DNA from: a virus
DNA: 55,392 bases
IMG/VR virus record: IMGVR_UViG_3300035701_004790
Location: 1 to 55,392 of that record
Direction: 5' to 3' (one strand)
Position numbers and translations under genes: made by a program. This document shows positions 1 to 55,392 of this stretch, one piece after another. The notes below the pieces were generated by a model that was not told the DNA's origin, made no database searches, and saw only the letters and a program-made list of their open reading frames with translations. Every line of letters starts with the position of its first letter. Within the stretch, counting starts at the first letter, position 1.

Positions 1-313
1 CTTGCAGAAGAACCTGAAAATGATAATGTGTTTGACCCTAATGCTATTCTTGTATTCCCCGTTAATGTACCTCCCAATCTTATGTTATTACCACTTTTTG
101 TTAATCCATTAACTGCAGTAGGTATTATACTATTTGCCTTAGTGTCGGTATAACTTTTATCTGTTAATGATCTTGAGGTATATCCTGCAGAATAATCTCC
201 CAAATATTCTATACCTGCTATCGATGATACATATAAGTGTACAGGAGTATTAGCTAATCTAGCAAATCCAGTTCTTGAATTATTATCAACTTTACTGAAT
301 GTACCACCAATAA
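1..313. repeat. Near-identical copy of 5288-5600 (paralogous fibre linker)
   Basis: Aligns base for base with 5288-5600 with about seven differences by hand count. It covers the Delta_60 fibre linker domain in both genes. Confidence 0.85.
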
Positions 314-2471
314 TTATTCTTAAACCATCTGATTGTACTCCTATTGTATTCACAGCACCATCCGTATTCAAAATATTGAATGTAGTATCCAGAATTCCAC
401 TACTACTTAATTTAATTATTTTACCTACAGGTGTACCATTATATGTTGTGAATGAACCGCCAATAAGATACGAACCATCTAATAACAATTTAGATGGATT
501 TGTTGTAGCATCTAATCCAGTACCATAAATAAACGTATTGTCTAAAGTACCATTATTATTTAACCTCACAATTCTATTTGCTGTAATTCCACTATATGTT
601 AGAAACGTACCAGTACATAATATCTTTCCATCGAGTTGTAACAATGTTGATACCACTGTGCTGGTAAATCTAGTACCTAATGAAGTATTTATACTACCAT
701 TACTATTTAATCTAATTAATTTCTGTGATGTCACCCCACTATATGAATTAAATGAACCTGAAACTATTATATTAGTTGTGGGTTCCACTGTTATACTATT
801 CACAGTACCAGTATTAAATCCTGTACCAATTACAAAAGTTGCATCTACCTTTCCATTTGGATGTAATCTTATGATTCTGTTTGATGTAACTCCACTATAT
901 GATGTGAAACTACCACCAGCAATTATTTTTCCGTCCGATTGAATAACTCCACTATTTGCGATAGCAGATGAAGCGAAATTACCCACTAAAAAAGTATTAT
1001 CTGTAGTTCCATCAGTATTCAATTTAATTATTCCACCTCTAGTAGAACCAGTAAATGAATTCATAGAACCTAATAATAAGTATTTACCATCAGGCGTAAT
1101 AATTGTACTCAAAACACTACCTACAATTCCCAAATTAAAACGTGGAAATACATCTATTAATGTTCCGTCTGATTTTATTTTTACTACGTTAGATTGCGCA
1201 ATACCAGCATAAGAATAAATAATTCCACATAAAAAAATATCTCCATTTGATTGTGGTTCAATTGCTAATATATTAGAAGATTGATCTAATTGACCTACGA
1301 AACTATTGTCATTACTACCATCTGTGTTCAATCGTACTATAGCATATTTCTGTATATTATTATAAATACCAAAATCACCACCCACTAATATTTTATTATC
1401 TGACTGTATTTTTACAGTTGATGGGAAAACAAAAGAAAAATTACCAACATCAAATCCTACACCACTACTAAATGTATTATCAACCGATCCATTGGTGTTT
1501 AATCTTATTATACCATTTCCTATAGTTACACCACTATACAGATTAAAATCACCCACAACAATTATCTTATTATCAATAGATTGTATTGCAATATCATTAA
1601 CATCACCAAACCCAGTTTCTCCACTAAACCCAATACCATTAAAAAAAGTATTGTCAATTGATCCATTACTGTTCAATCTTACTATACCATTTTTTGTTAC
1701 ACCACTATAGGAATTAAAAAAACCACCTAACACTAATTTTCCATCTGATTGAACAATTACTTTTCTAGGGTAAGCTCCTGTATTAAAACCAGCACCACTT
1801 ACAAATGTCGCATCTACCTTTCCATTTGGGTGTAATCTTACAATCCCATTTGCCGTAACTCCACTATATGATGCGAAAGTACCTATAGCAACTATTTTCC
1901 CATCTGGCTGTACTGTGATACTATTCACAGTACCAGAATTAATATCAAAACCAGTACCACTTACAAATGTTGCATCTACCTTTCCATTTGGGTGTAATCT
2001 TATAATCCCATTTGCCGTAACTCCACTATATGATGCGAAACTACCACCAGCAACTATTTTTCCGTCTGGCTGTAATGCCATTGCCTGTACTCCACCAGCA
2101 AATCCAGTACTGGTTATGTATGGCAAAAATGATGTATCTGGAGTTCCATCAGCATTAAGTCTTGCAATCCCCGGAGTATATGTATTTGATGAATGTGTAA
2201 AATTACCTCCTAACAATATTTTTCCATCTGATTGTGTAAGACTACTAAATATGGTTCCGTTGAAACCACCGCCACATACTATAGAGCTATCAAGTATGAA
2301 ATTGTTAGTTGATCCACTATTCAATGTATGTAAGGTTATATTCGTTGCACTTAATTTAATATTTGGTTTACCATTAAGATTGTTAAAATAAGTAACTCCT
2401 GATATGAACAAAGTTGAACCAGAAGGTTGTATAAAACCCGAATTTGCTAATATTTGTCTTGTTTGTAACAT
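1..2471 (-). CDS. Delta_60-repeat fibre protein, C-terminally truncated by window edge
   Basis: About 823 codons are visible, starting at the ATG at 2471-2469, and the frame stays open to the window edge. After a short N-terminal module (GSTLFISG) come about 13 repeats of 50-55 residues with the pattern GGxFxxYxGVTxNxIxRLxxxGxxDxTF, the Delta_60 family expected to fold as beta-propeller blades. The last ~100 visible residues match the linker in the middle of the next gene (2482-7917), with nearly identical DNA. The gene lies 10 bases after that paralogue in the same operon. A receptor-binding tail fibre or spike is inferred from the repeats and the neighbouring fibre genes. There is no signal peptide. 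It may be as long as its 1811-residue neighbour. Confidence 0.75.
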   Translation of the reverse strand, partial: MLQTRQILANSGFIQPSGSTLFISGVTYFNNLNGKPNIKLSATNITLHTLNSGSTNNFILDSSIVCGGGFNGTIFSSLTQSDGKILLGGNFTHSSNTYTPGIARLNADGTPDTSFLPYITSTGFAGGVQAMALQPDGKIVAGGSFASYSGVTANGIIRLHPNGKVDATFVSGTGFDINSGTVNSITVQPDGKIVAIGTFASYSGVTANGIVRLHPNGKVDATFVSGAGFNTGAYPRKVIVQSDGKLVLGGFFNSYSGVTKNGIVRLNSNGSIDNTFFNGIGFSGETGFGDVNDIAIQSIDNKIIVVGDFNLYSGVTIGNGIIRLNTNGSVDNTFSSGVGFDVGNFSFVFPSTVKIQSDNKILVGGDFGIYNNIQKYAIVRLNTDGSNDNSFVGQLDQSSNILAIEPQSNGDIFLCGIIYSYAGIAQSNVVKIKSDGTLIDVFPRFNLGIVGSVLSTIITPDGKYLLLGSMNSFTGSTRGGIIKLNTDGTTDNTFLVGNFASSAIANSGVIQSDGKIIAGGSFTSYSGVTSNRIIRLHPNGKVDATFVIGTGFNTGTVNSITVEPTTNIIVSGSFNSYSGVTSQKLIRLNSNGSINTSLGTRFTSTVVSTLLQLDGKILCTGTFLTYSGITANRIVRLNNNGTLDNTFIYGTGLDATTNPSKLLLDGSYLIGGSFTTYNGTPVGKIIKLSSSGILDTTFNILNTDGAVNTIGVQSDGLRIIIGGTFSKVDNNSRTGFARLANTPVHLYVSSIAGIEYLGDYSAGYTSRSLTDKSYTDTKANSIIPTAVNGLTKSGNNIRLGGTLTGNTRIALGSNTLSFSGSSA

Positions 2472-2481
2472 TTATTTTATA

Positions 2482-5400
2482 TTAAACACTTCCATGCCAA
2501 TTAATTCCATTATAAACAAGGATTACTGACCCATAATTTGAGTTAATGAGTGCTGTGGTTGCTCCATTTATTTTTTTACCATTACCATTTATTGTGATGT
2601 TCTGTGCCGTAGCATTACCCTTTACATCAGAAACAATAATTTGTTGATTTGTTTTTGGTATCGAAGGTAAATATATCGTAATGGCACTAGTTCCACTACA
2701 ATGAATATAATCATTAGATGTTGTAGCAGTAAATGGAGTCGTAGTTAAAAGAGATAACAAAACAGAATTTTTTTCTGTCAAAACCTGATTTGATACATAT
2801 CCCTTATGTACCAAAGATAAATCATTAAAACTAGCACTATAATCCGAACCATATTCAAACCCTACAGGATTTTGAAGAACCGCCCCATAATTATTGTTGA
2901 TAATTCCACCACTTATTAATGACGCACTACCAACTATACCGAATTGACCACCAATAAAATAATTGCTATTGACTGAAAATGGTGTAATAGTATAAACGTA
3001 TGTAGCGGTTCCATTATAGTCATTAGTTCCTATACCTAAACCTGATGAAGTATCTAAAGTCCAATCAGCATTTAATCTTACTATTCCACGATTTGTTATT
3101 GATTTAAATGAATCAAAACTCCCCCCCACTAATATTTTACCATTACTTTGAACCGAAATTACGTTTACGAGACTATTAAATCCATTAAATCTCTGAAAAG
3201 ATGTTGTCGTATCCCAAGTTCCATTGGAATTTAATCTCATAAAATTACCTGTAGATTGTACTCCGTTATATGTGACACCATTATTATCAAAAGAAGAGCC
3301 ACCAATAAGAATTTTACCGTCAGATTGAAGAAACATCGTATAAACAACAGCCCCTGCAGTAAATCCACTAGCACCACTATTAAACGTTGAATCTATACTA
3401 CCATTCGAATTTAATCTTATAATGGAATTCTTTGTAACACCGCTATATGTTGCGAAAGTTCCACAAGCCAATATTTTATCATCTGGTTGAATAATTATTT
3501 TTTGTACATAACCCCCAGTAAATCCACTACCAATTACAAATGTTGCATCTACCTTTCCATTTGGATGTAATCTTATTATATTATTTCTACTAACACCACT
3601 ATATGATGAGAATGAACCAGAAACAACTATTTTTCCATTTGATTGTATTCCAGCACTATACACCGTACCTACCACTGTTCCACCAGTAAATGTACTATCC
3701 AAAACTCCATTTTCATTCAATCTAATAACTCCTTTATTACTAAGAGATACATTATTGTATGCGTTTATATTACCAGTAATAATTATTTTTCCATCTGATT
3801 GTGACTTAACATCGAAAATGCTCGAAGAAGTAGGAAAAAATCCACTACCACCAATATTAAATGTTCCATCAACAAGACCTTCATTAGTCAATTTAACAAT
3901 ACGATTAGCTGTTTTGCCACTATATGTTGTAAAGAAACCTACAGCAATTAAATTTCCGTCAGATAATAATACAGAAGATTGTACTACACCATTAAAACCT
4001 AAATTATTAGCACTAAATATATTATTTGGAGTACCAACATTTGTTAAAACAGCAGCATTAATTCTATTAACACCATTGACACCAGTATAATCACCACCTA
4101 AAAAAATTGTACCACCACTAAATATTTGAGACGTTTTAATTTTTGGGTCTGACTGAAAAAGTCCCAACCCTACCCCACTACCTACAACGAATGTGTTATC
4201 TATTGTTCCATCGGAATTTAATCTAATATGATTATTATTAGCAATACCATTATATGAACTAAATGAACCACCTACATATATTTTTCCGTCTGATTGAATT
4301 GAAATAGTTCCAACAGAATTATTTCCTGCACCAGTAAATCCCGTACCTGTAAATGTTGCATCTATCTTTCCATTTGGATGTAATCTTATTATTCTATTTG
4401 CTGTGACACCACTGTATGATATAAAACTACCACCCACCAATATTTTATTGTCGGTTTGAAATTTTATACTTTTTATAGCATTTGACCCACTATTCAAAAA
4501 TCCGCTACCACCTAAAAATGTTGCATCAACTTTTCCATTAGGGTGTAATCTTATAATTCCAGTTCTACTAACGCCACTATACGTTGTGAAGTTACCACCA
4601 ACAATAATTTTTTGATCTGATGGTTGAACTACTACAATACATGGAACAAAAGTAAAACCAGTTCCAAATCCAGTACCGCTTACAAAAGTCGCATCTACCT
4701 TTCCATTTGGATGTAATCTTATAATATGATTTGCAGTAACTCCACTATATGTGTTAAAATCACCACAAACAACTATTTTTTGGTCTGCTTGTATTGCTAT
4801 TGAATTAGCTGCTCCATCTGTAAATCCGTTAGTTCCACCAATAATAAATGACGTATCATATGAACCATCAGTATTAAATCTGGCAATTCTTAGATTGGCA
4901 TTTGCAAAATTGAGTTCAGCCGTAACCACCAACTTTCCATCTGCTTGAAGAGCCATGCTATTTATGGGTAGAGTATTAGATAAGTAACTACCAGCGTAAT
5001 TAAATGTATTATCTAAAGTTCCATCAGTATTAAATCTTATAATATCTGACTTAGTTAATGAAACACCAGCATACGACTTAATAACTCCAGCAATAATTAA
5101 TTTTTCATCACTCTGAATAACAGATTTAACTATTGAACCTACAATTAATTTACCCCCATTAGAATAGGGCATTGCCTTTCCAAAATTTTGACTGAATTTC
5201 AACAGTGAACCTGTACTTCCTCCCATATCTAAATTTGCACTCGAAGCAATTGAAATACTACTATTACCAGTAGCTGAAAAACCAATACTTGCAGAAGAAC
5301 CTGAAAATGATAATGTGTTTGACCCTAATGCTATTCTTGTATTCCCCGTTAATGTACCTCCCAATCTTATGTTATTACCACTTTTTGTTAATCCATTAAC

Positions 5401-7917
5401 TGCAGTAGGTATTACACTACTTACCTTAGTATCGGTATAACTTTTATCTGTTAATGATCTTGAGGTATATCCTGCAGAATAATCTCCCAAATATTCTATA
5501 CCTGCTATCGATGATACATATACGTGTACAGGAGTACTAGCTAATCTAGCAAATCCAGTTCTTGTATTATTATCAACTTTACTGAATGTACCACCAATAA
5601 TTAATACAGTATTATCCGATCCAAACCCAATTGCATTCACACCACTATCTATATTCGCAATAGTAAGTGTAGGATCAAGAATTCCATTACTAGTTAATCT
5701 CATTATTTTGCTTACAGGTGTACCATTATATGTTGAAAATCCACCAGCGATATAAAGATAACCATCTGATCTTATAGATATTTTTGCTACAGTACTATCT
5801 AATGTAGTTGATAAAAAAGTACTATCTTTAGTAGTATCAATATTTAATCTCATTAAAAATTGTGTTGTAATTCCACTATATGTGGTAAAATTACCACCAA
5901 CCAACAATTTTCCATCTGATTGTATTACTAATGACGCAACTGAGGCAAATGCATTAAATCTAGTACCAAATGAAGTATCTATACTACCATTACTATTTAA
6001 TCTAATTAATTTACGTGATGTCACCCCACTATATGTATTAGATGAACCACCAACATATATTTTTCCATCTAATTGAATATCTATAGCACTCACAGTACTT
6101 ACAAACCCCGTACCAATTACAAAAGTTGCATCTACCTTTCCATTTGGATGTAATCTTATTATTCTGTTTGATGTAACTCCACTATATGATGTGAAACTAC
6201 CACCAGCAATTATTTTTCCGTCTGATTGAATAGATATTGCATTCACAGTACCAGTATTAAATCCTGTACCAATTACAAAAGTCGCATCTACTTTTCCATT
6301 TGGATGTAATCTTATGATTCTGTTTGATGTAACTCCACTATATGATGTGAAAGTACCGCCAAAAATTATTTTTCCGTCTGATTGAACAGCACTAGTGACT
6401 GGTTGGGTAGATGTACTAAAACCAACACCTGTAAGGAAGGTAGTATTATCTACCGTTCCATCAGTGTTAAGAGAAACTATACCATTAGCAGTTACACCAT
6501 ATAACTGACTAAATGATCCACCTATCAAATATTTTCCATTAAATATTCTTGCAATAGAAATATTTAAAACATTAAATCCTGCATTATAAAATGGAAATAT
6601 ATTTATTATACTTCCAGTTGTTGATACTTGTGTTAGATAACGTTGTGAAGTATTATTATACGATTGATGCGTACCACCAAAAATTACATTTCCATTTAAT
6701 TGTACACCAATTCCGTTAATTACACTACCACTAACAGTACCTGCACCAGTTACAAACGTACTATCAAGAGTACCATCACTATTTAATCTAAAAATTGTAC
6801 CCTTACTAACCCCATTATATGATGAAGATGATCCACCAATTAATATTTTATTATCTATTTGTAGTTTTAGTGTTTGTCCACCAAATTCCGTAAATCCATC
6901 GATATTAAGACCAGTACCAGTTGTAAAAGTATTATCAATTGATCCATTGGTATTTAATCGTACAATACCGTTTTTTGTTACACCACTATATGTATGAAAA
7001 GCACCCGTAACAATTATTTTATTATCAGTATTTGTTTGTATTGCTAAACCCGCTATATAATCACTTGGGTTACCATCTAAAAAAGTATTGTCAATTGATC
7101 CGTCAGTGTTTAATCTTAATAAACTATGTTTTGTTACACCACTATAGGAATTAAAAAAACCACCTAACACTAATTTTCCATCTGATTGAAGGGCTAATAT
7201 CGCAGCTATTTCAAATGCTCCTGTATCAAAACCAGCACCACTTACAAATGTCGCATCTACCTTTCCATTTGGATGTAATCTTATAATTCCATGTCTTGTA
7301 ACTCCACTATAAGTATCAAAATAACCTATAACAATTATTTTACCATCAGATTGAATTTTTACATCTTCTAGTAAAGCACCAGAATTAATATCAAAACCAG
7401 TACCACTTACAAAAGTTGCATCTACCTTTCCATTTGGGTGTAATCTTATAATTCCATTTGCAGTAACACCACTATATGATGTGAAACTACCTATAGCAAC
7501 TATTTTCCCATCTGGCTGTAATGCCATTGCCTGTACTCCACCACCAAATCCAGTACTGGTTATGTATGGCAGAAATGATGTATCTGGAGTTCCATCAGCA
7601 TTAAGTCTTGCAATCCCCGGAGTATATGTATTTGTCGAATGTGTAAAATTACCTCCGACTAATATTTTTCCATCTGGTTGTGTCGTCACACACAATATCG
7701 TGTTATCGAACCCTGCACCAAAAAGTAAGGATGCATCCAATATCATATTATTAGTTGATCCACTGCTCAATGTCTGCAACGTTATGTTGTTTGCAGTTAC
7801 ACTAATATTTGGTTTACCATTAATTGTTATAATTTCAGTAGTTCCAGATAATGTTAATGTTGAACCAGAAGCCTGTATATAATTAGGATTTGCTAATATT
7901 TGTTTTGTTTGTAACAT
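2482..7917 (-). CDS. Giant Delta_60-repeat tail fibre protein (1811 aa)
   Basis: The N-terminal module (residues 1-60, with SGSTLTLSGTT) is shared with other fibre genes here. Residues ~70-790 hold 14 Delta_60 repeats. A linker at ~799-930 contains NGLTKSGNNIRLGG and the S-L-x-D-K-x-Y element. Residues ~939-1660 hold 14 more repeats. The last ~80 residues (1730-1811) form a domain also found at the end of the next fibre gene (7942-12669). Repeats fall into near-identical copies (RLHPNGKVDATF) and diverged ones (RLNSNGSIDNTF). The architecture suggests two multi-bladed propeller stacks separated by a linker, ending in a tip or trimerisation domain; that structural reading is inference. A virion fibre role fits its place downstream of three other fibre genes. 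Confidence 0.8.
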   Translation of the reverse strand: MLQTKQILANPNYIQASGSTLTLSGTTEIITINGKPNISVTANNITLQTLSSGSTNNMILDASLLFGAGFDNTILCVTTQPDGKILVGGNFTHSTNTYTPGIARLNADGTPDTSFLPYITSTGFGGGVQAMALQPDGKIVAIGSFTSYSGVTANGIIRLHPNGKVDATFVSGTGFDINSGALLEDVKIQSDGKIIVIGYFDTYSGVTRHGIIRLHPNGKVDATFVSGAGFDTGAFEIAAILALQSDGKLVLGGFFNSYSGVTKHSLLRLNTDGSIDNTFLDGNPSDYIAGLAIQTNTDNKIIVTGAFHTYSGVTKNGIVRLNTNGSIDNTFTTGTGLNIDGFTEFGGQTLKLQIDNKILIGGSSSSYNGVSKGTIFRLNSDGTLDSTFVTGAGTVSGSVINGIGVQLNGNVIFGGTHQSYNNTSQRYLTQVSTTGSIINIFPFYNAGFNVLNISIARIFNGKYLIGGSFSQLYGVTANGIVSLNTDGTVDNTTFLTGVGFSTSTQPVTSAVQSDGKIIFGGTFTSYSGVTSNRIIRLHPNGKVDATFVIGTGFNTGTVNAISIQSDGKIIAGGSFTSYSGVTSNRIIRLHPNGKVDATFVIGTGFVSTVSAIDIQLDGKIYVGGSSNTYSGVTSRKLIRLNSNGSIDTSFGTRFNAFASVASLVIQSDGKLLVGGNFTTYSGITTQFLMRLNIDTTKDSTFLSTTLDSTVAKISIRSDGYLYIAGGFSTYNGTPVSKIMRLTSNGILDPTLTIANIDSGVNAIGFGSDNTVLIIGGTFSKVDNNTRTGFARLASTPVHVYVSSIAGIEYLGDYSAGYTSRSLTDKSYTDTKVSSVIPTAVNGLTKSGNNIRLGGTLTGNTRIALGSNTLSFSGSSASIGFSATGNSSISIASSANLDMGGSTGSLLKFSQNFGKAMPYSNGGKLIVGSIVKSVIQSDEKLIIAGVIKSYAGVSLTKSDIIRFNTDGTLDNTFNYAGSYLSNTLPINSMALQADGKLVVTAELNFANANLRIARFNTDGSYDTSFIIGGTNGFTDGAANSIAIQADQKIVVCGDFNTYSGVTANHIIRLHPNGKVDATFVSGTGFGTGFTFVPCIVVVQPSDQKIIVGGNFTTYSGVSRTGIIRLHPNGKVDATFLGGSGFLNSGSNAIKSIKFQTDNKILVGGSFISYSGVTANRIIRLHPNGKIDATFTGTGFTGAGNNSVGTISIQSDGKIYVGGSFSSYNGIANNNHIRLNSDGTIDNTFVVGSGVGLGLFQSDPKIKTSQIFSGGTIFLGGDYTGVNGVNRINAAVLTNVGTPNNIFSANNLGFNGVVQSSVLLSDGNLIAVGFFTTYSGKTANRIVKLTNEGLVDGTFNIGGSGFFPTSSSIFDVKSQSDGKIIITGNINAYNNVSLSNKGVIRLNENGVLDSTFTGGTVVGTVYSAGIQSNGKIVVSGSFSSYSGVSRNNIIRLHPNGKVDATFVIGSGFTGGYVQKIIIQPDDKILACGTFATYSGVTKNSIIRLNSNGSIDSTFNSGASGFTAGAVVYTMFLQSDGKILIGGSSFDNNGVTYNGVQSTGNFMRLNSNGTWDTTTSFQRFNGFNSLVNVISVQSNGKILVGGSFDSFKSITNRGIVRLNADWTLDTSSGLGIGTNDYNGTATYVYTITPFSVNSNYFIGGQFGIVGSASLISGGIINNNYGAVLQNPVGFEYGSDYSASFNDLSLVHKGYVSNQVLTEKNSVLLSLLTTTPFTATTSNDYIHCSGTSAITIYLPSIPKTNQQIIVSDVKGNATAQNITINGNGKKINGATTALINSNYGSVILVYNGINWHGSV
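6107..6385. repeat. Tandem copy of one Delta_60 repeat segment
   Basis: 6107-6229 and 6263-6385 match over 123 bases with about eight differences and encode repeats 9 and 10 of the first array. The paralogue at 1-2471 has only one corresponding repeat. Confidence 0.7.
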
Positions 7918-7941
7918 CTTTTTATATTTATTAATTATATT

Positions 7942-10900
7942 TTATACAAATCCACCACCAGACCAATTGAAACCATTATAAATAACCACAACAGACCCAT
8001 AATTGGTATTAATTAATGCTGTTGATGATCCATTTATGTTTTTACCGTTTCCATCAATGGTCAAATTCACCGATAATGCATTCCCTTTTATATCAGCTAT
8101 AAAAATTCTTTGGAATGGTTTTGGTGTTAAGGGTAGATAAAAACTCATCGTTGTTGTTGCAGAAATACCGACATATCCAACACTGCTTGATCCTGTTGCC
8201 GTTGCCGTTATTATTACACCATTTAGTTGATTATTTAAATCTGATATACTTCTATATCTAACCTCACCGTTAGATTCTTTGGTTAATACATTTGTCGTTG
8301 TACCTGATTTTATTGAACCAAGTATTGTTGTTTGTCCTGTGTTACCTAAATAAATTTTTGAACTACCTGTAACCGTTAAATTAGTACCAATAACTATCGT
8401 ATTATTTACTGATGCAATACCATAAGATGTGTTATATCCAATAAATGTATTTGTACTACCTGTTAATGTTAATGAAGCATGGTATCCAGCAAACGCACCA
8501 AGGCCAGTATTATAACTACCTCCACCTCTAGGTAACGACCAGTTACCAAAACCAGAATGACCCCAACCACTTACTGATAAACTTCCAGCCTCTGTACCAA
8601 CGAATGTTGTCTTCGTAACCAAATTAGCATATTGTAATGCGTGTGCACCAATTGCAATATTATGTAATGTATTTCCAACTCCAGTATCACCGCTAGAACC
8701 ACCAGTCATGTCAGCACCAGCTAATGTGCCAATCATGGTATTATTTCTTCCTATTTTTGATCTCTTACCTGCGGAATCCCCAATAGCAATTTGGTATCTT
8801 TCAAAATCAGCAAATGCTAATGCATTAGGGCCAATACCTATTGAACTTACACCATCTCTAGCAATTGAACTTTGCATTGCAGAACCACCAATTGCTGTAA
8901 TATATGATGTATTTGTTAATCCTGTAAAAAGTCTCATTGCCCAGTTACCTATCGCAATATGAGAATCATTAAAAGTAGATGCTGCTACCGATCCTAAATT
9001 CGTTTCATAACCAATATCAATCGAATAACTATAGTTCCCCGATTTTACATTACTTACTTTTCTACCAATAGCAATATTATGTGTACCAATGGTCATTCCA
9101 GTTTGGTTGTTCCAACCAATAGCAATATTTCTACCACCATTAAATTCTGTTGCTGATGCAGTAATTGATCTTAAGTTATAAGAACCCAACGAAATATTAC
9201 CTGCACCATTCGAAGCCGAACCGTTTCCAGCACCAATATATATATCCGTCAATCCTGTTGCTACACTATTTCCAGTTTGATTTTTAAATAATAATAAACC
9301 AACATTTGCACTGTTTCCAATTTGACCTGAAATAAATGGTGTTCCTTGGGTTTGGGCATTAAATGTTAATGTTAAACCTGTTGTTGTATTAATTGTCGTA
9401 TCACCAGTTAAGGTTCCACCTAATCCTATATTAGTTCCTTTTTTTACTAAACCATTAACTGCATTGGTTGTACCTGTGATACTTCCAATTAATCTTACTT
9501 CCAATTCACCTGTTGTTGTATTTCTAGTTACAAAATTTGTCGATGTTCCTGTAACTAATGCTGCTCCTATACCATAACCTATTCTAACTCTTGGCATAAA
9601 GACGGTATCATTAGTTGTAGCACTTGCTTTGATGGTGTTACCACCAAGTACAACTGATCTTAATGAATCTGATGGTATATTATGATTTAAACCACCAAGA
9701 ATAACTGAGTTAGCTGCTAATGCACCATCACCAGCATTTTGTGAACCATTCGATTCAGAATAATTAAATGATGAAGTACCTGCTGCAACAACAGCTTTAT
9801 TATTTATCTGTGAATTTCCTTTACCACCAGCAAACGATTGTGCACCTGTAGCACGAATTATACGACCAACAGCAAAAGAATTTGTACCACCAGCAAAAGC
9901 TGAAAAACCAACAGCAAATGCGGTTTGTCCTGTTGCAACTGCAGATGAACCAATTGCAGTCGAAAAATTATCAGCATATGCATTGTTACCCATTGCCCAA
10001 GAATATAAACCATCAGACCAGTTTCTACCACCGATATAATATGTATAAGTTCCTGTAACGCCTTGAAATGTTGCAGTATTAAAATTGTAACCATTTCTAA
10101 TTTGTGCACGTGAGTAATTCGTTGAAATTGTTGCACCAGTATTTGTTGGAATTGATGATAAGAAACAAACATACCAAGCACCGCTTGAATCTTTTACCCA
10201 AAATTGAAACCAGTAACTCAAACCCCTTCCAGTAGTTGCATTTAAAAAATTAGTACCATTACCAACCACTGCAGGGGAACCATTAGTTAATGTTACTGTG
10301 CCTTGTCCAACTATTTCAACATTTGTTTTATATGAAAATACGTTTGGTATTGCAGATTGATTATCTAGTATGACTGGTGTTGATGCACCAGATATTATCA
10401 TATTTCCAATACTTGAAGTACCGCTAATATCAATAAACTCTAATTCACCAGTACTGGAATTTCTACCTACCAAATTTTTGCTAAAATTATTTTTAGTTGC
10501 AGCACCACCAATACCATAACCAATTCTAACTTTTGGCATGAACACAGTATCCGTAGTTGCTGATGTTGCTTTAATTGCATTACCACCAAGAATAATCGAA
10601 CGTGTACTATTTGAAGGTATATTACCATCATTACCACCAAGAATAGCACTATAATCAGCAAGAGCACCATGACCACTAGTTTGACCAGTAGAATTTGATG
10701 ACATATTTATTGAATGTATTCCCGAAGTAAGAACTCTTTGTACTGTTCCAGTATGAGAACCAAAAGTATATGTATTTGCCCAACCAAATACTAACGATCC
10801 CTTTCCTGCTGCTTGTGCATTATACCCGAAAGCATAACCCATATCTGCAATTACTTTACTATTATAACCCATTGTAAATGCTGCAGAAATAGCATTACCT

Positions 10901-12669
10901 GCACCAATACTAAGTGAATCTATCGAATTTAATGCACCACCTAAATGTGTTGCACTAAATATACTATTATTGTTATTATTTCTTATTTGATTATTTAATC
11001 CTAGAATTATTGAATTATTTATTCTATGTCCTGTAGTAGTACCTGTATTAATAACGAAGTCAGATTCACCAATTAACATATTCCATCCATTAGAACCACC
11101 TAATCCATTTGACATGACATGATCAGCACCAAACATCATGTTATCTGTATTACCTCCAAAAATTTGACCTCTACCAATTCTAAAATTGCGCTTTCCTGAA
11201 ATCGTTGTATCTATTAAAGTATCACCAGTTAAGGTTCCACCTAAATGAGCATTAGAACCCGATTTTGTTAAACCATTATTAAAGGTAATAGAACCAGCAA
11301 AATTAGTATCAACGTAATTTTTATCAACTAAAGTTCTTGGTGTATAACTTGCAGAATAATCAGCACCATATTGAAGAGTACCACTAGTTCCTGTCGCACC
11401 TGTTAATATTATGTTATACGTTCCTAAGTTAATTGTTGTATTACCTGTTAAAGCTCCACCTAAACTAATGTTAGTACCAGATTTTCTTAAACCATTATTT
11501 GCACTAACTAATCCTGTAGATGTTAAACCAGTTACATATCCTTTATCAACTAATGATCTTGGTGTAAAATTTGAAGAATAATTAGCAGCATATTTAAGAG
11601 TACCTGTAGTAGCTGTTAATGTTACATTATATATCCCTAAATTAATTGTTGTGTTACCTGTCAATGCACCCCCCAAACCAATATTACCACCAGATTTTAT
11701 TAATCCATTATTTGCCGTATAACCACCCAATACAAAACCTAACGTTGATGAACCTATTACTGCAGGTGTTGTGTTTGTAGTTGACCAGAAAGTATTTTCT
11801 TGAGTATTTCCTTTTTGAACAAATACCATTATTTTATTAATAGTAGTACCAGCAGCCAAATCAGTTGTTCTAGTCCAAGCACCACCAGTATTTGCAACGT
11901 ATGTACCGTTTTGTGTTCCTGTTGTTTGGTTTTTTAACAATAAAATATCACCAGTAACAACTGCAAAACCATCAATAGTTGCATTACCACTTAATGGTGT
12001 GATATTACCTGTAGATGCATATGTTGCAATACTTTTAAAGTTAGTACTATTATTTAAAAATATTTTATCCAAATATTGACCAACATATAAAAACGCTTCC
12101 AGATAACCGGGTCTAGTTGCACTAACATCATATCCTGCTGGTGGGTTTTGTATAAAAATTACACCACTATAAGGATCAAAATACCAATTAATTGGATCAT
12201 ATCTATTAATTATTGTTGTACCGTTTGTTTGATACAATATAGGATCGTATTCCGTAAAACCATCTGCTTTAAGTAAACCAAATGAAGATGGTATTATTTG
12301 TAGTTTTCCTTGCGATGAGTGTAAATACGTTCCAGCACTGAATTGAGGAAAAAGTTTTCCACTAGCATTATAATCTGATGGTAATTTTAATCTATATCCT
12401 TGTGATTGATTTACTCCATTTTGAGTATCAGGAATAATATCTATTTGAAACTTCACTCTTTCTACAATATTATTACTACTATAAAGTGCTGTCAAACCAG
12501 AAGTGGTTGCTGGTAACGCAACTATTGGATTACCAAAAATAATACTATAAGAGCCTTGATTATTTGATGTTATACCTTCTTCTGGTATACCAAAATTTTG
12601 ATGGGTATGTGCTCTACCACTTAATTTTTTAAGAGCAATTAGGTCAGTATTTTGTGTTGTTAAGCTCAT
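7942..12669 (-). CDS. Long tail fibre with YadA-like head repeats (1575 aa)
   Basis: Residues ~211-311 form a common fibre domain (I-D-G-x-x-V-x-x-G-D-x-x-L-x-K-x-Q, then NGxYV and W-x-R-x-x-D). Residues ~320-540 carry three copies of a fibre linker module (NNGLxKSGxNIxLGG, then LVDKxYV). Three stretches (~553-700, 893-1006 and 1180-1426) repeat A-I-G / xAxG motifs such as STAIGSSAVATGQTAFAVG. These are typical of the left-handed beta-roll of YadA-type trimeric adhesin heads. The last ~85 residues match the C-terminal domain of the gene ending at 2482. Trimeric fibre assembly is inferred from the YadA-like motifs. It starts 5 bases past the stop of the gene at 12674-16261. No S74 chaperone or intramolecular protease is seen. 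Confidence 0.75.
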   Translation of the reverse strand: MSLTTQNTDLIALKKLSGRAHTHQNFGIPEEGITSNNQGSYSIIFGNPIVALPATTSGLTALYSSNNIVERVKFQIDIIPDTQNGVNQSQGYRLKLPSDYNASGKLFPQFSAGTYLHSSQGKLQIIPSSFGLLKADGFTEYDPILYQTNGTTIINRYDPINWYFDPYSGVIFIQNPPAGYDVSATRPGYLEAFLYVGQYLDKIFLNNSTNFKSIATYASTGNITPLSGNATIDGFAVVTGDILLLKNQTTGTQNGTYVANTGGAWTRTTDLAAGTTINKIMVFVQKGNTQENTFWSTTNTTPAVIGSSTLGFVLGGYTANNGLIKSGGNIGLGGALTGNTTINLGIYNVTLTATTGTLKYAANYSSNFTPRSLVDKGYVTGLTSTGLVSANNGLRKSGTNISLGGALTGNTTINLGTYNIILTGATGTSGTLQYGADYSASYTPRTLVDKNYVDTNFAGSITFNNGLTKSGSNAHLGGTLTGDTLIDTTISGKRNFRIGRGQIFGGNTDNMMFGADHVMSNGLGGSNGWNMLIGESDFVINTGTTTGHRINNSIILGLNNQIRNNNNNSIFSATHLGGALNSIDSLSIGAGNAISAAFTMGYNSKVIADMGYAFGYNAQAAGKGSLVFGWANTYTFGSHTGTVQRVLTSGIHSINMSSNSTGQTSGHGALADYSAILGGNDGNIPSNSTRSIILGGNAIKATSATTDTVFMPKVRIGYGIGGAATKNNFSKNLVGRNSSTGELEFIDISGTSSIGNMIISGASTPVILDNQSAIPNVFSYKTNVEIVGQGTVTLTNGSPAVVGNGTNFLNATTGRGLSYWFQFWVKDSSGAWYVCFLSSIPTNTGATISTNYSRAQIRNGYNFNTATFQGVTGTYTYYIGGRNWSDGLYSWAMGNNAYADNFSTAIGSSAVATGQTAFAVGFSAFAGGTNSFAVGRIIRATGAQSFAGGKGNSQINNKAVVAAGTSSFNYSESNGSQNAGDGALAANSVILGGLNHNIPSDSLRSVVLGGNTIKASATTNDTVFMPRVRIGYGIGAALVTGTSTNFVTRNTTTGELEVRLIGSITGTTNAVNGLVKKGTNIGLGGTLTGDTTINTTTGLTLTFNAQTQGTPFISGQIGNSANVGLLLFKNQTGNSVATGLTDIYIGAGNGSASNGAGNISLGSYNLRSITASATEFNGGRNIAIGWNNQTGMTIGTHNIAIGRKVSNVKSGNYSYSIDIGYETNLGSVAASTFNDSHIAIGNWAMRLFTGLTNTSYITAIGGSAMQSSIARDGVSSIGIGPNALAFADFERYQIAIGDSAGKRSKIGRNNTMIGTLAGADMTGGSSGDTGVGNTLHNIAIGAHALQYANLVTKTTFVGTEAGSLSVSGWGHSGFGNWSLPRGGGSYNTGLGAFAGYHASLTLTGSTNTFIGYNTSYGIASVNNTIVIGTNLTVTGSSKIYLGNTGQTTILGSIKSGTTTNVLTKESNGEVRYRSISDLNNQLNGVIITATATGSSSVGYVGISATTTMSFYLPLTPKPFQRIFIADIKGNALSVNLTIDGNGKNINGSSTALINTNYGSVVVIYNGFNWSGGGFV

Positions 12670-12673
12670 TTAT

Positions 12674-15600
12674 TTATATGTTAGTTACGGCTATATCAGT
12701 AATTTTATTTTTATATGTACTTGCACAAAAAACTCTCACAACAACAATATCTCCTGATATTATTCTAGGTACTGTTGATAATGAACAATTAACCGTCATT
12801 GTTGTTCCACTTTGTATTGATGTTATGTTTTGTACACCCTCTGGATTACCACCAAAAGCAAATGGATTAGACCAACCATGTTTTAAACCACTAGCTCTCA
12901 TTATTAAAAATTCAACCTTAATAGTATTTCCAGTTACAGTACCACCAGTCCAAGGATTAGTTAAGAAATGATTAGCTGATCCAGTATGATTAATAGCTAA
13001 TGTTATTGTTGATTGAACAACACCATTTGCCGATTTAAATTTTCTATAATAACTTCTTATTCCACTAGCACTGGTATAATTAACATTAGCCACAGGACTA
13101 TTTGTTACAGCACCAAAATTACCTGTTGTAATTCCATATGTTGATGTTAATGCCGTTGCATTAGGATATAATAAATCACTATTAAATATTAGAAGTCCAC
13201 TATTATGTTGTGGATTAACACCAATTAAACTTAATGTTGAGTCCCATGCATATGTTCCAGAATTAACGTTTGCATATGTTAATGTTGTATAATCACGAGC
13301 TTCTAATCTATTAATTTCACCATCAAAATTTTCTAAATTTAAAGTATTTGATTGTGTTATATTATTAAGTAAAAATCCTGTTTTCGTATCAGTACCACCA
13401 CTTAGCTTTTGTGATGTTATTGGATGTGCAATTGATATTCCTGATCTTAGTTTACCTAAGTTACCGATACTACCCAAAACAGTAGATGCTGTAATTGGGA
13501 ATGTAGCAACAATACCTATATTGGTATTTTGAGGATTTGATACGGCACTATTTAAATTAGGTAATGTCTGTAATGTTCCACCTGTTCTTGCAATAATACC
13601 AGCACCACTTACAAGAATATTAGATACACCACCCAAATTAATTTTAGAATGAAAGTTAATTGCATTACTTAATGAACTATATACATTTTTATATGCATTA
13701 GATATTGTTGCACTATAATCAACACTACCACTAGTATGATATTTCACACCAGAAATATTTTTAGTACCAGTTAATGTTATATTCGTTAAACCAGTACTTG
13801 CTGCAGATATAGTGTTAGAATCAGGATCATACACAAACTCAAGATAATTCGTTGTTACTAAAAATGTTGAAGCACTATGCGAAATTCTGAAATAATTGAA
13901 ACCACTAGACATTCCAGATATTGGAATCGTGTATGTACCAACTCTATATTTAAATTCCGTAATACTAGTACCTGATATGACTGTACCATTAGGTGATTTT
14001 ACGAATGAAAGTACGGATACGTTAAATCTAGAATTTGATTTTCCTACTGCACCAATTAAGCTCACTTCACCAACATTAGCCCCATTCTTATACATAATAA
14101 GTTTTCCTTGATCTGCTCTAGAAAATGCATTATTAAAAAAAGGAATTCCACTACCATCTCCAATTGTTGTTGAATTTAATACACCTGTGATACTATTATT
14201 TATAATTCCCAATCTAGTACCACCCGTTACATATGATTGGTTAATATCAACAGCACTATTTCCAGCATTAGTACCAACATTAACAAATCCTATATCATTT
14301 CTAGAAACACCCCATGAAAGTTTACCAGAAACAAATGGTGCAATTCCATCAATATTGTTTAAAGATGGTGGAGGTGATGGTACTACAGCTAAAAACATTT
14401 CATTGAATCTATCCACAGCAATTCCAACAGGAGTTGTTGTAATGAAATCTTGATATATTCCATCATTATATGTTCCATCTTCTGGAGCACCAATAACTGC
14501 AGGTGGCAATGTTATAGCTTGGAACGTATTACCTGTTCCTCTTGTTATATATTGTCCAGTACTACCGCTACCTCCCTGAAATTTAACTCTCGTTGCATCT
14601 ATAGAAGATTGTTTGACTTGCAAGCTATTACCAGTACTAGTAATGTTTATATACTTATCATCATATCTAAGATCAACTATAGTATTACCTGTTCCATTAT
14701 TTGATGCTGTAATACCTGTTCCAGCTAAAATTCTATTTACTAAATTTGGTTTAGATTTAATATCACTCCACTGTATAAAGACACTCATTGTGGTTGCAGA
14801 CCATTTCAAATGACCTGTTACATCAATAAATTCAGATGAACCAGTAAATCCAACTGGAACTTGTGGTTGTCCACCTGTAGCATTTAATACATAAACTTTA
14901 AGTCCTCTAAAGGACATTGTTTGTCCTGTAGTACCCGTTCCACCAGAAGTATAAAACTGAGCATTTCTAGCTGCAATTGTTGGTACAACAAATTCTTCTT
15001 TTAATCCCGGTGGAATATATTGAATAGGAATGATACTACTTGCATTTAATGGTACAATACCACTAGCTGCACCTATTGCCGATGTATTAACTTTTAAATT
15101 TAATGCAGCAGTTAATCCTGTCACTCCAGATATTGGAGTGTATGTGGGCAAACCCTTTTGATTAATAACTATACCATCATCAGTCGTTATCGATTGATAA
15201 ATTGGTTTTACTATATGAGTCGGAGCCGTTGGTTTTGTTCTTGTTAATTTACCCGCAACTGTTGGGGATAAATAATAAACAGTGCTACCAGATAAATGTT
15301 TTGTACCAGTTGAATCAAATGCTGATGTCAATCCGTCCACATAACCACCAAAACAAACAATGAATGAAGTTGGGTTTATAACGCTGTTTACAATACCAAT
15401 AGGAAAATCAGATGCTCTACTTGCAATAGCTTTTTGATAACTACTACCACTATATTCGATGACATCACCAAGTACAAATCCGTGTGCACTTATAGTCGTT
15501 GTTGTTCTTTGTATTCTTAATCCACTACCACCCGTACCACCAGAAGAAGCACCCACATTAGATATAGTGAAACCTCTATCAGTCAACACTATTCCTTTAT

Positions 15601-16261
15601 TTAATTGCTGTGTAACAATAATTGGTTTTGATGTTTCACCTGCATTGAATGGTTCTATTGCTGTTATTGCACCAGCTACAGAAGGTGAAACAAAATATAC
15701 TGTATTTGCACTTAATCCAATAACCGAACTTAAATCAATAAAACCATTATATGTCAACGTAAAATTATCTGGATCAATAACACTACTAACAATTCCAAGA
15801 ACTTCAAAAGTATTACCAATACTAGCAATTGCTTTTACAAAACTACTTCCATTAAATGATACAACATTGCCAACTGAAAAACTGTGTGATGTTTGTTGAT
15901 ATTTCTTTTTCGTTGCATCCCCACCACCACTAGAAAATGTATTCCAATTTGTGTTGTTAGCTAACGTTAAAACTTTTCCATTATTAGTTAATCCACTCCA
16001 TGAAGTATACGGCACAAATAATTGATATAAAGTATCTGTTTCTGCAACATATGCTAACATACCTAATCTTCTTCTACCAGAGCCTAATCCAGATGCATCA
16101 AGATTACCCAACGCATCAACTGGAATTAAATTTCTTTCAGCTATTGTTTGGAATTCTTGCCATCCACCCACACCTAGATAACTATGGTGTGTTCCATATG
16201 TATCCGTTAAACCCCCACCTACAATTGGGGATGCTAAGATTGTACCTAAAGGATAACTCAT
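12674..16261 (-). CDS. Tail fibre / baseplate-attached fibre protein (1195 aa)
   Basis: A large beta-rich, Ser/Thr/Gly/Asn-rich protein without a recognised enzymatic motif. A tandem module is visible: residues ~124-230 and ~257-369 both read H-x-F-x-x-G-x-V-x-x-x-G-S-S-x-x-K-A-I-A-S, followed by V-x-S-V-I-x-P-x-x-F and V-Y-x-x-S-P-x-x-A-G. The middle has the VNRILAGTGITASNNG fibre motif. Position between the small adaptor-like gene and the long fibres suggests that it links fibres to the baseplate, by inference. The start at 16261 follows an A-rich leader without Shine-Dalgarno, 33 bases after the upstream gene. Confidence 0.65.
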   Translation of the reverse strand: MSYPLGTILASPIVGGGLTDTYGTHHSYLGVGGWQEFQTIAERNLIPVDALGNLDASGLGSGRRRLGMLAYVAETDTLYQLFVPYTSWSGLTNNGKVLTLANNTNWNTFSSGGGDATKKKYQQTSHSFSVGNVVSFNGSSFVKAIASIGNTFEVLGIVSSVIDPDNFTLTYNGFIDLSSVIGLSANTVYFVSPSVAGAITAIEPFNAGETSKPIIVTQQLNKGIVLTDRGFTISNVGASSGGTGGSGLRIQRTTTTISAHGFVLGDVIEYSGSSYQKAIASRASDFPIGIVNSVINPTSFIVCFGGYVDGLTSAFDSTGTKHLSGSTVYYLSPTVAGKLTRTKPTAPTHIVKPIYQSITTDDGIVINQKGLPTYTPISGVTGLTAALNLKVNTSAIGAASGIVPLNASSIIPIQYIPPGLKEEFVVPTIAARNAQFYTSGGTGTTGQTMSFRGLKVYVLNATGGQPQVPVGFTGSSEFIDVTGHLKWSATTMSVFIQWSDIKSKPNLVNRILAGTGITASNNGTGNTIVDLRYDDKYINITSTGNSLQVKQSSIDATRVKFQGGSGSTGQYITRGTGNTFQAITLPPAVIGAPEDGTYNDGIYQDFITTTPVGIAVDRFNEMFLAVVPSPPPSLNNIDGIAPFVSGKLSWGVSRNDIGFVNVGTNAGNSAVDINQSYVTGGTRLGIINNSITGVLNSTTIGDGSGIPFFNNAFSRADQGKLIMYKNGANVGEVSLIGAVGKSNSRFNVSVLSFVKSPNGTVISGTSITEFKYRVGTYTIPISGMSSGFNYFRISHSASTFLVTTNYLEFVYDPDSNTISAASTGLTNITLTGTKNISGVKYHTSGSVDYSATISNAYKNVYSSLSNAINFHSKINLGGVSNILVSGAGIIARTGGTLQTLPNLNSAVSNPQNTNIGIVATFPITASTVLGSIGNLGKLRSGISIAHPITSQKLSGGTDTKTGFLLNNITQSNTLNLENFDGEINRLEARDYTTLTYANVNSGTYAWDSTLSLIGVNPQHNSGLLIFNSDLLYPNATALTSTYGITTGNFGAVTNSPVANVNYTSASGIRSYYRKFKSANGVVQSTITLAINHTGSANHFLTNPWTGGTVTGNTIKVEFLIMRASGLKHGWSNPFAFGGNPEGVQNITSIQSGTTMTVNCSLSTVPRIISGDIVVVRVFCASTYKNKITDIAVTNI

Positions 16262-16294
16262 ATTATGTGTCTTTTTACTGTTTTGTTCGTGTTA

Positions 16295-17212
16295 TTATGA
16301 TATGGCAATATTAAAAGTACCAGTTAATATATTATTTGATCTCCATGCTACAAAAGCAGCAGAATATCCTAAAGGATTTATATATGTAAATGCTTGAGAC
16401 GAAAAATCGTTATTGGTCAAACCATTAATAGTAAATGATGGTACTCCAAATGATGCTGGAATTACATAATAAAAGAAATGCCCACTTAACACAATACTAA
16501 ATAAGGATTTTGCTTTTGTTGATGCAAATTCAGAATTTGTAGGATGAAGATTAACATTTGCTGTAATTCCAGAACTTGGTAATCCAATAAGATTCGTACT
16601 ATCACCATAAAAAAATCTTTTATGATTGAAAACAATTGATGTTACCGCATTTGCAAGAACAGCATTAGTATCCCTTACATCTAGAACGAAATTCTGACCA
16701 ACATTAGGTATTGTAAGTGTTTTACCTGTTGCCCCTGATTGTGTGTTTCCACCATTAGTTATATTAAATGGAACATTATTAAGTTTAATTGATAATATAG
16801 GTAATGTATGTCTTGTCGCAGTATAAATTAAATTTACTATTGAATTATCTCCTAGAAGTCTAGTAGTACCCCCACTAATAAATGCATCTGGAGCAACTGA
16901 TGGAAAAAAATACCCTTCTAAAAATTGGCTAATCGTTGATCCACCAACTGTAATGTTTGGAATTCCTAGACGAGTCGTTATTCTATTACTATCCAAAGCC
17001 GACCCACTAACTCCAGTAACTAACTTAATTTTACCACCACCAACATATACTAAACTATCTCCACTAAGAGCAGTTGTTGAAGTTGCATCAATTTCAGTTC
17101 CTTTTGATTTCAATTTTCCACTAAAATTTGTAGTTCCAGACATTGTTAATGTGGAACCAGTCATTTGTTTGAATTGGGTATCACCTAAATCCGGTCGTGT
17201 AAAAAAAGACAT
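16295..17212 (-). CDS. Small fibre-module protein, possible fibre adaptor (305 aa)
   Basis: First gene of the fibre operon, 82-90 bases downstream of a GTATTTAT site at 17301-17294. Residues 16-30 contain GSTLTMSGTT, closely matching the N-terminus of the 1811-residue fibre (SGSTLTLSGTT), so a shared N-terminal attachment module is likely. The remainder is Ser/Gly/Asn-rich with predicted beta structure and no catalytic motif. A role as a short fibre, or as an adaptor anchoring the longer fibres, is inferred from size and order only. Confidence 0.55.
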   Translation of the reverse strand: MSFFTRPDLGDTQFKQMTGSTLTMSGTTNFSGKLKSKGTEIDATSTTALSGDSLVYVGGGKIKLVTGVSGSALDSNRITTRLGIPNITVGGSTISQFLEGYFFPSVAPDAFISGGTTRLLGDNSIVNLIYTATRHTLPILSIKLNNVPFNITNGGNTQSGATGKTLTIPNVGQNFVLDVRDTNAVLANAVTSIVFNHKRFFYGDSTNLIGLPSSGITANVNLHPTNSEFASTKAKSLFSIVLSGHFFYYVIPASFGVPSFTINGLTNNDFSSQAFTYINPLGYSAAFVAWRSNNILTGTFNIAIS

Positions 17213-17293
17213 TTCGTTTATATTTAGTTGTTAACTTGATGACCGTTCAATGAGTTACAAGAATTCATCGATTTAGGTCTTCTTATATTACCT

Positions 17294-17301
17294 ATAAATA
17301 C
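17294..17301 (-). promoter_or_regulatory. GTATTTAT motif, putative late promoter of fibre operon
   Basis: The minus strand reads GTTGTATTTATAGGTAATAT, about 85 bases before the start at 17212 and just downstream of a terminator. It is one of nine intergenic or gene-end copies in the window. Confidence 0.5.
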
Positions 17302-17317
17302 AACACGAAGTTTAAAA

Positions 17318-17352
17318 AATAAAAAAACCTCACTGAATTATCAGTGAGGTTT
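17318..17352 (-). terminator. Strong intrinsic terminator after UVR gene
   Basis: A perfect 12-bp stem (17325-17336 with 17341-17352, arm AAACCTCACTGA, loop 4 nt). On the minus strand it is followed by a T-rich run (TTTTTTTATTTTTT). It separates the UVR gene transcript from the fibre operon. Confidence 0.85.
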
Positions 17353-17385
17353 ACCAGAGGTCACGTAGAAATTACCCCCTATTAA

Positions 17386-17410
17386 TTATGATCAGATGCA
17401 TCTGTCATAA
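17386..17410. repeat. Near-perfect 25-bp palindrome
   Basis: TTATGA-t-CAGATG followed directly by CATCTG-TCATAA: a loopless dyad with one unpaired T, centred at 17398/17399, between the UVR gene stop and its terminator. It could be a protein-binding operator; there is no direct evidence. Confidence 0.5.
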
Positions 17411-17421
17411 ATCGGACTTGA

Positions 17422-17769
17422 TTATTTTAATTGTTTAATTTCATCTCTAAGTTTACAAGCATTTTCAAAGTCCTGTGCTTGTATTGCCTCATTTAGCTTA
17501 ACTGTCAACTCATCTTTCGATTGTTTTAATTTGGCTTTTGATTTTGTTTGTTTCGTGGTTCTTTCAAATCTTTGTCCACCGTTGATACTTGTCCACACTT
17601 CTTTTTTTATCATGTGTGTTTCAGTTTCAGAAATTTCTTCTGTTTTGTTGAAGTTTTTATTATCATCTTGAGGAAATGATACATCAGACAATTTACCACT
17701 TATTGAAAAGTGAAAACTATCTTCATTGAATAAACTGTCGAAAAATGAACTTAAAAAGTCTTTTCTCAT
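17422..17769 (-). CDS. Small UVR-domain protein (115 aa)
   Basis: Residues ~79-115 match the UVR motif found in UvrB, UvrC, McsA and related proteins: L-x-x-x-L-x-x-A-I-x-x-x-D-F-E-x-A-x-x-L-R-D-E-I-x-x-L. This is a helical hairpin used for protein-protein contact. The N-terminal part is polar with no zinc-binding cysteines, so it is not a complete McsA. It is monocistronic: a host-type promoter lies 31-60 bases upstream and a strong terminator 70 bases downstream. A plausible role is binding a host UvrA/UvrB- or Clp-type partner early in infection. That is inference; only the motif is seen. Confidence 0.7.
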   Translation of the reverse strand: MRKDFLSSFFDSLFNEDSFHFSISGKLSDVSFPQDDNKNFNKTEEISETETHMIKKEVWTSINGGQRFERTTKQTKSKAKLKQSKDELTVKLNEAIQAQDFENACKLRDEIKQLK

Positions 17770-17799
17770 AAAAAATAATGTTTTAGAATTAAGTTATAT

Positions 17800-17829
17800 C
17801 AAAGATAACTATACAAAGGGAATACCAAA
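17800..17829 (-). promoter_or_regulatory. Bacteroidota-type promoter for UVR gene
   Basis: The minus strand reads TTTG, 18 bases, then TATCTTTG. This is a full match to the TAnnTTTG -7 box with a correctly spaced -33 element, just after the terminator of the upstream RNA and before the start at 17769. Confidence 0.65.
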
Positions 17830-17834
17830 TAAAA

Positions 17835-17868
17835 AAAATGCCATAATTGCAGTCAATTATGGCATTTT
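17835..17868 (-). terminator. Strong intrinsic terminator of the large ncRNA
   Basis: A perfect 15-bp stem (17835-17849 with 17854-17868, arm AAAATGCCATAATTG, loop 4 nt). On the minus strand it is followed by eight T's. It ends transcription from the 18784-18814 promoter. Confidence 0.85.
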
Positions 17869-18777
17869 GTCTAATGTTTTGAATATTGAACGTTTTCAAC
17901 ATTCTTAGCACGGACAGACAGGATCACACTGCCATCTTCACCTGTTAGGGTGATATTCTAATAGTTAAACTACATCCGTATAAACGCCTGAGACTACAGC
18001 ATTTCAGTAGCACTTTCGGAGAATTATCCCTTAACGGGTTCTCTTCTTATCCACCCACCTTTCGGCAAGTACGCTACAATCGCAAGTTCCTAACGGGAAC
18101 CAATCGTTTCGTCAGAGTATTTTCAGTTACGTCCACCACTGCACTATCCCTTTCATGACAGTCTAAAGGAGATGCCTCCTAACAACGAGTCGTATCATCT
18201 GATTGACCTTGAGGGCCAACCATTACCGTATATTACAACGGTAGTTTGCGACTTACTACTCTAACGTCTCAGCACTTGATCTTTTATGTATCCATAATAG
18301 GGATATACTTTTGGTATATATCGGACTTGAGAAAGTTGTGGCTGAGACTCGGCTAACTACCTTTTGGATAGCCAATACCAAACAACTCTCTGTGACTTGC
18401 GATCACGATTCAATTTGTCTTCACGCTTTTGGCAACAAAAACAAAAGAAATTGGTAATAGCTCTATGTCCTTGCGAGACTTCAAACCATATCCTACGTTT
18501 TATGATCGTATCTTTCAATACTTATTCTGACTCCGTTAGTCAAACTTGACATCTAATCGCCTACAGTCGTAAGACCCTCGACAAATAAACCTCAAACACA
18601 ACGCTTGCTTGATTGTACCCTTCACCTTTCGGTGAGAGGTCGAAACTATGGTGTTCTTACCACAGCCCCTTTATAACCATTACTGGCTTTATCTCATGGA
18701 CTTCAAGCAGCCCATATTTTAAATATTTTCAAAGAACAAATTCTTTTGTGGGGAAATATCCCCGTTGTTTCTAATTG
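17835..18777 (-). ncRNA. Large structured non-coding RNA (~940 nt), class unassigned
   Basis: A protein-free stretch, visibly more GC-rich (about 40% in two 60-base lines) than its AT-rich flanks. It has a host-type promoter at its 5' end and a perfect terminator at its 3' end. Many hairpins are visible: 18622-18635 (GAAA tetraloop on the minus strand), 18646-18665, 18528-18542, 18225-18242, 18167-18180, 18086-18100, 18018-18043, 17938-17953 and 17881-17904. Strand is supported by wobbles. Stems at 17881-17904, 18646-18665, 18203-18219 and 18057-18066 pair with G-U on the minus strand but would have A-C mismatches on the plus strand. Size, phage location and tetraloops recall the giant phage RNAs GOLLD and ROOL, but I cannot confirm homology. 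No tRNA, tmRNA, RNase P or intron core was recognised. Confidence 0.7.
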
Positions 18778-18783
18778 AGAAGA

Positions 18784-18814
18784 CAAACTTACAATAATAT
18801 TACATGTAAGTCAA
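18784..18814 (-). promoter_or_regulatory. Bacteroidota-type promoter for the large ncRNA
   Basis: The minus strand reads TTG, 20 bases, TAAGTTTG, a perfect TAnnTTTG -7 box. Transcription would start near 18777, just before the first hairpin of the RNA (18750-18763, GGGGA/TCCCC). Confidence 0.65.
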
Positions 18815-18839
18815 GTCTTTACTAAAATATTTTTTTAAG

Positions 18840-18864
18840 TTACCTTATTTCTCAAATTAGGTAA
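18840..18864. repeat. Inverted repeat between the two promoter motifs
   Basis: Arms TTACCT (18840-18845) and AGGTAA (18859-18864) lie 3 bases from the GTATTTAT site at 18874-18867 and about 26 bases upstream of the host-type promoter. It may be an operator. Confidence 0.3.
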
Positions 18865-18866
18865 TG

Positions 18867-18874
18867 ATAAATAC
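18867..18874 (-). promoter_or_regulatory. GTATTTAT motif upstream of the large ncRNA
   Basis: The minus strand reads TTACGTATTTATCATTACC, about 90 bases upstream of the predicted ncRNA start and downstream of nrdJ. It may give the RNA a second, late promoter. The rest of 18892-18982 is AT-rich with nothing else recognised. Confidence 0.45.
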
Positions 18875-18982
18875 GTAAAAAACTATAAAAGGTTATAATT
18901 TTTTTCTTTTTCTCATAAAATTTCTTGAACATACAACGAATATATCCAACATTCTCTACCTAAATAACTGTAAATCTGCATG

Positions 18983-21568
18983 TTACCCACATTTACTACT
19001 TCCACAACTTTTACAGGTTAAACACCCTTCAATATATTGAAGGCTATCGCCACCACAACTTTGACACTTTCCACTACCCTTTTCACCATCAGGTATATAT
19101 TTTTTGACTATTCTAGCCATACCATTTTTCCAAGTATTCAAATGTTCATCATTTAAATTTAACGAATTGATTAAATTTTGAACATATATCATCGGCATAC
19201 CATGTCTTAAAACAGATGAAATCAATTTAGCATAGTTCCAGAATTCAGGATTAAAGGTATGTGACAATCCTTTATGCATTTGCTTCTCACCATCTTGATC
19301 AAGATATTCAATATCATATCTTGAAGTTCCATCTTCATTTCTATTCTTTACAATCTCACATTCCTTAATCGATGAAGATAATTCACTCAAACCATTTTCT
19401 AGTTTTCCCGTAAAAATTTCATAAGGTCTTCCATCAAGTAATCCAACAACGCCAATCCATTTTTCTAGATTATTTTGAAATCTCATAATTTCACCTTTCA
19501 ATCTCTTTGGTCTTTTTGGCGCATTATTATCTTTGAACATCTTCTCAACCTCTTTTTCTTTTTTCGTTGATTCACTCACAAGAACACCAGAACGTGAACC
19601 ATCACGGTAAACAGTCATTCCTTTGCATCCACTTCTCCACCCAGTTTCATATACTTTCGATACAATTTCTTCTGTAATTTCATTTGGTAAATTAACTGTT
19701 ACTGATATAGAATGATCTATATGTTTTTGAATGCGTCCCTGCATTTCTACTTTCTTAACCCAGTCAACATCGTTAGATGTAGATTTATGATATGGTGATT
19801 TTTCAATCAATTTATCAATATCAGCTTTAGTATAATTTTTTACTTCACCAATATCAAGTCCTTTAGCTTTTAAATATACTTCGAACTTATGGTGAAAGAC
19901 AGGATATTCTTGCCAACTATCACCAACTTCATCAACAAAATCTACACGAACATTTTTTTCTTGTGGATTAATTTTTCTTCTTCTCATATAAGAAACTAAG
20001 AATGCAGGTTCAACACCAGAAGTTGTTTGTGTTAAAATTGAAACACTACCAGTTGGAGCAATGGTGAGTAACGCAATGTTTCTTCTTCCATGCTTCATCA
20101 TGTCAGCGTATAACTTAGGGTCTTCCTTTTTAATACGAAGAACAAATGGATTATTCTTTTCTAAATCGCCATTCCAAATAGGAAAAGCTCCACGTTCTTT
20201 AGCCATATCAACAGATGCACGATATGCAGCAAGTTTCAATGTCTTGTGAATATTTTCAGCGAAATCAAGAGACTCATCAGAACCATATCTTAAATTCAAT
20301 GCAGCAATCATATCTCCTTCTGCAGTAATTCCCAAACCAGTTCTTCTTCCTTTAATACACTTATCTTTAATGTTTTTCCAGAGATTCATTTCTGTTCTCT
20401 TAATCTCATCAGGTTCTGGATCGCTCTTTATCTTTGCAATTATCTTATCAATTTTTTCTAATTCGAGATCGATAATATCATCCATTAATTTCTCTGCTAT
20501 ATAAGCATGCTTCTTAAAGAGATCAATATCAAAGTAAGCATTTTTTGTAAAGGGATTGACTACATAGTTGTACAAATTAATTGCAACCAAACGGCAACTA
20601 TCATTTGCACATAATGTGATTTCTCCACAAGGATTTGTTGAAATCGTTTTGAAGCCTTGATCAGCATAACAATCAGGAATTGATTCTTTGATAATTGTAT
20701 CCCAAAACAAAATTCCCGGTTCTGCAGATTTCCATGCGTTATGTATAATTTTTTTCCACAGTTTAGCAGCATCAATTTCTTTAGTAACTTTTGGAGTCGT
20801 AGAATCAACAGGATACTTTTGAGTATAATTCGTATTGTTTACTACCGCTTCCATGAAGTCATCATGTAGACGCATAGAAACATTAGCACCCGTTACTTTA
20901 CCTTGCGTCATTTTAGCATCGATAAAATCTTCTGCATCAGGATGTCTGATTGAAAAAGATTCCATCAAAGCACCTCTACGTCCATCTTGTGCAACTTCTC
21001 TTGTTGAGTTACTGTAACGTTCCATGAAAGGAACAATACCTGTTGATGTCAAAGCGGAATTCTTTACTGGTGATCCTTTAGGTCTTACAAAGGATAAATC
21101 CAATCCAACACCAGCACGTCTTTTTTGTAGTTGAACTAACTCTTGATCTAGTTTAAATATACCACCATACGAATCTGAGTCAATGTCATTTCCAATAACA
21201 AAACAATTTGATAATGAAACGATTTGAAAATCATTTCCAATACCAGACATTGGACTACCTTGAGGTACAATATATTTGAAATTTTTTATTAGATCAAATA
21301 TAACATCCTCATCTATCGAGTTATCATACTTGTTTTCTATTCTAGCCAATTCCTTAGCAATCCTTCTATGCATATCATCTGGAGTCTTTTCATAGAGATT
21401 ACCTTGAGAATCCTTTAACGCATATTTATTAATCCATACCTCAGCAGCCAATGTATCATTATTGAAATATTTAAGTGATGCCTCTAATACTTCTTCTCTC
21501 GTGTATGTTTGTTTGTTTTGTTTTTTTGATGTTACTATATCATCAATTAGTACTTCTTGTAATCCCAT
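18983..21568 (-). CDS. nrdJ: Adenosylcobalamin-dependent (class II) ribonucleotide reductase
   Basis: Reduces ribonucleotides to deoxyribonucleotides with a B12-generated thiyl radical, supplying phage replication with dNTPs. Visible hallmarks: the redox cysteine pair C122 (SLSNCFVIG) and C325 (NDSCRLV), the radical site N312-P-C314-G-E316, the conserved blocks RRAGVGLDLS and APTGSVSILTQTTSG, and a C-terminal Cys-rich tail (CQSCGG...CLTCKSCGSSKCG) that would re-reduce the active site. Length (861 aa) fits full-length NrdJ with the C-terminal extension. No separate small subunit or NrdD activase is seen, as expected for class II. It is last in the replication operon and has its own GTATTTAT site 90 bases upstream. 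Confidence 0.92.
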   Translation of the reverse strand: MGLQEVLIDDIVTSKKQNKQTYTREEVLEASLKYFNNDTLAAEVWINKYALKDSQGNLYEKTPDDMHRRIAKELARIENKYDNSIDEDVIFDLIKNFKYIVPQGSPMSGIGNDFQIVSLSNCFVIGNDIDSDSYGGIFKLDQELVQLQKRRAGVGLDLSFVRPKGSPVKNSALTSTGIVPFMERYSNSTREVAQDGRRGALMESFSIRHPDAEDFIDAKMTQGKVTGANVSMRLHDDFMEAVVNNTNYTQKYPVDSTTPKVTKEIDAAKLWKKIIHNAWKSAEPGILFWDTIIKESIPDCYADQGFKTISTNPCGEITLCANDSCRLVAINLYNYVVNPFTKNAYFDIDLFKKHAYIAEKLMDDIIDLELEKIDKIIAKIKSDPEPDEIKRTEMNLWKNIKDKCIKGRRTGLGITAEGDMIAALNLRYGSDESLDFAENIHKTLKLAAYRASVDMAKERGAFPIWNGDLEKNNPFVLRIKKEDPKLYADMMKHGRRNIALLTIAPTGSVSILTQTTSGVEPAFLVSYMRRRKINPQEKNVRVDFVDEVGDSWQEYPVFHHKFEVYLKAKGLDIGEVKNYTKADIDKLIEKSPYHKSTSNDVDWVKKVEMQGRIQKHIDHSISVTVNLPNEITEEIVSKVYETGWRSGCKGMTVYRDGSRSGVLVSESTKKEKEVEKMFKDNNAPKRPKRLKGEIMRFQNNLEKWIGVVGLLDGRPYEIFTGKLENGLSELSSSIKECEIVKNRNEDGTSRYDIEYLDQDGEKQMHKGLSHTFNPEFWNYAKLISSVLRHGMPMIYVQNLINSLNLNDEHLNTWKNGMARIVKKYIPDGEKGSGKCQSCGGDSLQYIEGCLTCKSCGSSKCG

Positions 21569-21592
21569 ATTTTATTTTTTTAGTAAAACATC

Positions 21593-21611
21593 TCTTCTTT
21601 AAAAAAGAAGA
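21593..21611 (-). promoter_or_regulatory. A-U hairpin in the nrdJ leader
   Basis: Arms TCTTCTTT and AAAGAAGA with a 3-nt loop, 25 bases upstream of the nrdJ start, without a following T-run. Too small for a cobalamin riboswitch. Function unknown. Confidence 0.3.
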
Positions 21612-21657
21612 TTATGATGTTCGAATATTTTAATTATTTAACCTATGAAGGGTAAAT

Positions 21658-21665
21658 ATAAATAC
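21658..21665 (-). promoter_or_regulatory. GTATTTAT motif upstream of nrdJ
   Basis: The minus strand reads TTTGTATTTATATTTACCC, 90 bases before the nrdJ start, in the 168-base gap after the helicase gene. Confidence 0.45.
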
Positions 21666-21736
21666 AAAATACTTCACAATTACTATGTATTTTCTATTAA
21701 TTTTATCTATCTAAAGATCAGTCTATTATCTTTTTT

Positions 21737-23371
21737 TTATATCGAATCAGGGGGAAATCCTAATTCAATAGATGGTTGTGGCTTAATTTCTGAATCAATT
21801 GATGATTTTAATTTCTCTCCCTCTTCAACTTGTTTTTCTGCAATATTTAATGTATGCTCTTTATTCATATAATCCATAGTGGCAATATCTGCAGATTTAG
21901 ATATGTATTCATTACGCAATTTTGCATCGAATATTGAATCAAGAGATTTATCTTCAATATTTTGTTGTTTTGGTTTGGGGCGTGGTCTTGAATTTTCAAG
22001 ACATCTAATTTCTAGAGTATCATTATTAAATATCGCATTTTCGAATACAAAACCATCTTTTGCAAATCTAGCTTTCAGTATTTGCATATTTGCGGTATTA
22101 TCTTGCTTTTGATCTAATGATCTTGCTATTGACATTAAAAAGTGCGTTTTTTGCGCTCTCTTAATACTACCGCCCATTTGATCAGCACGAACAAATTCAG
22201 CACTAACAGATTGTCTATTACCTTGAACAGCAGTCCAACAAGGAATCTTCAATTCTGCAGCCATCGATTCGAATGCTTTGATTACAATTAATTCAGCTTT
22301 CAAATCATCACCATTTGTGGGTTTATGTGATTCTACGCAATCGATATAATCCAATACCACAACATCAAATTTGATGTTAAAATTCTTTTGATAGTTTAAA
22401 ATCCAATTCTTTATATATGGAAGTGTTATATCCTCTTGTGGCAATTTCTTAATTATTAAACGACCACCAGATTGAAGTCGTTCACGTTCTGCACGATATT
22501 CATTTACCTTTTCCAGTACTTCTGGATTCATCGTTTTTCCAGATATATTATCAGGGTCTAATACTTCAAATTTAGTTAATGGAATTTTTGACCATATAGC
22601 ATAATGTTTTCTACGAATTTCATCTACTTTATCTTCAAAGACTATTTGAAGTACATTCTTTTCAAGTTGAAATGCAGTATTTGCTATTTTAGTTAAAATC
22701 GTTGTTTTACCTACACCAAATGGTGCTAGGATAATACCTATTTCTTCCGTTCCAAGTCCTCCACCCATTGCTAAATCAATAGCAGTTATACCAGTAGGTA
22801 TTGGATTACGAAAATTTAGAACTAATGCTGATTCAACATCCTCAAAGATGTCTTTACCATAATCATCTTTAATACCAAGAATCGATATTTTCTTAAAAGT
22901 TTCTTCAAATTCAAAAACATTCGTTTCTAGTGTCCCTTTTTTTATATTTTCATAAATCTTGTCAGCAAGCTTTTTATATTCTTGTTGCTTAACAAATAAC
23001 CACACATAACGCTGTGTAGCGTTACCATCATCATCATGGCTTCCAATCAGAACACTTTTATCCCAATTGTAAATTCTTTTAACCGTTCCTAATAATTCCT
23101 CTTTCTCAACATCACCATAGTTTGATGCATTAATGCATTCTACCATGCTTCTATTAGTTAATTGTGGAACTTTCTCGTTTTGATCGAGGTATTTCTTTAT
23201 TAAATTTAGGAATTTTTTTTGAACTGGAATGTCAAAATACGAGCTATGTAAATTTGGTACTATCTCATTTCCGAATTCAACATCAATTAGTATTTGCCAA
23301 AGTACTTTTAGTTGATAAGACGGCCCTAAATATCCAAGAGTATCCTTGGTATTACTCACTACTTCACTCAT
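21737..23371 (-). CDS. 41: Replicative DNA helicase, DnaB / T4 gp41 family
   Basis: Hexameric helicase that unwinds the replication fork. The C-terminal RecA-like domain shows Walker A at 216-224 (APFGVGKTT), a Walker B-like strand (VVVLDYIDCV, near residue 340) and a DnaB H4-type motif (QMGGSIKRAQ). The N-terminal ~180 residues are helical, as in the primase-interacting domain of the family. The length of 544 residues is slightly above T4 gp41. The Pro-rich C-terminal tail is not conserved. It lies in an operon after gp32, uvsX and rnh, matching T4-type replication modules. No primase (gp61) is visible in the window. Confidence 0.85.
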   Translation of the reverse strand: MSEVVSNTKDTLGYLGPSYQLKVLWQILIDVEFGNEIVPNLHSSYFDIPVQKKFLNLIKKYLDQNEKVPQLTNRSMVECINASNYGDVEKEELLGTVKRIYNWDKSVLIGSHDDDGNATQRYVWLFVKQQEYKKLADKIYENIKKGTLETNVFEFEETFKKISILGIKDDYGKDIFEDVESALVLNFRNPIPTGITAIDLAMGGGLGTEEIGIILAPFGVGKTTILTKIANTAFQLEKNVLQIVFEDKVDEIRRKHYAIWSKIPLTKFEVLDPDNISGKTMNPEVLEKVNEYRAERERLQSGGRLIIKKLPQEDITLPYIKNWILNYQKNFNIKFDVVVLDYIDCVESHKPTNGDDLKAELIVIKAFESMAAELKIPCWTAVQGNRQSVSAEFVRADQMGGSIKRAQKTHFLMSIARSLDQKQDNTANMQILKARFAKDGFVFENAIFNNDTLEIRCLENSRPRPKPKQQNIEDKSLDSIFDAKLRNEYISKSADIATMDYMNKEHTLNIAEKQVEEGEKLKSSIDSEIKPQPSIELGFPPDSI

Positions 23372-23391
23372 CTGATGTAACTTTTGAAAAA

Positions 23392-24066
23392 TTAAACTGT
23401 AAATTCTAATTGTTTATTATAATCTACACGAATACGTTCTATGAAATTATAATCTCCCATTCTTCTTAAAAATTCATCTCTCTTTTCTTTTGAAAGCTCT
23501 CTAACTTGTTGAATATTTAGCCCATAATTATTGATTATCTTATAGTCATCCCACATGTGATTTAAATCTGAATTTTTTAAATGTTTTTCTATGTTTTCAA
23601 CAATAACATTAATAACATCGACTAATTCACTTGAAAATCTTGATTCTGGATTGTAATTATCCACATAGAAATTTCTTTCTACAATCGTATTTGAGTTAAT
23701 ATAAAGACCGAATTTAAATTCAGTACCACCCCTTTTTTGATAATGTTTTGTGTCAGGGCTAACATTTGATTTTGGATATTGCACAGGAACTCTTAATTTG
23801 AAATAATCGAGATTGTTAATCTCACACATCTTCTTATAAAAGAGCAATGTATTATAATTATTCTCATCCACAAAAGTTAAATCCTTCGATTTAGTTTGCA
23901 AAACCTTTTGTATTGACCCTATGATTCTTGGAATCATTTCACGAATATTTACTGAATATCTTACGACTGGATTATATAAATCCGCACTGAATATTTTTTC
24001 AGCGATATTTTCTTCTATTAATAATAGTCTAAATTTAAAGTTATTTTCTTGCTTCTTGTCTTCCAT
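23392..24066 (-). CDS. Unknown protein with internal duplication, replication operon (224 aa)
   Basis: Not recognised. Two segments resemble each other: residues ~18-56 (E-N-I-A-E-K-I-F-S-A-D-L-Y-N-P-V-V-R-Y-S) and ~124-162 (N-T-I-V-E-R-N-F-Y-V-D-N-Y-N-P-E-S-R-F-S), each followed by a helix ending in I-x-x-x-L. The protein is therefore probably a duplicated fold. It lies between the gp41 helicase and RNase H genes, so a replication accessory role, such as a helicase loader (T4 gp59 position) or primase-related factor, is possible but not shown by sequence. No zinc or nucleotide-binding motif. Confidence 0.6.
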   Translation of the reverse strand: MEDKKQENNFKFRLLLIEENIAEKIFSADLYNPVVRYSVNIREMIPRIIGSIQKVLQTKSKDLTFVDENNYNTLLFYKKMCEINNLDYFKLRVPVQYPKSNVSPDTKHYQKRGGTEFKFGLYINSNTIVERNFYVDNYNPESRFSSELVDVINVIVENIEKHLKNSDLNHMWDDYKIINNYGLNIQQVRELSKEKRDEFLRRMGDYNFIERIRVDYNKQLEFTV

Positions 24067-24125
24067 AAAATTATATATTAGTTGTTATGTTCTATAGCAA
24101 TTATACTGAAAAATAATTTCATAAA

Positions 24126-25169
24126 CTAATTTTTTTGAAATTCTTTATATAAAACTTTTTCTCTTGAAATCACCGTATAAAAGGGTTCAACATAATTTAC
24201 GAAATTTCCATAATTCGAATACAATGAAAGGAAATCATCTTCCAACATTAATTTATATAGATTACTACTCCCACGATTTTCATCTGTTAATGGTTCATCC
24301 AATATATCTAATGCTTTTATTGCTTCCTCATTTAAAAAGGGTTTACTCAAATTAATTAACTCATAATTAAGTTTTAATCGATCAACATTATTATTAATAT
24401 TATCTAATGCAGCAAGGGGCTTTAATTTTTGTGTTTGTCTTTCTTCATTAATTTTTCTTGCTAATCTACAAATCTCTTTTACTTGAACATATCTTTCTGA
24501 TAAAATCGGAAAATGTGTCAATAATGTTTTCTCTTGAACTCCCTTTATACCGTCTATCTTATCACTAGTATCACCACATATAATTTTCATCGTCAGTGCA
24601 TTTTTATAATGGTAAGGAAAATTCATAAAGAAATTTCCCGCACTGATCATTGTGTCATGAGTATCTAGTTTTATTTTTATTCCATACTCCAATAATTGGA
24701 GAAAATCCTTATCATTCGTGAACAATATAATATCTTCTTTTTTTGAATTCTTTAAAACATAACCTGCTATCAAATCATCTGCTTCTATTTGATGAACTTG
24801 AATTTGTCTTAAAAAAAGTTCTTCCGCATAAGATTGTATTTTTATTTTTTGAATTAAAATTGAGTCTTTCTTTTTCTCCATTTCCTTGATTTCAGCATCA
24901 GTCAATTCTATTCTATTAAACCAAGATTTATCAACACGATTTGACTTATACTTATTATCTAGTTTATATCTTTCAATGCCACCATTTTCTCCATCCCATA
25001 CTAATACTACTTTATTGATCTGATATTCTTTAATTAACTTTCGCACCATAGTCAAAAAACCATAAAGACCACCCATGAAACCAACTTTGGTATAGCTATT
25101 TTTAGCTCCATGAAATGATCTTTTTAGTAGATAAGAACTATCTACGAGTAACGTTCTCGTTGTAGCCAT
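24126..25169 (-). CDS. rnh: 5'-3' exonuclease / T4 RNase H family (FEN-like)
   Basis: Removes RNA primers and 5' flaps during lagging-strand synthesis. The metal-binding acidic residues of the FEN family are visible in order: D10 (LLVDSSYLLKR), D59 (VWDGENGG), E129/D131/D132 (IEADDLIAGY), D153/D155 (FTNDKDFLQLL) and D200/D203 (CGDTSDKIDGIKGV, the helix-hairpin-helix region). The length of 347 residues is close to the 305-residue T4 enzyme. It starts 5 bases downstream of the uvsX stop, in the same operon as uvsX and the helicase. Confidence 0.85.
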   Translation of the reverse strand: MATTRTLLVDSSYLLKRSFHGAKNSYTKVGFMGGLYGFLTMVRKLIKEYQINKVVLVWDGENGGIERYKLDNKYKSNRVDKSWFNRIELTDAEIKEMEKKKDSILIQKIKIQSYAEELFLRQIQVHQIEADDLIAGYVLKNSKKEDIILFTNDKDFLQLLEYGIKIKLDTHDTMISAGNFFMNFPYHYKNALTMKIICGDTSDKIDGIKGVQEKTLLTHFPILSERYVQVKEICRLARKINEERQTQKLKPLAALDNINNNVDRLKLNYELINLSKPFLNEEAIKALDILDEPLTDENRGSSNLYKLMLEDDFLSLYSNYGNFVNYVEPFYTVISREKVLYKEFQKN

Positions 25170-25174
25170 ACCAT

Positions 25175-26236
25175 TTATTCTTCTGTATTATTCACATCAA
25201 TTTCTTTTGTTACCATGTCATCAGGATTAACATCAGAACCGAGTGCTTCTTTGAAGAATTGAATGTTCTTCTTCTTATATGCTGCAATTGATTCAGCATC
25301 AGAACCTATAAATCCATGTGGTGTTGAAATCACACTACCTTCTAATGAAATACCACCCAATGGGCCATCAATTTGATTTTTGAAAACTGATACACCTGCT
25401 TTGATCCCGTATAAAATATCTTTTCCACCATACGTTGCACCAATTGTCTTAGTACCGTGAGACATTATACCACCATGATGATAAATCAATCTTGCACCAT
25501 AAGCAAAAGCTTCACCACCTTTATGCTTTACTGTAATCATAGGTGCTGATCCTTGTGTCCAAATTTTTTGAACAGCGATCATAGTATTTGTATATATTGA
25601 ATTGATTTTTCTAGAAGCCGGGATACGGTAATTAACCAGTCCTTTAAATGTTCTTTCAAAAGCACCTGCATTCCACATATTATTTTGATTAGTATCATTA
25701 GATTTTGCATTAATCGTCAGGTCACAATCCAACGTTCCTAATGAATCTATGAAAAACAATAAATCATATGGTAATTCCCCATTATCCTGTCTATCAAGAA
25801 GACTATTAATACAATCTCCAAGGTCTTCAATACTAGCTTCTTTTTTATCCTTGTTTTTTCTTTTTCCAAAATTATTGAGAAGATACTGATTATCTATATC
25901 AATATAAAAATCATCTTCCCAATTGAAACCCAACTTCTTAAGTCTCTCCATACCTAAATTATTTTCAGTATCGATAATAATTGGAAGAACCCCCAATTTT
26001 TGGGCCGAAACTAATGCTTCACTTATTGCAGTAGATTTTCCAGTATTTGTAAATCCTCTACTTAATCCAACATATCCCTTGGGGAAACCGGGAAGTCCTG
26101 TTGCTTGTTGTAATGCTTCTGAACAATTAAACCAAACTAATGGTTTGTCAGGCATATCTTCACCGCCAATTTTCTTTTTAAAATCATTTAATGAATACGT
26201 TTTTTTTGCTGTTGTTTTTTTTGGTTGTAATTCCAT
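25175..26236 (-). CDS. uvsX: RecA/UvsX-like recombinase
   Basis: ATP-dependent strand-exchange protein for recombination-driven replication. Walker A lies at residues 61-68 (GFTNTGKS) and Walker B at about 158-167 (YDLLFFIDSLG); a RecA-like core follows. I chose the ATG at 26236-26234 (MELQPKKT, 353 aa). An upstream in-frame ATG at 26281 would place the start inside the strong hairpin at 26266-26297, and its 15 extra residues look non-conserved. The gene follows gp32 and is separated from it by that hairpin. The C-terminal tail is acidic (DDMVTKEIDVNNTEE), as in RecA proteins. Confidence 0.82.
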   Translation of the reverse strand: MELQPKKTTAKKTYSLNDFKKKIGGEDMPDKPLVWFNCSEALQQATGLPGFPKGYVGLSRGFTNTGKSTAISEALVSAQKLGVLPIIIDTENNLGMERLKKLGFNWEDDFYIDIDNQYLLNNFGKRKNKDKKEASIEDLGDCINSLLDRQDNGELPYDLLFFIDSLGTLDCDLTINAKSNDTNQNNMWNAGAFERTFKGLVNYRIPASRKINSIYTNTMIAVQKIWTQGSAPMITVKHKGGEAFAYGARLIYHHGGIMSHGTKTIGATYGGKDILYGIKAGVSVFKNQIDGPLGGISLEGSVISTPHGFIGSDAESIAAYKKKNIQFFKEALGSDVNPDDMVTKEIDVNNTEE

Positions 26237-26265
26237 TTTATTTTTTGAATAAAATAAGGTTATTG

Positions 26266-26297
26266 ATAAAGAAGGGAGCATAGGCTCCCTTCTTTAT
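26266..26297 (-). terminator. Strong hairpin between gp32-like gene and uvsX
   Basis: A perfect 14-bp stem (26266-26279 with 26284-26297, arm ATAAAGAAGGGAGC, loop 4 nt), 28 bases after the gp32-like stop. The T-run is within the 3' arm, so termination is probably partial. It would favour high gp32 relative to uvsX. Confidence 0.65.
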
Positions 26298-26324
26298 GTT
26301 AGTCTAATAAGTATTTTTTAACTC

Positions 26325-27590
26325 TTAGAATGGTAAGTCATCATACACTTCCTGTTTTACTTGAGTATTTCCAAGATTGACTGATCCATGATTGAATGTC
26401 TTCACATCATTATCACTAATTGTCGTGATGTCTTTTTGAGGTGTATTGTTGTTTGTAACAACAGTCGTTGCTGCAACACCCAAATTACTTTCCTCATCAA
26501 CGTAATCATCATCATCAGCATCAAGATTTTCATCTCTTCTATTTGTTTCTGCTTCAAGATCGGGATGATTTGGAATAATCCATCTCTTATTGGTTGCATC
26601 AGTATCATCATAATATGGTGCATTAGTTCCAATAATTTTACCCGTTGTCATATCTCTCAAATCCTCTGCAGCTAATTCCAAAAATTTATTTGCATCAATT
26701 TTTGGTGCTGTAAGTGGTTTATATACTTCTCTCCACCCAGTTTTATCTTCTAACCATTGTTTTTCTACAATAGGATCGTTGTTTAATTTTGACGGCCCTC
26801 TTGGAATAATTGCAGAAATATCACGATAAGTATATGTCTTACCCGGGATTTGAGCATCAATAACAATAATACTAAAATCAGTACCCTTGTTGATGTCTGT
26901 AAAATCTCCGCTTTGAGCATAGTAATCTTCTGTGATAGCCATTAACTTATCATAAGTTCCTTGATTTTTGTAACTCTGTTTAAATCTCCAAAACTTCACT
27001 CCATCCTTTTCTGCACCTCTATCAATACCACGTAACATATAGAATTTCTTAGCTTCTATTTTACTTGCTTCGGTATAAATATCTTTGTTCTTTTGAAAAA
27101 TCCTCAATTCTTCTGTAGTAAGAATTCTTTCAAGTTCTTCTTTTTTCTTACCTTTTGTTTTAGTAAGAATAGAACGATCTTGTGTTGCCAACATAGTTTT
27201 TACTTTCTTACACAATGGGCATGAAACGGAAATCATTACTGGACTACCATTTTGGTCAACAGCAGGTTTCTGTGTTTCTTTATCAAGAGCTTGGATTTTT
27301 GGATCGTTGTGCGCTGGACATGAAATTTTTCTATATTTCTTTCCAGTCTTTATTTCGTGAAAATATCCTTCTTCGAAATAACGTTTGATTTGTGGTATTG
27401 AAGAGTCACGATTGGTTGGTGGCAATGCACGAAAAATTTCTTTGTCTCTTCTTGGAAAGAAGAATTTTGCAAGTTTTTCTTCTTTAGATAATCTCTTTTT
27501 AACTTCTTTTTGCTTTTTGTAGGCAGCATACATACCTTGTAAATCCTCAGAACCTAGCTGAGACTTTACTGCATCGTTAGATGTTTCCAT
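26325..27590 (-). CDS. 32: ssDNA-binding protein, T4 gp32-like, with bacterial SSB-type tail
   Basis: Coats single-stranded DNA at forks and recombination intermediates. The basic N-terminus (KKRLSKEEKLAK, residues 31-42) resembles the cooperative-binding segment of gp32. A zinc motif is visible as C91-P-A-H94 and C124-P-L-C127. The core is followed by an acidic, low-complexity C-terminal region (NLDADDDDYVDEE) and ends in YDDLPF. This end matches the acidic-hydrophobic tip (DDxPF) of bacterial SSB, not T4 gp32. At 421 residues it is longer than T4 gp32 (301). It heads the replication operon behind a host-type promoter and a GTATTTAT site. Confidence 0.82.
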   Translation of the reverse strand: METSNDAVKSQLGSEDLQGMYAAYKKQKEVKKRLSKEEKLAKFFFPRRDKEIFRALPPTNRDSSIPQIKRYFEEGYFHEIKTGKKYRKISCPAHNDPKIQALDKETQKPAVDQNGSPVMISVSCPLCKKVKTMLATQDRSILTKTKGKKKEELERILTTEELRIFQKNKDIYTEASKIEAKKFYMLRGIDRGAEKDGVKFWRFKQSYKNQGTYDKLMAITEDYYAQSGDFTDINKGTDFSIIVIDAQIPGKTYTYRDISAIIPRGPSKLNNDPIVEKQWLEDKTGWREVYKPLTAPKIDANKFLELAAEDLRDMTTGKIIGTNAPYYDDTDATNKRWIIPNHPDLEAETNRRDENLDADDDDYVDEESNLGVAATTVVTNNNTPQKDITTISDNDVKTFNHGSVNLGNTQVKQEVYDDLPF

Positions 27591-27650
27591 TTTTTTTGAA
27601 TTTAAATCTTACTCTTTTAAAAATTTTAATCTATATAATTGTTGTGTTCG

Positions 27651-27681
27651 TAAATATATACGAAGTTTTAATCAAAGTCAA
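27651..27681 (-). promoter_or_regulatory. Bacteroidota-type promoter for the gp32-like gene
   Basis: The minus strand reads TTG, 20 bases, TATATTTA (TAnnTTTG with a final mismatch), about 60 bases upstream of the gene. The TTGACTT start and 20-base spacing match the ncRNA promoter at 18784-18814. Confidence 0.5.
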
Positions 27682-27754
27682 CCTTTTTACTAAATTTATT
27701 TTTTAATGAAAAAAGTGTGTTAACTGTTAACCTTCGTATTCATTTACTATACCT

Positions 27755-27762
27755 ATAAATAC
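27755..27762 (-). promoter_or_regulatory. GTATTTAT motif upstream of the gp32-like gene
   Basis: The minus strand reads GAGTATTTATAGGTATAG, between the stop of the 27767-29143 gene and gp32, 165 bases before the gp32 start. It shares GTATTTATAGGTA with the 17294 site. Confidence 0.45.
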
Positions 27763-27766
27763 TCTT

Positions 27767-29143
27767 TTATAATAAAAATCCTTCATCACTAACAATAGTA
27801 AAGCTAATAGGAGATTTGATAGAAAACAAGGAATTGTTCGAATATTTTAATTCTAAATAATAGTCTTGAGGTATTAACCAGCTAGTATCTAGATCAAATT
27901 CATAACCTCTTGAGGTTCTATTTACTGATGTGAAAGGAATCACATCCATTTGGGTGTGGCCACCCTGTTTCATGAAAAGTCTATATGATATTGTAAGCGG
28001 GAAACTATCGTCTTGTGTATCGTATAGTTGCTTTACTGAAATCTGTATTTTTCTAATATCACCTCTTCTAATATTCTCACCCGATTTAATACCTGCATAA
28101 CTAAAATGGAAATTATCTGGATTTACAAAATTAGATAAATCAAAATTATAATATCTGTCAGAATTAATCAAATAGAAGTCTTGTGATATTGTTTTTACTT
28201 TACTGTTTTGTGTCAACGTCCATTTATCATTGAACATAACAGCATCTGGATAAACCGATGAATTAATATTTAACGTGATTTTGTAAATACCCTTTTTAAC
28301 TCTAGTAACACCAGAAGAAGGAATTACTGAATATATTGCATCATTAAAATCATAAATTGTTACTCCACTAATAACCACATCACCAGCACTGCTATACAAA
28401 TAAAGATCATTACTTTTATCCATGAAAAAGTAATTTCTATCATCATTAATTTGATCGTTAATAATAGTTTCGATGTATGGCTCGAAAACAGTATTTGTGT
28501 TTTTGAGATGAAATGCTACTGCTTGCTTATAGAGGGTTTGTAATGCTTCAATTGAACTAGTATATTTTAATCCCATCCCATAATCAGTTACTCCACTATA
28601 TAGGATATTGTTTACGTATGTTGTAACGTCCATTAAAATATGTTCATTCCCTTTAGGGAAAACTTGTGTTGCAAGTACAGATGATCCAGTATATGCACCA
28701 GCAATAGTCCAACTAGTATTGGTTTTTCTTTGATACCAATTCGAAGCACCAGTCATGGAATTGCTACCAAGAATACCTTGATCTTGGTAAATAAAATCAT
28801 ATCCAGAACCTTCATCCCAATCCTCTTTAATTGAGAATAAATCTAGACTAAAGCTACTTGCTCTTTCAATAATATCGGTGTATGATTTAGTTCCAAGTAA
28901 ATCAGGTCTATTCGCTATGGTATTTACTAAATGAAGTTTATGCGAAAGGATTTTACTTTTTAAAATACCTTCATTAGTAATTTTTGTTTGTAAATCAGTA
29001 AAATCGGGTTTGAAAATAATTCTACTACGAAAACTTTGAGGTGTACCGTATGATATTTCACCCACAGGATTCTGCGAATTGTTGGTTTGATTTCCCTCAA
29101 TAAGTGTATTGTTCTTTCCGAAGTATGATCTAAAAATTGACAT
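27767..29143 (-). CDS. Probable virion structural protein (458 aa)
   Basis: No enzyme motif. Residues ~90-200 (FSLDLFSIKEDWDEGSGYDF, later VTTYVNNIL and YGMGLKY) resemble DNRLRE-type beta-sandwich domains found in surface and structural proteins. The rest is beta-rich. It is preceded by a GTATTTAT site 16 bases before its start and follows three small genes of a probable head or neck set. The structural role is inferred from context and composition. Confidence 0.5.
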   Translation of the reverse strand: MSIFRSYFGKNNTLIEGNQTNNSQNPVGEISYGTPQSFRSRIIFKPDFTDLQTKITNEGILKSKILSHKLHLVNTIANRPDLLGTKSYTDIIERASSFSLDLFSIKEDWDEGSGYDFIYQDQGILGSNSMTGASNWYQRKTNTSWTIAGAYTGSSVLATQVFPKGNEHILMDVTTYVNNILYSGVTDYGMGLKYTSSIEALQTLYKQAVAFHLKNTNTVFEPYIETIINDQINDDRNYFFMDKSNDLYLYSSAGDVVISGVTIYDFNDAIYSVIPSSGVTRVKKGIYKITLNINSSVYPDAVMFNDKWTLTQNSKVKTISQDFYLINSDRYYNFDLSNFVNPDNFHFSYAGIKSGENIRRGDIRKIQISVKQLYDTQDDSFPLTISYRLFMKQGGHTQMDVIPFTSVNRTSRGYEFDLDTSWLIPQDYYLELKYSNNSLFSIKSPISFTIVSDEGFLL

Positions 29144-29158
29144 TTAGCTAAGTTTTAT

Positions 29159-29166
29159 ATAAATAC
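29159..29166 (-). promoter_or_regulatory. GTATTTAT motif 16 bases before the 458-aa gene
   Basis: The minus strand reads TAAGTATTTATATAAAACTT and leads straight into the ATG at 29143, implying a very short leader if it is a -10-type element. Confidence 0.5.
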
Positions 29167-29176
29167 TTAGCAATGT

Positions 29177-29659
29177 TTAAACTATTCTATCGCCTTTTTT
29201 ATATGTTTTTTTGGTGTCAATACCATAAATATCATTATCACCACTAACCACAATTTCTGGTGGAACATCTGTATGCTCCAAATCATTTGAATTAGTTACA
29301 GTCACCAATCCAGCATTTTCTAAATCTCTAAAACCCAATCCAAGAGGATTATTTTGAGCATCCTGTACGCTACCTGATTGTACGTATGCAGGTATTGCAC
29401 GTCCCATTTCTTTAGCAAGCATTAATTGTCTTCTAAGACCATTTCTATTATTTTTCAGGATTTGAGCTAATGTCTTTGAAACATCTGCATCATCACTTCT
29501 TCCTGATTGCTCTTCCTGATCTGATTGTAAATCTTGTTGACCAAGATGATCCATTTCAGCATCATGATAATTAAAATCTTCGTTAATAAGACCTTTATTA
29601 ACATTACTCATCATTTCGAATAAACGTCCTTTAGTACCGTTTTGTTTGTACACTCTCAT
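29177..29659 (-). CDS. Small probable head protein with prohead-protease-like site (160 aa)
   Basis: Not recognised as a family. The N-terminus (GRLFEMMSNVNKGLINED) is a short amphipathic segment ending in L-I-N-E. In T4, capsid-targeting peptides are cut by the gp21 protease after (L/I)-x-E, so this protein could enter the prohead core and be trimmed after residue ~28. The remainder is polar, with an acidic Gln/Asp-rich stretch (QQDLQSDQEEQSGR). It starts 3 bases after the stop of the Pro/Ala-rich gene. Function is inferred only. Confidence 0.5.
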   Translation of the reverse strand: MRVYKQNGTKGRLFEMMSNVNKGLINEDFNYHDAEMDHLGQQDLQSDQEEQSGRSDDADVSKTLAQILKNNRNGLRRQLMLAKEMGRAIPAYVQSGSVQDAQNNPLGLGFRDLENAGLVTVTNSNDLEHTDVPPEIVVSGDNDIYGIDTKKTYKKGDRIV

Positions 29660-29661
29660 AA

Positions 29662-30399
29662 TTAAATCGTTTCGAAACTATCCTTAACTTGGTATTGACT
29701 TAATTTTGGTAATTGATCAAAATCAGCAACATACCCATCTTTGGTTTTAACTATTCCTTGTGAATTAAAACTGTCCATTCTAGCTTGAAAAGTATTCCCA
29801 TTCCACATATCATTTAGATTAAAATAATATGGTGAACTATCTTGTTTTCTATTTTCAAATTTTTCAACATCAGTAGGTTCTTTTACTTTTTGAACTTCTC
29901 CGTGTAGTTCTGCTTGTTGGGCATTGAGACTATTAATTACATTTTCTAATTGATCAATTTTTTGAGACATTTTCTTCATTGCATCTAATTGAAATCTCAT
30001 TACTTCTTTTTGTAAATCTTCTGAACTTTGTGCTACTGGTTGTTGATTACCATCAGATGAAAATGGGGTTGTAGTCTCAGGAGCCACGTTTGCTGCTGGT
30101 AATTCTGGTGCTATTGAAGGAGCTTGTGAAGGTGCTGGTGAAGGAGCTTGTGAAGGTGCTGCTGGTGATGGCATAGGGGCTGCTGGAGCAGGTGCTGTTG
30201 ATCCTGACGATGGACTAGGCATTGGCTCTGGTGATGGCATAGGGGCTGGTGCAGGGGCATCTGCTTCCTTCATATTCCAACCTTCTGGAATGGAATCGAA
30301 AGAACTATCATCTATTACAGGTCTGTATGATGGTGTTTCATTCACCACATAACCCGAAATATAATTTATTCTGTCAATCTGTTTCTTTAAATCAGTCAT
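29662..30399 (-). CDS. Pro/Ala-rich linker and coiled-coil protein (245 aa)
   Basis: Residues ~47-110 are a low-complexity Pro/Ala/Ser/Met linker built from short DNA repeats (GGTGAAGGAGCTTGTGAAGG). Residues ~130-170 form a probable coiled coil (MKKMSQKIDQLENVINSLN), and the C-terminal ~70 residues are mixed. Such a layout is usual in scaffolding or neck/tail linker proteins. No specific T4 counterpart was recognised. It sits between a 59-residue gene and the putative head gene, in one transcription unit. Confidence 0.5.
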   Translation of the reverse strand: MTDLKKQIDRINYISGYVVNETPSYRPVIDDSSFDSIPEGWNMKEADAPAPAPMPSPEPMPSPSSGSTAPAPAAPMPSPAAPSQAPSPAPSQAPSIAPELPAANVAPETTTPFSSDGNQQPVAQSSEDLQKEVMRFQLDAMKKMSQKIDQLENVINSLNAQQAELHGEVQKVKEPTDVEKFENRKQDSSPYYFNLNDMWNGNTFQARMDSFNSQGIVKTKDGYVADFDQLPKLSQYQVKDSFETI

Positions 30400-30411
30400 A
30401 TGACAGAAAAA

Positions 30412-30591
30412 TTAATATTGTTCTCTCAATAATTGCTTACCATCTTTTGTAACGAAGACTTTATCAACTCTTTCAATCAATCCTTCTCTCTCATCCAGAA
30501 TAACCTTTTTGCTATTCTTATATTTCTTTGATTTGGGGGTGATGTTTAGAAATTGATCTAAAGCATTTTCGTTTTCTTCTACGTTTTTCAT
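30412..30591 (-). CDS. Small basic/acidic protein of unknown function (59 aa)
   Basis: A 59-codon frame starts MKNVEENENALDQFLNITPK and ends LLREQY. It is rich in Lys and Glu and probably helical. The start lies 13 bases after the GTATTTAT site at 30611-30604, and the stop is 12 bases before the next gene, so it is the promoter-proximal gene of this unit. No family recognised. Confidence 0.65.
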   Translation of the reverse strand: MKNVEENENALDQFLNITPKSKKYKNSKKVILDEREGLIERVDKVFVTKDGKQLLREQY

Positions 30592-30603
30592 AGTAATTTT
30601 ATA

Positions 30604-30611
30604 ATAAATAC
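30604..30611 (-). promoter_or_regulatory. GTATTTAT motif before the 59-aa gene
   Basis: The minus strand reads ATAGTATTTATTATAAAATT, 13 bases before the ATG. It touches the stop codon of the preceding gene. Confidence 0.5.
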
Positions 30612-31246
30612 TATGAAAACGAGAAAACGACCATGCTACGCTTTAGCATATCGAATTCAGGAAATAGCTTATAATACTTCTGATATTCCTCACCATGAGT
30701 ATCAATAATCTCCTTTATGGCCTTTTTCCTTAACATTCCAATGATCAATGAAGAATCTAATCCCAAATAATCAAATATTGACAATTTAAACCCATAGATG
30801 TTATTACCAACACAATAATAAACAACTTCATCTTTATAAATATAAAGATTTCCACCATCGGGCAAAAAGATGTTTATTGCATCAACACTAAAGAGATTAT
30901 TAAAAAAAGGATCACCGTTAATATACACATACCTAGACATATACATGTATGGAATTTTTTTAGTAAACAATTCCAAACCTTGAGTATATTGTATTATATC
31001 TTCTGTTGGTGAGAATTCCCAATAATGTTTGAATTGAGTATTTCCACTATGTATCTCCTTCTCCAAAATATCATGTTCATAAACTGGTAAAAGATCATTA
31101 ACCAAATTCCACCCAATTACCAATGTTGGCAATGACTTATCTGCTTTATTATCCTCCGATAATTTATGATAGCTAATATATGGCAATAGCATATGATTAA
31201 GCAAATCGCTTTCATTCCTATAAGCAATACGACCAAGTTTGATCAT
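30611..31246 (-). CDS. Unknown protein, last gene of glycan block (211 aa)
   Basis: Not recognised. It is a Tyr/Ile/Leu-rich soluble protein without membrane segments or clear motifs. Its start overlaps the stop of the methyltransferase gene by one base (TAATG), so it is translationally coupled to the glycan cluster and may belong to the same pathway. It could equally be a virion gene, as head-type genes follow. Confidence 0.5.
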   Translation of the reverse strand: MIKLGRIAYRNESDLLNHMLLPYISYHKLSEDNKADKSLPTLVIGWNLVNDLLPVYEHDILEKEIHSGNTQFKHYWEFSPTEDIIQYTQGLELFTKKIPYMYMSRYVYINGDPFFNNLFSVDAINIFLPDGGNLYIYKDEVVYYCVGNNIYGFKLSIFDYLGLDSSLIIGMLRKKAIKEIIDTHGEEYQKYYKLFPEFDMLKRSMVVFSFS

Positions 31247-31920
31247 TAATCAAATTTTTCAGTGTATACAGATTTGTTATAAAATAAGCATCTTCCTCTT
31301 GACCCACAAGCTTCATTCACACTATCTGACAACATGTAACAACCATACCCATGAAAATCAAATAAATTAACCCAATATTGAATTGGCTGTTCATTGGGGT
31401 GATGAAGATGTGGTCTTCCACGTCCTCTAACTGCTGACGACCACCAGATCACATCAGATTCACATATTAGATTGTGTACTAGTATTCCTGCAAATGGTGG
31501 TTCTAAATGTTCTGCAACTTCTGTACATAATGCAATATCATAAGGCTTTACAGATAGTGGTTCTTTGAACGCAACTTTTCTAAAATCACGTTTTACTTGA
31601 CTCGTTGCATCATCAGCACCATCCAAAGTTTGTATCTCATAACCCAATTGTTTGAATCTATTCGAAAACCACGCACCTGCACTACCATATTCAACAATGT
31701 TAACGAGTTTTCTCTTTGTTATTTTTTCAAAATATTCAGGCACATAGTTACAATATGAAATAATCACATTATTATCAAGACCATGACCATTATTAAAATA
31801 TACTGCAGGATAATCATCACTTAATTTTCCAATACGAAAAGCTTGTGGATTTGATGGATTGTCCCACCAATTCAATTCATCCATATAACCATTATCCGTT
31901 CCATTTTCAAATATTTTCAT
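31246..31920 (-). CDS. SAM-dependent methyltransferase (class I fold)
   Basis: Motif I-like IVEYGSAGAWFSNRF (residues ~74-88), an acidic residue at the next strand (TLDGAD) and the motif IV-like IALCTEVAEHLEP support a Rossmann methyltransferase. C-terminal HPNEQPIQYWVNLFDFHGY resembles sugar and nucleotide-sugar methyltransferases of capsule clusters. It overlaps wecB by 14 bases. The substrate is unknown; a sugar hydroxyl is likely from context. Confidence 0.65.
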   Translation of the reverse strand: MKIFENGTDNGYMDELNWWDNPSNPQAFRIGKLSDDYPAVYFNNGHGLDNNVIISYCNYVPEYFEKITKRKLVNIVEYGSAGAWFSNRFKQLGYEIQTLDGADDATSQVKRDFRKVAFKEPLSVKPYDIALCTEVAEHLEPPFAGILVHNLICESDVIWWSSAVRGRGRPHLHHPNEQPIQYWVNLFDFHGYGCYMLSDSVNEACGSRGRCLFYNKSVYTEKFD

Positions 31921-32953
31921 ATAATTCTTTTATTATTTTGGTTATTTTTTTTGCCGAATGACCATCTCCAAAAGGACAAATATGATTATGTGTAACTTCA
32001 TATTTTTTCATCAATTCCTTAGTCATTGTAATCAATTCTTTTGGCTTTTCACATAACTCAGTTGTGTATCCCAAGGCTTCTGGTCTTTCTGTTTCTTTTC
32101 TACATACAATTGCTCGTTTTCCAAAGAAAGAACATTCTTCCTGAATACCACCACTATCAGTAATCACAAATTTACACTTTACAAGTATATTAAGCAAATC
32201 TTCATGAGATAATGGTTCAACTACCTTTACATTCTTTAGAATATGCGCAAATTTCTTCACATTCGGATTTGGATGTATTGGAAGTATGAATTCGTGATCT
32301 TTATATATTCCTGCGAGTTTATCTATTGCCTCAAACCAGTACTGGATAGTTTCATGATTTTCTCTACGGTGTAATGTAATCAATATTTTATTTTCATAAT
32401 CACATTTACTTACATAATGTAAAAGATTATCCAATGCAGTATTCCCCACTACATATTTGCTACCACCAACTTGTTCATTGTTTAAATTTCCCTCATTTTG
32501 AATTGTAGGACATAAATGAACTGTTGTTATACGAGATATTAATTGTCTGTTGGCCTCTTCTGGATATGGATTATCTAAATCATGTGTTCTCAAACCTGCT
32601 TCAAGATGTATTACTTTAAGACCACGATTATAAGCAAATAATGCAACTGCTAGTGCTGATGTTGTATCACCTTGAACCAATACATATTTAATTTGACTCA
32701 TTACACCTCTTAACACTACCTCTGCTTCACTAAGAATACCACTTAAAATATTGTTTAATCTATTTGATGGTGATGTGTTTCCTAATGAAATTTGAAAATT
32801 TATATCATTCTCATCAAAAATATTTGAATCAATAATATTTTCATGTTGTCCAGTAAAAAGAACGCAAAATCTTATATTCGTCTTTTTTAATTCAATAATA
32901 AGTGGTTTTATTTTTAACCATTCTGGTCGAGTACCATATGCAATTAATAACAT
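31907..32953 (-). CDS. wecB: UDP-N-acetylglucosamine 2-epimerase
   Basis: Converts UDP-GlcNAc to UDP-ManNAc. Family motifs are all present: GTRPEWLKIKPLI (7-19), QGDTTSALA (94-102), EAGLRTHD (118-125), LHRRENH (194-200) and TDSGGIQEE (265-273). Length (348 aa) is normal for non-hydrolysing epimerases. It is embedded in a glycosyltransferase operon, so it probably makes a sugar donor for glycans built during infection. It starts 2 bases after the stop of the upstream glycosyltransferase gene. Confidence 0.88.
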   Translation of the reverse strand: MLLIAYGTRPEWLKIKPLIIELKKTNIRFCVLFTGQHENIIDSNIFDENDINFQISLGNTSPSNRLNNILSGILSEAEVVLRGVMSQIKYVLVQGDTTSALAVALFAYNRGLKVIHLEAGLRTHDLDNPYPEEANRQLISRITTVHLCPTIQNEGNLNNEQVGGSKYVVGNTALDNLLHYVSKCDYENKILITLHRRENHETIQYWFEAIDKLAGIYKDHEFILPIHPNPNVKKFAHILKNVKVVEPLSHEDLLNILVKCKFVITDSGGIQEECSFFGKRAIVCRKETERPEALGYTTELCEKPKELITMTKELMKKYEVTHNHICPFGDGHSAKKITKIIKELYENI

Positions 32954-32954
32954 A

Positions 32955-33746
32955 TTATCTTAAATCGTTTATAACAATAGGCAACACTCCATCAAATTTT
33001 TCGGCCTTTGACCATGCATGTGGTGCTATCATATGTAAGTTATTCATTTCTGGTGTCCATTTCAACCATTTTGTTTTATACCAATTATCTCCATCAAATT
33101 CTGCTGCATGACCCCAAGTATTTATTTTTTCATAAACTTCTTTATCAGATAAGACATATGAACCGTGATAACAAATAGCATCATCAACACTAATATCAAA
33201 AGGATTATTACTTTTATTTGGTCTTCTTTTTCTTTCAAATCTAACACCTCTTTTTAAATTTATTGCAAACTCTGGAAATCCAGTAATTTTATTTCCTGCC
33301 GAATCCAATAAAATGTAATTGAAGTTTTTCCAAAAACAATACCACCCAACCCTATAAAAATCCCAATCAGGATTCTCTCTTAAGATTAGTAATGCTTTTG
33401 CAAATTGATCGTGGAAATAGAATTCGTCAGCATCATGAATAACCAAAAAATCCATTCCATCTTTAATTGCAGCATCAACACAAGAATTTCTTTGTTCCTC
33501 TTCTGTATTCCAACGACCCTCAATGATAGTAACTTTATCGTTATATTCAGAATTACGAATAACATTCAAATCAAAAGAATTTTTAAATTTACCTCTAGCA
33601 TGGATATTGTAAGTCCAAGGTTCGTCACTATATGCCACATATATCTTATCAACATGACGATATGCATTTTCGAGATTTCTCATTATCCACTTGTCCTGTC
33701 CGAATAGAACAACATGTGTGGCAATTTTGACGTTATTTAAATCCAT
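32955..33746 (-). CDS. Glycosyltransferase (GT-A type) (263 aa)
   Basis: The GT-A nucleotide-sugar fold is suggested by the N-terminal strand-helix pattern and the metal-binding DxD-type motif IHDADEFYFHD (around residue 108). EEEQRNSCVDAAIKDGMDF preceding it resembles the donor-binding helix of GT2-like enzymes. The length of 263 is compact and it has no membrane segment. It overlaps the FkbM methyltransferase gene by 14 bases. Donor and acceptor cannot be read from the sequence. Confidence 0.65.
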   Translation of the reverse strand: MDLNNVKIATHVVLFGQDKWIMRNLENAYRHVDKIYVAYSDEPWTYNIHARGKFKNSFDLNVIRNSEYNDKVTIIEGRWNTEEEQRNSCVDAAIKDGMDFLVIHDADEFYFHDQFAKALLILRENPDWDFYRVGWYCFWKNFNYILLDSAGNKITGFPEFAINLKRGVRFERKRRPNKSNNPFDISVDDAICYHGSYVLSDKEVYEKINTWGHAAEFDGDNWYKTKWLKWTPEMNNLHMIAPHAWSKAEKFDGVLPIVINDLR

Positions 33747-34347
33747 TTCGAAATAATATATCTTGTTGAAATAAATTTCCTTCTAAATAATGTTGACCTA
33801 TAACAGTATCTGCTATATATCCATGTTGATCCATGTATTTTATAACTTCCTCTTCTTTTGGGGAATTCAAATTCCATTCTATTAACGATGTCTCCATAAT
33901 AATGAAATCAGCTTCGAGCATCATTTTTTGTCCACCATTTAAAATATCTATTTCTGAACCTTGAGTATCTAATTTAATTAAACCAAAAGTAAAATCAGGA
34001 AAAATTATATCAAGAGTTGTTGTCATTTTCTCTTCAATGATAACTAATCCATCTTTATAGTGTTCAGTATTCTCTCTATATATTGACGTACCAGTACACT
34101 TTGGGTTCTTACTATTCTTATATAAATTAACTTTTTTAACTGTATCAGCTAATAGCATGATTTGAAAAGAAACATTCAATGCAGTAAGGTCTTCCCTAAC
34201 ACTTTCATTTCCATCAACCAAAAAAAACTTTGCTTTTGGCCAATATTGTTTTGCATGTAAATAAAACTGTCCAACATTACACCCAATATCTAAAACTTTT
34301 TTAGGGGTGTATTTGAATTTTGATTCTAAAATTGACAAATCCATCAT
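33733..34347 (-). CDS. FkbM-family methyltransferase
   Basis: SAM-binding motif I is VLDIGCNVGQFY (residues ~19-30) with the acidic partner in LVDGNES. The FkbM signature LIKLDTQGSEIDILNGG lies near residue 130. Members O-methylate sugars or polyketides. In this block a sugar substrate is the natural guess. Length (204 aa) is typical. Confidence 0.78.
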   Translation of the reverse strand: MMDLSILESKFKYTPKKVLDIGCNVGQFYLHAKQYWPKAKFFLVDGNESVREDLTALNVSFQIMLLADTVKKVNLYKNSKNPKCTGTSIYRENTEHYKDGLVIIEEKMTTTLDIIFPDFTFGLIKLDTQGSEIDILNGGQKMMLEADFIIMETSLIEWNLNSPKEEEVIKYMDQHGYIADTVIGQHYLEGNLFQQDILFRNGFK

Positions 34348-34350
34348 AAA

Positions 34351-35316
34351 TTATGTGAGAAAAACTTTTTTAAATTTATCCATAACGGCCTCTGGTGTAA
34401 ATTCTTTATATGCGTTCCAATCTTTAGATTTATCTAAATAAAGTTGATAATTTACTAAAGATTGAGTTAAAGATTCCACCGTATTATAATAAATACCCTT
34501 ATTTCCCAACATTGCAATGTGTGCAGTATCACGTCCATATTCACAAGTCAGTACTGGTTTATTACAGATTGAAAATTCTGCAATTGCTAAACCGAAACTT
34601 TCCCCTGCTTTTCTACCATGTATCATAGCATTGCATGTATTAATAAATCTTCTCTTTTCTACCAAATCCGTAATTGGTTGAAGATATATAATGTTTTGTA
34701 TGGGTATTGGGGTAAACTTCTCGGTATTGAGAAATACGAAATAAATATTAGGATTTCTAACTGCGACATCTACTACTACTTGTTGCACTTCTGGATAATC
34801 AAAAGTCTCGTATCCACCATGTCTTCCATAAACCATAGCATCGAAAGGTATGTTTAGTTCTTCTCTCATATCTCCATTTACATTAGGAAGATCAACCATA
34901 TATGGAACGTATGGATGTCTATTTCCATAGAGTTCACTTAACCATTTTGATATGTAAGCATATACATCTCCGTGTGGTTGTTCATGTTGAAAAACAGCAT
35001 GTACTACCGTTTTACAACTTTCAGAAACAACATCATCAATAATACCAGCCTTCTGTACATAAAAAACATCTGTTTGATTTCCTTTTATTATTCGTTGAAG
35101 TTCTTCAATAGTTCGATAGAAATAAACTTCAAACTGATCTTCAAACTTTCTAATTGCCAATGGATCGGAATATTTCCACACATCAGGATGTTTAGCAATA
35201 ACAATGCTTTCATTTCCTAAATATGATTTATTATACTTCGCATAGTCATACATCGATACTTCCGTACCACGTAATGATAATTGATTCGTGTGAAATGCTA
35301 TTTTCATTCTTTCCAC
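34351..35316 (-). CDS. GT-B glycosyltransferase, GT4-like (321 aa)
   Basis: The N-terminus IAFHTNQLSLRGTEVSMYDY matches the acceptor-domain start of GT4 enzymes, and the C-terminal half has GRKAGESFGLAIAEFSICNK, the E-x7-E-like donor motif of the family. The ATG at 35316 gives MERMKIAF; the ATG at 35307 (MKIAFHT) is equally likely and gives a 4-base overlap with the preceding gene. Soluble. Substrate unknown. Confidence 0.72.
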   Translation of the reverse strand: MERMKIAFHTNQLSLRGTEVSMYDYAKYNKSYLGNESIVIAKHPDVWKYSDPLAIRKFEDQFEVYFYRTIEELQRIIKGNQTDVFYVQKAGIIDDVVSESCKTVVHAVFQHEQPHGDVYAYISKWLSELYGNRHPYVPYMVDLPNVNGDMREELNIPFDAMVYGRHGGYETFDYPEVQQVVVDVAVRNPNIYFVFLNTEKFTPIPIQNIIYLQPITDLVEKRRFINTCNAMIHGRKAGESFGLAIAEFSICNKPVLTCEYGRDTAHIAMLGNKGIYYNTVESLTQSLVNYQLYLDKSKDWNAYKEFTPEAVMDKFKKVFLT

Positions 35317-35963
35317 CCCCTTTGACCAATATTCGTATGTGTAAAACCTAATGTCTGATTTAATATTTCGTTGTATTGATCTCCATCATTACCATGAATA
35401 TAATGTATGATATTCTTGTTAGGTATTTTCTGGACGAGATTATACATATTAACCTCTGGAGATATTGAACCTCTCAAATCTCTTTCTATTTTTTGTTCAT
35501 CAGTAAATGGAATAAAATTTTCATATGCAAGCATTGCTCCTTTTTTTGAAAAGAACATAGCTTCCATCATAGCATATTTTGTCCCAATGTCAGGTAAATT
35601 AGATGGGGTTCTACCTATGAAATCATATTTACCAGAAACAATATCCTCTATGTGCTGCATTACTAATTGTGGATTTGAAACATACACGTCATCATGTGAA
35701 AATATGATAACATCTGAATTGTGATCTAGGGCCATCTTTATTGAGTAATATGCACCATTTACGCACCCAATTTTATGTGTGGCCTGTTCAAAATATTTGA
35801 ACCCCACATTATAGTATTCCAAATCATCGAAATGTTTTTCAAATTCTAAATTATTGTAGGCGACAAATTTACCGCAGCCAAGAATTAGAGCATCATCTGT
35901 TTCTAATGTTCTCATAAGTGTCTTCGGTCTATCGTAGACATTATGTGCAAAACTAATTTCCAT
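35304..35963 (-). CDS. Glycosyltransferase, GT2-like (219 aa)
   Basis: N-terminal FAHNVYDRPKTLMRTL and the metal-binding SHDDVYVSNP (residues ~89-98), preceded by GCVNGAYYSIKMAL, fit the GT-A fold. Short for the family, so only the catalytic core is present. It overlaps the upstream gene by 11 bases. Substrate unknown. Confidence 0.6.
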   Translation of the reverse strand: MEISFAHNVYDRPKTLMRTLETDDALILGCGKFVAYNNLEFEKHFDDLEYYNVGFKYFEQATHKIGCVNGAYYSIKMALDHNSDVIIFSHDDVYVSNPQLVMQHIEDIVSGKYDFIGRTPSNLPDIGTKYAMMEAMFFSKKGAMLAYENFIPFTDEQKIERDLRGSISPEVNMYNLVQKIPNKNIIHYIHGNDGDQYNEILNQTLGFTHTNIGQRGWKE

Positions 35964-36672
35964 TTTGTGTTTTTATTATACAATTATGAACAAAATTATA
36001 ATCCTCTTCATCCAATCTCACTCCAGTATATTCAGAGAAATGCCAATTATCTGTAGCACCACGATTAACTCTAAAAATATGTCCAAAATCAATCACATAC
36101 CTACCTATGGTTTTCAATACTTTAAAACCATCAAATCTAGAGTTGGTTCTTACTTCCCAATCCCAAGGATTGATATTAGGTGCTAAGTATTTTTTAAAAT
36201 ACGATGTTCTCCAAAGAGAATAGTGTAACGACAATCTGTAGTCTCCGTTTTGAAGTGGTGCTTCGACAAGACGATAATCCCCTCTGGTCGTATATTCATT
36301 ATATGATGGAAAATTTTTTATGGATGCAGTCGTTATTGCAATTTTTCCTATAGTAGGGTCATTTCTCATGACTAGTTCCAAATCATTCAATAATTTAAGA
36401 TCAAGTTGTTTTAAAATAACGATGTCATCATTGCCATATACAAAAAACTCATCATCAAAAGTGTCAAAAAATTTAATTAGATCATTTGAAAAATTCTGTG
36501 GGCCAGTATCTTCACCTAGACAAACGAACTTCCAATTCTGCATATCAAAATCAGGTTTCTTAAACCCTAATACTGTAACATCTAAATCCTTACCACCAAA
36601 TTTATCGGTGGTGTACTTATTTGCTTCAATGATATTACGATACTTATCGCATGTTGGTATTATGAATTTCAT
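35953..36672 (-). CDS. Putative glycosyltransferase (239 aa)
   Basis: The sequence begins MKFIIPTCDKYRN, followed by YGNDDIVILKQLDL (near residue 78), a DD pair at the place of the GT-A metal site, and NPWDWEVRTNSRFDG later. These resemble phage and capsule GT-A enzymes, but the family match is weak. Its start shares one base with the gmd stop (TAATG). Confidence 0.5.
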   Translation of the reverse strand: MKFIIPTCDKYRNIIEANKYTTDKFGGKDLDVTVLGFKKPDFDMQNWKFVCLGEDTGPQNFSNDLIKFFDTFDDEFFVYGNDDIVILKQLDLKLLNDLELVMRNDPTIGKIAITTASIKNFPSYNEYTTRGDYRLVEAPLQNGDYRLSLHYSLWRTSYFKKYLAPNINPWDWEVRTNSRFDGFKVLKTIGRYVIDFGHIFRVNRGATDNWHFSEYTGVRLDEEDYNFVHNCIIKTQNGN

Positions 36673-37670
36673 TATCTATCGGATTTTATGTTTTGTAAAA
36701 CATCCAGCCAATGATCACACATTTCATACATTATTTCTTCAAATGTATAAGAAGGTTTCCACCCTAATGTTGTTCTGATTTTTGTTGAATCTCCCTTCAA
36801 GTATGGAAGTTCTTCCGGTCTCAAATATTGTGCATCTTGTGACACATAATCTCTATAATCCAAACCAAAATGTTTAAACACAACTTCACACATATCACGT
36901 ACTGAATGTGTCTCCATAGTACTAATGACAAAATCATCCGCAACATCATGATTCAATATCATGTGCATTCCTTTTACATAATCTTTTGAATGACCCCAGT
37001 CACGATATGAATCCATGTTTCCCATTACTAATTTATCGGCCAATCCTAACTTAATCATTGCTGCAGTTTTAACCACTTTACTTGTTACAAAATTACTACC
37101 ACGTCTAGCCGATTCATGATTAAAAAGTATTCCATTAGTTGCATGTAACTTATATGCACGTCTATAATGTCTAACCATATTATATGCAAAAACTTTAGAA
37201 CATCCATATGGTGAAACGGGATTCATTAATGTCGTCTCTCTCTGAAATCCATCCTCATCAATAGATAACCCAAACATTTCGGATGAACTAGCTTGATAGA
37301 ATTTTGCTTTAGGACATATCCTCTTATATGCTTCTAAAATATTAACAACACCAACCGAATTCGTTTGGACAGTAAATTGTGGAATATCAAAACTAATTCT
37401 AACATGACTTTGCGCTGCCAAATTATATATTTCGTCAGGCATTATTTCCGTTAATGCTCTCTCTATAGATGTTTGATCTAAAAGATCACCGTATCTAAGG
37501 TGAAAATCTTTATGCCTCGATAGACCTTCTAATCTATAATGTTGATTTTCGGCAACAGAATTTCTTCTTATTATTCCATGCACTTCATATCCCAATGATG
37601 CTAAGTATTCGGCTAGATAACTACCATCTTGTCCACTAATTCCAGTAATAAATGCTTTTTTCTTATTCAT
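36672..37670 (-). CDS. gmd: GDP-mannose 4,6-dehydratase
   Basis: Converts GDP-D-mannose to GDP-4-keto-6-deoxymannose, precursor of GDP-fucose, -rhamnose, -perosamine and -colitose. NADP-binding GxxGxxG is at 10-16 (GISGQDG). The catalytic set appears as S129/E131 (SSSEMFG) and Y155-x3-K159 (YGCSK). R-R-G-x-N-F-V-T at about 189-196 is typical of Gmd. The length of 332 is near the family norm. It directly follows the DegT-like gene with a one-base overlap. No GDP-fucose synthase (WcaG) is present. Confidence 0.92.
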   Translation of the reverse strand: MNKKKAFITGISGQDGSYLAEYLASLGYEVHGIIRRNSVAENQHYRLEGLSRHKDFHLRYGDLLDQTSIERALTEIMPDEIYNLAAQSHVRISFDIPQFTVQTNSVGVVNILEAYKRICPKAKFYQASSSEMFGLSIDEDGFQRETTLMNPVSPYGCSKVFAYNMVRHYRRAYKLHATNGILFNHESARRGSNFVTSKVVKTAAMIKLGLADKLVMGNMDSYRDWGHSKDYVKGMHMILNHDVADDFVISTMETHSVRDMCEVVFKHFGLDYRDYVSQDAQYLRPEELPYLKGDSTKIRTTLGWKPSYTFEEIMYEMCDHWLDVLQNIKSDR

Positions 37671-38407
37671 TAAAATAATAAATTTTTCATCATCTCTTCA
37701 ACATCAGGATATGTTGTATTATTTCCACTATCTTCATTATCGTCAGGAACCTGATCCATTAGAATAATTCCACGTGCTGCATCTTCTGGAGTCATATACA
37801 TATGGTATCCAATCGTCTTTACGTGATTAGGATGATCATAAGGTAGAGTTAAATCTCTCCCATCATATGACATCAATTTCAACACTTTATAAATTTCTTC
37901 GTTATCAGTTAAAATCATTCCACCCTTTCCAATAGGAACCCTTTTCTTTAGTTGAAATGATACTGTCTGTAATGCTCCATTACCCACGTACATCCCTCTT
38001 CTCCATCTCACCGCACCATCAAAAATATTGAAGGGTAATAATTGATAAATTCCAGTCCATTCTCTATCCTCGTACCTAACTTGAAATCCTGCATGTATGA
38101 TTTGCATTGGAACCGATACATATGTTCTTTTAGGTATTAATATCTGTGGATCAAACACATTCTTCATAACCCAATTCATATTGTTTCGTTCATATTTCAA
38201 AGCTAGAAATAATGCATGAGAACAACAATCAACAGCAACCGCATATTTTGAACCAGCAAATTCAGCCACTTTCTTTTCAAAAATATCAATCACATCTCTA
38301 GGATCAGACCAATCATATCCTAATGCTTTAACCTGATCCAGTTCTGGTCTTTGAAATTCCTTCGGCAATTTACCTAAAGGATAACTATTATATTTGTATT
38401 TTGTCAT
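37670..38407 (-). CDS. DegT/DnrJ/EryC1-type sugar aminotransferase, short form (245 aa)
   Basis: PLP-fold type I features: FAGSKYAVAVDCCSHALFLAL (co-factor phosphate region, ~50-70), D130 in IFDGA (PLP ring partner) and K154/K155 in VSFQLKKRVPIGKGG (Schiff-base lysine). The protein ends at 245 residues while family members usually have about 370-390, so the C-terminal small domain is largely missing, with no frameshift seen. Next to gmd, it could aminate GDP-4-keto-6-deoxymannose (perosamine synthase-like), by inference. Confidence 0.7.
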   Translation of the reverse strand: MTKYKYNSYPLGKLPKEFQRPELDQVKALGYDWSDPRDVIDIFEKKVAEFAGSKYAVAVDCCSHALFLALKYERNNMNWVMKNVFDPQILIPKRTYVSVPMQIIHAGFQVRYEDREWTGIYQLLPFNIFDGAVRWRRGMYVGNGALQTVSFQLKKRVPIGKGGMILTDNEEIYKVLKLMSYDGRDLTLPYDHPNHVKTIGYHMYMTPEDAARGIILMDQVPDDNEDSGNNTTYPDVEEMMKNLLF

Positions 38408-39174
38408 ATTATCACTGATTTTTTTAATGTATTAGAATAAATTTTTGCTGCATTAGATAGATTACTTACCCTATGTATTAATACACCACATTTAGATAGT
38501 AAGAACATGTCAATAAATGAATCATGCCAAAAAGATTCTTCATTAAAATGATCTAATTGAAATCCCTCATTACCCACTTTATTATCATCTGTAGTTTCAC
38601 TATGTGGTCTCATTAGCTCATCGTAGTAAATAATTTTATCACCATATATCTTTTGTAATTTCTCTATTGATTCAATATTATCGGAGGCAACAAATATCTT
38701 ATCATGTTCTTCATTTAAAGCTAAATTTATTTTATAAACATAATCCTCAAAAGATTTTCTTCCGTAATCAGAACCATGATGTCTATCCATATCGGTCAAT
38801 CTAATATGCACACCTATAGTCTTATCTGTTAAATTCAAAAGAATCAATGCCTTATCAATCTTAGACTGTAATCTCGAATTAATTTTTAACTTTGATTCAA
38901 TAATTTTAAATCTCTGGAGTTTATCTTGTGGTATATGATCCGTATATGGAGGCATTGACATACATAGTATCGTAGCATCTGGAGTTATAGGTTTTTGCTC
39001 AAACAAAAAATCAAACGGATTTATATCTGGTCTAACGAAAGGATGCAAATTATTTAAAAACAAATTTTCAATCTCATGTATGTTAATAGTCACATTCATC
39101 TCCAAATTTTGAAAAATCAATAACATCTTTGAAAAGACACCACCACCATAAACATCTACATGTAGATTACTCAT
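38404..39174 (-). CDS. Fucosyltransferase-like protein (256 aa)
   Basis: The motif IGVHIRLTDM (near residue 118) corresponds to the HxRxxD GDP-binding loop of the GT11/O-fucosyltransferase superfamily, and KIFVASDN followed by SKCGVLIHRVSNLSNAA fits the later GDP-sugar motifs. Together with gmd it suggests use of a GDP-6-deoxyhexose donor. Overlap with the DegT gene is 4 bases (ATGA). Confidence 0.6.
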   Translation of the reverse strand: MSNLHVDVYGGGVFSKMLLIFQNLEMNVTINIHEIENLFLNNLHPFVRPDINPFDFLFEQKPITPDATILCMSMPPYTDHIPQDKLQRFKIIESKLKINSRLQSKIDKALILLNLTDKTIGVHIRLTDMDRHHGSDYGRKSFEDYVYKINLALNEEHDKIFVASDNIESIEKLQKIYGDKIIYYDELMRPHSETTDDNKVGNEGFQLDHFNEESFWHDSFIDMFLLSKCGVLIHRVSNLSNAAKIYSNTLKKSVII

Positions 39175-39697
39175 TATATCCTAATTTTTTAGCACTTTCA
39201 ATCATTTTAGTACCATCAATTTTCTTTACCAATACTGCAGGATTTCCTTTATAAACACCCCACTCTTCTGTATCTCCAATTAATAAACTACCCGCAGTTA
39301 ATAAAACACCTTTTCGTAATCTTGAATTAGGCATAATCATAGCATTCATACCCAAGTTCGAAAACATTTCCATTACTACACCACCTGTCATCTGTCTTCC
39401 TTTCAATTCTTTTGGTATCATAGCTCCAAACAATCCACTATCATCAAATCTATCTGATGTACATACTATTCTTGCACCAGCCATAATATTGTTAAACCCC
39501 TCAGCAATGAATTTTCCATTCACCCCTCCTATACAAGTAACATGTGGTGAAATATGAATGTAGTTTCCTAGTATCATTGACGTTGCACAATAAAAACCAA
39601 AATCAATAGCCACATGATCACCAATAGTAACCAGTTCTGGTCTTTTTATTCTTACAAACTCATCGATAATAACATCCTTTCCGATTACCATATACAA
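39167..39697 (-). CDS. Left-handed beta-helix acyltransferase (hexapeptide repeat)
   Basis: Hexapeptide-type repeats ([LIV]-G-x-x-x-x) run through VTIGDHVAIDFGFYCATSMI and LLTAGSLLIGD, with the end motif GVYKGNPAVLVKKI common to maltose/galactoside-type O- or N-acetyltransferases. The length of 176 fits. In this operon it may acetylate an amino-sugar donor. It overlaps the upstream gene by 13 bases. Confidence 0.78.
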   Translation of the reverse strand: MYMVIGKDVIIDEFVRIKRPELVTIGDHVAIDFGFYCATSMILGNYIHISPHVTCIGGVNGKFIAEGFNNIMAGARIVCTSDRFDDSGLFGAMIPKELKGRQMTGGVVMEMFSNLGMNAMIMPNSRLRKGVLLTAGSLLIGDTEEWGVYKGNPAVLVKKIDGTKMIESAKKLGYNE

Positions 39698-40413
39698 ACC
39701 TTGTTTAAAGTATCAGCACCACTCAAATATCCTCTAGTAGCACCAAGTCCTAACATACGATCTAAAGTTGATCCTACGTCTAAATATGTGTTATTAGGGG
39801 CTACCTTATAAAGCTCATGAATTAAAATATTTGAAAATGGGCCAGCAGCAATCAAAAACATTTTACCTGTTATTTGTTCACTCTGTACATATTCCTTCAT
39901 CTTATCAACAAGATCATAATTAGTCATCCAAGCATTTGTTCCTACATTGAACCTCTTTACTATCTTTTTGTTAAATGGCAGTGCTGGTGTATTGGCATTT
40001 ACATTTGTAACCAAGACTACATCATATTCTGAAAATAAAGGCATGATCTCACTCACATATCTACGGTAATTACCATTCACGAATATATTTCCCCATGTCA
40101 AATGATTATCATCTTGTGTTGTTAATTTTTTTAAAGCTTCATGCTTTTCATCACCCACACAACATCTACAAGCAATACCCACATAATAATTATCTCCTTT
40201 ATATATTGCTGATTCCAATAATCTCTCTCTAAAAAAACTATGTTTAGGATCGTTAGGATTATAAATAAATTCACCATTACACTTCCCTGTAAGATCAATA
40301 AATTCATTATTTAAAATAATCATTTCACCATCATTATTTCTTGAAATGGCAAATGGCTCCTTATTTTTTATTTTTTCCAAGAAGAAATTAAAATCACCAT
40401 TAAATGTTTTCAT
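39685..40413 (-). CDS. GT-D-type glycosyltransferase-like protein (242 aa)
   Basis: The N-terminal FAISRNNDGEMII carries the D-x-E metal motif (D28, E30), and the C-terminal IAAGPFSNILIHELYK with YLDVGSTLD matches the conserved end of the GT-D (DUF1792-type) fold. Sugar and acceptor are unknown. Followed by an LbH acyltransferase and preceded by a GT2 enzyme. Confidence 0.6.
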   Translation of the reverse strand: MKTFNGDFNFFLEKIKNKEPFAISRNNDGEMIILNNEFIDLTGKCNGEFIYNPNDPKHSFFRERLLESAIYKGDNYYVGIACRCCVGDEKHEALKKLTTQDDNHLTWGNIFVNGNYRRYVSEIMPLFSEYDVVLVTNVNANTPALPFNKKIVKRFNVGTNAWMTNYDLVDKMKEYVQSEQITGKMFLIAAGPFSNILIHELYKVAPNNTYLDVGSTLDRMLGLGATRGYLSGADTLNKVCIW

Positions 40414-40433
40414 ATAATTCAGTTAACCCACTA

Positions 40434-41171
40434 CTATGGACGTATATTTTCTACAGTTTTCCATCCTCTATCAATACACTCCGAACAAACCTTATTTCTT
40501 ATTGAAACGTGTGTAGGACTATGAATATATGTAGCATTTGCATCACTACCCATAACACCACCATCATTATTACTCCAAAGCTCCATATCACTAATTGGAT
40601 GTGGTGGAACAAAAGTATTTATTCTACCATATTTTTGACATAAAAACGAAAACATTATATCTTCACCATTATCCCACGATACTGGTTTTTCATACCACAT
40701 ATATTTCACCCATTCCTGTCTAAAGAACCACGCATGACCAACTAAATCAACTCTGGTTGTAACCTCTGGTTTAATATGACCATTCCATCCATGTTTAATA
40801 TATGGCTCATACGCCTTGCTTTTTAATGTAACACCACTACCACCCATAATACCATTATGAGTCTTCATCGATTCAATACAATTTTCAAACCATTTCGTAC
40901 CGGGGATGACATCATCATCCAACATTGCTACATATTCCGTTCTAGCGAGTAATGCAATTGCAAATCGCCCATGAAATTTCGTGTTCTGATTACAAACATA
41001 TAATCTATGATTTGAGTTCTTAGGACTTGACTGTTTAGCTGTTCCTTTGTTATACCAAATCCATATATCACCATCATCGACTTTAATAGTTTGATTTTTA
41101 ATCGCTTCCAATTGTTTCTCAAGAGAATACGGACGATTATAAACATTCAATATGACGGTAATATCTCCCAT
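40434..41171 (-). CDS. GT2-family glycosyltransferase (245 aa)
   Basis: Start chosen at the ATG 41171-41169 (MGDITVILNVYNRP), which shares one base with the stop of the upstream methyltransferase (TAATG). An in-frame ATG at 41210 would add 13 residues lying inside that gene. VILNVYNRPYSLEKQL is the GT2 N-terminal motif and VAMLDDDVIPG the DDD metal site. Glycans made with several such enzymes in a row suggest an oligosaccharide. Confidence 0.75.
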   Translation of the reverse strand: MGDITVILNVYNRPYSLEKQLEAIKNQTIKVDDGDIWIWYNKGTAKQSSPKNSNHRLYVCNQNTKFHGRFAIALLARTEYVAMLDDDVIPGTKWFENCIESMKTHNGIMGGSGVTLKSKAYEPYIKHGWNGHIKPEVTTRVDLVGHAWFFRQEWVKYMWYEKPVSWDNGEDIMFSFLCQKYGRINTFVPPHPISDMELWSNNDGGVMGSDANATYIHSPTHVSIRNKVCSECIDRGWKTVENIRP

Positions 41172-41806
41172 TATGCTGGTTTTATAAATTCTGCAATAAC
41201 ACAACCACAATTACTAACCGAGTCAATCATAGGACTATACATTTTAAATTTATTCAAATGATCTTTCCATGCTCGTTGAACTTCTGCTTGGGGTGGTCTA
41301 ATTGCAAACCAATCATGCGCCCACATATAGAAATTATTCTCAGTTCTGGTCGTAAGTAATTGTAATTCTCTACTTACATGTTCATACTCATGTGAACCAT
41401 CTTGAATATACAAATCAAAATTTAATCTCTGATCTCTCAAATAAACTAAAGAATCTGCAATAACTCTATCAAATTCACCAACATGAAGATTATTATATTC
41501 CAATCTTTCTACAATATCGAGAAGTGTTACTTTACCAAAACCATTCATTTCAACAGCTTGAAGAATATGATTACTACTTCTTCCCAAGAAATTTCCTATT
41601 TCAATTATATTCTTTGGTTTAAGAATACGAATTAAAACATAAATCGACTTACCTTCACTTTCCCAAATACTACCCGCAGGTTCTTCTGGATAACCACCAT
41701 ATTTTGATTCATTATAATATTCTTTAAACTGAGCAACAGTTAAATCAGGAAAAAGTTTTTTAAATCCATCAAAATATGCAAAAATAAAATCCTCTATTCT
41801 TCTCAT
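41171..41806 (-). CDS. Class I SAM-dependent methyltransferase (211 aa)
   Basis: IIEIGNFLGRSSNHIL (residues ~66-81) is a SAM-binding motif I variant typical of CmcI/Methyltransf_24-like enzymes, followed by VTLLDIVE and LYIQDGSHEYEHVSREL, the family's D-G-S-H motif. It starts exactly at the stop of the upstream glycosyltransferase (one-base overlap). Probable sugar O-methyltransferase. Confidence 0.68.
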   Translation of the reverse strand: MRRIEDFIFAYFDGFKKLFPDLTVAQFKEYYNESKYGGYPEEPAGSIWESEGKSIYVLIRILKPKNIIEIGNFLGRSSNHILQAVEMNGFGKVTLLDIVERLEYNNLHVGEFDRVIADSLVYLRDQRLNFDLYIQDGSHEYEHVSRELQLLTTRTENNFYMWAHDWFAIRPPQAEVQRAWKDHLNKFKMYSPMIDSVSNCGCVIAEFIKPA

Positions 41807-42468
41807 TAAACCATTCTATGTTTTGTAAGAACTTTCATTAGTCCTTCTTGTTCATTATTTCCATTCGAAGTAATACCTTCATCCAAATAATATGCATGAT
41901 ACATGTTCTTAATATCAGGAAGCATAATTCCTTCATTGCCATTCTCCAGCATTGTTAACCATAAATCCCAATCCTGTAGTCTTTTCAATGACTCATCAAA
42001 TGGTTTGGGTTGTGGAAGACATTCTCTTCTAACCAAAGCCATTGTTGATATGAAATTTCCTTGTTTTAATCTTGTTCCATTAAAAGGGATTGATGGAATA
42101 TCAAAATTACCTCTCATTGGATGTGTTTGTGGATGCATTACAATTCCATGATACCCAGTATATGCATATGCTTTAGTTGGGTTCTTTTGTAAAAGATCAA
42201 ATAGTTTTTCTAATGTATCTTTGCGTAAGAGAATATCATCATCACAAAAAAATATATATGGCTGTGTAGATTTTTCATACCCATCATTACGTTTTTTTGG
42301 TGCACCACCGGGATTATCATTAACAATAATTTCTGCAGGTCTATTTGCTTCAAGCAATGGACGTACAAAATTTTCAAAAAAATCTCTTCTCTTAATACTT
42401 AATGGTACAACAAAAGATACTGGTAACGTATCTTCAAACTCTTCATGTAATTTATCGATCTCTATCAT
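41806..42468 (-). CDS. GT2-family glycosyltransferase (220 aa)
   Basis: SFVVPLSIKRRDFFENFVRP opens the GT-A fold, IIVNDNPGG marks the nucleotide-binding loop, and YIFFCDDDILLRKDTLEKL contains the DDD metal site. FDESLKRLQDWDLWLTMLENG supplies the catalytic-base region (E-D-W-D-like). It overlaps the upstream glycosyltransferase by 4 bases. Confidence 0.78.
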   Translation of the reverse strand: MIEIDKLHEEFEDTLPVSFVVPLSIKRRDFFENFVRPLLEANRPAEIIVNDNPGGAPKKRNDGYEKSTQPYIFFCDDDILLRKDTLEKLFDLLQKNPTKAYAYTGYHGIVMHPQTHPMRGNFDIPSIPFNGTRLKQGNFISTMALVRRECLPQPKPFDESLKRLQDWDLWLTMLENGNEGIMLPDIKNMYHAYYLDEGITSNGNNEQEGLMKVLTKHRMV

Positions 42469-43181
42469 AGGTGTGCTGGTAATTCATCTTTAAATTTATT
42501 TGCAAACTGCATTCTATTATTTTCCCATTCCTCATTGGTTCGTCCTACTGATCTATGCATCACACTGATTCTATCAGTAACACCAATATTATGTCCTTCA
42601 AGATAGTTGTTAAAGGCAAAGCTTAAATCGTAATAATGAAAACCTTTAAAGTCTTCATCAAATCTCTCTGGTTTAATGCTTCCATCAACAGCCATGAATA
42701 ACCCATCTATAACGACAACTTCTTCAACACCACCAATACTTTTATAAACACTTTCCCATTCTTTAGTTCCATCAGTGTGCCATACTCGACCAATCATTTT
42801 TTTAAAATTCATTTCCTTACCCTCAGCCGTTAACCACCAACATCCATGAGCATTTAATTCTTTAGTTCCAGCAATTCCAATAATAGAATATTTGTTTACA
42901 CGAAACAAAAGTAAAAGAATCTTTCCCCAATTCTTGGTTCGATAAACCATATCATTATGACAAAAAACAATAATACCATCGCCCCTACCCATTTCATCTA
43001 TGGTTTTCCATCCCATATTATATGCTTCTGTAAGGGAATATTGTCGTTTATTAACTATGCAATGCACATAAAGATCAACATCACCTGCTGTCTCTGTTAC
43101 ATGATTTATAAAATCAATGTTTTCATTTTCCGAAAGGTGACTACTAAATATCACCGATATTACTTTATTCATACTTGGCAA
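42465..43181 (-). CDS. Glycosyltransferase, GT2-like (238 aa)
   Basis: VISVIFSSHLSENE at the N-terminus, VFCHNDMVYRTKNW (HND metal site) and FDEDFKGFHYYDLSFAFN (late acidic motif) fit small GT-A enzymes found in phage and capsule clusters. First gene of the glycan block, 15 bases downstream of the gp53-like gene, hence probably in the late tail operon. An alternative start at 43172 removes three residues. Confidence 0.65.
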   Translation of the reverse strand: MPSMNKVISVIFSSHLSENENIDFINHVTETAGDVDLYVHCIVNKRQYSLTEAYNMGWKTIDEMGRGDGIIVFCHNDMVYRTKNWGKILLLLFRVNKYSIIGIAGTKELNAHGCWWLTAEGKEMNFKKMIGRVWHTDGTKEWESVYKSIGGVEEVVVIDGLFMAVDGSIKPERFDEDFKGFHYYDLSFAFNNYLEGHNIGVTDRISVMHRSVGRTNEEWENNRMQFANKFKDELPAHL

Positions 43182-43196
43182 ACATAAGGAAAAAAA

Positions 43197-43511
43197 CTAA
43201 GATTCCTTAATATTTGACAAAGTATTTTCAAAGATTAATTTAGCACGATCTAATGGGAATGGAATGCGAATTATAGTTCCATCTGGAATATCAAACTCTG
43301 ATATAAATTGAGGATTAGCATACATAATAAAAAAATCAAAAAATGGATTATTATAAAATTTTTCAGATAATAAATCCATTCTTGTAAAACCATCTTTCCA
43401 TTCTTCATATTTATCTGCAGAACTAACCGGAATTTCAACAAAAGGAGGCATATCAATGCTACCATCATTATTTGTTAATATCTCATATCTATCGAAATCA
43501 CGTTTTGGCAT
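43197..43511 (-). CDS. 53: Baseplate wedge protein, gp53-like / LysM-like (104 aa)
   Basis: The pattern FTRMDLLSEKFYNNPFFDFF, then MYANPQ, then IPDGTIIRIPFP, is that of short LysM-like baseplate proteins (T4 gp53, tail protein X), where D/R-x-D-L-x-x-x-Y-Y is followed by N-P and L-x-x-G-x-x-L-x-I-P. It is the smallest form, without extra domains. Located directly after the 986-residue tail gene (2-base gap), which supports a baseplate role. Confidence 0.55.
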   Translation of the reverse strand: MPKRDFDRYEILTNNDGSIDMPPFVEIPVSSADKYEEWKDGFTRMDLLSEKFYNNPFFDFFIMYANPQFISEFDIPDGTIIRIPFPLDRAKLIFENTLSNIKES

Positions 43512-43513
43512 AA

Positions 43514-46474
43514 TTAAATGGGTTTAGTTGGGACTATATTTCCATTATTTTTTGTTCTGGTCTTAACCTGACTATCTGTCGTTGCTCTATCAGGATATTG
43601 TGCACTTTCAGCCATTCTTGCCGTTGCATATACTCCAACAGGATAATAAGTTGAATTTGCATAATAATTGAAAGATTCCGCATTTTGTAATACATCTATA
43701 GCACCTTTCAATGATTGACCACCTATAATACGCATTGATATACTTATATCTGCAATCATGAATTGCATACCCATTCCTTCTGGATTCATATCCCAAGGAG
43801 AGTCTGCATAATCAAAATCAATACTATCAATTATAACTTTAGTATGGAAAAAATCTCCTAATCTCAATATACAAACTGGCGGTCTACCAAATACAGAATT
43901 TCTAGCAGCAGGAATACCATCTTGCGTTGTTTGTTCTAACACTGTTGAATTACCTTGTCTTGTACATTGTTGTAAAAATGTGAGTCTTCTATGAAAATCT
44001 TCTGGTGTTTGAGAATGAAATACTGGAGATAATGTTCTTCTTTCAGCAGACTCAAAACCAGTATTCTCTTTATCTTTAATACTTCTCAAAACAAATAAAC
44101 TTTCTTTTTGTTCAAAATTTTCAGCAGCACTAATCAATTTTTTATTATTATCTATTTGATCTAATATATCTGATCTTCTTTTCTTTTCTTCTGTAGTTAA
44201 AGTAATTGGATCAACTACATTACTTGGGCTTCTTTCGTAGTGTATATACGAATTTCTTTCAGGTTTAATATCTCTTTCATTCATGAATTGAGATGTCGCA
44301 CCTTTCTCCGATCCATTAACCGAACTAAGAGGATTAGACGTAACATCTATTCCAACTTGACTTAATGTCTTACCATGTAAATCATAAAATAATGTATTAA
44401 TATACGACAATAAAGATTGATTACGTCTATTTGAAAGATCGTAGTTATAAACGTATTCTTTAGTTTTGTCTTTATATAATTTACTTGCAGAACCGAATAC
44501 TGTTAATTTTATTAATTTATAATTTTCAGGATTTACTTCATTCAATATGTTTGCAACAAAATTTGTTGAGTCAGCTATAAACCCTGAATTCAAACCAAAA
44601 TCATGTAATCCATCAATACCTTGAACATCTCCTGATTTCATCTCATATCCAGCAGCAATATCTCCATCAACACTATCACCATCATTATGAAAATAAAATT
44701 TACAATAATCACCCGACTTTACTTCTTGTGTTTCTTTTTTTACCGTTGGTTGCAATTCATTTAATTGATCTTCTAACATTATGTTCTCAGCTTTTTTTGC
44801 TGTAATATCAATATTAGCCAAATCAGAATCTTTCAAATTACCACCAAAAGCAAAAAACTTTGCTATTGAAGCATGATCCTGTCCTTTAATTTGTGGTGGA
44901 TAATCAATAATTAATTTAAAACTTAATCTTGCAATACGTTCCGAATTACTATAAGTATATATTGGTTCACCTCTACCTATAATTACTGTAGAGTCATATT
45001 TTGCTAATGAACTTTCACTAAATTGAATTCCATAAGGTGGAAACCACATGACTCTACCTAAATTTGCACCAACTTCTGATTTAGGTACTTTAGTACCACT
45101 AATATCTCCAAGATGTCCAGAACTATTTAACGCATAAGCTAAATTTTCAATACTGAACATCATGTTTTTATTATTTATGCTGTTGGTATTTTTATTTAAT
45201 AATGGATGCATTCTAGGTATTACATATCTACTAATCACAGATTCTGACGGAGCATCATATTGATAATTTCCTTTAAATCGTATTGCTTTTTTATAATTAT
45301 TATATGGATCAAGAATACTATGTTGTCTCTCTGTTCTAACGACCCCATCATTATCTCTTGTTAACGGTGAACCATTATATATTGGTTGACCATTTTTATC
45401 ATACCACTTAGTTTTTGTTTGATCTATTGATGAATTAGAACCTCTCGCAGTTAATAATGCTCTTGTATATGCTAACATACCAGTTCTGGTTCCAAACTTA
45501 CTAGCCATACTTGATAAACCATCTCTACCCCAAATAATTTGATTCTCTGGATTTGAATTTCCAAAACCATAAGCATCATTCACAAATTCAAAATCAAGTG
45601 CCTTATTTTCATTAGGTAAATTTTGTGCAGAAGCATTAGATTCTTTTAATGATTTACCAAAACTATCAATCTTCGCCCCATAAGCCAAATTATCTTGACC
45701 TTCTATTGATTTTAAGTCTTTAATTTTTAATGCAGTAAGGTTACCAAGAATATCACGATTAGCTAAATCTGAATCTGGAAACTCTGGTGTATATATCGTA
45801 GGAAAAAATAATCTATTATACCATTCCGGGCCAGCAGGTATTATCGAATAACCCTGATCATTTGTCGTTCCTATAAACGAAGAATTACTTGGTTTATATG
45901 TGTTTCTATTTATTGAATCGTATACGAAATGCAATACTCCCTTTCCTGTATTTCTAATCAACGTGTTATTATCTGTAATATTATTTAATGATCCTTCTGA
46001 ATATAAATTAGTTGGCACAGGTGGTGTTAGTGAATATGGGATCGTAATTCTTTGTGTACCTGAAATTCTATCAACGATATTTTGAACAGTTGTATTAGTT
46101 TCATCACGAGTAATTCTATAATCAACTCTTTTAGTAAATAACTTTGTATTTGGATTACCATCAAAAAGATTATTGAAGTTCAATGAAGGTAATCCAGCCG
46201 TTAATGCATTTTGTGTTACACGTTGAGCAAATTGTTTACCTAATTGCTGAATGCCAATTTGAGCTATTGGTGTGTTTGGCCCTACAAGTCTACCCAGTAC
46301 TGTATTTGTAAGATCAAATGATTTTGTAGGATTTATGATTTTTGAAATCGAATTAATAGCTTGAATAACTTTAGGGTTATTAATCTCATACGGGTTGTTA
46401 GGCGTATATAAATTTCTAGACTCTAAGTTTTCTCTTAACTGTTGAAATTGAACGTTATCTTTGATTCCAGCCAT
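43514..46474 (-). CDS. Large tail/baseplate protein (986 aa)
   Basis: Not assigned to a T4 gene. The last ~120 residues (CILRLGDFFHTKVIIDSIDF, then DMNPEGMGMQFMIADISISM) look like the baseplate/tube-associated domain that precedes LysM proteins in other phages. Residues ~655-715 (LTVFGSASKLY, then YDLSNRRNQSLLSYI) resemble the OmpA-like peptidoglycan-binding pattern. Follows the tape measure and has its own GTATTTAT site 20 bases upstream. Probably a baseplate hub component or tube-capping protein. Confidence 0.55.
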   Translation of the reverse strand: MAGIKDNVQFQQLRENLESRNLYTPNNPYEINNPKVIQAINSISKIINPTKSFDLTNTVLGRLVGPNTPIAQIGIQQLGKQFAQRVTQNALTAGLPSLNFNNLFDGNPNTKLFTKRVDYRITRDETNTTVQNIVDRISGTQRITIPYSLTPPVPTNLYSEGSLNNITDNNTLIRNTGKGVLHFVYDSINRNTYKPSNSSFIGTTNDQGYSIIPAGPEWYNRLFFPTIYTPEFPDSDLANRDILGNLTALKIKDLKSIEGQDNLAYGAKIDSFGKSLKESNASAQNLPNENKALDFEFVNDAYGFGNSNPENQIIWGRDGLSSMASKFGTRTGMLAYTRALLTARGSNSSIDQTKTKWYDKNGQPIYNGSPLTRDNDGVVRTERQHSILDPYNNYKKAIRFKGNYQYDAPSESVISRYVIPRMHPLLNKNTNSINNKNMMFSIENLAYALNSSGHLGDISGTKVPKSEVGANLGRVMWFPPYGIQFSESSLAKYDSTVIIGRGEPIYTYSNSERIARLSFKLIIDYPPQIKGQDHASIAKFFAFGGNLKDSDLANIDITAKKAENIMLEDQLNELQPTVKKETQEVKSGDYCKFYFHNDGDSVDGDIAAGYEMKSGDVQGIDGLHDFGLNSGFIADSTNFVANILNEVNPENYKLIKLTVFGSASKLYKDKTKEYVYNYDLSNRRNQSLLSYINTLFYDLHGKTLSQVGIDVTSNPLSSVNGSEKGATSQFMNERDIKPERNSYIHYERSPSNVVDPITLTTEEKKRRSDILDQIDNNKKLISAAENFEQKESLFVLRSIKDKENTGFESAERRTLSPVFHSQTPEDFHRRLTFLQQCTRQGNSTVLEQTTQDGIPAARNSVFGRPPVCILRLGDFFHTKVIIDSIDFDYADSPWDMNPEGMGMQFMIADISISMRIIGGQSLKGAIDVLQNAESFNYYANSTYYPVGVYATARMAESAQYPDRATTDSQVKTRTKNNGNIVPTKPI

Positions 46475-46493
46475 TAGGTTGTATTCTTTGGAT

Positions 46494-46501
46494 ATAAATA
46501 C
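46494..46501 (-). promoter_or_regulatory. GTATTTAT motif before the 986-aa tail gene
   Basis: The minus strand reads GAAGTATTTATATCCAAAG, 20 bases before the ATG at 46474, in the gap after the tape measure gene. Confidence 0.5.
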
Positions 46502-46558
46502 TTCATAATATTTTCTTGATAATATTTGGTTTTACGATTTTTTGTATTATTATTGCGC

Positions 46559-46807
46559 AATCTAATGGTTGGGTAAACACCAAATAGCGTTAGATTTAAA
46601 GAACTTAAGACAGTTACTATTTGGGTAACGAAAGCTGTCAACCCACTCCTAAGTCATAAAGGGTCGTAAAAGGAATTAGGATATTCCTGATGTACTATGA
46701 TTGGTTAATGGATACCTAATATCACATTAATCCACAGATACCTCAAGTTAGTTATCATGTGATGGACTCTTCTTTATACTGCAAATATGTAGTGTTTAGG
46801 GGAGTCC
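46559..46807 (+). ncRNA. Probable structured RNA in intergenic gap, class unknown
   Basis: A protein-free stretch with several consecutive stems. 46559-46567 pairs with 46588-46596 (9 bp with one U-G). GACAGTTAC..GTAAC..CTGTC nests at 46609-46639. AGGAAT/ATTCCT lies near 46671-46688. GGACTC/GAGTCC (46764-46769 with 46802-46807) encloses ACTGC/GTAGT (46778-46793). Wobble pairs in the first and last stems are G-U on the plus strand but C-A mismatches on the minus, so the RNA is probably antisense to its neighbours. No promoter or terminator is clear. No tRNA or intron core recognised. Confidence 0.42.
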
Positions 46808-46815
46808 TCCTATGC

Positions 46816-46991
46816 ACATTTCCTAAGTTAATTTTTCATTAAAATTGTATTATTCCAAATAAGTAAACTATTATTATTATATTTATTTAATAATGTTAAC
46901 AAGTTGATTGTGTGTTGTATAGCATTCTTAATTAAGAATATTATAACTAATTAAGAATATAACGAGTATTATTGTAACTCATTTAAATATA
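46816..46991. other. AT-rich gap with palindrome
   Basis: Very AT-rich, no reading frame. It contains a perfect 16-bp palindrome ATTCTTAATTAAGAAT (46924-46939) and a second partial copy (TTAAGAATAT, 46951-46960), downstream of the tape measure stop. It may act in termination. Confidence 0.4.
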
Positions 46992-49541
46992 TTACAATAC
47001 ACCTGCAGAAGATGATCCTTGTTGATGTCTAACTGTTTGAATAACAGCTTCTTTACCAATATCAAGCAATTTAACTAATCTTTCACGATTTATCTCTAAA
47101 GTGATGTCAGACTTAATTGCGACAGACTTATCAGCAAATACCACTTGAAGAGGTTTTGATAATAATTGTTTTAATTCACCAAAAATACTATTTGAATCTA
47201 ATTTAGCATTAGCAATATTTGTAATTGCTTTTTCAACTCTTTCAAATTGATCAGCACTACCATTCATGACAACACCAATGTTTTTGAATGCTTCACCTAC
47301 TTTCATTAAATTATCACCTTGAGATGCTATGGCTAAGATCATGCCTAAAGCACCTGCACCACCGATAGCACCTATAATTCCACCACCAGCTAATGCAAAT
47401 GTTGCAGCACCTATTGCAGCAATACCGCCAGCAATACCTAATAACTCTGTACCATCAGCATTTTGTGTTAATTCAGATAATCCTTTTGCCATGTAACCAA
47501 TACCAGCAGCAGCGATACCAATACCAGCACCTATTGCTAATGCAGCGACACCAATAACTAATAATCCTTCTGATGCTGCAGCACCTGCAATACCTATTGC
47601 AATTAATCCCACAGCAAGAGTTCCAATCATTATAACTCCAAGAGTTTTTAATGCGCTATTAATTCCATCAATTTGTTTTACGTCAAGACCCTTGAATGCT
47701 TCTGCTAATTTTGAAATTCCTAATGCAGCTAATCCAACACCAGCACCAATACCAACTGCAGCCACACCAACTGCAGCAATAGATTTTGCTGCACCAGCAC
47801 TGGCAATTCCCTTACCTGCACCACCACCAATACCACCTGCAGTAGGGGCAGTTGTTGGTGCTGTTTTACCTGCACCACCAAACAATCCACCAATTCCCGG
47901 AATTTTTTGAGCTAATTTAAATGCTTTAAATAGTGCAAATCCACCAATGGCTAATCCTGCAGTCCATTTCATACCTTTATCACCAATCAAACTTTTTATC
48001 CAATCTTTAAGATCATTTATACCACCTAAAGCCCAGTTGATTGCATCCAGTACTGGAAGTAATGCTGATTTCATTTCAAGCATTGTATTTTTCATAACAT
48101 CCTCGAATGTTTGTGACTCAACGGCTCTTTTTTCTAAAGTAATACTTTCTTGTTTAAGTAATTCAATATCACTTGTAGATAATTTAGAAATATCTTTTTG
48201 AGCACCATTAACCATTGCAAAAAATTTACCTGTCTTTGTATCAAATTTTGTAATACCTTCAATATATTCTTTTTCGTCTTTAGTTAAATTAAGACCGAGA
48301 GTTGCTTGTTTCTTTTTTTGTTCTTGTGCAACCCTACGTGCTGATTCAGCCAAATTTTCATAGGATACGCCTAGAGCATCTGCAGCAAGTCTTAATCTAT
48401 CCTGATCTTGAGCAGTTATATCAAATTCAAAACCATCTTCTGTTTTTTTTAAAGAAGCCATACCTTTAGTCATTTGGGCTATCTTTTTAGTATATTCTGC
48501 AGGATCATTTCTTGATAGAAATAGTAATTCAAATGGATCAGTTTTTGAAAATTCACCTCCAAGAACATTAAGTTGTGCAGCCATTTCAATAGCACCTTCA
48601 AGGCTCTTTGCCATCTTAGCACTATTGATAGAATCGTTTATGTCAAGTTTAAACTTTTCAGAATATTCAGACATTTTAGCCATACCTTTAATACCATCCT
48701 TAAATGAAAATGTATTAAGTCGTTTAAAATTTTGACTCAAATTTTTTAATACTTTAGTTGCATTGATTCCCATACGTTCAGATGTATCAACAACACCTTG
48801 AACAAAACCTTCTGTTGTTTTAACACTAACACCTAGTAAATCAAATTGACCCACAAGTTTACCAGCACTGTCAACACCAAGAGCAGTTCCTTTTGCTATA
48901 TTTGTTACCAGTTCGAATTCTTTTTGTGTAAGTGCAACAGTTTTTTGTGTTTCATTAGAATACTCCGTTTGCATTTTAGCTAAATCAGCAATGGAAACAC
49001 CTAATCTTTGAGCATATGTTGAAGCCCCTTTAATATTTGTGCTCATTTCATCAGCTTTACTACCTGAAAGTCCTAACGATAAGTTAAGAGTCTTAACGGC
49101 TTTATCTGATTCCATTAAATATGTCCATACAGCACCAAATCCAAAATTTTTGTTGGCAAATTGTGCTACAGATGTTTTAATATTATTAATTACCTTCTGT
49201 TGATTAGTAAGTGTTGTAAGTTGTTTATTTAATTCTCTATCTAGAAGTCTGGCTTGAATTATTTGTTGTTTGATTTGATTTTTTATTACTGCTAACTCTT
49301 TCTTACTTCTATGTGATTTATTTGATGCTTCTTTATTTAATTTTTGTTCTAAGTCAAATAACTGTTTAGCACTAATAAGTTTCTGTAATTCAATATCTGA
49401 GGTCGTTTTACTTAATGAACTCTCATAACCCATAGCATCATTAATCTCTTTTAGTATAATAAGCTTTTCTTTTAAAGCTTTAAGAGAAATGTCAGTATTT
49501 CTATCGTTAATTTTATTGTTTGTTGTGGGTTTTTTAGCCAT
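46992..49541 (-). CDS. Tail tape measure protein (849 aa)
   Basis: Layout typical of tape measure proteins: a long N-terminal coiled-coil region (residues ~15-115, K/E/Q-rich), helical repeats through the middle, and a Gly/Ala-rich hydrophobic region at ~515-760 (AAVGVAAVGIGAGVGLAAL) able to insert in the host membrane during DNA delivery. The length suggests a tail of about 120-130 nm by the usual 1.5 A per residue rule. It follows the two small chaperone-position genes and has a GTATTTAT site 15 bases upstream. Confidence 0.8.
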   Translation of the reverse strand: MAKKPTTNNKINDRNTDISLKALKEKLIILKEINDAMGYESSLSKTTSDIELQKLISAKQLFDLEQKLNKEASNKSHRSKKELAVIKNQIKQQIIQARLLDRELNKQLTTLTNQQKVINNIKTSVAQFANKNFGFGAVWTYLMESDKAVKTLNLSLGLSGSKADEMSTNIKGASTYAQRLGVSIADLAKMQTEYSNETQKTVALTQKEFELVTNIAKGTALGVDSAGKLVGQFDLLGVSVKTTEGFVQGVVDTSERMGINATKVLKNLSQNFKRLNTFSFKDGIKGMAKMSEYSEKFKLDINDSINSAKMAKSLEGAIEMAAQLNVLGGEFSKTDPFELLFLSRNDPAEYTKKIAQMTKGMASLKKTEDGFEFDITAQDQDRLRLAADALGVSYENLAESARRVAQEQKKKQATLGLNLTKDEKEYIEGITKFDTKTGKFFAMVNGAQKDISKLSTSDIELLKQESITLEKRAVESQTFEDVMKNTMLEMKSALLPVLDAINWALGGINDLKDWIKSLIGDKGMKWTAGLAIGGFALFKAFKLAQKIPGIGGLFGGAGKTAPTTAPTAGGIGGGAGKGIASAGAAKSIAAVGVAAVGIGAGVGLAALGISKLAEAFKGLDVKQIDGINSALKTLGVIMIGTLAVGLIAIGIAGAAASEGLLVIGVAALAIGAGIGIAAAGIGYMAKGLSELTQNADGTELLGIAGGIAAIGAATFALAGGGIIGAIGGAGALGMILAIASQGDNLMKVGEAFKNIGVVMNGSADQFERVEKAITNIANAKLDSNSIFGELKQLLSKPLQVVFADKSVAIKSDITLEINRERLVKLLDIGKEAVIQTVRHQQGSSSAGVL

Positions 49542-49555
49542 TTAAACGGTTTTTA

Positions 49556-49563
49556 ATAAATAC
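49556..49563 (-). promoter_or_regulatory. GTATTTAT motif before the tape measure gene
   Basis: The minus strand reads AATGTATTTATTAAAAACCG, 15 bases before the ATG at 49541. Confidence 0.5.
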
Positions 49564-49590
49564 ATTAAAAAAAATAACCACACATGGTGG

Positions 49591-49788
49591 TTATCTTCTT
49601 TTTTTACTGAACCCTGATCCAGCACTGTTTTTACGGTTTGCTTTATCTATTTGTTCTTTTTGCTTTTCAAATTCATCATTCAGTTTATATAAATAATATC
49701 TTCTTTTCCACGTTGGCATTAATGCTACTTCATTTATCGAGCCAATTTGTCCGTGTCTACTCAAATAATACACCTCATCGGTGATCAT
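49591..49788 (-). CDS. Small tail-assembly protein, gp51-position (65 aa)
   Basis: The sequence contains EVALMPTWKRRYYLYKLN, a motif resembling small baseplate-hub assembly factors that sit between gp26-like and tape measure genes. In T4 that position (26-51) is filled by gp51, and the pair acts like the tail assembly chaperones of other phages. The rest is basic and coiled (NDEFEKQKEQIDKAN). It lies 17 bases after the gp26-like gene. Function inferred from position and motif. Confidence 0.55.
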   Translation of the reverse strand: MITDEVYYLSRHGQIGSINEVALMPTWKRRYYLYKLNDEFEKQKEQIDKANRKNSAGSGFSKKRR

Positions 49789-49805
49789 TCTTTTGTATCT
49801 ATCCG

Positions 49806-50822
49806 CTAAATGAAGGGGAAAAAAAAATCTATGCCCACTGAAATTTTGGCCTTAAATTTATATCCATCATTGGCAGTAAATTCATAATTCATATCAACGT
49901 CAGGAGTAACTTCGGCAATTTTCTGTTTTAATAGTGAAGTATCTTTAGCTGGTAATGCATCAATAAATTGGACGATATAGTCTTTATTACGATTTCCACC
50001 AACTTCAACAACTTCTGCTTTTAATTTTAATGACCCAAATTCACTATATGATGTAGCATATGCTTCTTGTTTTGCTTCTGCAGTTTTAAGAACATGATTG
50101 ATTTCCTTGTAATTAAGTATTTTAAATTTAACAAAGAGTTTTCTAACTGGGAGTTGAAAAGAGAATTCACCTCTATCATCAGGAGTGATTTTAATATCTT
50201 TAGCTTTTAATTTGGTTAAATCCACCTTATCACTAAATGCATTACCTGTTCTTGGATCAGAAACTCTAACCTCATATTCTTCTCCATAAGAAGATGCTCT
50301 TAAGAAGAGTAATATAGCGTTTCTATCACCAACCAATAATTCATCGGTATTAATATTAGGGGTTTTAAGTTTATTTTTAATAAGAATGTCCAGTACTGTT
50401 CCATTCTCAATAAGAGAGGATGTTGAAAGAATATCTTCATCTTTAGAAGTCATATATTCAACAGTAACCTCTGATATTTTATGAGGGTAATATAATCCTT
50501 TTGAGGGAAAGGGTATAATTTCATAACCTACAGTGAGATTAGGGTCAACATTAGCTTGTTGAGCATATGCTGTTTTTTCGAAATCTTGTGAAGTTTGAAA
50601 ACCACTCATATTAACTGTTTGAGGGGTTACTTGTTTAGATTCTATATGTTCTGGTGGTATTGTTGTTGTTATAGGTGGTGTTCCTTCACGATTAATACCA
50701 CGATTTATAGTATTATCATTGTCATTACCATTTCTATTTTCGTAGAATCTATTCATTGCATCTTTCAATGCTTTTTGTTCTACTGGATCAATGATCTCTT
50801 TTTTTGGTTTTTGTGCTCCCAT
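49806..50822 (-). CDS. 26: Baseplate hub / T4 gp26-like protein (338 aa)
   Basis: The central region matches the T4_baseplate (gp26) pattern: FPSKGLYY, then V-T-V-E-Y-M-T-S-K-D-E-D-I-L, TVLDILI, ELLVGDRNAILLFLRASSYG and EYEVRVSDP. A disordered N-terminus of ~90 residues (Thr/Pro/Asn-rich) precedes it. Longer than T4 gp26 (208 aa). First gene of the tail operon, with a GTATTTAT site 29 bases upstream. It is divergent from phoH across a 134-base gap. Confidence 0.62.
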   Translation of the reverse strand: MGAQKPKKEIIDPVEQKALKDAMNRFYENRNGNDNDNTINRGINREGTPPITTTIPPEHIESKQVTPQTVNMSGFQTSQDFEKTAYAQQANVDPNLTVGYEIIPFPSKGLYYPHKISEVTVEYMTSKDEDILSTSSLIENGTVLDILIKNKLKTPNINTDELLVGDRNAILLFLRASSYGEEYEVRVSDPRTGNAFSDKVDLTKLKAKDIKITPDDRGEFSFQLPVRKLFVKFKILNYKEINHVLKTAEAKQEAYATSYSEFGSLKLKAEVVEVGGNRNKDYIVQFIDALPAKDTSLLKQKIAEVTPDVDMNYEFTANDGYKFKAKISVGIDFFFPFI

Positions 50823-50850
50823 AGTTATAATTTTTTATTAAGATTTATAA

Positions 50851-50858
50851 ATAAATAC
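50851..50858 (-). promoter_or_regulatory. GTATTTAT motif before the gp26-like gene
   Basis: The minus strand reads ACTGTATTTATTTATAAATC, 29 bases before the ATG at 50822, at the divergent junction with phoH. Confidence 0.5.
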
Positions 50859-50905
50859 AGTTACGAAAATAAATTGAAGAAAAATTCAAGATTTGTCATA
50901 GATTC

Positions 50906-50933
50906 TTGTATAAGGTAATAGGGAATATATTTT
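50906..50933 (+). promoter_or_regulatory. Possible host-type promoter for the phoH operon
   Basis: TTG, 17 bases, TATATTTT (TAnnTTTG with a last-base mismatch), 24 bases before the phoH start. No GTATTTAT motif occurs on this strand here. Confidence 0.35.
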
Positions 50934-50956
50934 AATTTTAACATAGATGAAATTTA

Positions 50957-51712
50957 ATGAGTAAAATCAAAAGCAAGAAAAAAATTGAAATTAATGAAGT
51001 TTCAAAAAACGATATTAATGAAAGAGAAAAGGATAGAATTAGTAGTATTATTAGTGAGAAGGTAGTATTAAAAGCTAAAAATGATAGTCAAATACGACTT
51101 ATAAAGTCAATTAAAGAGAATCAAATAACCATTTGTAATGGTGTTGCTGGTTCAGGAAAGACAATATGTTCCATTTTTATGGCTTTAGCTTTATTAAAAG
51201 ATAGAGAAAATAGTTACCAAAAGATTTATTTAGTTAAATCAGTAACAACGCTAAAAGGTGAGGAAGTAGGATTTTTGAAGGGTGATTTAAGGGAAAAGAT
51301 TGATCCTTTCATGGAAAGTTTTAAAAATAATGCAAACAAATTATTTCATAATACGAATGTTGCTGCATTATTCGAGAGTAGCATTATAAAGTTTTTACCT
51401 CTTGCATATATCAGAGGAACAAACTTAGATAATTGCATTGTTATTTTAGATGAGATACAAAACGTATCAATTGATAATGCTAGAACATTATTAACTCGTA
51501 TTGGAGAAGATTGTAAGATTATTTGTTTGGGTGATGCTCATCAAATTGATTTAAAAAATAAGAAAGATAGTTCATTGGATGTTGTTTTAGAAATATTTAA
51601 AGACGTTCCAGATATGGGATGTGTTGAAATGGATATTAATGATGTTAATTGTAGAAATCCAATTATTAAAATAATTGAAGAAAAGTTTAAATCTTATAAA
51701 AGTAATGGTTGA
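50957..51712 (+). CDS. phoH: PhoH-like ATPase
   Basis: P-loop ATPase common in large phages; its exact role is unsettled, with RNA-related functions proposed for the family. Walker A is GVAGSGKT (62-69), Walker B IVILDEIQ (161-168), with the PhoH blocks IYLVKSVTTLKGEEVGFLKG and LGDAHQID. The N-terminal 40 residues are a charged extension. First gene of the plus-strand operon. It overlaps the next gene by 8 bases. Confidence 0.85.
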   Translation: MSKIKSKKKIEINEVSKNDINEREKDRISSIISEKVVLKAKNDSQIRLIKSIKENQITICNGVAGSGKTICSIFMALALLKDRENSYQKIYLVKSVTTLKGEEVGFLKGDLREKIDPFMESFKNNANKLFHNTNVAALFESSIIKFLPLAYIRGTNLDNCIVILDEIQNVSIDNARTLLTRIGEDCKIICLGDAHQIDLKNKKDSSLDVVLEIFKDVPDMGCVEMDINDVNCRNPIIKIIEEKFKSYKSNG

Positions 51713-52097
51713 TGATAACGATTATAAAAGAAGGTATGAAGAGGTAAACAAAAAAATATCTGATCCTGCAATATCTAGTAAGATTGATAAATATCTACAG
51801 AAAATTGCAAAATTGGTTGATTGTGATGTTGAATTGAACTTTACTATAGTACCTCATATTGATGATTATAGTGAATTTCAAGAATCTGAAAATTTTGCGA
51901 TTCCAGAATACTCAACAATGAAATTGGATGATTTTATAAATCATTTGCAAAAAGAACATGATAAAAATTTTGATGTATATTTTGATCCAATCTATTTAAA
52001 AGCTGGAGTAAACGAAATAGTTGACGTATTAATGACTACAATAGATAAGAAAGTTATTATAGTACCAATATCAAATAATAAGAAAATAAACCCTTAA
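51705..52097 (+). CDS. Unknown protein (130 aa) coupled to phoH
   Basis: Start chosen at ATG 51705 (MVDDNDYKRRYEEV), which overlaps the phoH stop by 8 bases; an in-frame ATG at 51675 would lie 38 bases inside phoH. The protein is acidic with helical ends, and a beta-strand pair VDVLMTTIDKKVIIVPIS closes it. No family recognised. Confidence 0.55.
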   Translation: MVDDNDYKRRYEEVNKKISDPAISSKIDKYLQKIAKLVDCDVELNFTIVPHIDDYSEFQESENFAIPEYSTMKLDDFINHLQKEHDKNFDVYFDPIYLKAGVNEIVDVLMTTIDKKVIIVPISNNKKINP

Positions 52098-52102
52098 ATA
52101 AA

Positions 52103-52822
52103 ATGACAAAAAAAGTTTTGGCAATTGATCTTGATGAAGTAATTAGAAGCAAATGGTTGCAATTTGATAGATTTTATGCACAGGAATTTACCGAAGAAGG
52201 AATTAAGACTCCTTTTGATACATACGATTTACGCAATCACTATCAATTCAATGAAAGCATTGAAACAGTCAATTATCTCAACGATGATTTACCTGATGAT
52301 ATATCTCCAACAGAATATATCATAGATAAAGAAACTGGAGTTGCCCCTGTAGATCATTTGGCTTTTAGAAAGAAAGACGAAAAAATGACTGCAGATGAAG
52401 CATTTAATAAATTTTTATATCAAGATTTTTTAGTTGAAATTTTTAGTAGTGCACCTGTGCTATATAGAGGTCTTGATCTTGATCTAAGAAAATTCAAATT
52501 AGCTTTCGAAAAAGACATTGATATATTGCTTTTTTCTTGTGAGAAAAACGAAAGTATATCTCCAACACTATTTTTCATTTCTAAACTTCGTCCTATTATT
52601 AGAAAGTTTTATTTTCCTGAAACTCCAGAAGAAATTTGGAAAATCGCTGATATTGTGATAACAACAGACCCTAAAATTATAAAATCAAAACCATATTATG
52701 ATTTAAATCGTAAAGTCGTTGTTTTAAATAGACCACACAACGAAACTTTAGAAGGTGATCTAAAGACTATGAATTTCATTGATTTAGTCGAAAATGAGAC
52801 TTTTAAAGAAATGATTAAATAA
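52103..52822 (+). CDS. HAD-superfamily-like protein (239 aa)
   Basis: The N-terminus VLAIDLDEVIRSKW fits HAD motif I (DxD), and FPETPEEIWKIADIVITTDP near the C-terminus fits the acidic motif IV region. The insert between them is large and unlike classical phosphatases. The catalytic role (phosphatase or nucleotidase) is uncertain. Starts 5 bases after the upstream gene. Confidence 0.5.
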   Translation: MTKKVLAIDLDEVIRSKWLQFDRFYAQEFTEEGIKTPFDTYDLRNHYQFNESIETVNYLNDDLPDDISPTEYIIDKETGVAPVDHLAFRKKDEKMTADEAFNKFLYQDFLVEIFSSAPVLYRGLDLDLRKFKLAFEKDIDILLFSCEKNESISPTLFFISKLRPIIRKFYFPETPEEIWKIADIVITTDPKIIKSKPYYDLNRKVVVLNRPHNETLEGDLKTMNFIDLVENETFKEMIK

Positions 52823-52846
52823 CAATAATAAAAAATTTTAAATAGT

Positions 52847-54028
52847 ATGACACAAGAACAAATAATGACAGAAACATCAAATGGCGATAAGCTTAAAGTT
52901 TCAATTCAAAATTTAAAACAAAAAACAAATAAGATTATGTTTTTTGTTCCTGATCTAGGTGCGGTTCCTTCCGGTGCTGTATATGAAATATATTCACACG
53001 CAACGATTCTTAAATCATTAGGATATGACGTTAAGATATTGATTGAAACAGAGAAATCCACAATTCCTGAATTTATCGAGCCAGAACTGGTTAATTTCGA
53101 GCATATACCAATGGAAAATGCAAAATTAACAGTATCACCAGAAGACTTAATTGTTATTCCAGAAATTTTCACAAATGTTATGGAGCAAACTAAAACCCTT
53201 CCATGCCTTAGAGTGGTGTTATTGCAATCAATAGATAATGCATTGAGAGCATTATTGCCGGGGATTGATTGGAGTTCTTTTGGTATCACTCAAGTTATCA
53301 CTACAAGTAAATTACTTGAGTTATTTGTTAAAGAATTCTTTGTTTCAGCAAGATTTGATGTTCAATCATATCATGTTCCAGTACCTGATTATTTTCAAAA
53401 AAGAGTAGAAGTTAAAAGACCTGTAGTATCTGTTTTTGTTAGAAACGAAGGTGATCTTGAGAAAGTAATTAAATTATTTTATCAAAAATTCCCACAATTT
53501 AGATGGATAACTTTTGAACCTATGCAAACGGATTCAAAACCACCTAAATTTTTAAGAAGAAGAGATTTTGCCGATAAGCTCGATAAAAACTTTGCAGCTA
53601 TATGGATTGATAGACTAGCATCACACGCACAATTTCCTTTGGAGTGTATGAGAGTTGGTACTATTCCAATTTGTTTGAAACCAGATATTACACCTGAGTA
53701 TATCATTAAAGATGATAATTATATTCAAAATTCTGGTGTTTGGTCTTCGGATTTATATGCACTACCAGCATTGCTTGCCGATACACTTAGAAAATTTTTA
53801 GATGATGAGATTCCTCAAGAACTTTTTGATACTATGGATTCTATTTCTTCTAATTACACTTCAACTATGGCTAAAGAACAATTGACAACTATCTATAATA
53901 AAATATTTACAGAAAGATTGGAATTGTTTGAAAAAACATTAGAAAGTTTGAATGAAAATTCTGAGGTAGATGGTTCTATAAAACCAACAGAACAAGCGGA
54001 ATCAATGACAGAGCAATTACTTAATTAA
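52847..54028 (+). CDS. GT-B glycosyltransferase-like protein (393 aa)
   Basis: IMFFVPDLGAVPSGAVYEIY begins like the GT4 N-terminal domain, followed by HATILKSLGYDVKIL and a C-terminal half with FPLECMRVGTIPICLKPD at the donor site. The final ~50 residues are acidic and disordered. The first 30 residues are variable, and an internal ATG at 52867 is possible. Its position between a HAD-like gene and a GT2-like gene suggests a second, separate glycosylation set. Confidence 0.6.
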   Translation: MTQEQIMTETSNGDKLKVSIQNLKQKTNKIMFFVPDLGAVPSGAVYEIYSHATILKSLGYDVKILIETEKSTIPEFIEPELVNFEHIPMENAKLTVSPEDLIVIPEIFTNVMEQTKTLPCLRVVLLQSIDNALRALLPGIDWSSFGITQVITTSKLLELFVKEFFVSARFDVQSYHVPVPDYFQKRVEVKRPVVSVFVRNEGDLEKVIKLFYQKFPQFRWITFEPMQTDSKPPKFLRRRDFADKLDKNFAAIWIDRLASHAQFPLECMRVGTIPICLKPDITPEYIIKDDNYIQNSGVWSSDLYALPALLADTLRKFLDDEIPQELFDTMDSISSNYTSTMAKEQLTTIYNKIFTERLELFEKTLESLNENSEVDGSIKPTEQAESMTEQLLN

Positions 54029-54042
54029 TAAATTTTAATACA

Positions 54043-54906
54043 ATGACAAATATTACAATAATACTTCCAGTACACGAATTTGGTGATGTAGTTGGTGGCT
54101 ATTTAAAAAAAGCGTTCACTTCAATAAAATCGCAAAAAGGTCTAACGACACTTCCTTCAATTATATTAGTTTATACTCATTTTGCTGAACAGAATGGTTT
54201 ATTAGATTTTATAAAAGAGTTTACAGAACCTGTTGAACCAACCGATCCTGTACTTCAAATTAATACAGTTAAAAATGAAGGAAAAACAGATTTCTGTTCT
54301 CAAATTAATTTGGGGGTAAAAAATACGACCACAGATTATTTTTCAATTCTTGAATATGATGATGAGTATAGCACAATCTATTTTACGAATGTTTTGAAAC
54401 ACTTTAAAGTATTTCCAGATGTTTCAATGTTTTTACCTTTCACTGTTGAAGTGGATGATAAAACAGGTAGTCTTGTACAAATAGTAAATCAAACAATTTG
54501 GTCAAAGGGATATGTTGGTGAAAATGGTGTATTAGGATTTTTAAATACTAGATCGTTAAATGATTATTCATTTTATACTTTAGGCGGTGCTGTTATAAAA
54601 AAATCTGATTTTGACGGTGTTGGTGGTCTTAAAGCAAACATTAAATTGTCATTCACATATGAATTTATTTTAAGATTTTTAGAAAATGGAAATAAAGTAT
54701 ATTCTATTGCAAAATTTGGATACAAACATACTATTAATCGTTTAGGTAGTTTATTTTCAAATTTTGGTGTAACGATGCCCATGAAAGAAAGAAAATTCTG
54801 GTTTGAAGTTGCAAAAAGAGAGTCACATTTTATTAATGATAGATATATAGACCAATCTTCGCTTATAGAGCCAGTACCAGAAGTATCTACAGAATCTGTT
54901 GCATAA
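54043..54906 (+). CDS. GT2-like glycosyltransferase (287 aa)
   Basis: ITIILPVHEFGDVVGGYLKK is a GT2-type opening and FSILEYDDEYSTIYF supplies a DD metal-type motif near residue 105. VGGLKANIKLSFTYEFILRF resembles the late catalytic region. The disordered acidic tail is short. The gp55 gene follows 26 bases downstream. Confidence 0.58.
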   Translation: MTNITIILPVHEFGDVVGGYLKKAFTSIKSQKGLTTLPSIILVYTHFAEQNGLLDFIKEFTEPVEPTDPVLQINTVKNEGKTDFCSQINLGVKNTTTDYFSILEYDDEYSTIYFTNVLKHFKVFPDVSMFLPFTVEVDDKTGSLVQIVNQTIWSKGYVGENGVLGFLNTRSLNDYSFYTLGGAVIKKSDFDGVGGLKANIKLSFTYEFILRFLENGNKVYSIAKFGYKHTINRLGSLFSNFGVTMPMKERKFWFEVAKRESHFINDRYIDQSSLIEPVPEVSTESVA

Positions 54907-54932
54907 CCTTACTTAATGATGCATTTCTGTTT

Positions 54933-55392
54933 ATGGGAAAAAGAAAAAAAGGTGAAGGAAAGGAACCTTATTTTGGAAATCGTGAAGAACAAGCTTTAAT
55001 AGATTATATTAAAACGGATTCAACTGAATTACGTCATAGATTATATAATGAGATTTTAAGTAATCCATTTAAAATAATGACTGAATCCATATTAAGACGT
55101 TATCCAATAAATATTGGAAATTATGATATGTTGGAAGTTGAGTTAAATGCACTATCCCACTTAATAGAAAAAATGATTGGTTTTAAAGAAAATACATTGA
55201 ATAAGGCAGGAATGAAAGTTAAGGCATTTAGTTATTGTCAAACAATAGTAAGAAATTTTTATAAAGATTGGAGTAAAAAAAGTTCTCACGAAAAAATAAC
55301 TAATTTAACTTTCGAAGATTATCATGAGGAAGTTGAAAGAAATTCAGAGTATAGTTATGAGATTGATAATGCCGATGATCAAGATTTAAAAG
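54933..55392 (+). CDS. 55: Late transcription sigma factor, T4 gp55-like, 3' truncated by window
   Basis: The visible 153 residues begin MGKRKKGEGKEPYF. EEQALIDYIKTDSTELRHRLYNE, then ILSNPFKIMTESILRRYP and KVKAFSYCQTIVRNFYKDW, follow the pattern of gp55 late sigma factors of T4-like phages. These keep only the -10-recognition core of sigma-70 (regions 2.1-2.4). gp55 directs host RNA polymerase to late promoters with gp33 and the sliding clamp. The acidic part (DNADDQDLK) continues beyond the window. The nine GTATTTAT sites are natural candidates for its targets. Confidence 0.75.
   Translation, partial: MGKRKKGEGKEPYFGNREEQALIDYIKTDSTELRHRLYNEILSNPFKIMTESILRRYPINIGNYDMLEVELNALSHLIEKMIGFKENTLNKAGMKVKAFSYCQTIVRNFYKDWSKKSSHEKITNLTFEDYHEEVERNSEYSYEIDNADDQDLK

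What the first reader, a model, noticed from the sequence alone, without database searches (positions are those of the whole stretch)
17835..18777. A ~940-nt structured phage RNA with its own promoter and terminator
Seen: a GC-richer island with at least ten hairpins, GNRA-type GAAA loops, a perfect host-type promoter (TTG-N20-TAAGTTTG) at its 5' end and a perfect 15-bp terminator with eight T's at its 3' end. At least four stems pair only on the minus strand, through G-U. Established: giant ornate RNAs such as GOLLD and ROOL occur in phages. Inference: this is a member or a new class of such RNAs, expressed from early infection.
Basis: partly seen in the sequence, partly recalled or inferred. 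Interest (0 to 1): 0.88.

Follow-up and report, generated by a model that had tools for sequence, protein, structure and literature searches.

The report
Phage GOLLD RNA with rRNA-style leader
The phage carries a known kind of giant cage-forming RNA (GOLLD), and its transcript starts like a host ribosomal-RNA operon and ends in an odd tRNA-shaped piece, which suggests how a phage makes so long a non-coding RNA.

Summary
Window 17831-18814 (minus) is a discrete RNA gene with a perfect Bacteroidota promoter, an ~940-nt structured transcript and a perfect terminator. Its 3' half (17985-18390) passes Rfam's GOLLD threshold (RF02032, 158.3 bits, E 1.5e-42, full model). Its 5' half is supported by compensatory changes in relatives (29 of 87 pairs). 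It is therefore a GOLLD RNA, not a ROOL and not a new class.

(1) Between promoter and GOLLD lie a small hairpin and GTTCTTTGAAA, the same boxA found in Bacteroidota 16S rRNA leaders. GTTCTTTRA sits there in 57 of 73 viral GOLLDs (about 1 expected) and tracks the Bacteroidota promoter almost perfectly. (2) The GOLLD 3' end abuts an aberrant tRNA cloverleaf (17908-17979), identical over 71 nt in a phage whose fourfold-degenerate sites differ by 28%. (3) Other boxA copies in these phages mostly precede tRNA clusters, a tmRNA and a CRISPR array.

Best reading: a GOLLD cage RNA made through host rRNA-type antitermination. Nothing was tested experimentally; oligomer formation, boxA activity and expression timing are inferred.

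The parts
18784..18814 (-). Bacteroidota-type promoter TTG-N20-TAAGTTTG; transcription start inferred a few nt downstream (~18776-18783)
   Evidence: Sequence; same promoter architecture upstream of 55/57 boxA-bearing viral GOLLDs, shuffle mean 0.5
18750..18763 (-). Leader hairpin GGGGA-TATT-TCCCC, in the place of the boxB-like hairpin of other GOLLD leaders; probably the collapsed acceptor stem of a tRNA-like element that L007 still has there
   Evidence: Folds; L007 element scores 30.2 bits with tRNA model R1
18727..18737 (-). boxA, GTTCTTTGAAA
   Evidence: Same motif in Bacteroidota 16S leaders; GTTCTTTGAAA in 50/73 viral GOLLD leaders against 0.28 expected
18391..18726 (-). GOLLD 5' domain (variable half)
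   Evidence: 87 pairs, 97.7% of cells paired, 29 pairs with compensatory change against 0-3 in slid controls
17985..18390 (-). GOLLD 3' domain (universally conserved half), full Rfam model
   Evidence: RF02032 158.3 bits, E 1.5e-42, model positions 1-416; 18 pairs with compensatory change
17908..17979 (-). Aberrant tRNA cloverleaf about 5 nt after GOLLD: 6-nt anticodon loop, no GG in the D loop, T loop TGTGATC, no CCA
   Evidence: RF00005 37.2 bits (gathering 29) when the stretch is scanned alone; best tRNA-model hit of the whole window; 0/71 changes against L007; ARAGORN misses it
17881..17904 (-). 10-bp hairpin GAATGTTGAA-AACG-TTCAATATTC
   Evidence: Folds alone; one difference in L007 turns a G-U pair into A-U
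17831..17868 (-). Intrinsic terminator, 15-bp stem plus T8
   Evidence: Sequence; compensating base pair in L007
18983..21568 (-). Ribonucleotide reductase gene upstream (context)
   Evidence: PF02867, PF00317
17422..17769 (-). 115-aa protein with a UvrB/UvrC motif, downstream (context)
   Evidence: PF02151

Best explanation
This is a GOLLD RNA of a Bacteroidota phage with its own transcription unit built like a small ribosomal-RNA operon. Host RNA polymerase starts at a host-type promoter. The first ~50 nt carry a hairpin and a boxA; the host NusB-S10 (NusE) antitermination machinery binds the boxA and keeps polymerase on the long untranslated RNA, and may help it fold as it emerges (inferred). 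The ~750-nt two-domain RNA then folds and, by homology with the solved GOLLD, assembles with copies of itself into a hollow cage (inferred). Directly at its 3' edge sits a conserved but odd tRNA-shaped element; most likely it marks or protects the end of the GOLLD RNA, as tRNAs do in polycistronic rRNA/tRNA transcripts, rather than decoding (inferred). Transcription stops at the strong terminator. Shown here: promoter, GOLLD homology, structure conservation, boxA and hairpin conservation, cloverleaf conservation, terminator. Not shown: NusB binding, processing, cage assembly, timing.
For: GOLLD. boxA: present at a fixed place in 50-57 of 73 viral GOLLDs against 0.3-1.1 expected from the rest of the same contigs; in four 5'-domain clusters that blastn does not join to one another; joint with the Bacteroidota promoter in 56 loci, neither in 26, one without the other in 4; same motif at -80 to -180 before Bacteroidota 16S. 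Leader hairpin more stable than shuffles in 54/59 leaders, stems differ but keep pairing. Of 16 boxA sites outside GOLLD leaders, 5 precede tRNA clusters, 5 start a tmRNA (checked with Rfam in one), 1 leads a CRISPR array, 1 a further candidate RNA. Tandem GOLLDs in G002 and G009 each have their own boxA with a tRNA-like piece between. Cloverleaf. Cage: solved 14-mer of GOLLD env-38 (PMC12286853). boxA is necessary and sufficient for rRNA antitermination complexes, which may aid folding (PMC10250234).
Against: No expression, binding or structure data for this RNA. Most boxA-bearing loci are related (47 of 57 fall in one 5'-domain cluster), so the counts are not independent events. In the window the boxA could pair with AAAGAA just upstream and be hidden. 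GOLLDs of Streptococcus prophages lack the motif, so boxA is not part of GOLLD as such. The cloverleaf scores only 20 bits with my tRNA model, and most other GOLLD loci end in a terminator without one. The window may be a fragment of a larger phage genome.
Confidence: 0.62

Rival explanations
1. Ordinary GOLLD RNA; the GTTCTTTGAAA block is a conserved structural piece of the GOLLD 5' end in Bacteroidota phages, not an antitermination signal.
For: It lies at the 5' edge of the RNA at a nearly fixed distance; in the window it can pair with upstream AAAGAA.
Against: It is shared by 5' domains that do not align with one another, matches 16S leaders and recurs before tRNAs, tmRNA and a CRISPR array.
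Confidence: 0.2
2. The 3' cloverleaf is only a decaying remnant of a tRNA cluster next to GOLLD and has no role.
For: GOLLD often lies in tRNA islands and a pseudo-tRNA inside GOLLD is reported in mycobacteria (PMC6582537); T loop, D loop and anticodon loop are abnormal; the 5' tRNA-like element of L007 is collapsed to a hairpin in the window.
Against: 0/71 changes while fourfold sites of the neighbouring gene differ by 28% (chance 9e-11 if neutral); 14 of 21 cloverleaf pairs keep pairing through changes on both sides across relatives.
Confidence: 0.3
3. The cloverleaf is a working, if unusual, tRNA used for decoding and GOLLD is its carrier.
For: L118 keeps a possible 7-nt anticodon loop (ARAGORN: Arg, tcg); several GOLLDs are followed by normal tRNAs.
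Against: Window and L120 have 6-nt anticodon loops; no GG in D loops and no TTC in T loops in window, L118 and L120.
Confidence: 0.07
4. A new class of ornate RNA unrelated to GOLLD, or a ROOL.
For: The 5' half does not align by blastn with most GOLLDs.
Against: The whole GOLLD model is matched above the curated threshold; no ROOL match. The 5' half of GOLLD is known to vary (PMC12286853).
Confidence: 0.02

Closest known systems
GOLLD RNA (Rfam RF02032; cryo-EM structure of GOLLD env-38, PMC12286853)
   Same: Full match of the conserved 3' region above the gathering score; two domains with a variable 5' half; encoded by a phage; own promoter and terminator; tRNA neighbourhood; total length in the usual range (>800 nt).
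   Different: 5' half has no blastn match outside three close relatives; leader with hairpin and boxA and the 3'-abutting aberrant cloverleaf are not described in the papers I could search. Oligomer formation untested.
rRNA operon leader (boxB-boxA-boxC) of Bacteroidota / E. coli rrn
   Same: Promoter, hairpin, boxA of the host type (GTTCTTTGAAA) in front of a long untranslated structured RNA, with tRNA-like elements in the same unit.
   Different: Drives a phage RNA, not rRNA; no boxC or leader-trailer helix shown; factor binding untested.
ROOL RNA
   Same: Large phage RNA that forms a cage, often near tRNAs.
   Different: Different sequence and fold; no match here.
ICP1 ~0.8-kb noncoding transcript (PMC7567579)
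   Same: Large, abundant orf-less phage transcript compared by its authors with GOLLD and ROOL.
   Different: No homology tested; Vibrio phage.
Pseudo-tRNA in mycobacterial GOLLD (PMC6582537)
   Same: A degenerate tRNA tied to a GOLLD gene.
   Different: There it lies inside the RNA; here it lies directly after the 3' domain and is under constraint.

Membership tests
GOLLD RNA | Sequence and structure match of the conserved 3' region (RF02032 at or above 150 bits) | tested here: met
   158.3 bits, model 1-416 of 416, E 1.5e-42
GOLLD RNA | Secondary structure conserved by covariation | tested here: met
   29/87 (5' half) and 18/117 (3' half) pairs with changes on both sides; slid controls for the 5' half 0-3
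GOLLD RNA | Structured, variable 5' region before the 3' region | tested here: met
   Structured domain 18391-18726; alignable only in L007, L118, L120
GOLLD RNA | Encoded by a phage or prophage, often near tRNAs | tested here: met
   Virus record with tail and replication genes; tRNA-like element adjacent; no normal tRNA in the window
GOLLD RNA | Assembles into a 14-subunit RNA cage | not testable with these tools
   Known for env-38 (PMC12286853); here inferred by homology
GOLLD RNA | Expression rises in lytic growth | not testable with these tools
   No RNA data; reported for other GOLLDs (PMC12286853, PMC7567579)
ROOL RNA | Match to the Rfam ROOL model | tested here: not met
   Only GOLLD matched at gathering
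rrn-type antitermination site | boxA of the host rRNA type in the 5' leader | tested here: met
   GTTCTTTGAAA 18737-18727; same motif in Bacteroidota 16S leaders
rrn-type antitermination site | Hairpin (boxB-like) upstream of boxA | tested here: met
   18763-18750; 54/59 GOLLD leaders
rrn-type antitermination site | boxC and leader-trailer helix | tested here: inconclusive
   A 7-bp match (TTTGTCT/AGACAAA) begins inside the promoter, so it is probably not transcribed
rrn-type antitermination site | Binds NusB-S10 and prevents Rho termination | not testable with these tools
   Needs a binding or reporter assay
tRNA | Cloverleaf above RF00005 gathering score | tested here: met
   37.2 bits against 29 when scanned alone; 20.3 bits with own model, best in window
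tRNA | 7-nt anticodon loop, D-loop GG and T-loop TTC | tested here: not met
   6-nt loop CTAACA, D loop without GG, T loop TGTGATC

The most novel reading that the evidence does not exclude
The boxA leader does more than keep polymerase going: abundant GOLLD transcripts draw the host NusB-S10/SuhB antitermination complex away from rRNA operons, so that the phage lowers ribosome synthesis while its own stable RNAs (GOLLD, tmRNA, tRNAs, CRISPR), all with boxA leaders, form one boxA-driven regulon. This could also relate to the reported pull-down of ribosomes with GOLLD.
Probability: 0.12. Interest if true: 0.85.

Novelty: new variant of a known kind. Interest (0 to 1): 0.6.

Why it matters
GOLLD RNAs form the largest RNA-only cages known to me, yet nobody knows what they do or how a phage makes a long untranslated RNA that host Rho should cut short. 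A host-type boxA leader on most Bacteroidota-phage GOLLDs gives a concrete, testable answer to the second question and a handle on the first: it links GOLLD to the factors of ribosome synthesis. It also gives a simple sequence signature for finding other stable RNAs in phage genomes. The aberrant but conserved tRNA shape at the 3' edge offers a testable idea of how the RNA's end is set.

Tried and rejected
ROOL or another Rfam family: no match. DNA relatives in named phage records: none. A second GOLLD in the window: none. GOLLD in 198 Bacteroidota chromosomes: none found, but the controls did not ring either, so this shows nothing. Pattern GGGCTGCTTGAAGTCCAT for more close relatives: five of eight hits were chance matches in genes. 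Leader-trailer helix TTTGTCT/AGACAAA: overlaps the promoter, rejected. 16S leader of Flaviramulus: contig ends too early; replaced by a phylum sample. I first read the L118 cloverleaf as lacking an anticodon loop (so written in my notebook); on rechecking, a 7-nt loop with anticodon UCG is possible, so I do not claim that these elements are all anticodon-less. Several genome-contig pattern hits (such as L146, L148, L150) do not look like GOLLD and were not verified; the main boxA counts rest on viral loci only, but the contingency includes those hits among its 26 'neither' loci.

Full report
What is there. The minus strand of 17831-18814 holds one complete RNA gene: promoter TTG-N20-TAAGTTTG (18814-18784), a ~50-nt leader, a long structured RNA, and a 15-bp terminator with T8 (17868-17831). 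The stretch is GC-richer than its surroundings, has no long ORF on its own strand, and folds far better than shuffles, more so on the minus than on the plus strand. It lies between a ribonucleotide reductase gene and a small UVR-motif gene of a phage with tail and replication genes.

What it is. cmscan of the whole window gives a single match above a curated threshold: GOLLD, RF02032, 17985-18390 (-), 158.3 bits, E 1.5e-42, the complete 416-position model. Rfam models only the conserved 3' region. The 336 nt before it form a structured domain that is alignable in three relatives: L007 (about 96% identical RNA), L118 and L120 (72-73%). In that domain 97.7% of base-pair cells are paired, and 29 of 87 pairs change on both sides; sliding the partners by 1-3 columns leaves 0-3. 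The 3' domain has 18 such pairs of 117. With only four sequences this is modest in number but clear against the controls; the structure was derived from these sequences, so the cells-paired figure is flattered, the compensatory counts less so. In L118 the gene order helicase, reductase (a distant one), GOLLD, tail genes is kept.

The leader. Directly before the 5' domain stands GTTCTTTGAAA (18737-18727). In 73 viral GOLLD loci with enough upstream sequence the exact motif lies at -700 to -1000 from the GOLLD 3' signature in 50, and GTTCTTT[AG]A in 57; from its density elsewhere in the same contigs 0.28 and 1.05 were expected. Of 57 boxA-bearing loci tested for a promoter, 55 have TTG-N17-22-TAnnTTTG within 250 nt upstream (0.5 in shuffles). 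Over all loci, 56 have both, 26 neither and 4 only one. Between promoter and boxA lies a small hairpin, typically UAAAACAAAUCGGAAAAGUCCGAUAC-GUUCUUUGAAA; 54 of 59 leaders are more stable than their shuffles by 1.5 s.d. or more, and stem sequences vary while pairing (CGGA/UCCG, AGGA/UCCU and others). The same motif, GTTCTTTGAAA, GACA or GATA, stands 80-180 nt before 16S in most Bacteroidota rRNA leaders that I could read. This is boxA, which recruits NusB-S10 and is necessary and sufficient for the rRNA antitermination complex (PMC10250234).

Is it only a conserved piece of GOLLD? Four lines speak against that. The 5' domains carrying it fall into four clusters that do not align with one another by blastn (the largest holds 47 of the 57, so the counts are not independent). 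It matches the host's own boxA. In two relatives with tandem GOLLDs (G002, G009) each copy has its own boxA. And of the 16 boxA copies elsewhere in these contigs, five lie before tRNA clusters, five at the start of a tmRNA (RF00023 match in L016, 73.6 bits; the other four share its 5' sequence), one before a CRISPR array, and one before another candidate RNA. The motif thus marks untranslated RNAs in these phages.

The 3' element. About 5 nt after the GOLLD 3' domain, 17979-17908 forms a tRNA cloverleaf. It was missed by ARAGORN and by the filtered whole-window scan, but scores 37.2 bits with RF00005 (gathering 29) when scanned alone, and is the best hit of an independent tRNA model over the window (20.3 bits). 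It is aberrant: 6-nt anticodon loop CTAACA, no GG in the D loop, T loop TGTGATC. L118 and L120 have such an element downstream of GOLLD (there ~70 and ~45 nt further on), with T loops TGAAAAT and TGTAAAT, and L007 has a second one between promoter and boxA, of which the window keeps only a GGGGA/TCCCC hairpin. Across them 14 of 21 pairs change on both sides (one of the four rows is the 5' element, so homology of all rows is not certain, and the alignment was fitted to the cloverleaf). Against L007 the 3' element has 0 changes in 71 nt, the 3' domain 8 in 406, the 5' domain 18 in 347, while 61 of 219 fourfold sites of the reductase differ; a neutral remnant would stay unchanged with probability 9e-11. 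Retained, but hardly for decoding.

How it most likely works. Host polymerase starts at the host-type promoter; the boxA-hairpin leader loads the host rRNA antitermination complex, which protects an ~0.9-kb untranslated RNA from Rho and may assist its folding (step inferred); the RNA folds into its two domains (shown by conservation) and assembles into a cage like that of GOLLD env-38 (inferred from PMC12286853); the cloverleaf sets or guards the 3' end (inferred), and the terminator ends transcription. What the cage does for the phage remains open; published ideas are encapsulation of tRNAs or ribosomes (PMC12286853), and GOLLD was dispensable for phage production in one Lactobacillus prophage (cited in PMC7567579).

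Known and new. GOLLD, its 5'/3' halves, its cages and its tRNA neighbourhood are known. A pseudo-tRNA within GOLLD is known from mycobacteria (PMC6582537). I found no mention of boxA or antitermination with GOLLD in the searchable open papers; subscription journals and preprints are not covered, so priority is not certain. Streptococcus GOLLDs lack the motif; from memory, streptococci have no Rho, which would fit but was not tested.

Noticed in passing
L016 5276-5693 (-); also at boxA sites in L023, L057, L079, L090: Phage-encoded tmRNA (RF00023, 73.6 bits in L016) convergent with GOLLD, with its own promoter and boxA; missed by ARAGORN.
   Followed up: partly
L008 13730-14500 (+): boxA directly before a CRISPR array (36-nt repeat GTTGTGTATGGTCTTCATTTGAAAGGTAATTACAAC) in a phage relative; an ORF end with a TnpB/Cas12-like zinc ribbon lies upstream.
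   Followed up: partly
G002:C1:66660-68085 (L136, L139) and G009:C1:19532-20947 (L135, L140): Two tandem, diverged GOLLD RNAs in one phage (about 177 and 69-87 bits), each with boxA, with a degenerate tRNA-like piece between them.
   Followed up: partly
L073 about 13704 down to 12950 (-): Candidate ~720-nt noncoding RNA with promoter, hairpin, boxA, weak tRNA-like 3' part and terminator; no Rfam match at gathering; not more stable than shuffled sequence.
   Followed up: partly
L007 6001-9519, G007, G009: Ribonucleotide reductase interrupted in frame by some 270-330 aa, probably an intein, absent from the window's gene.
   Followed up: no
L149 3818-3877 (+): Directly after the GOLLD of a Streptococcus porci prophage lies a tRNA-like sequence lacking its anticodon arm.
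   Followed up: no
L118 2415-3773: At the same locus as the window's reductase, relative L118 has a much more distant reductase (23% identity), so the enzyme was exchanged while GOLLD stayed.
   Followed up: no
window 17422-17769: 115-aa protein whose only recognised domain is a UvrB/UvrC motif, directly after the GOLLD terminator.
   Followed up: no
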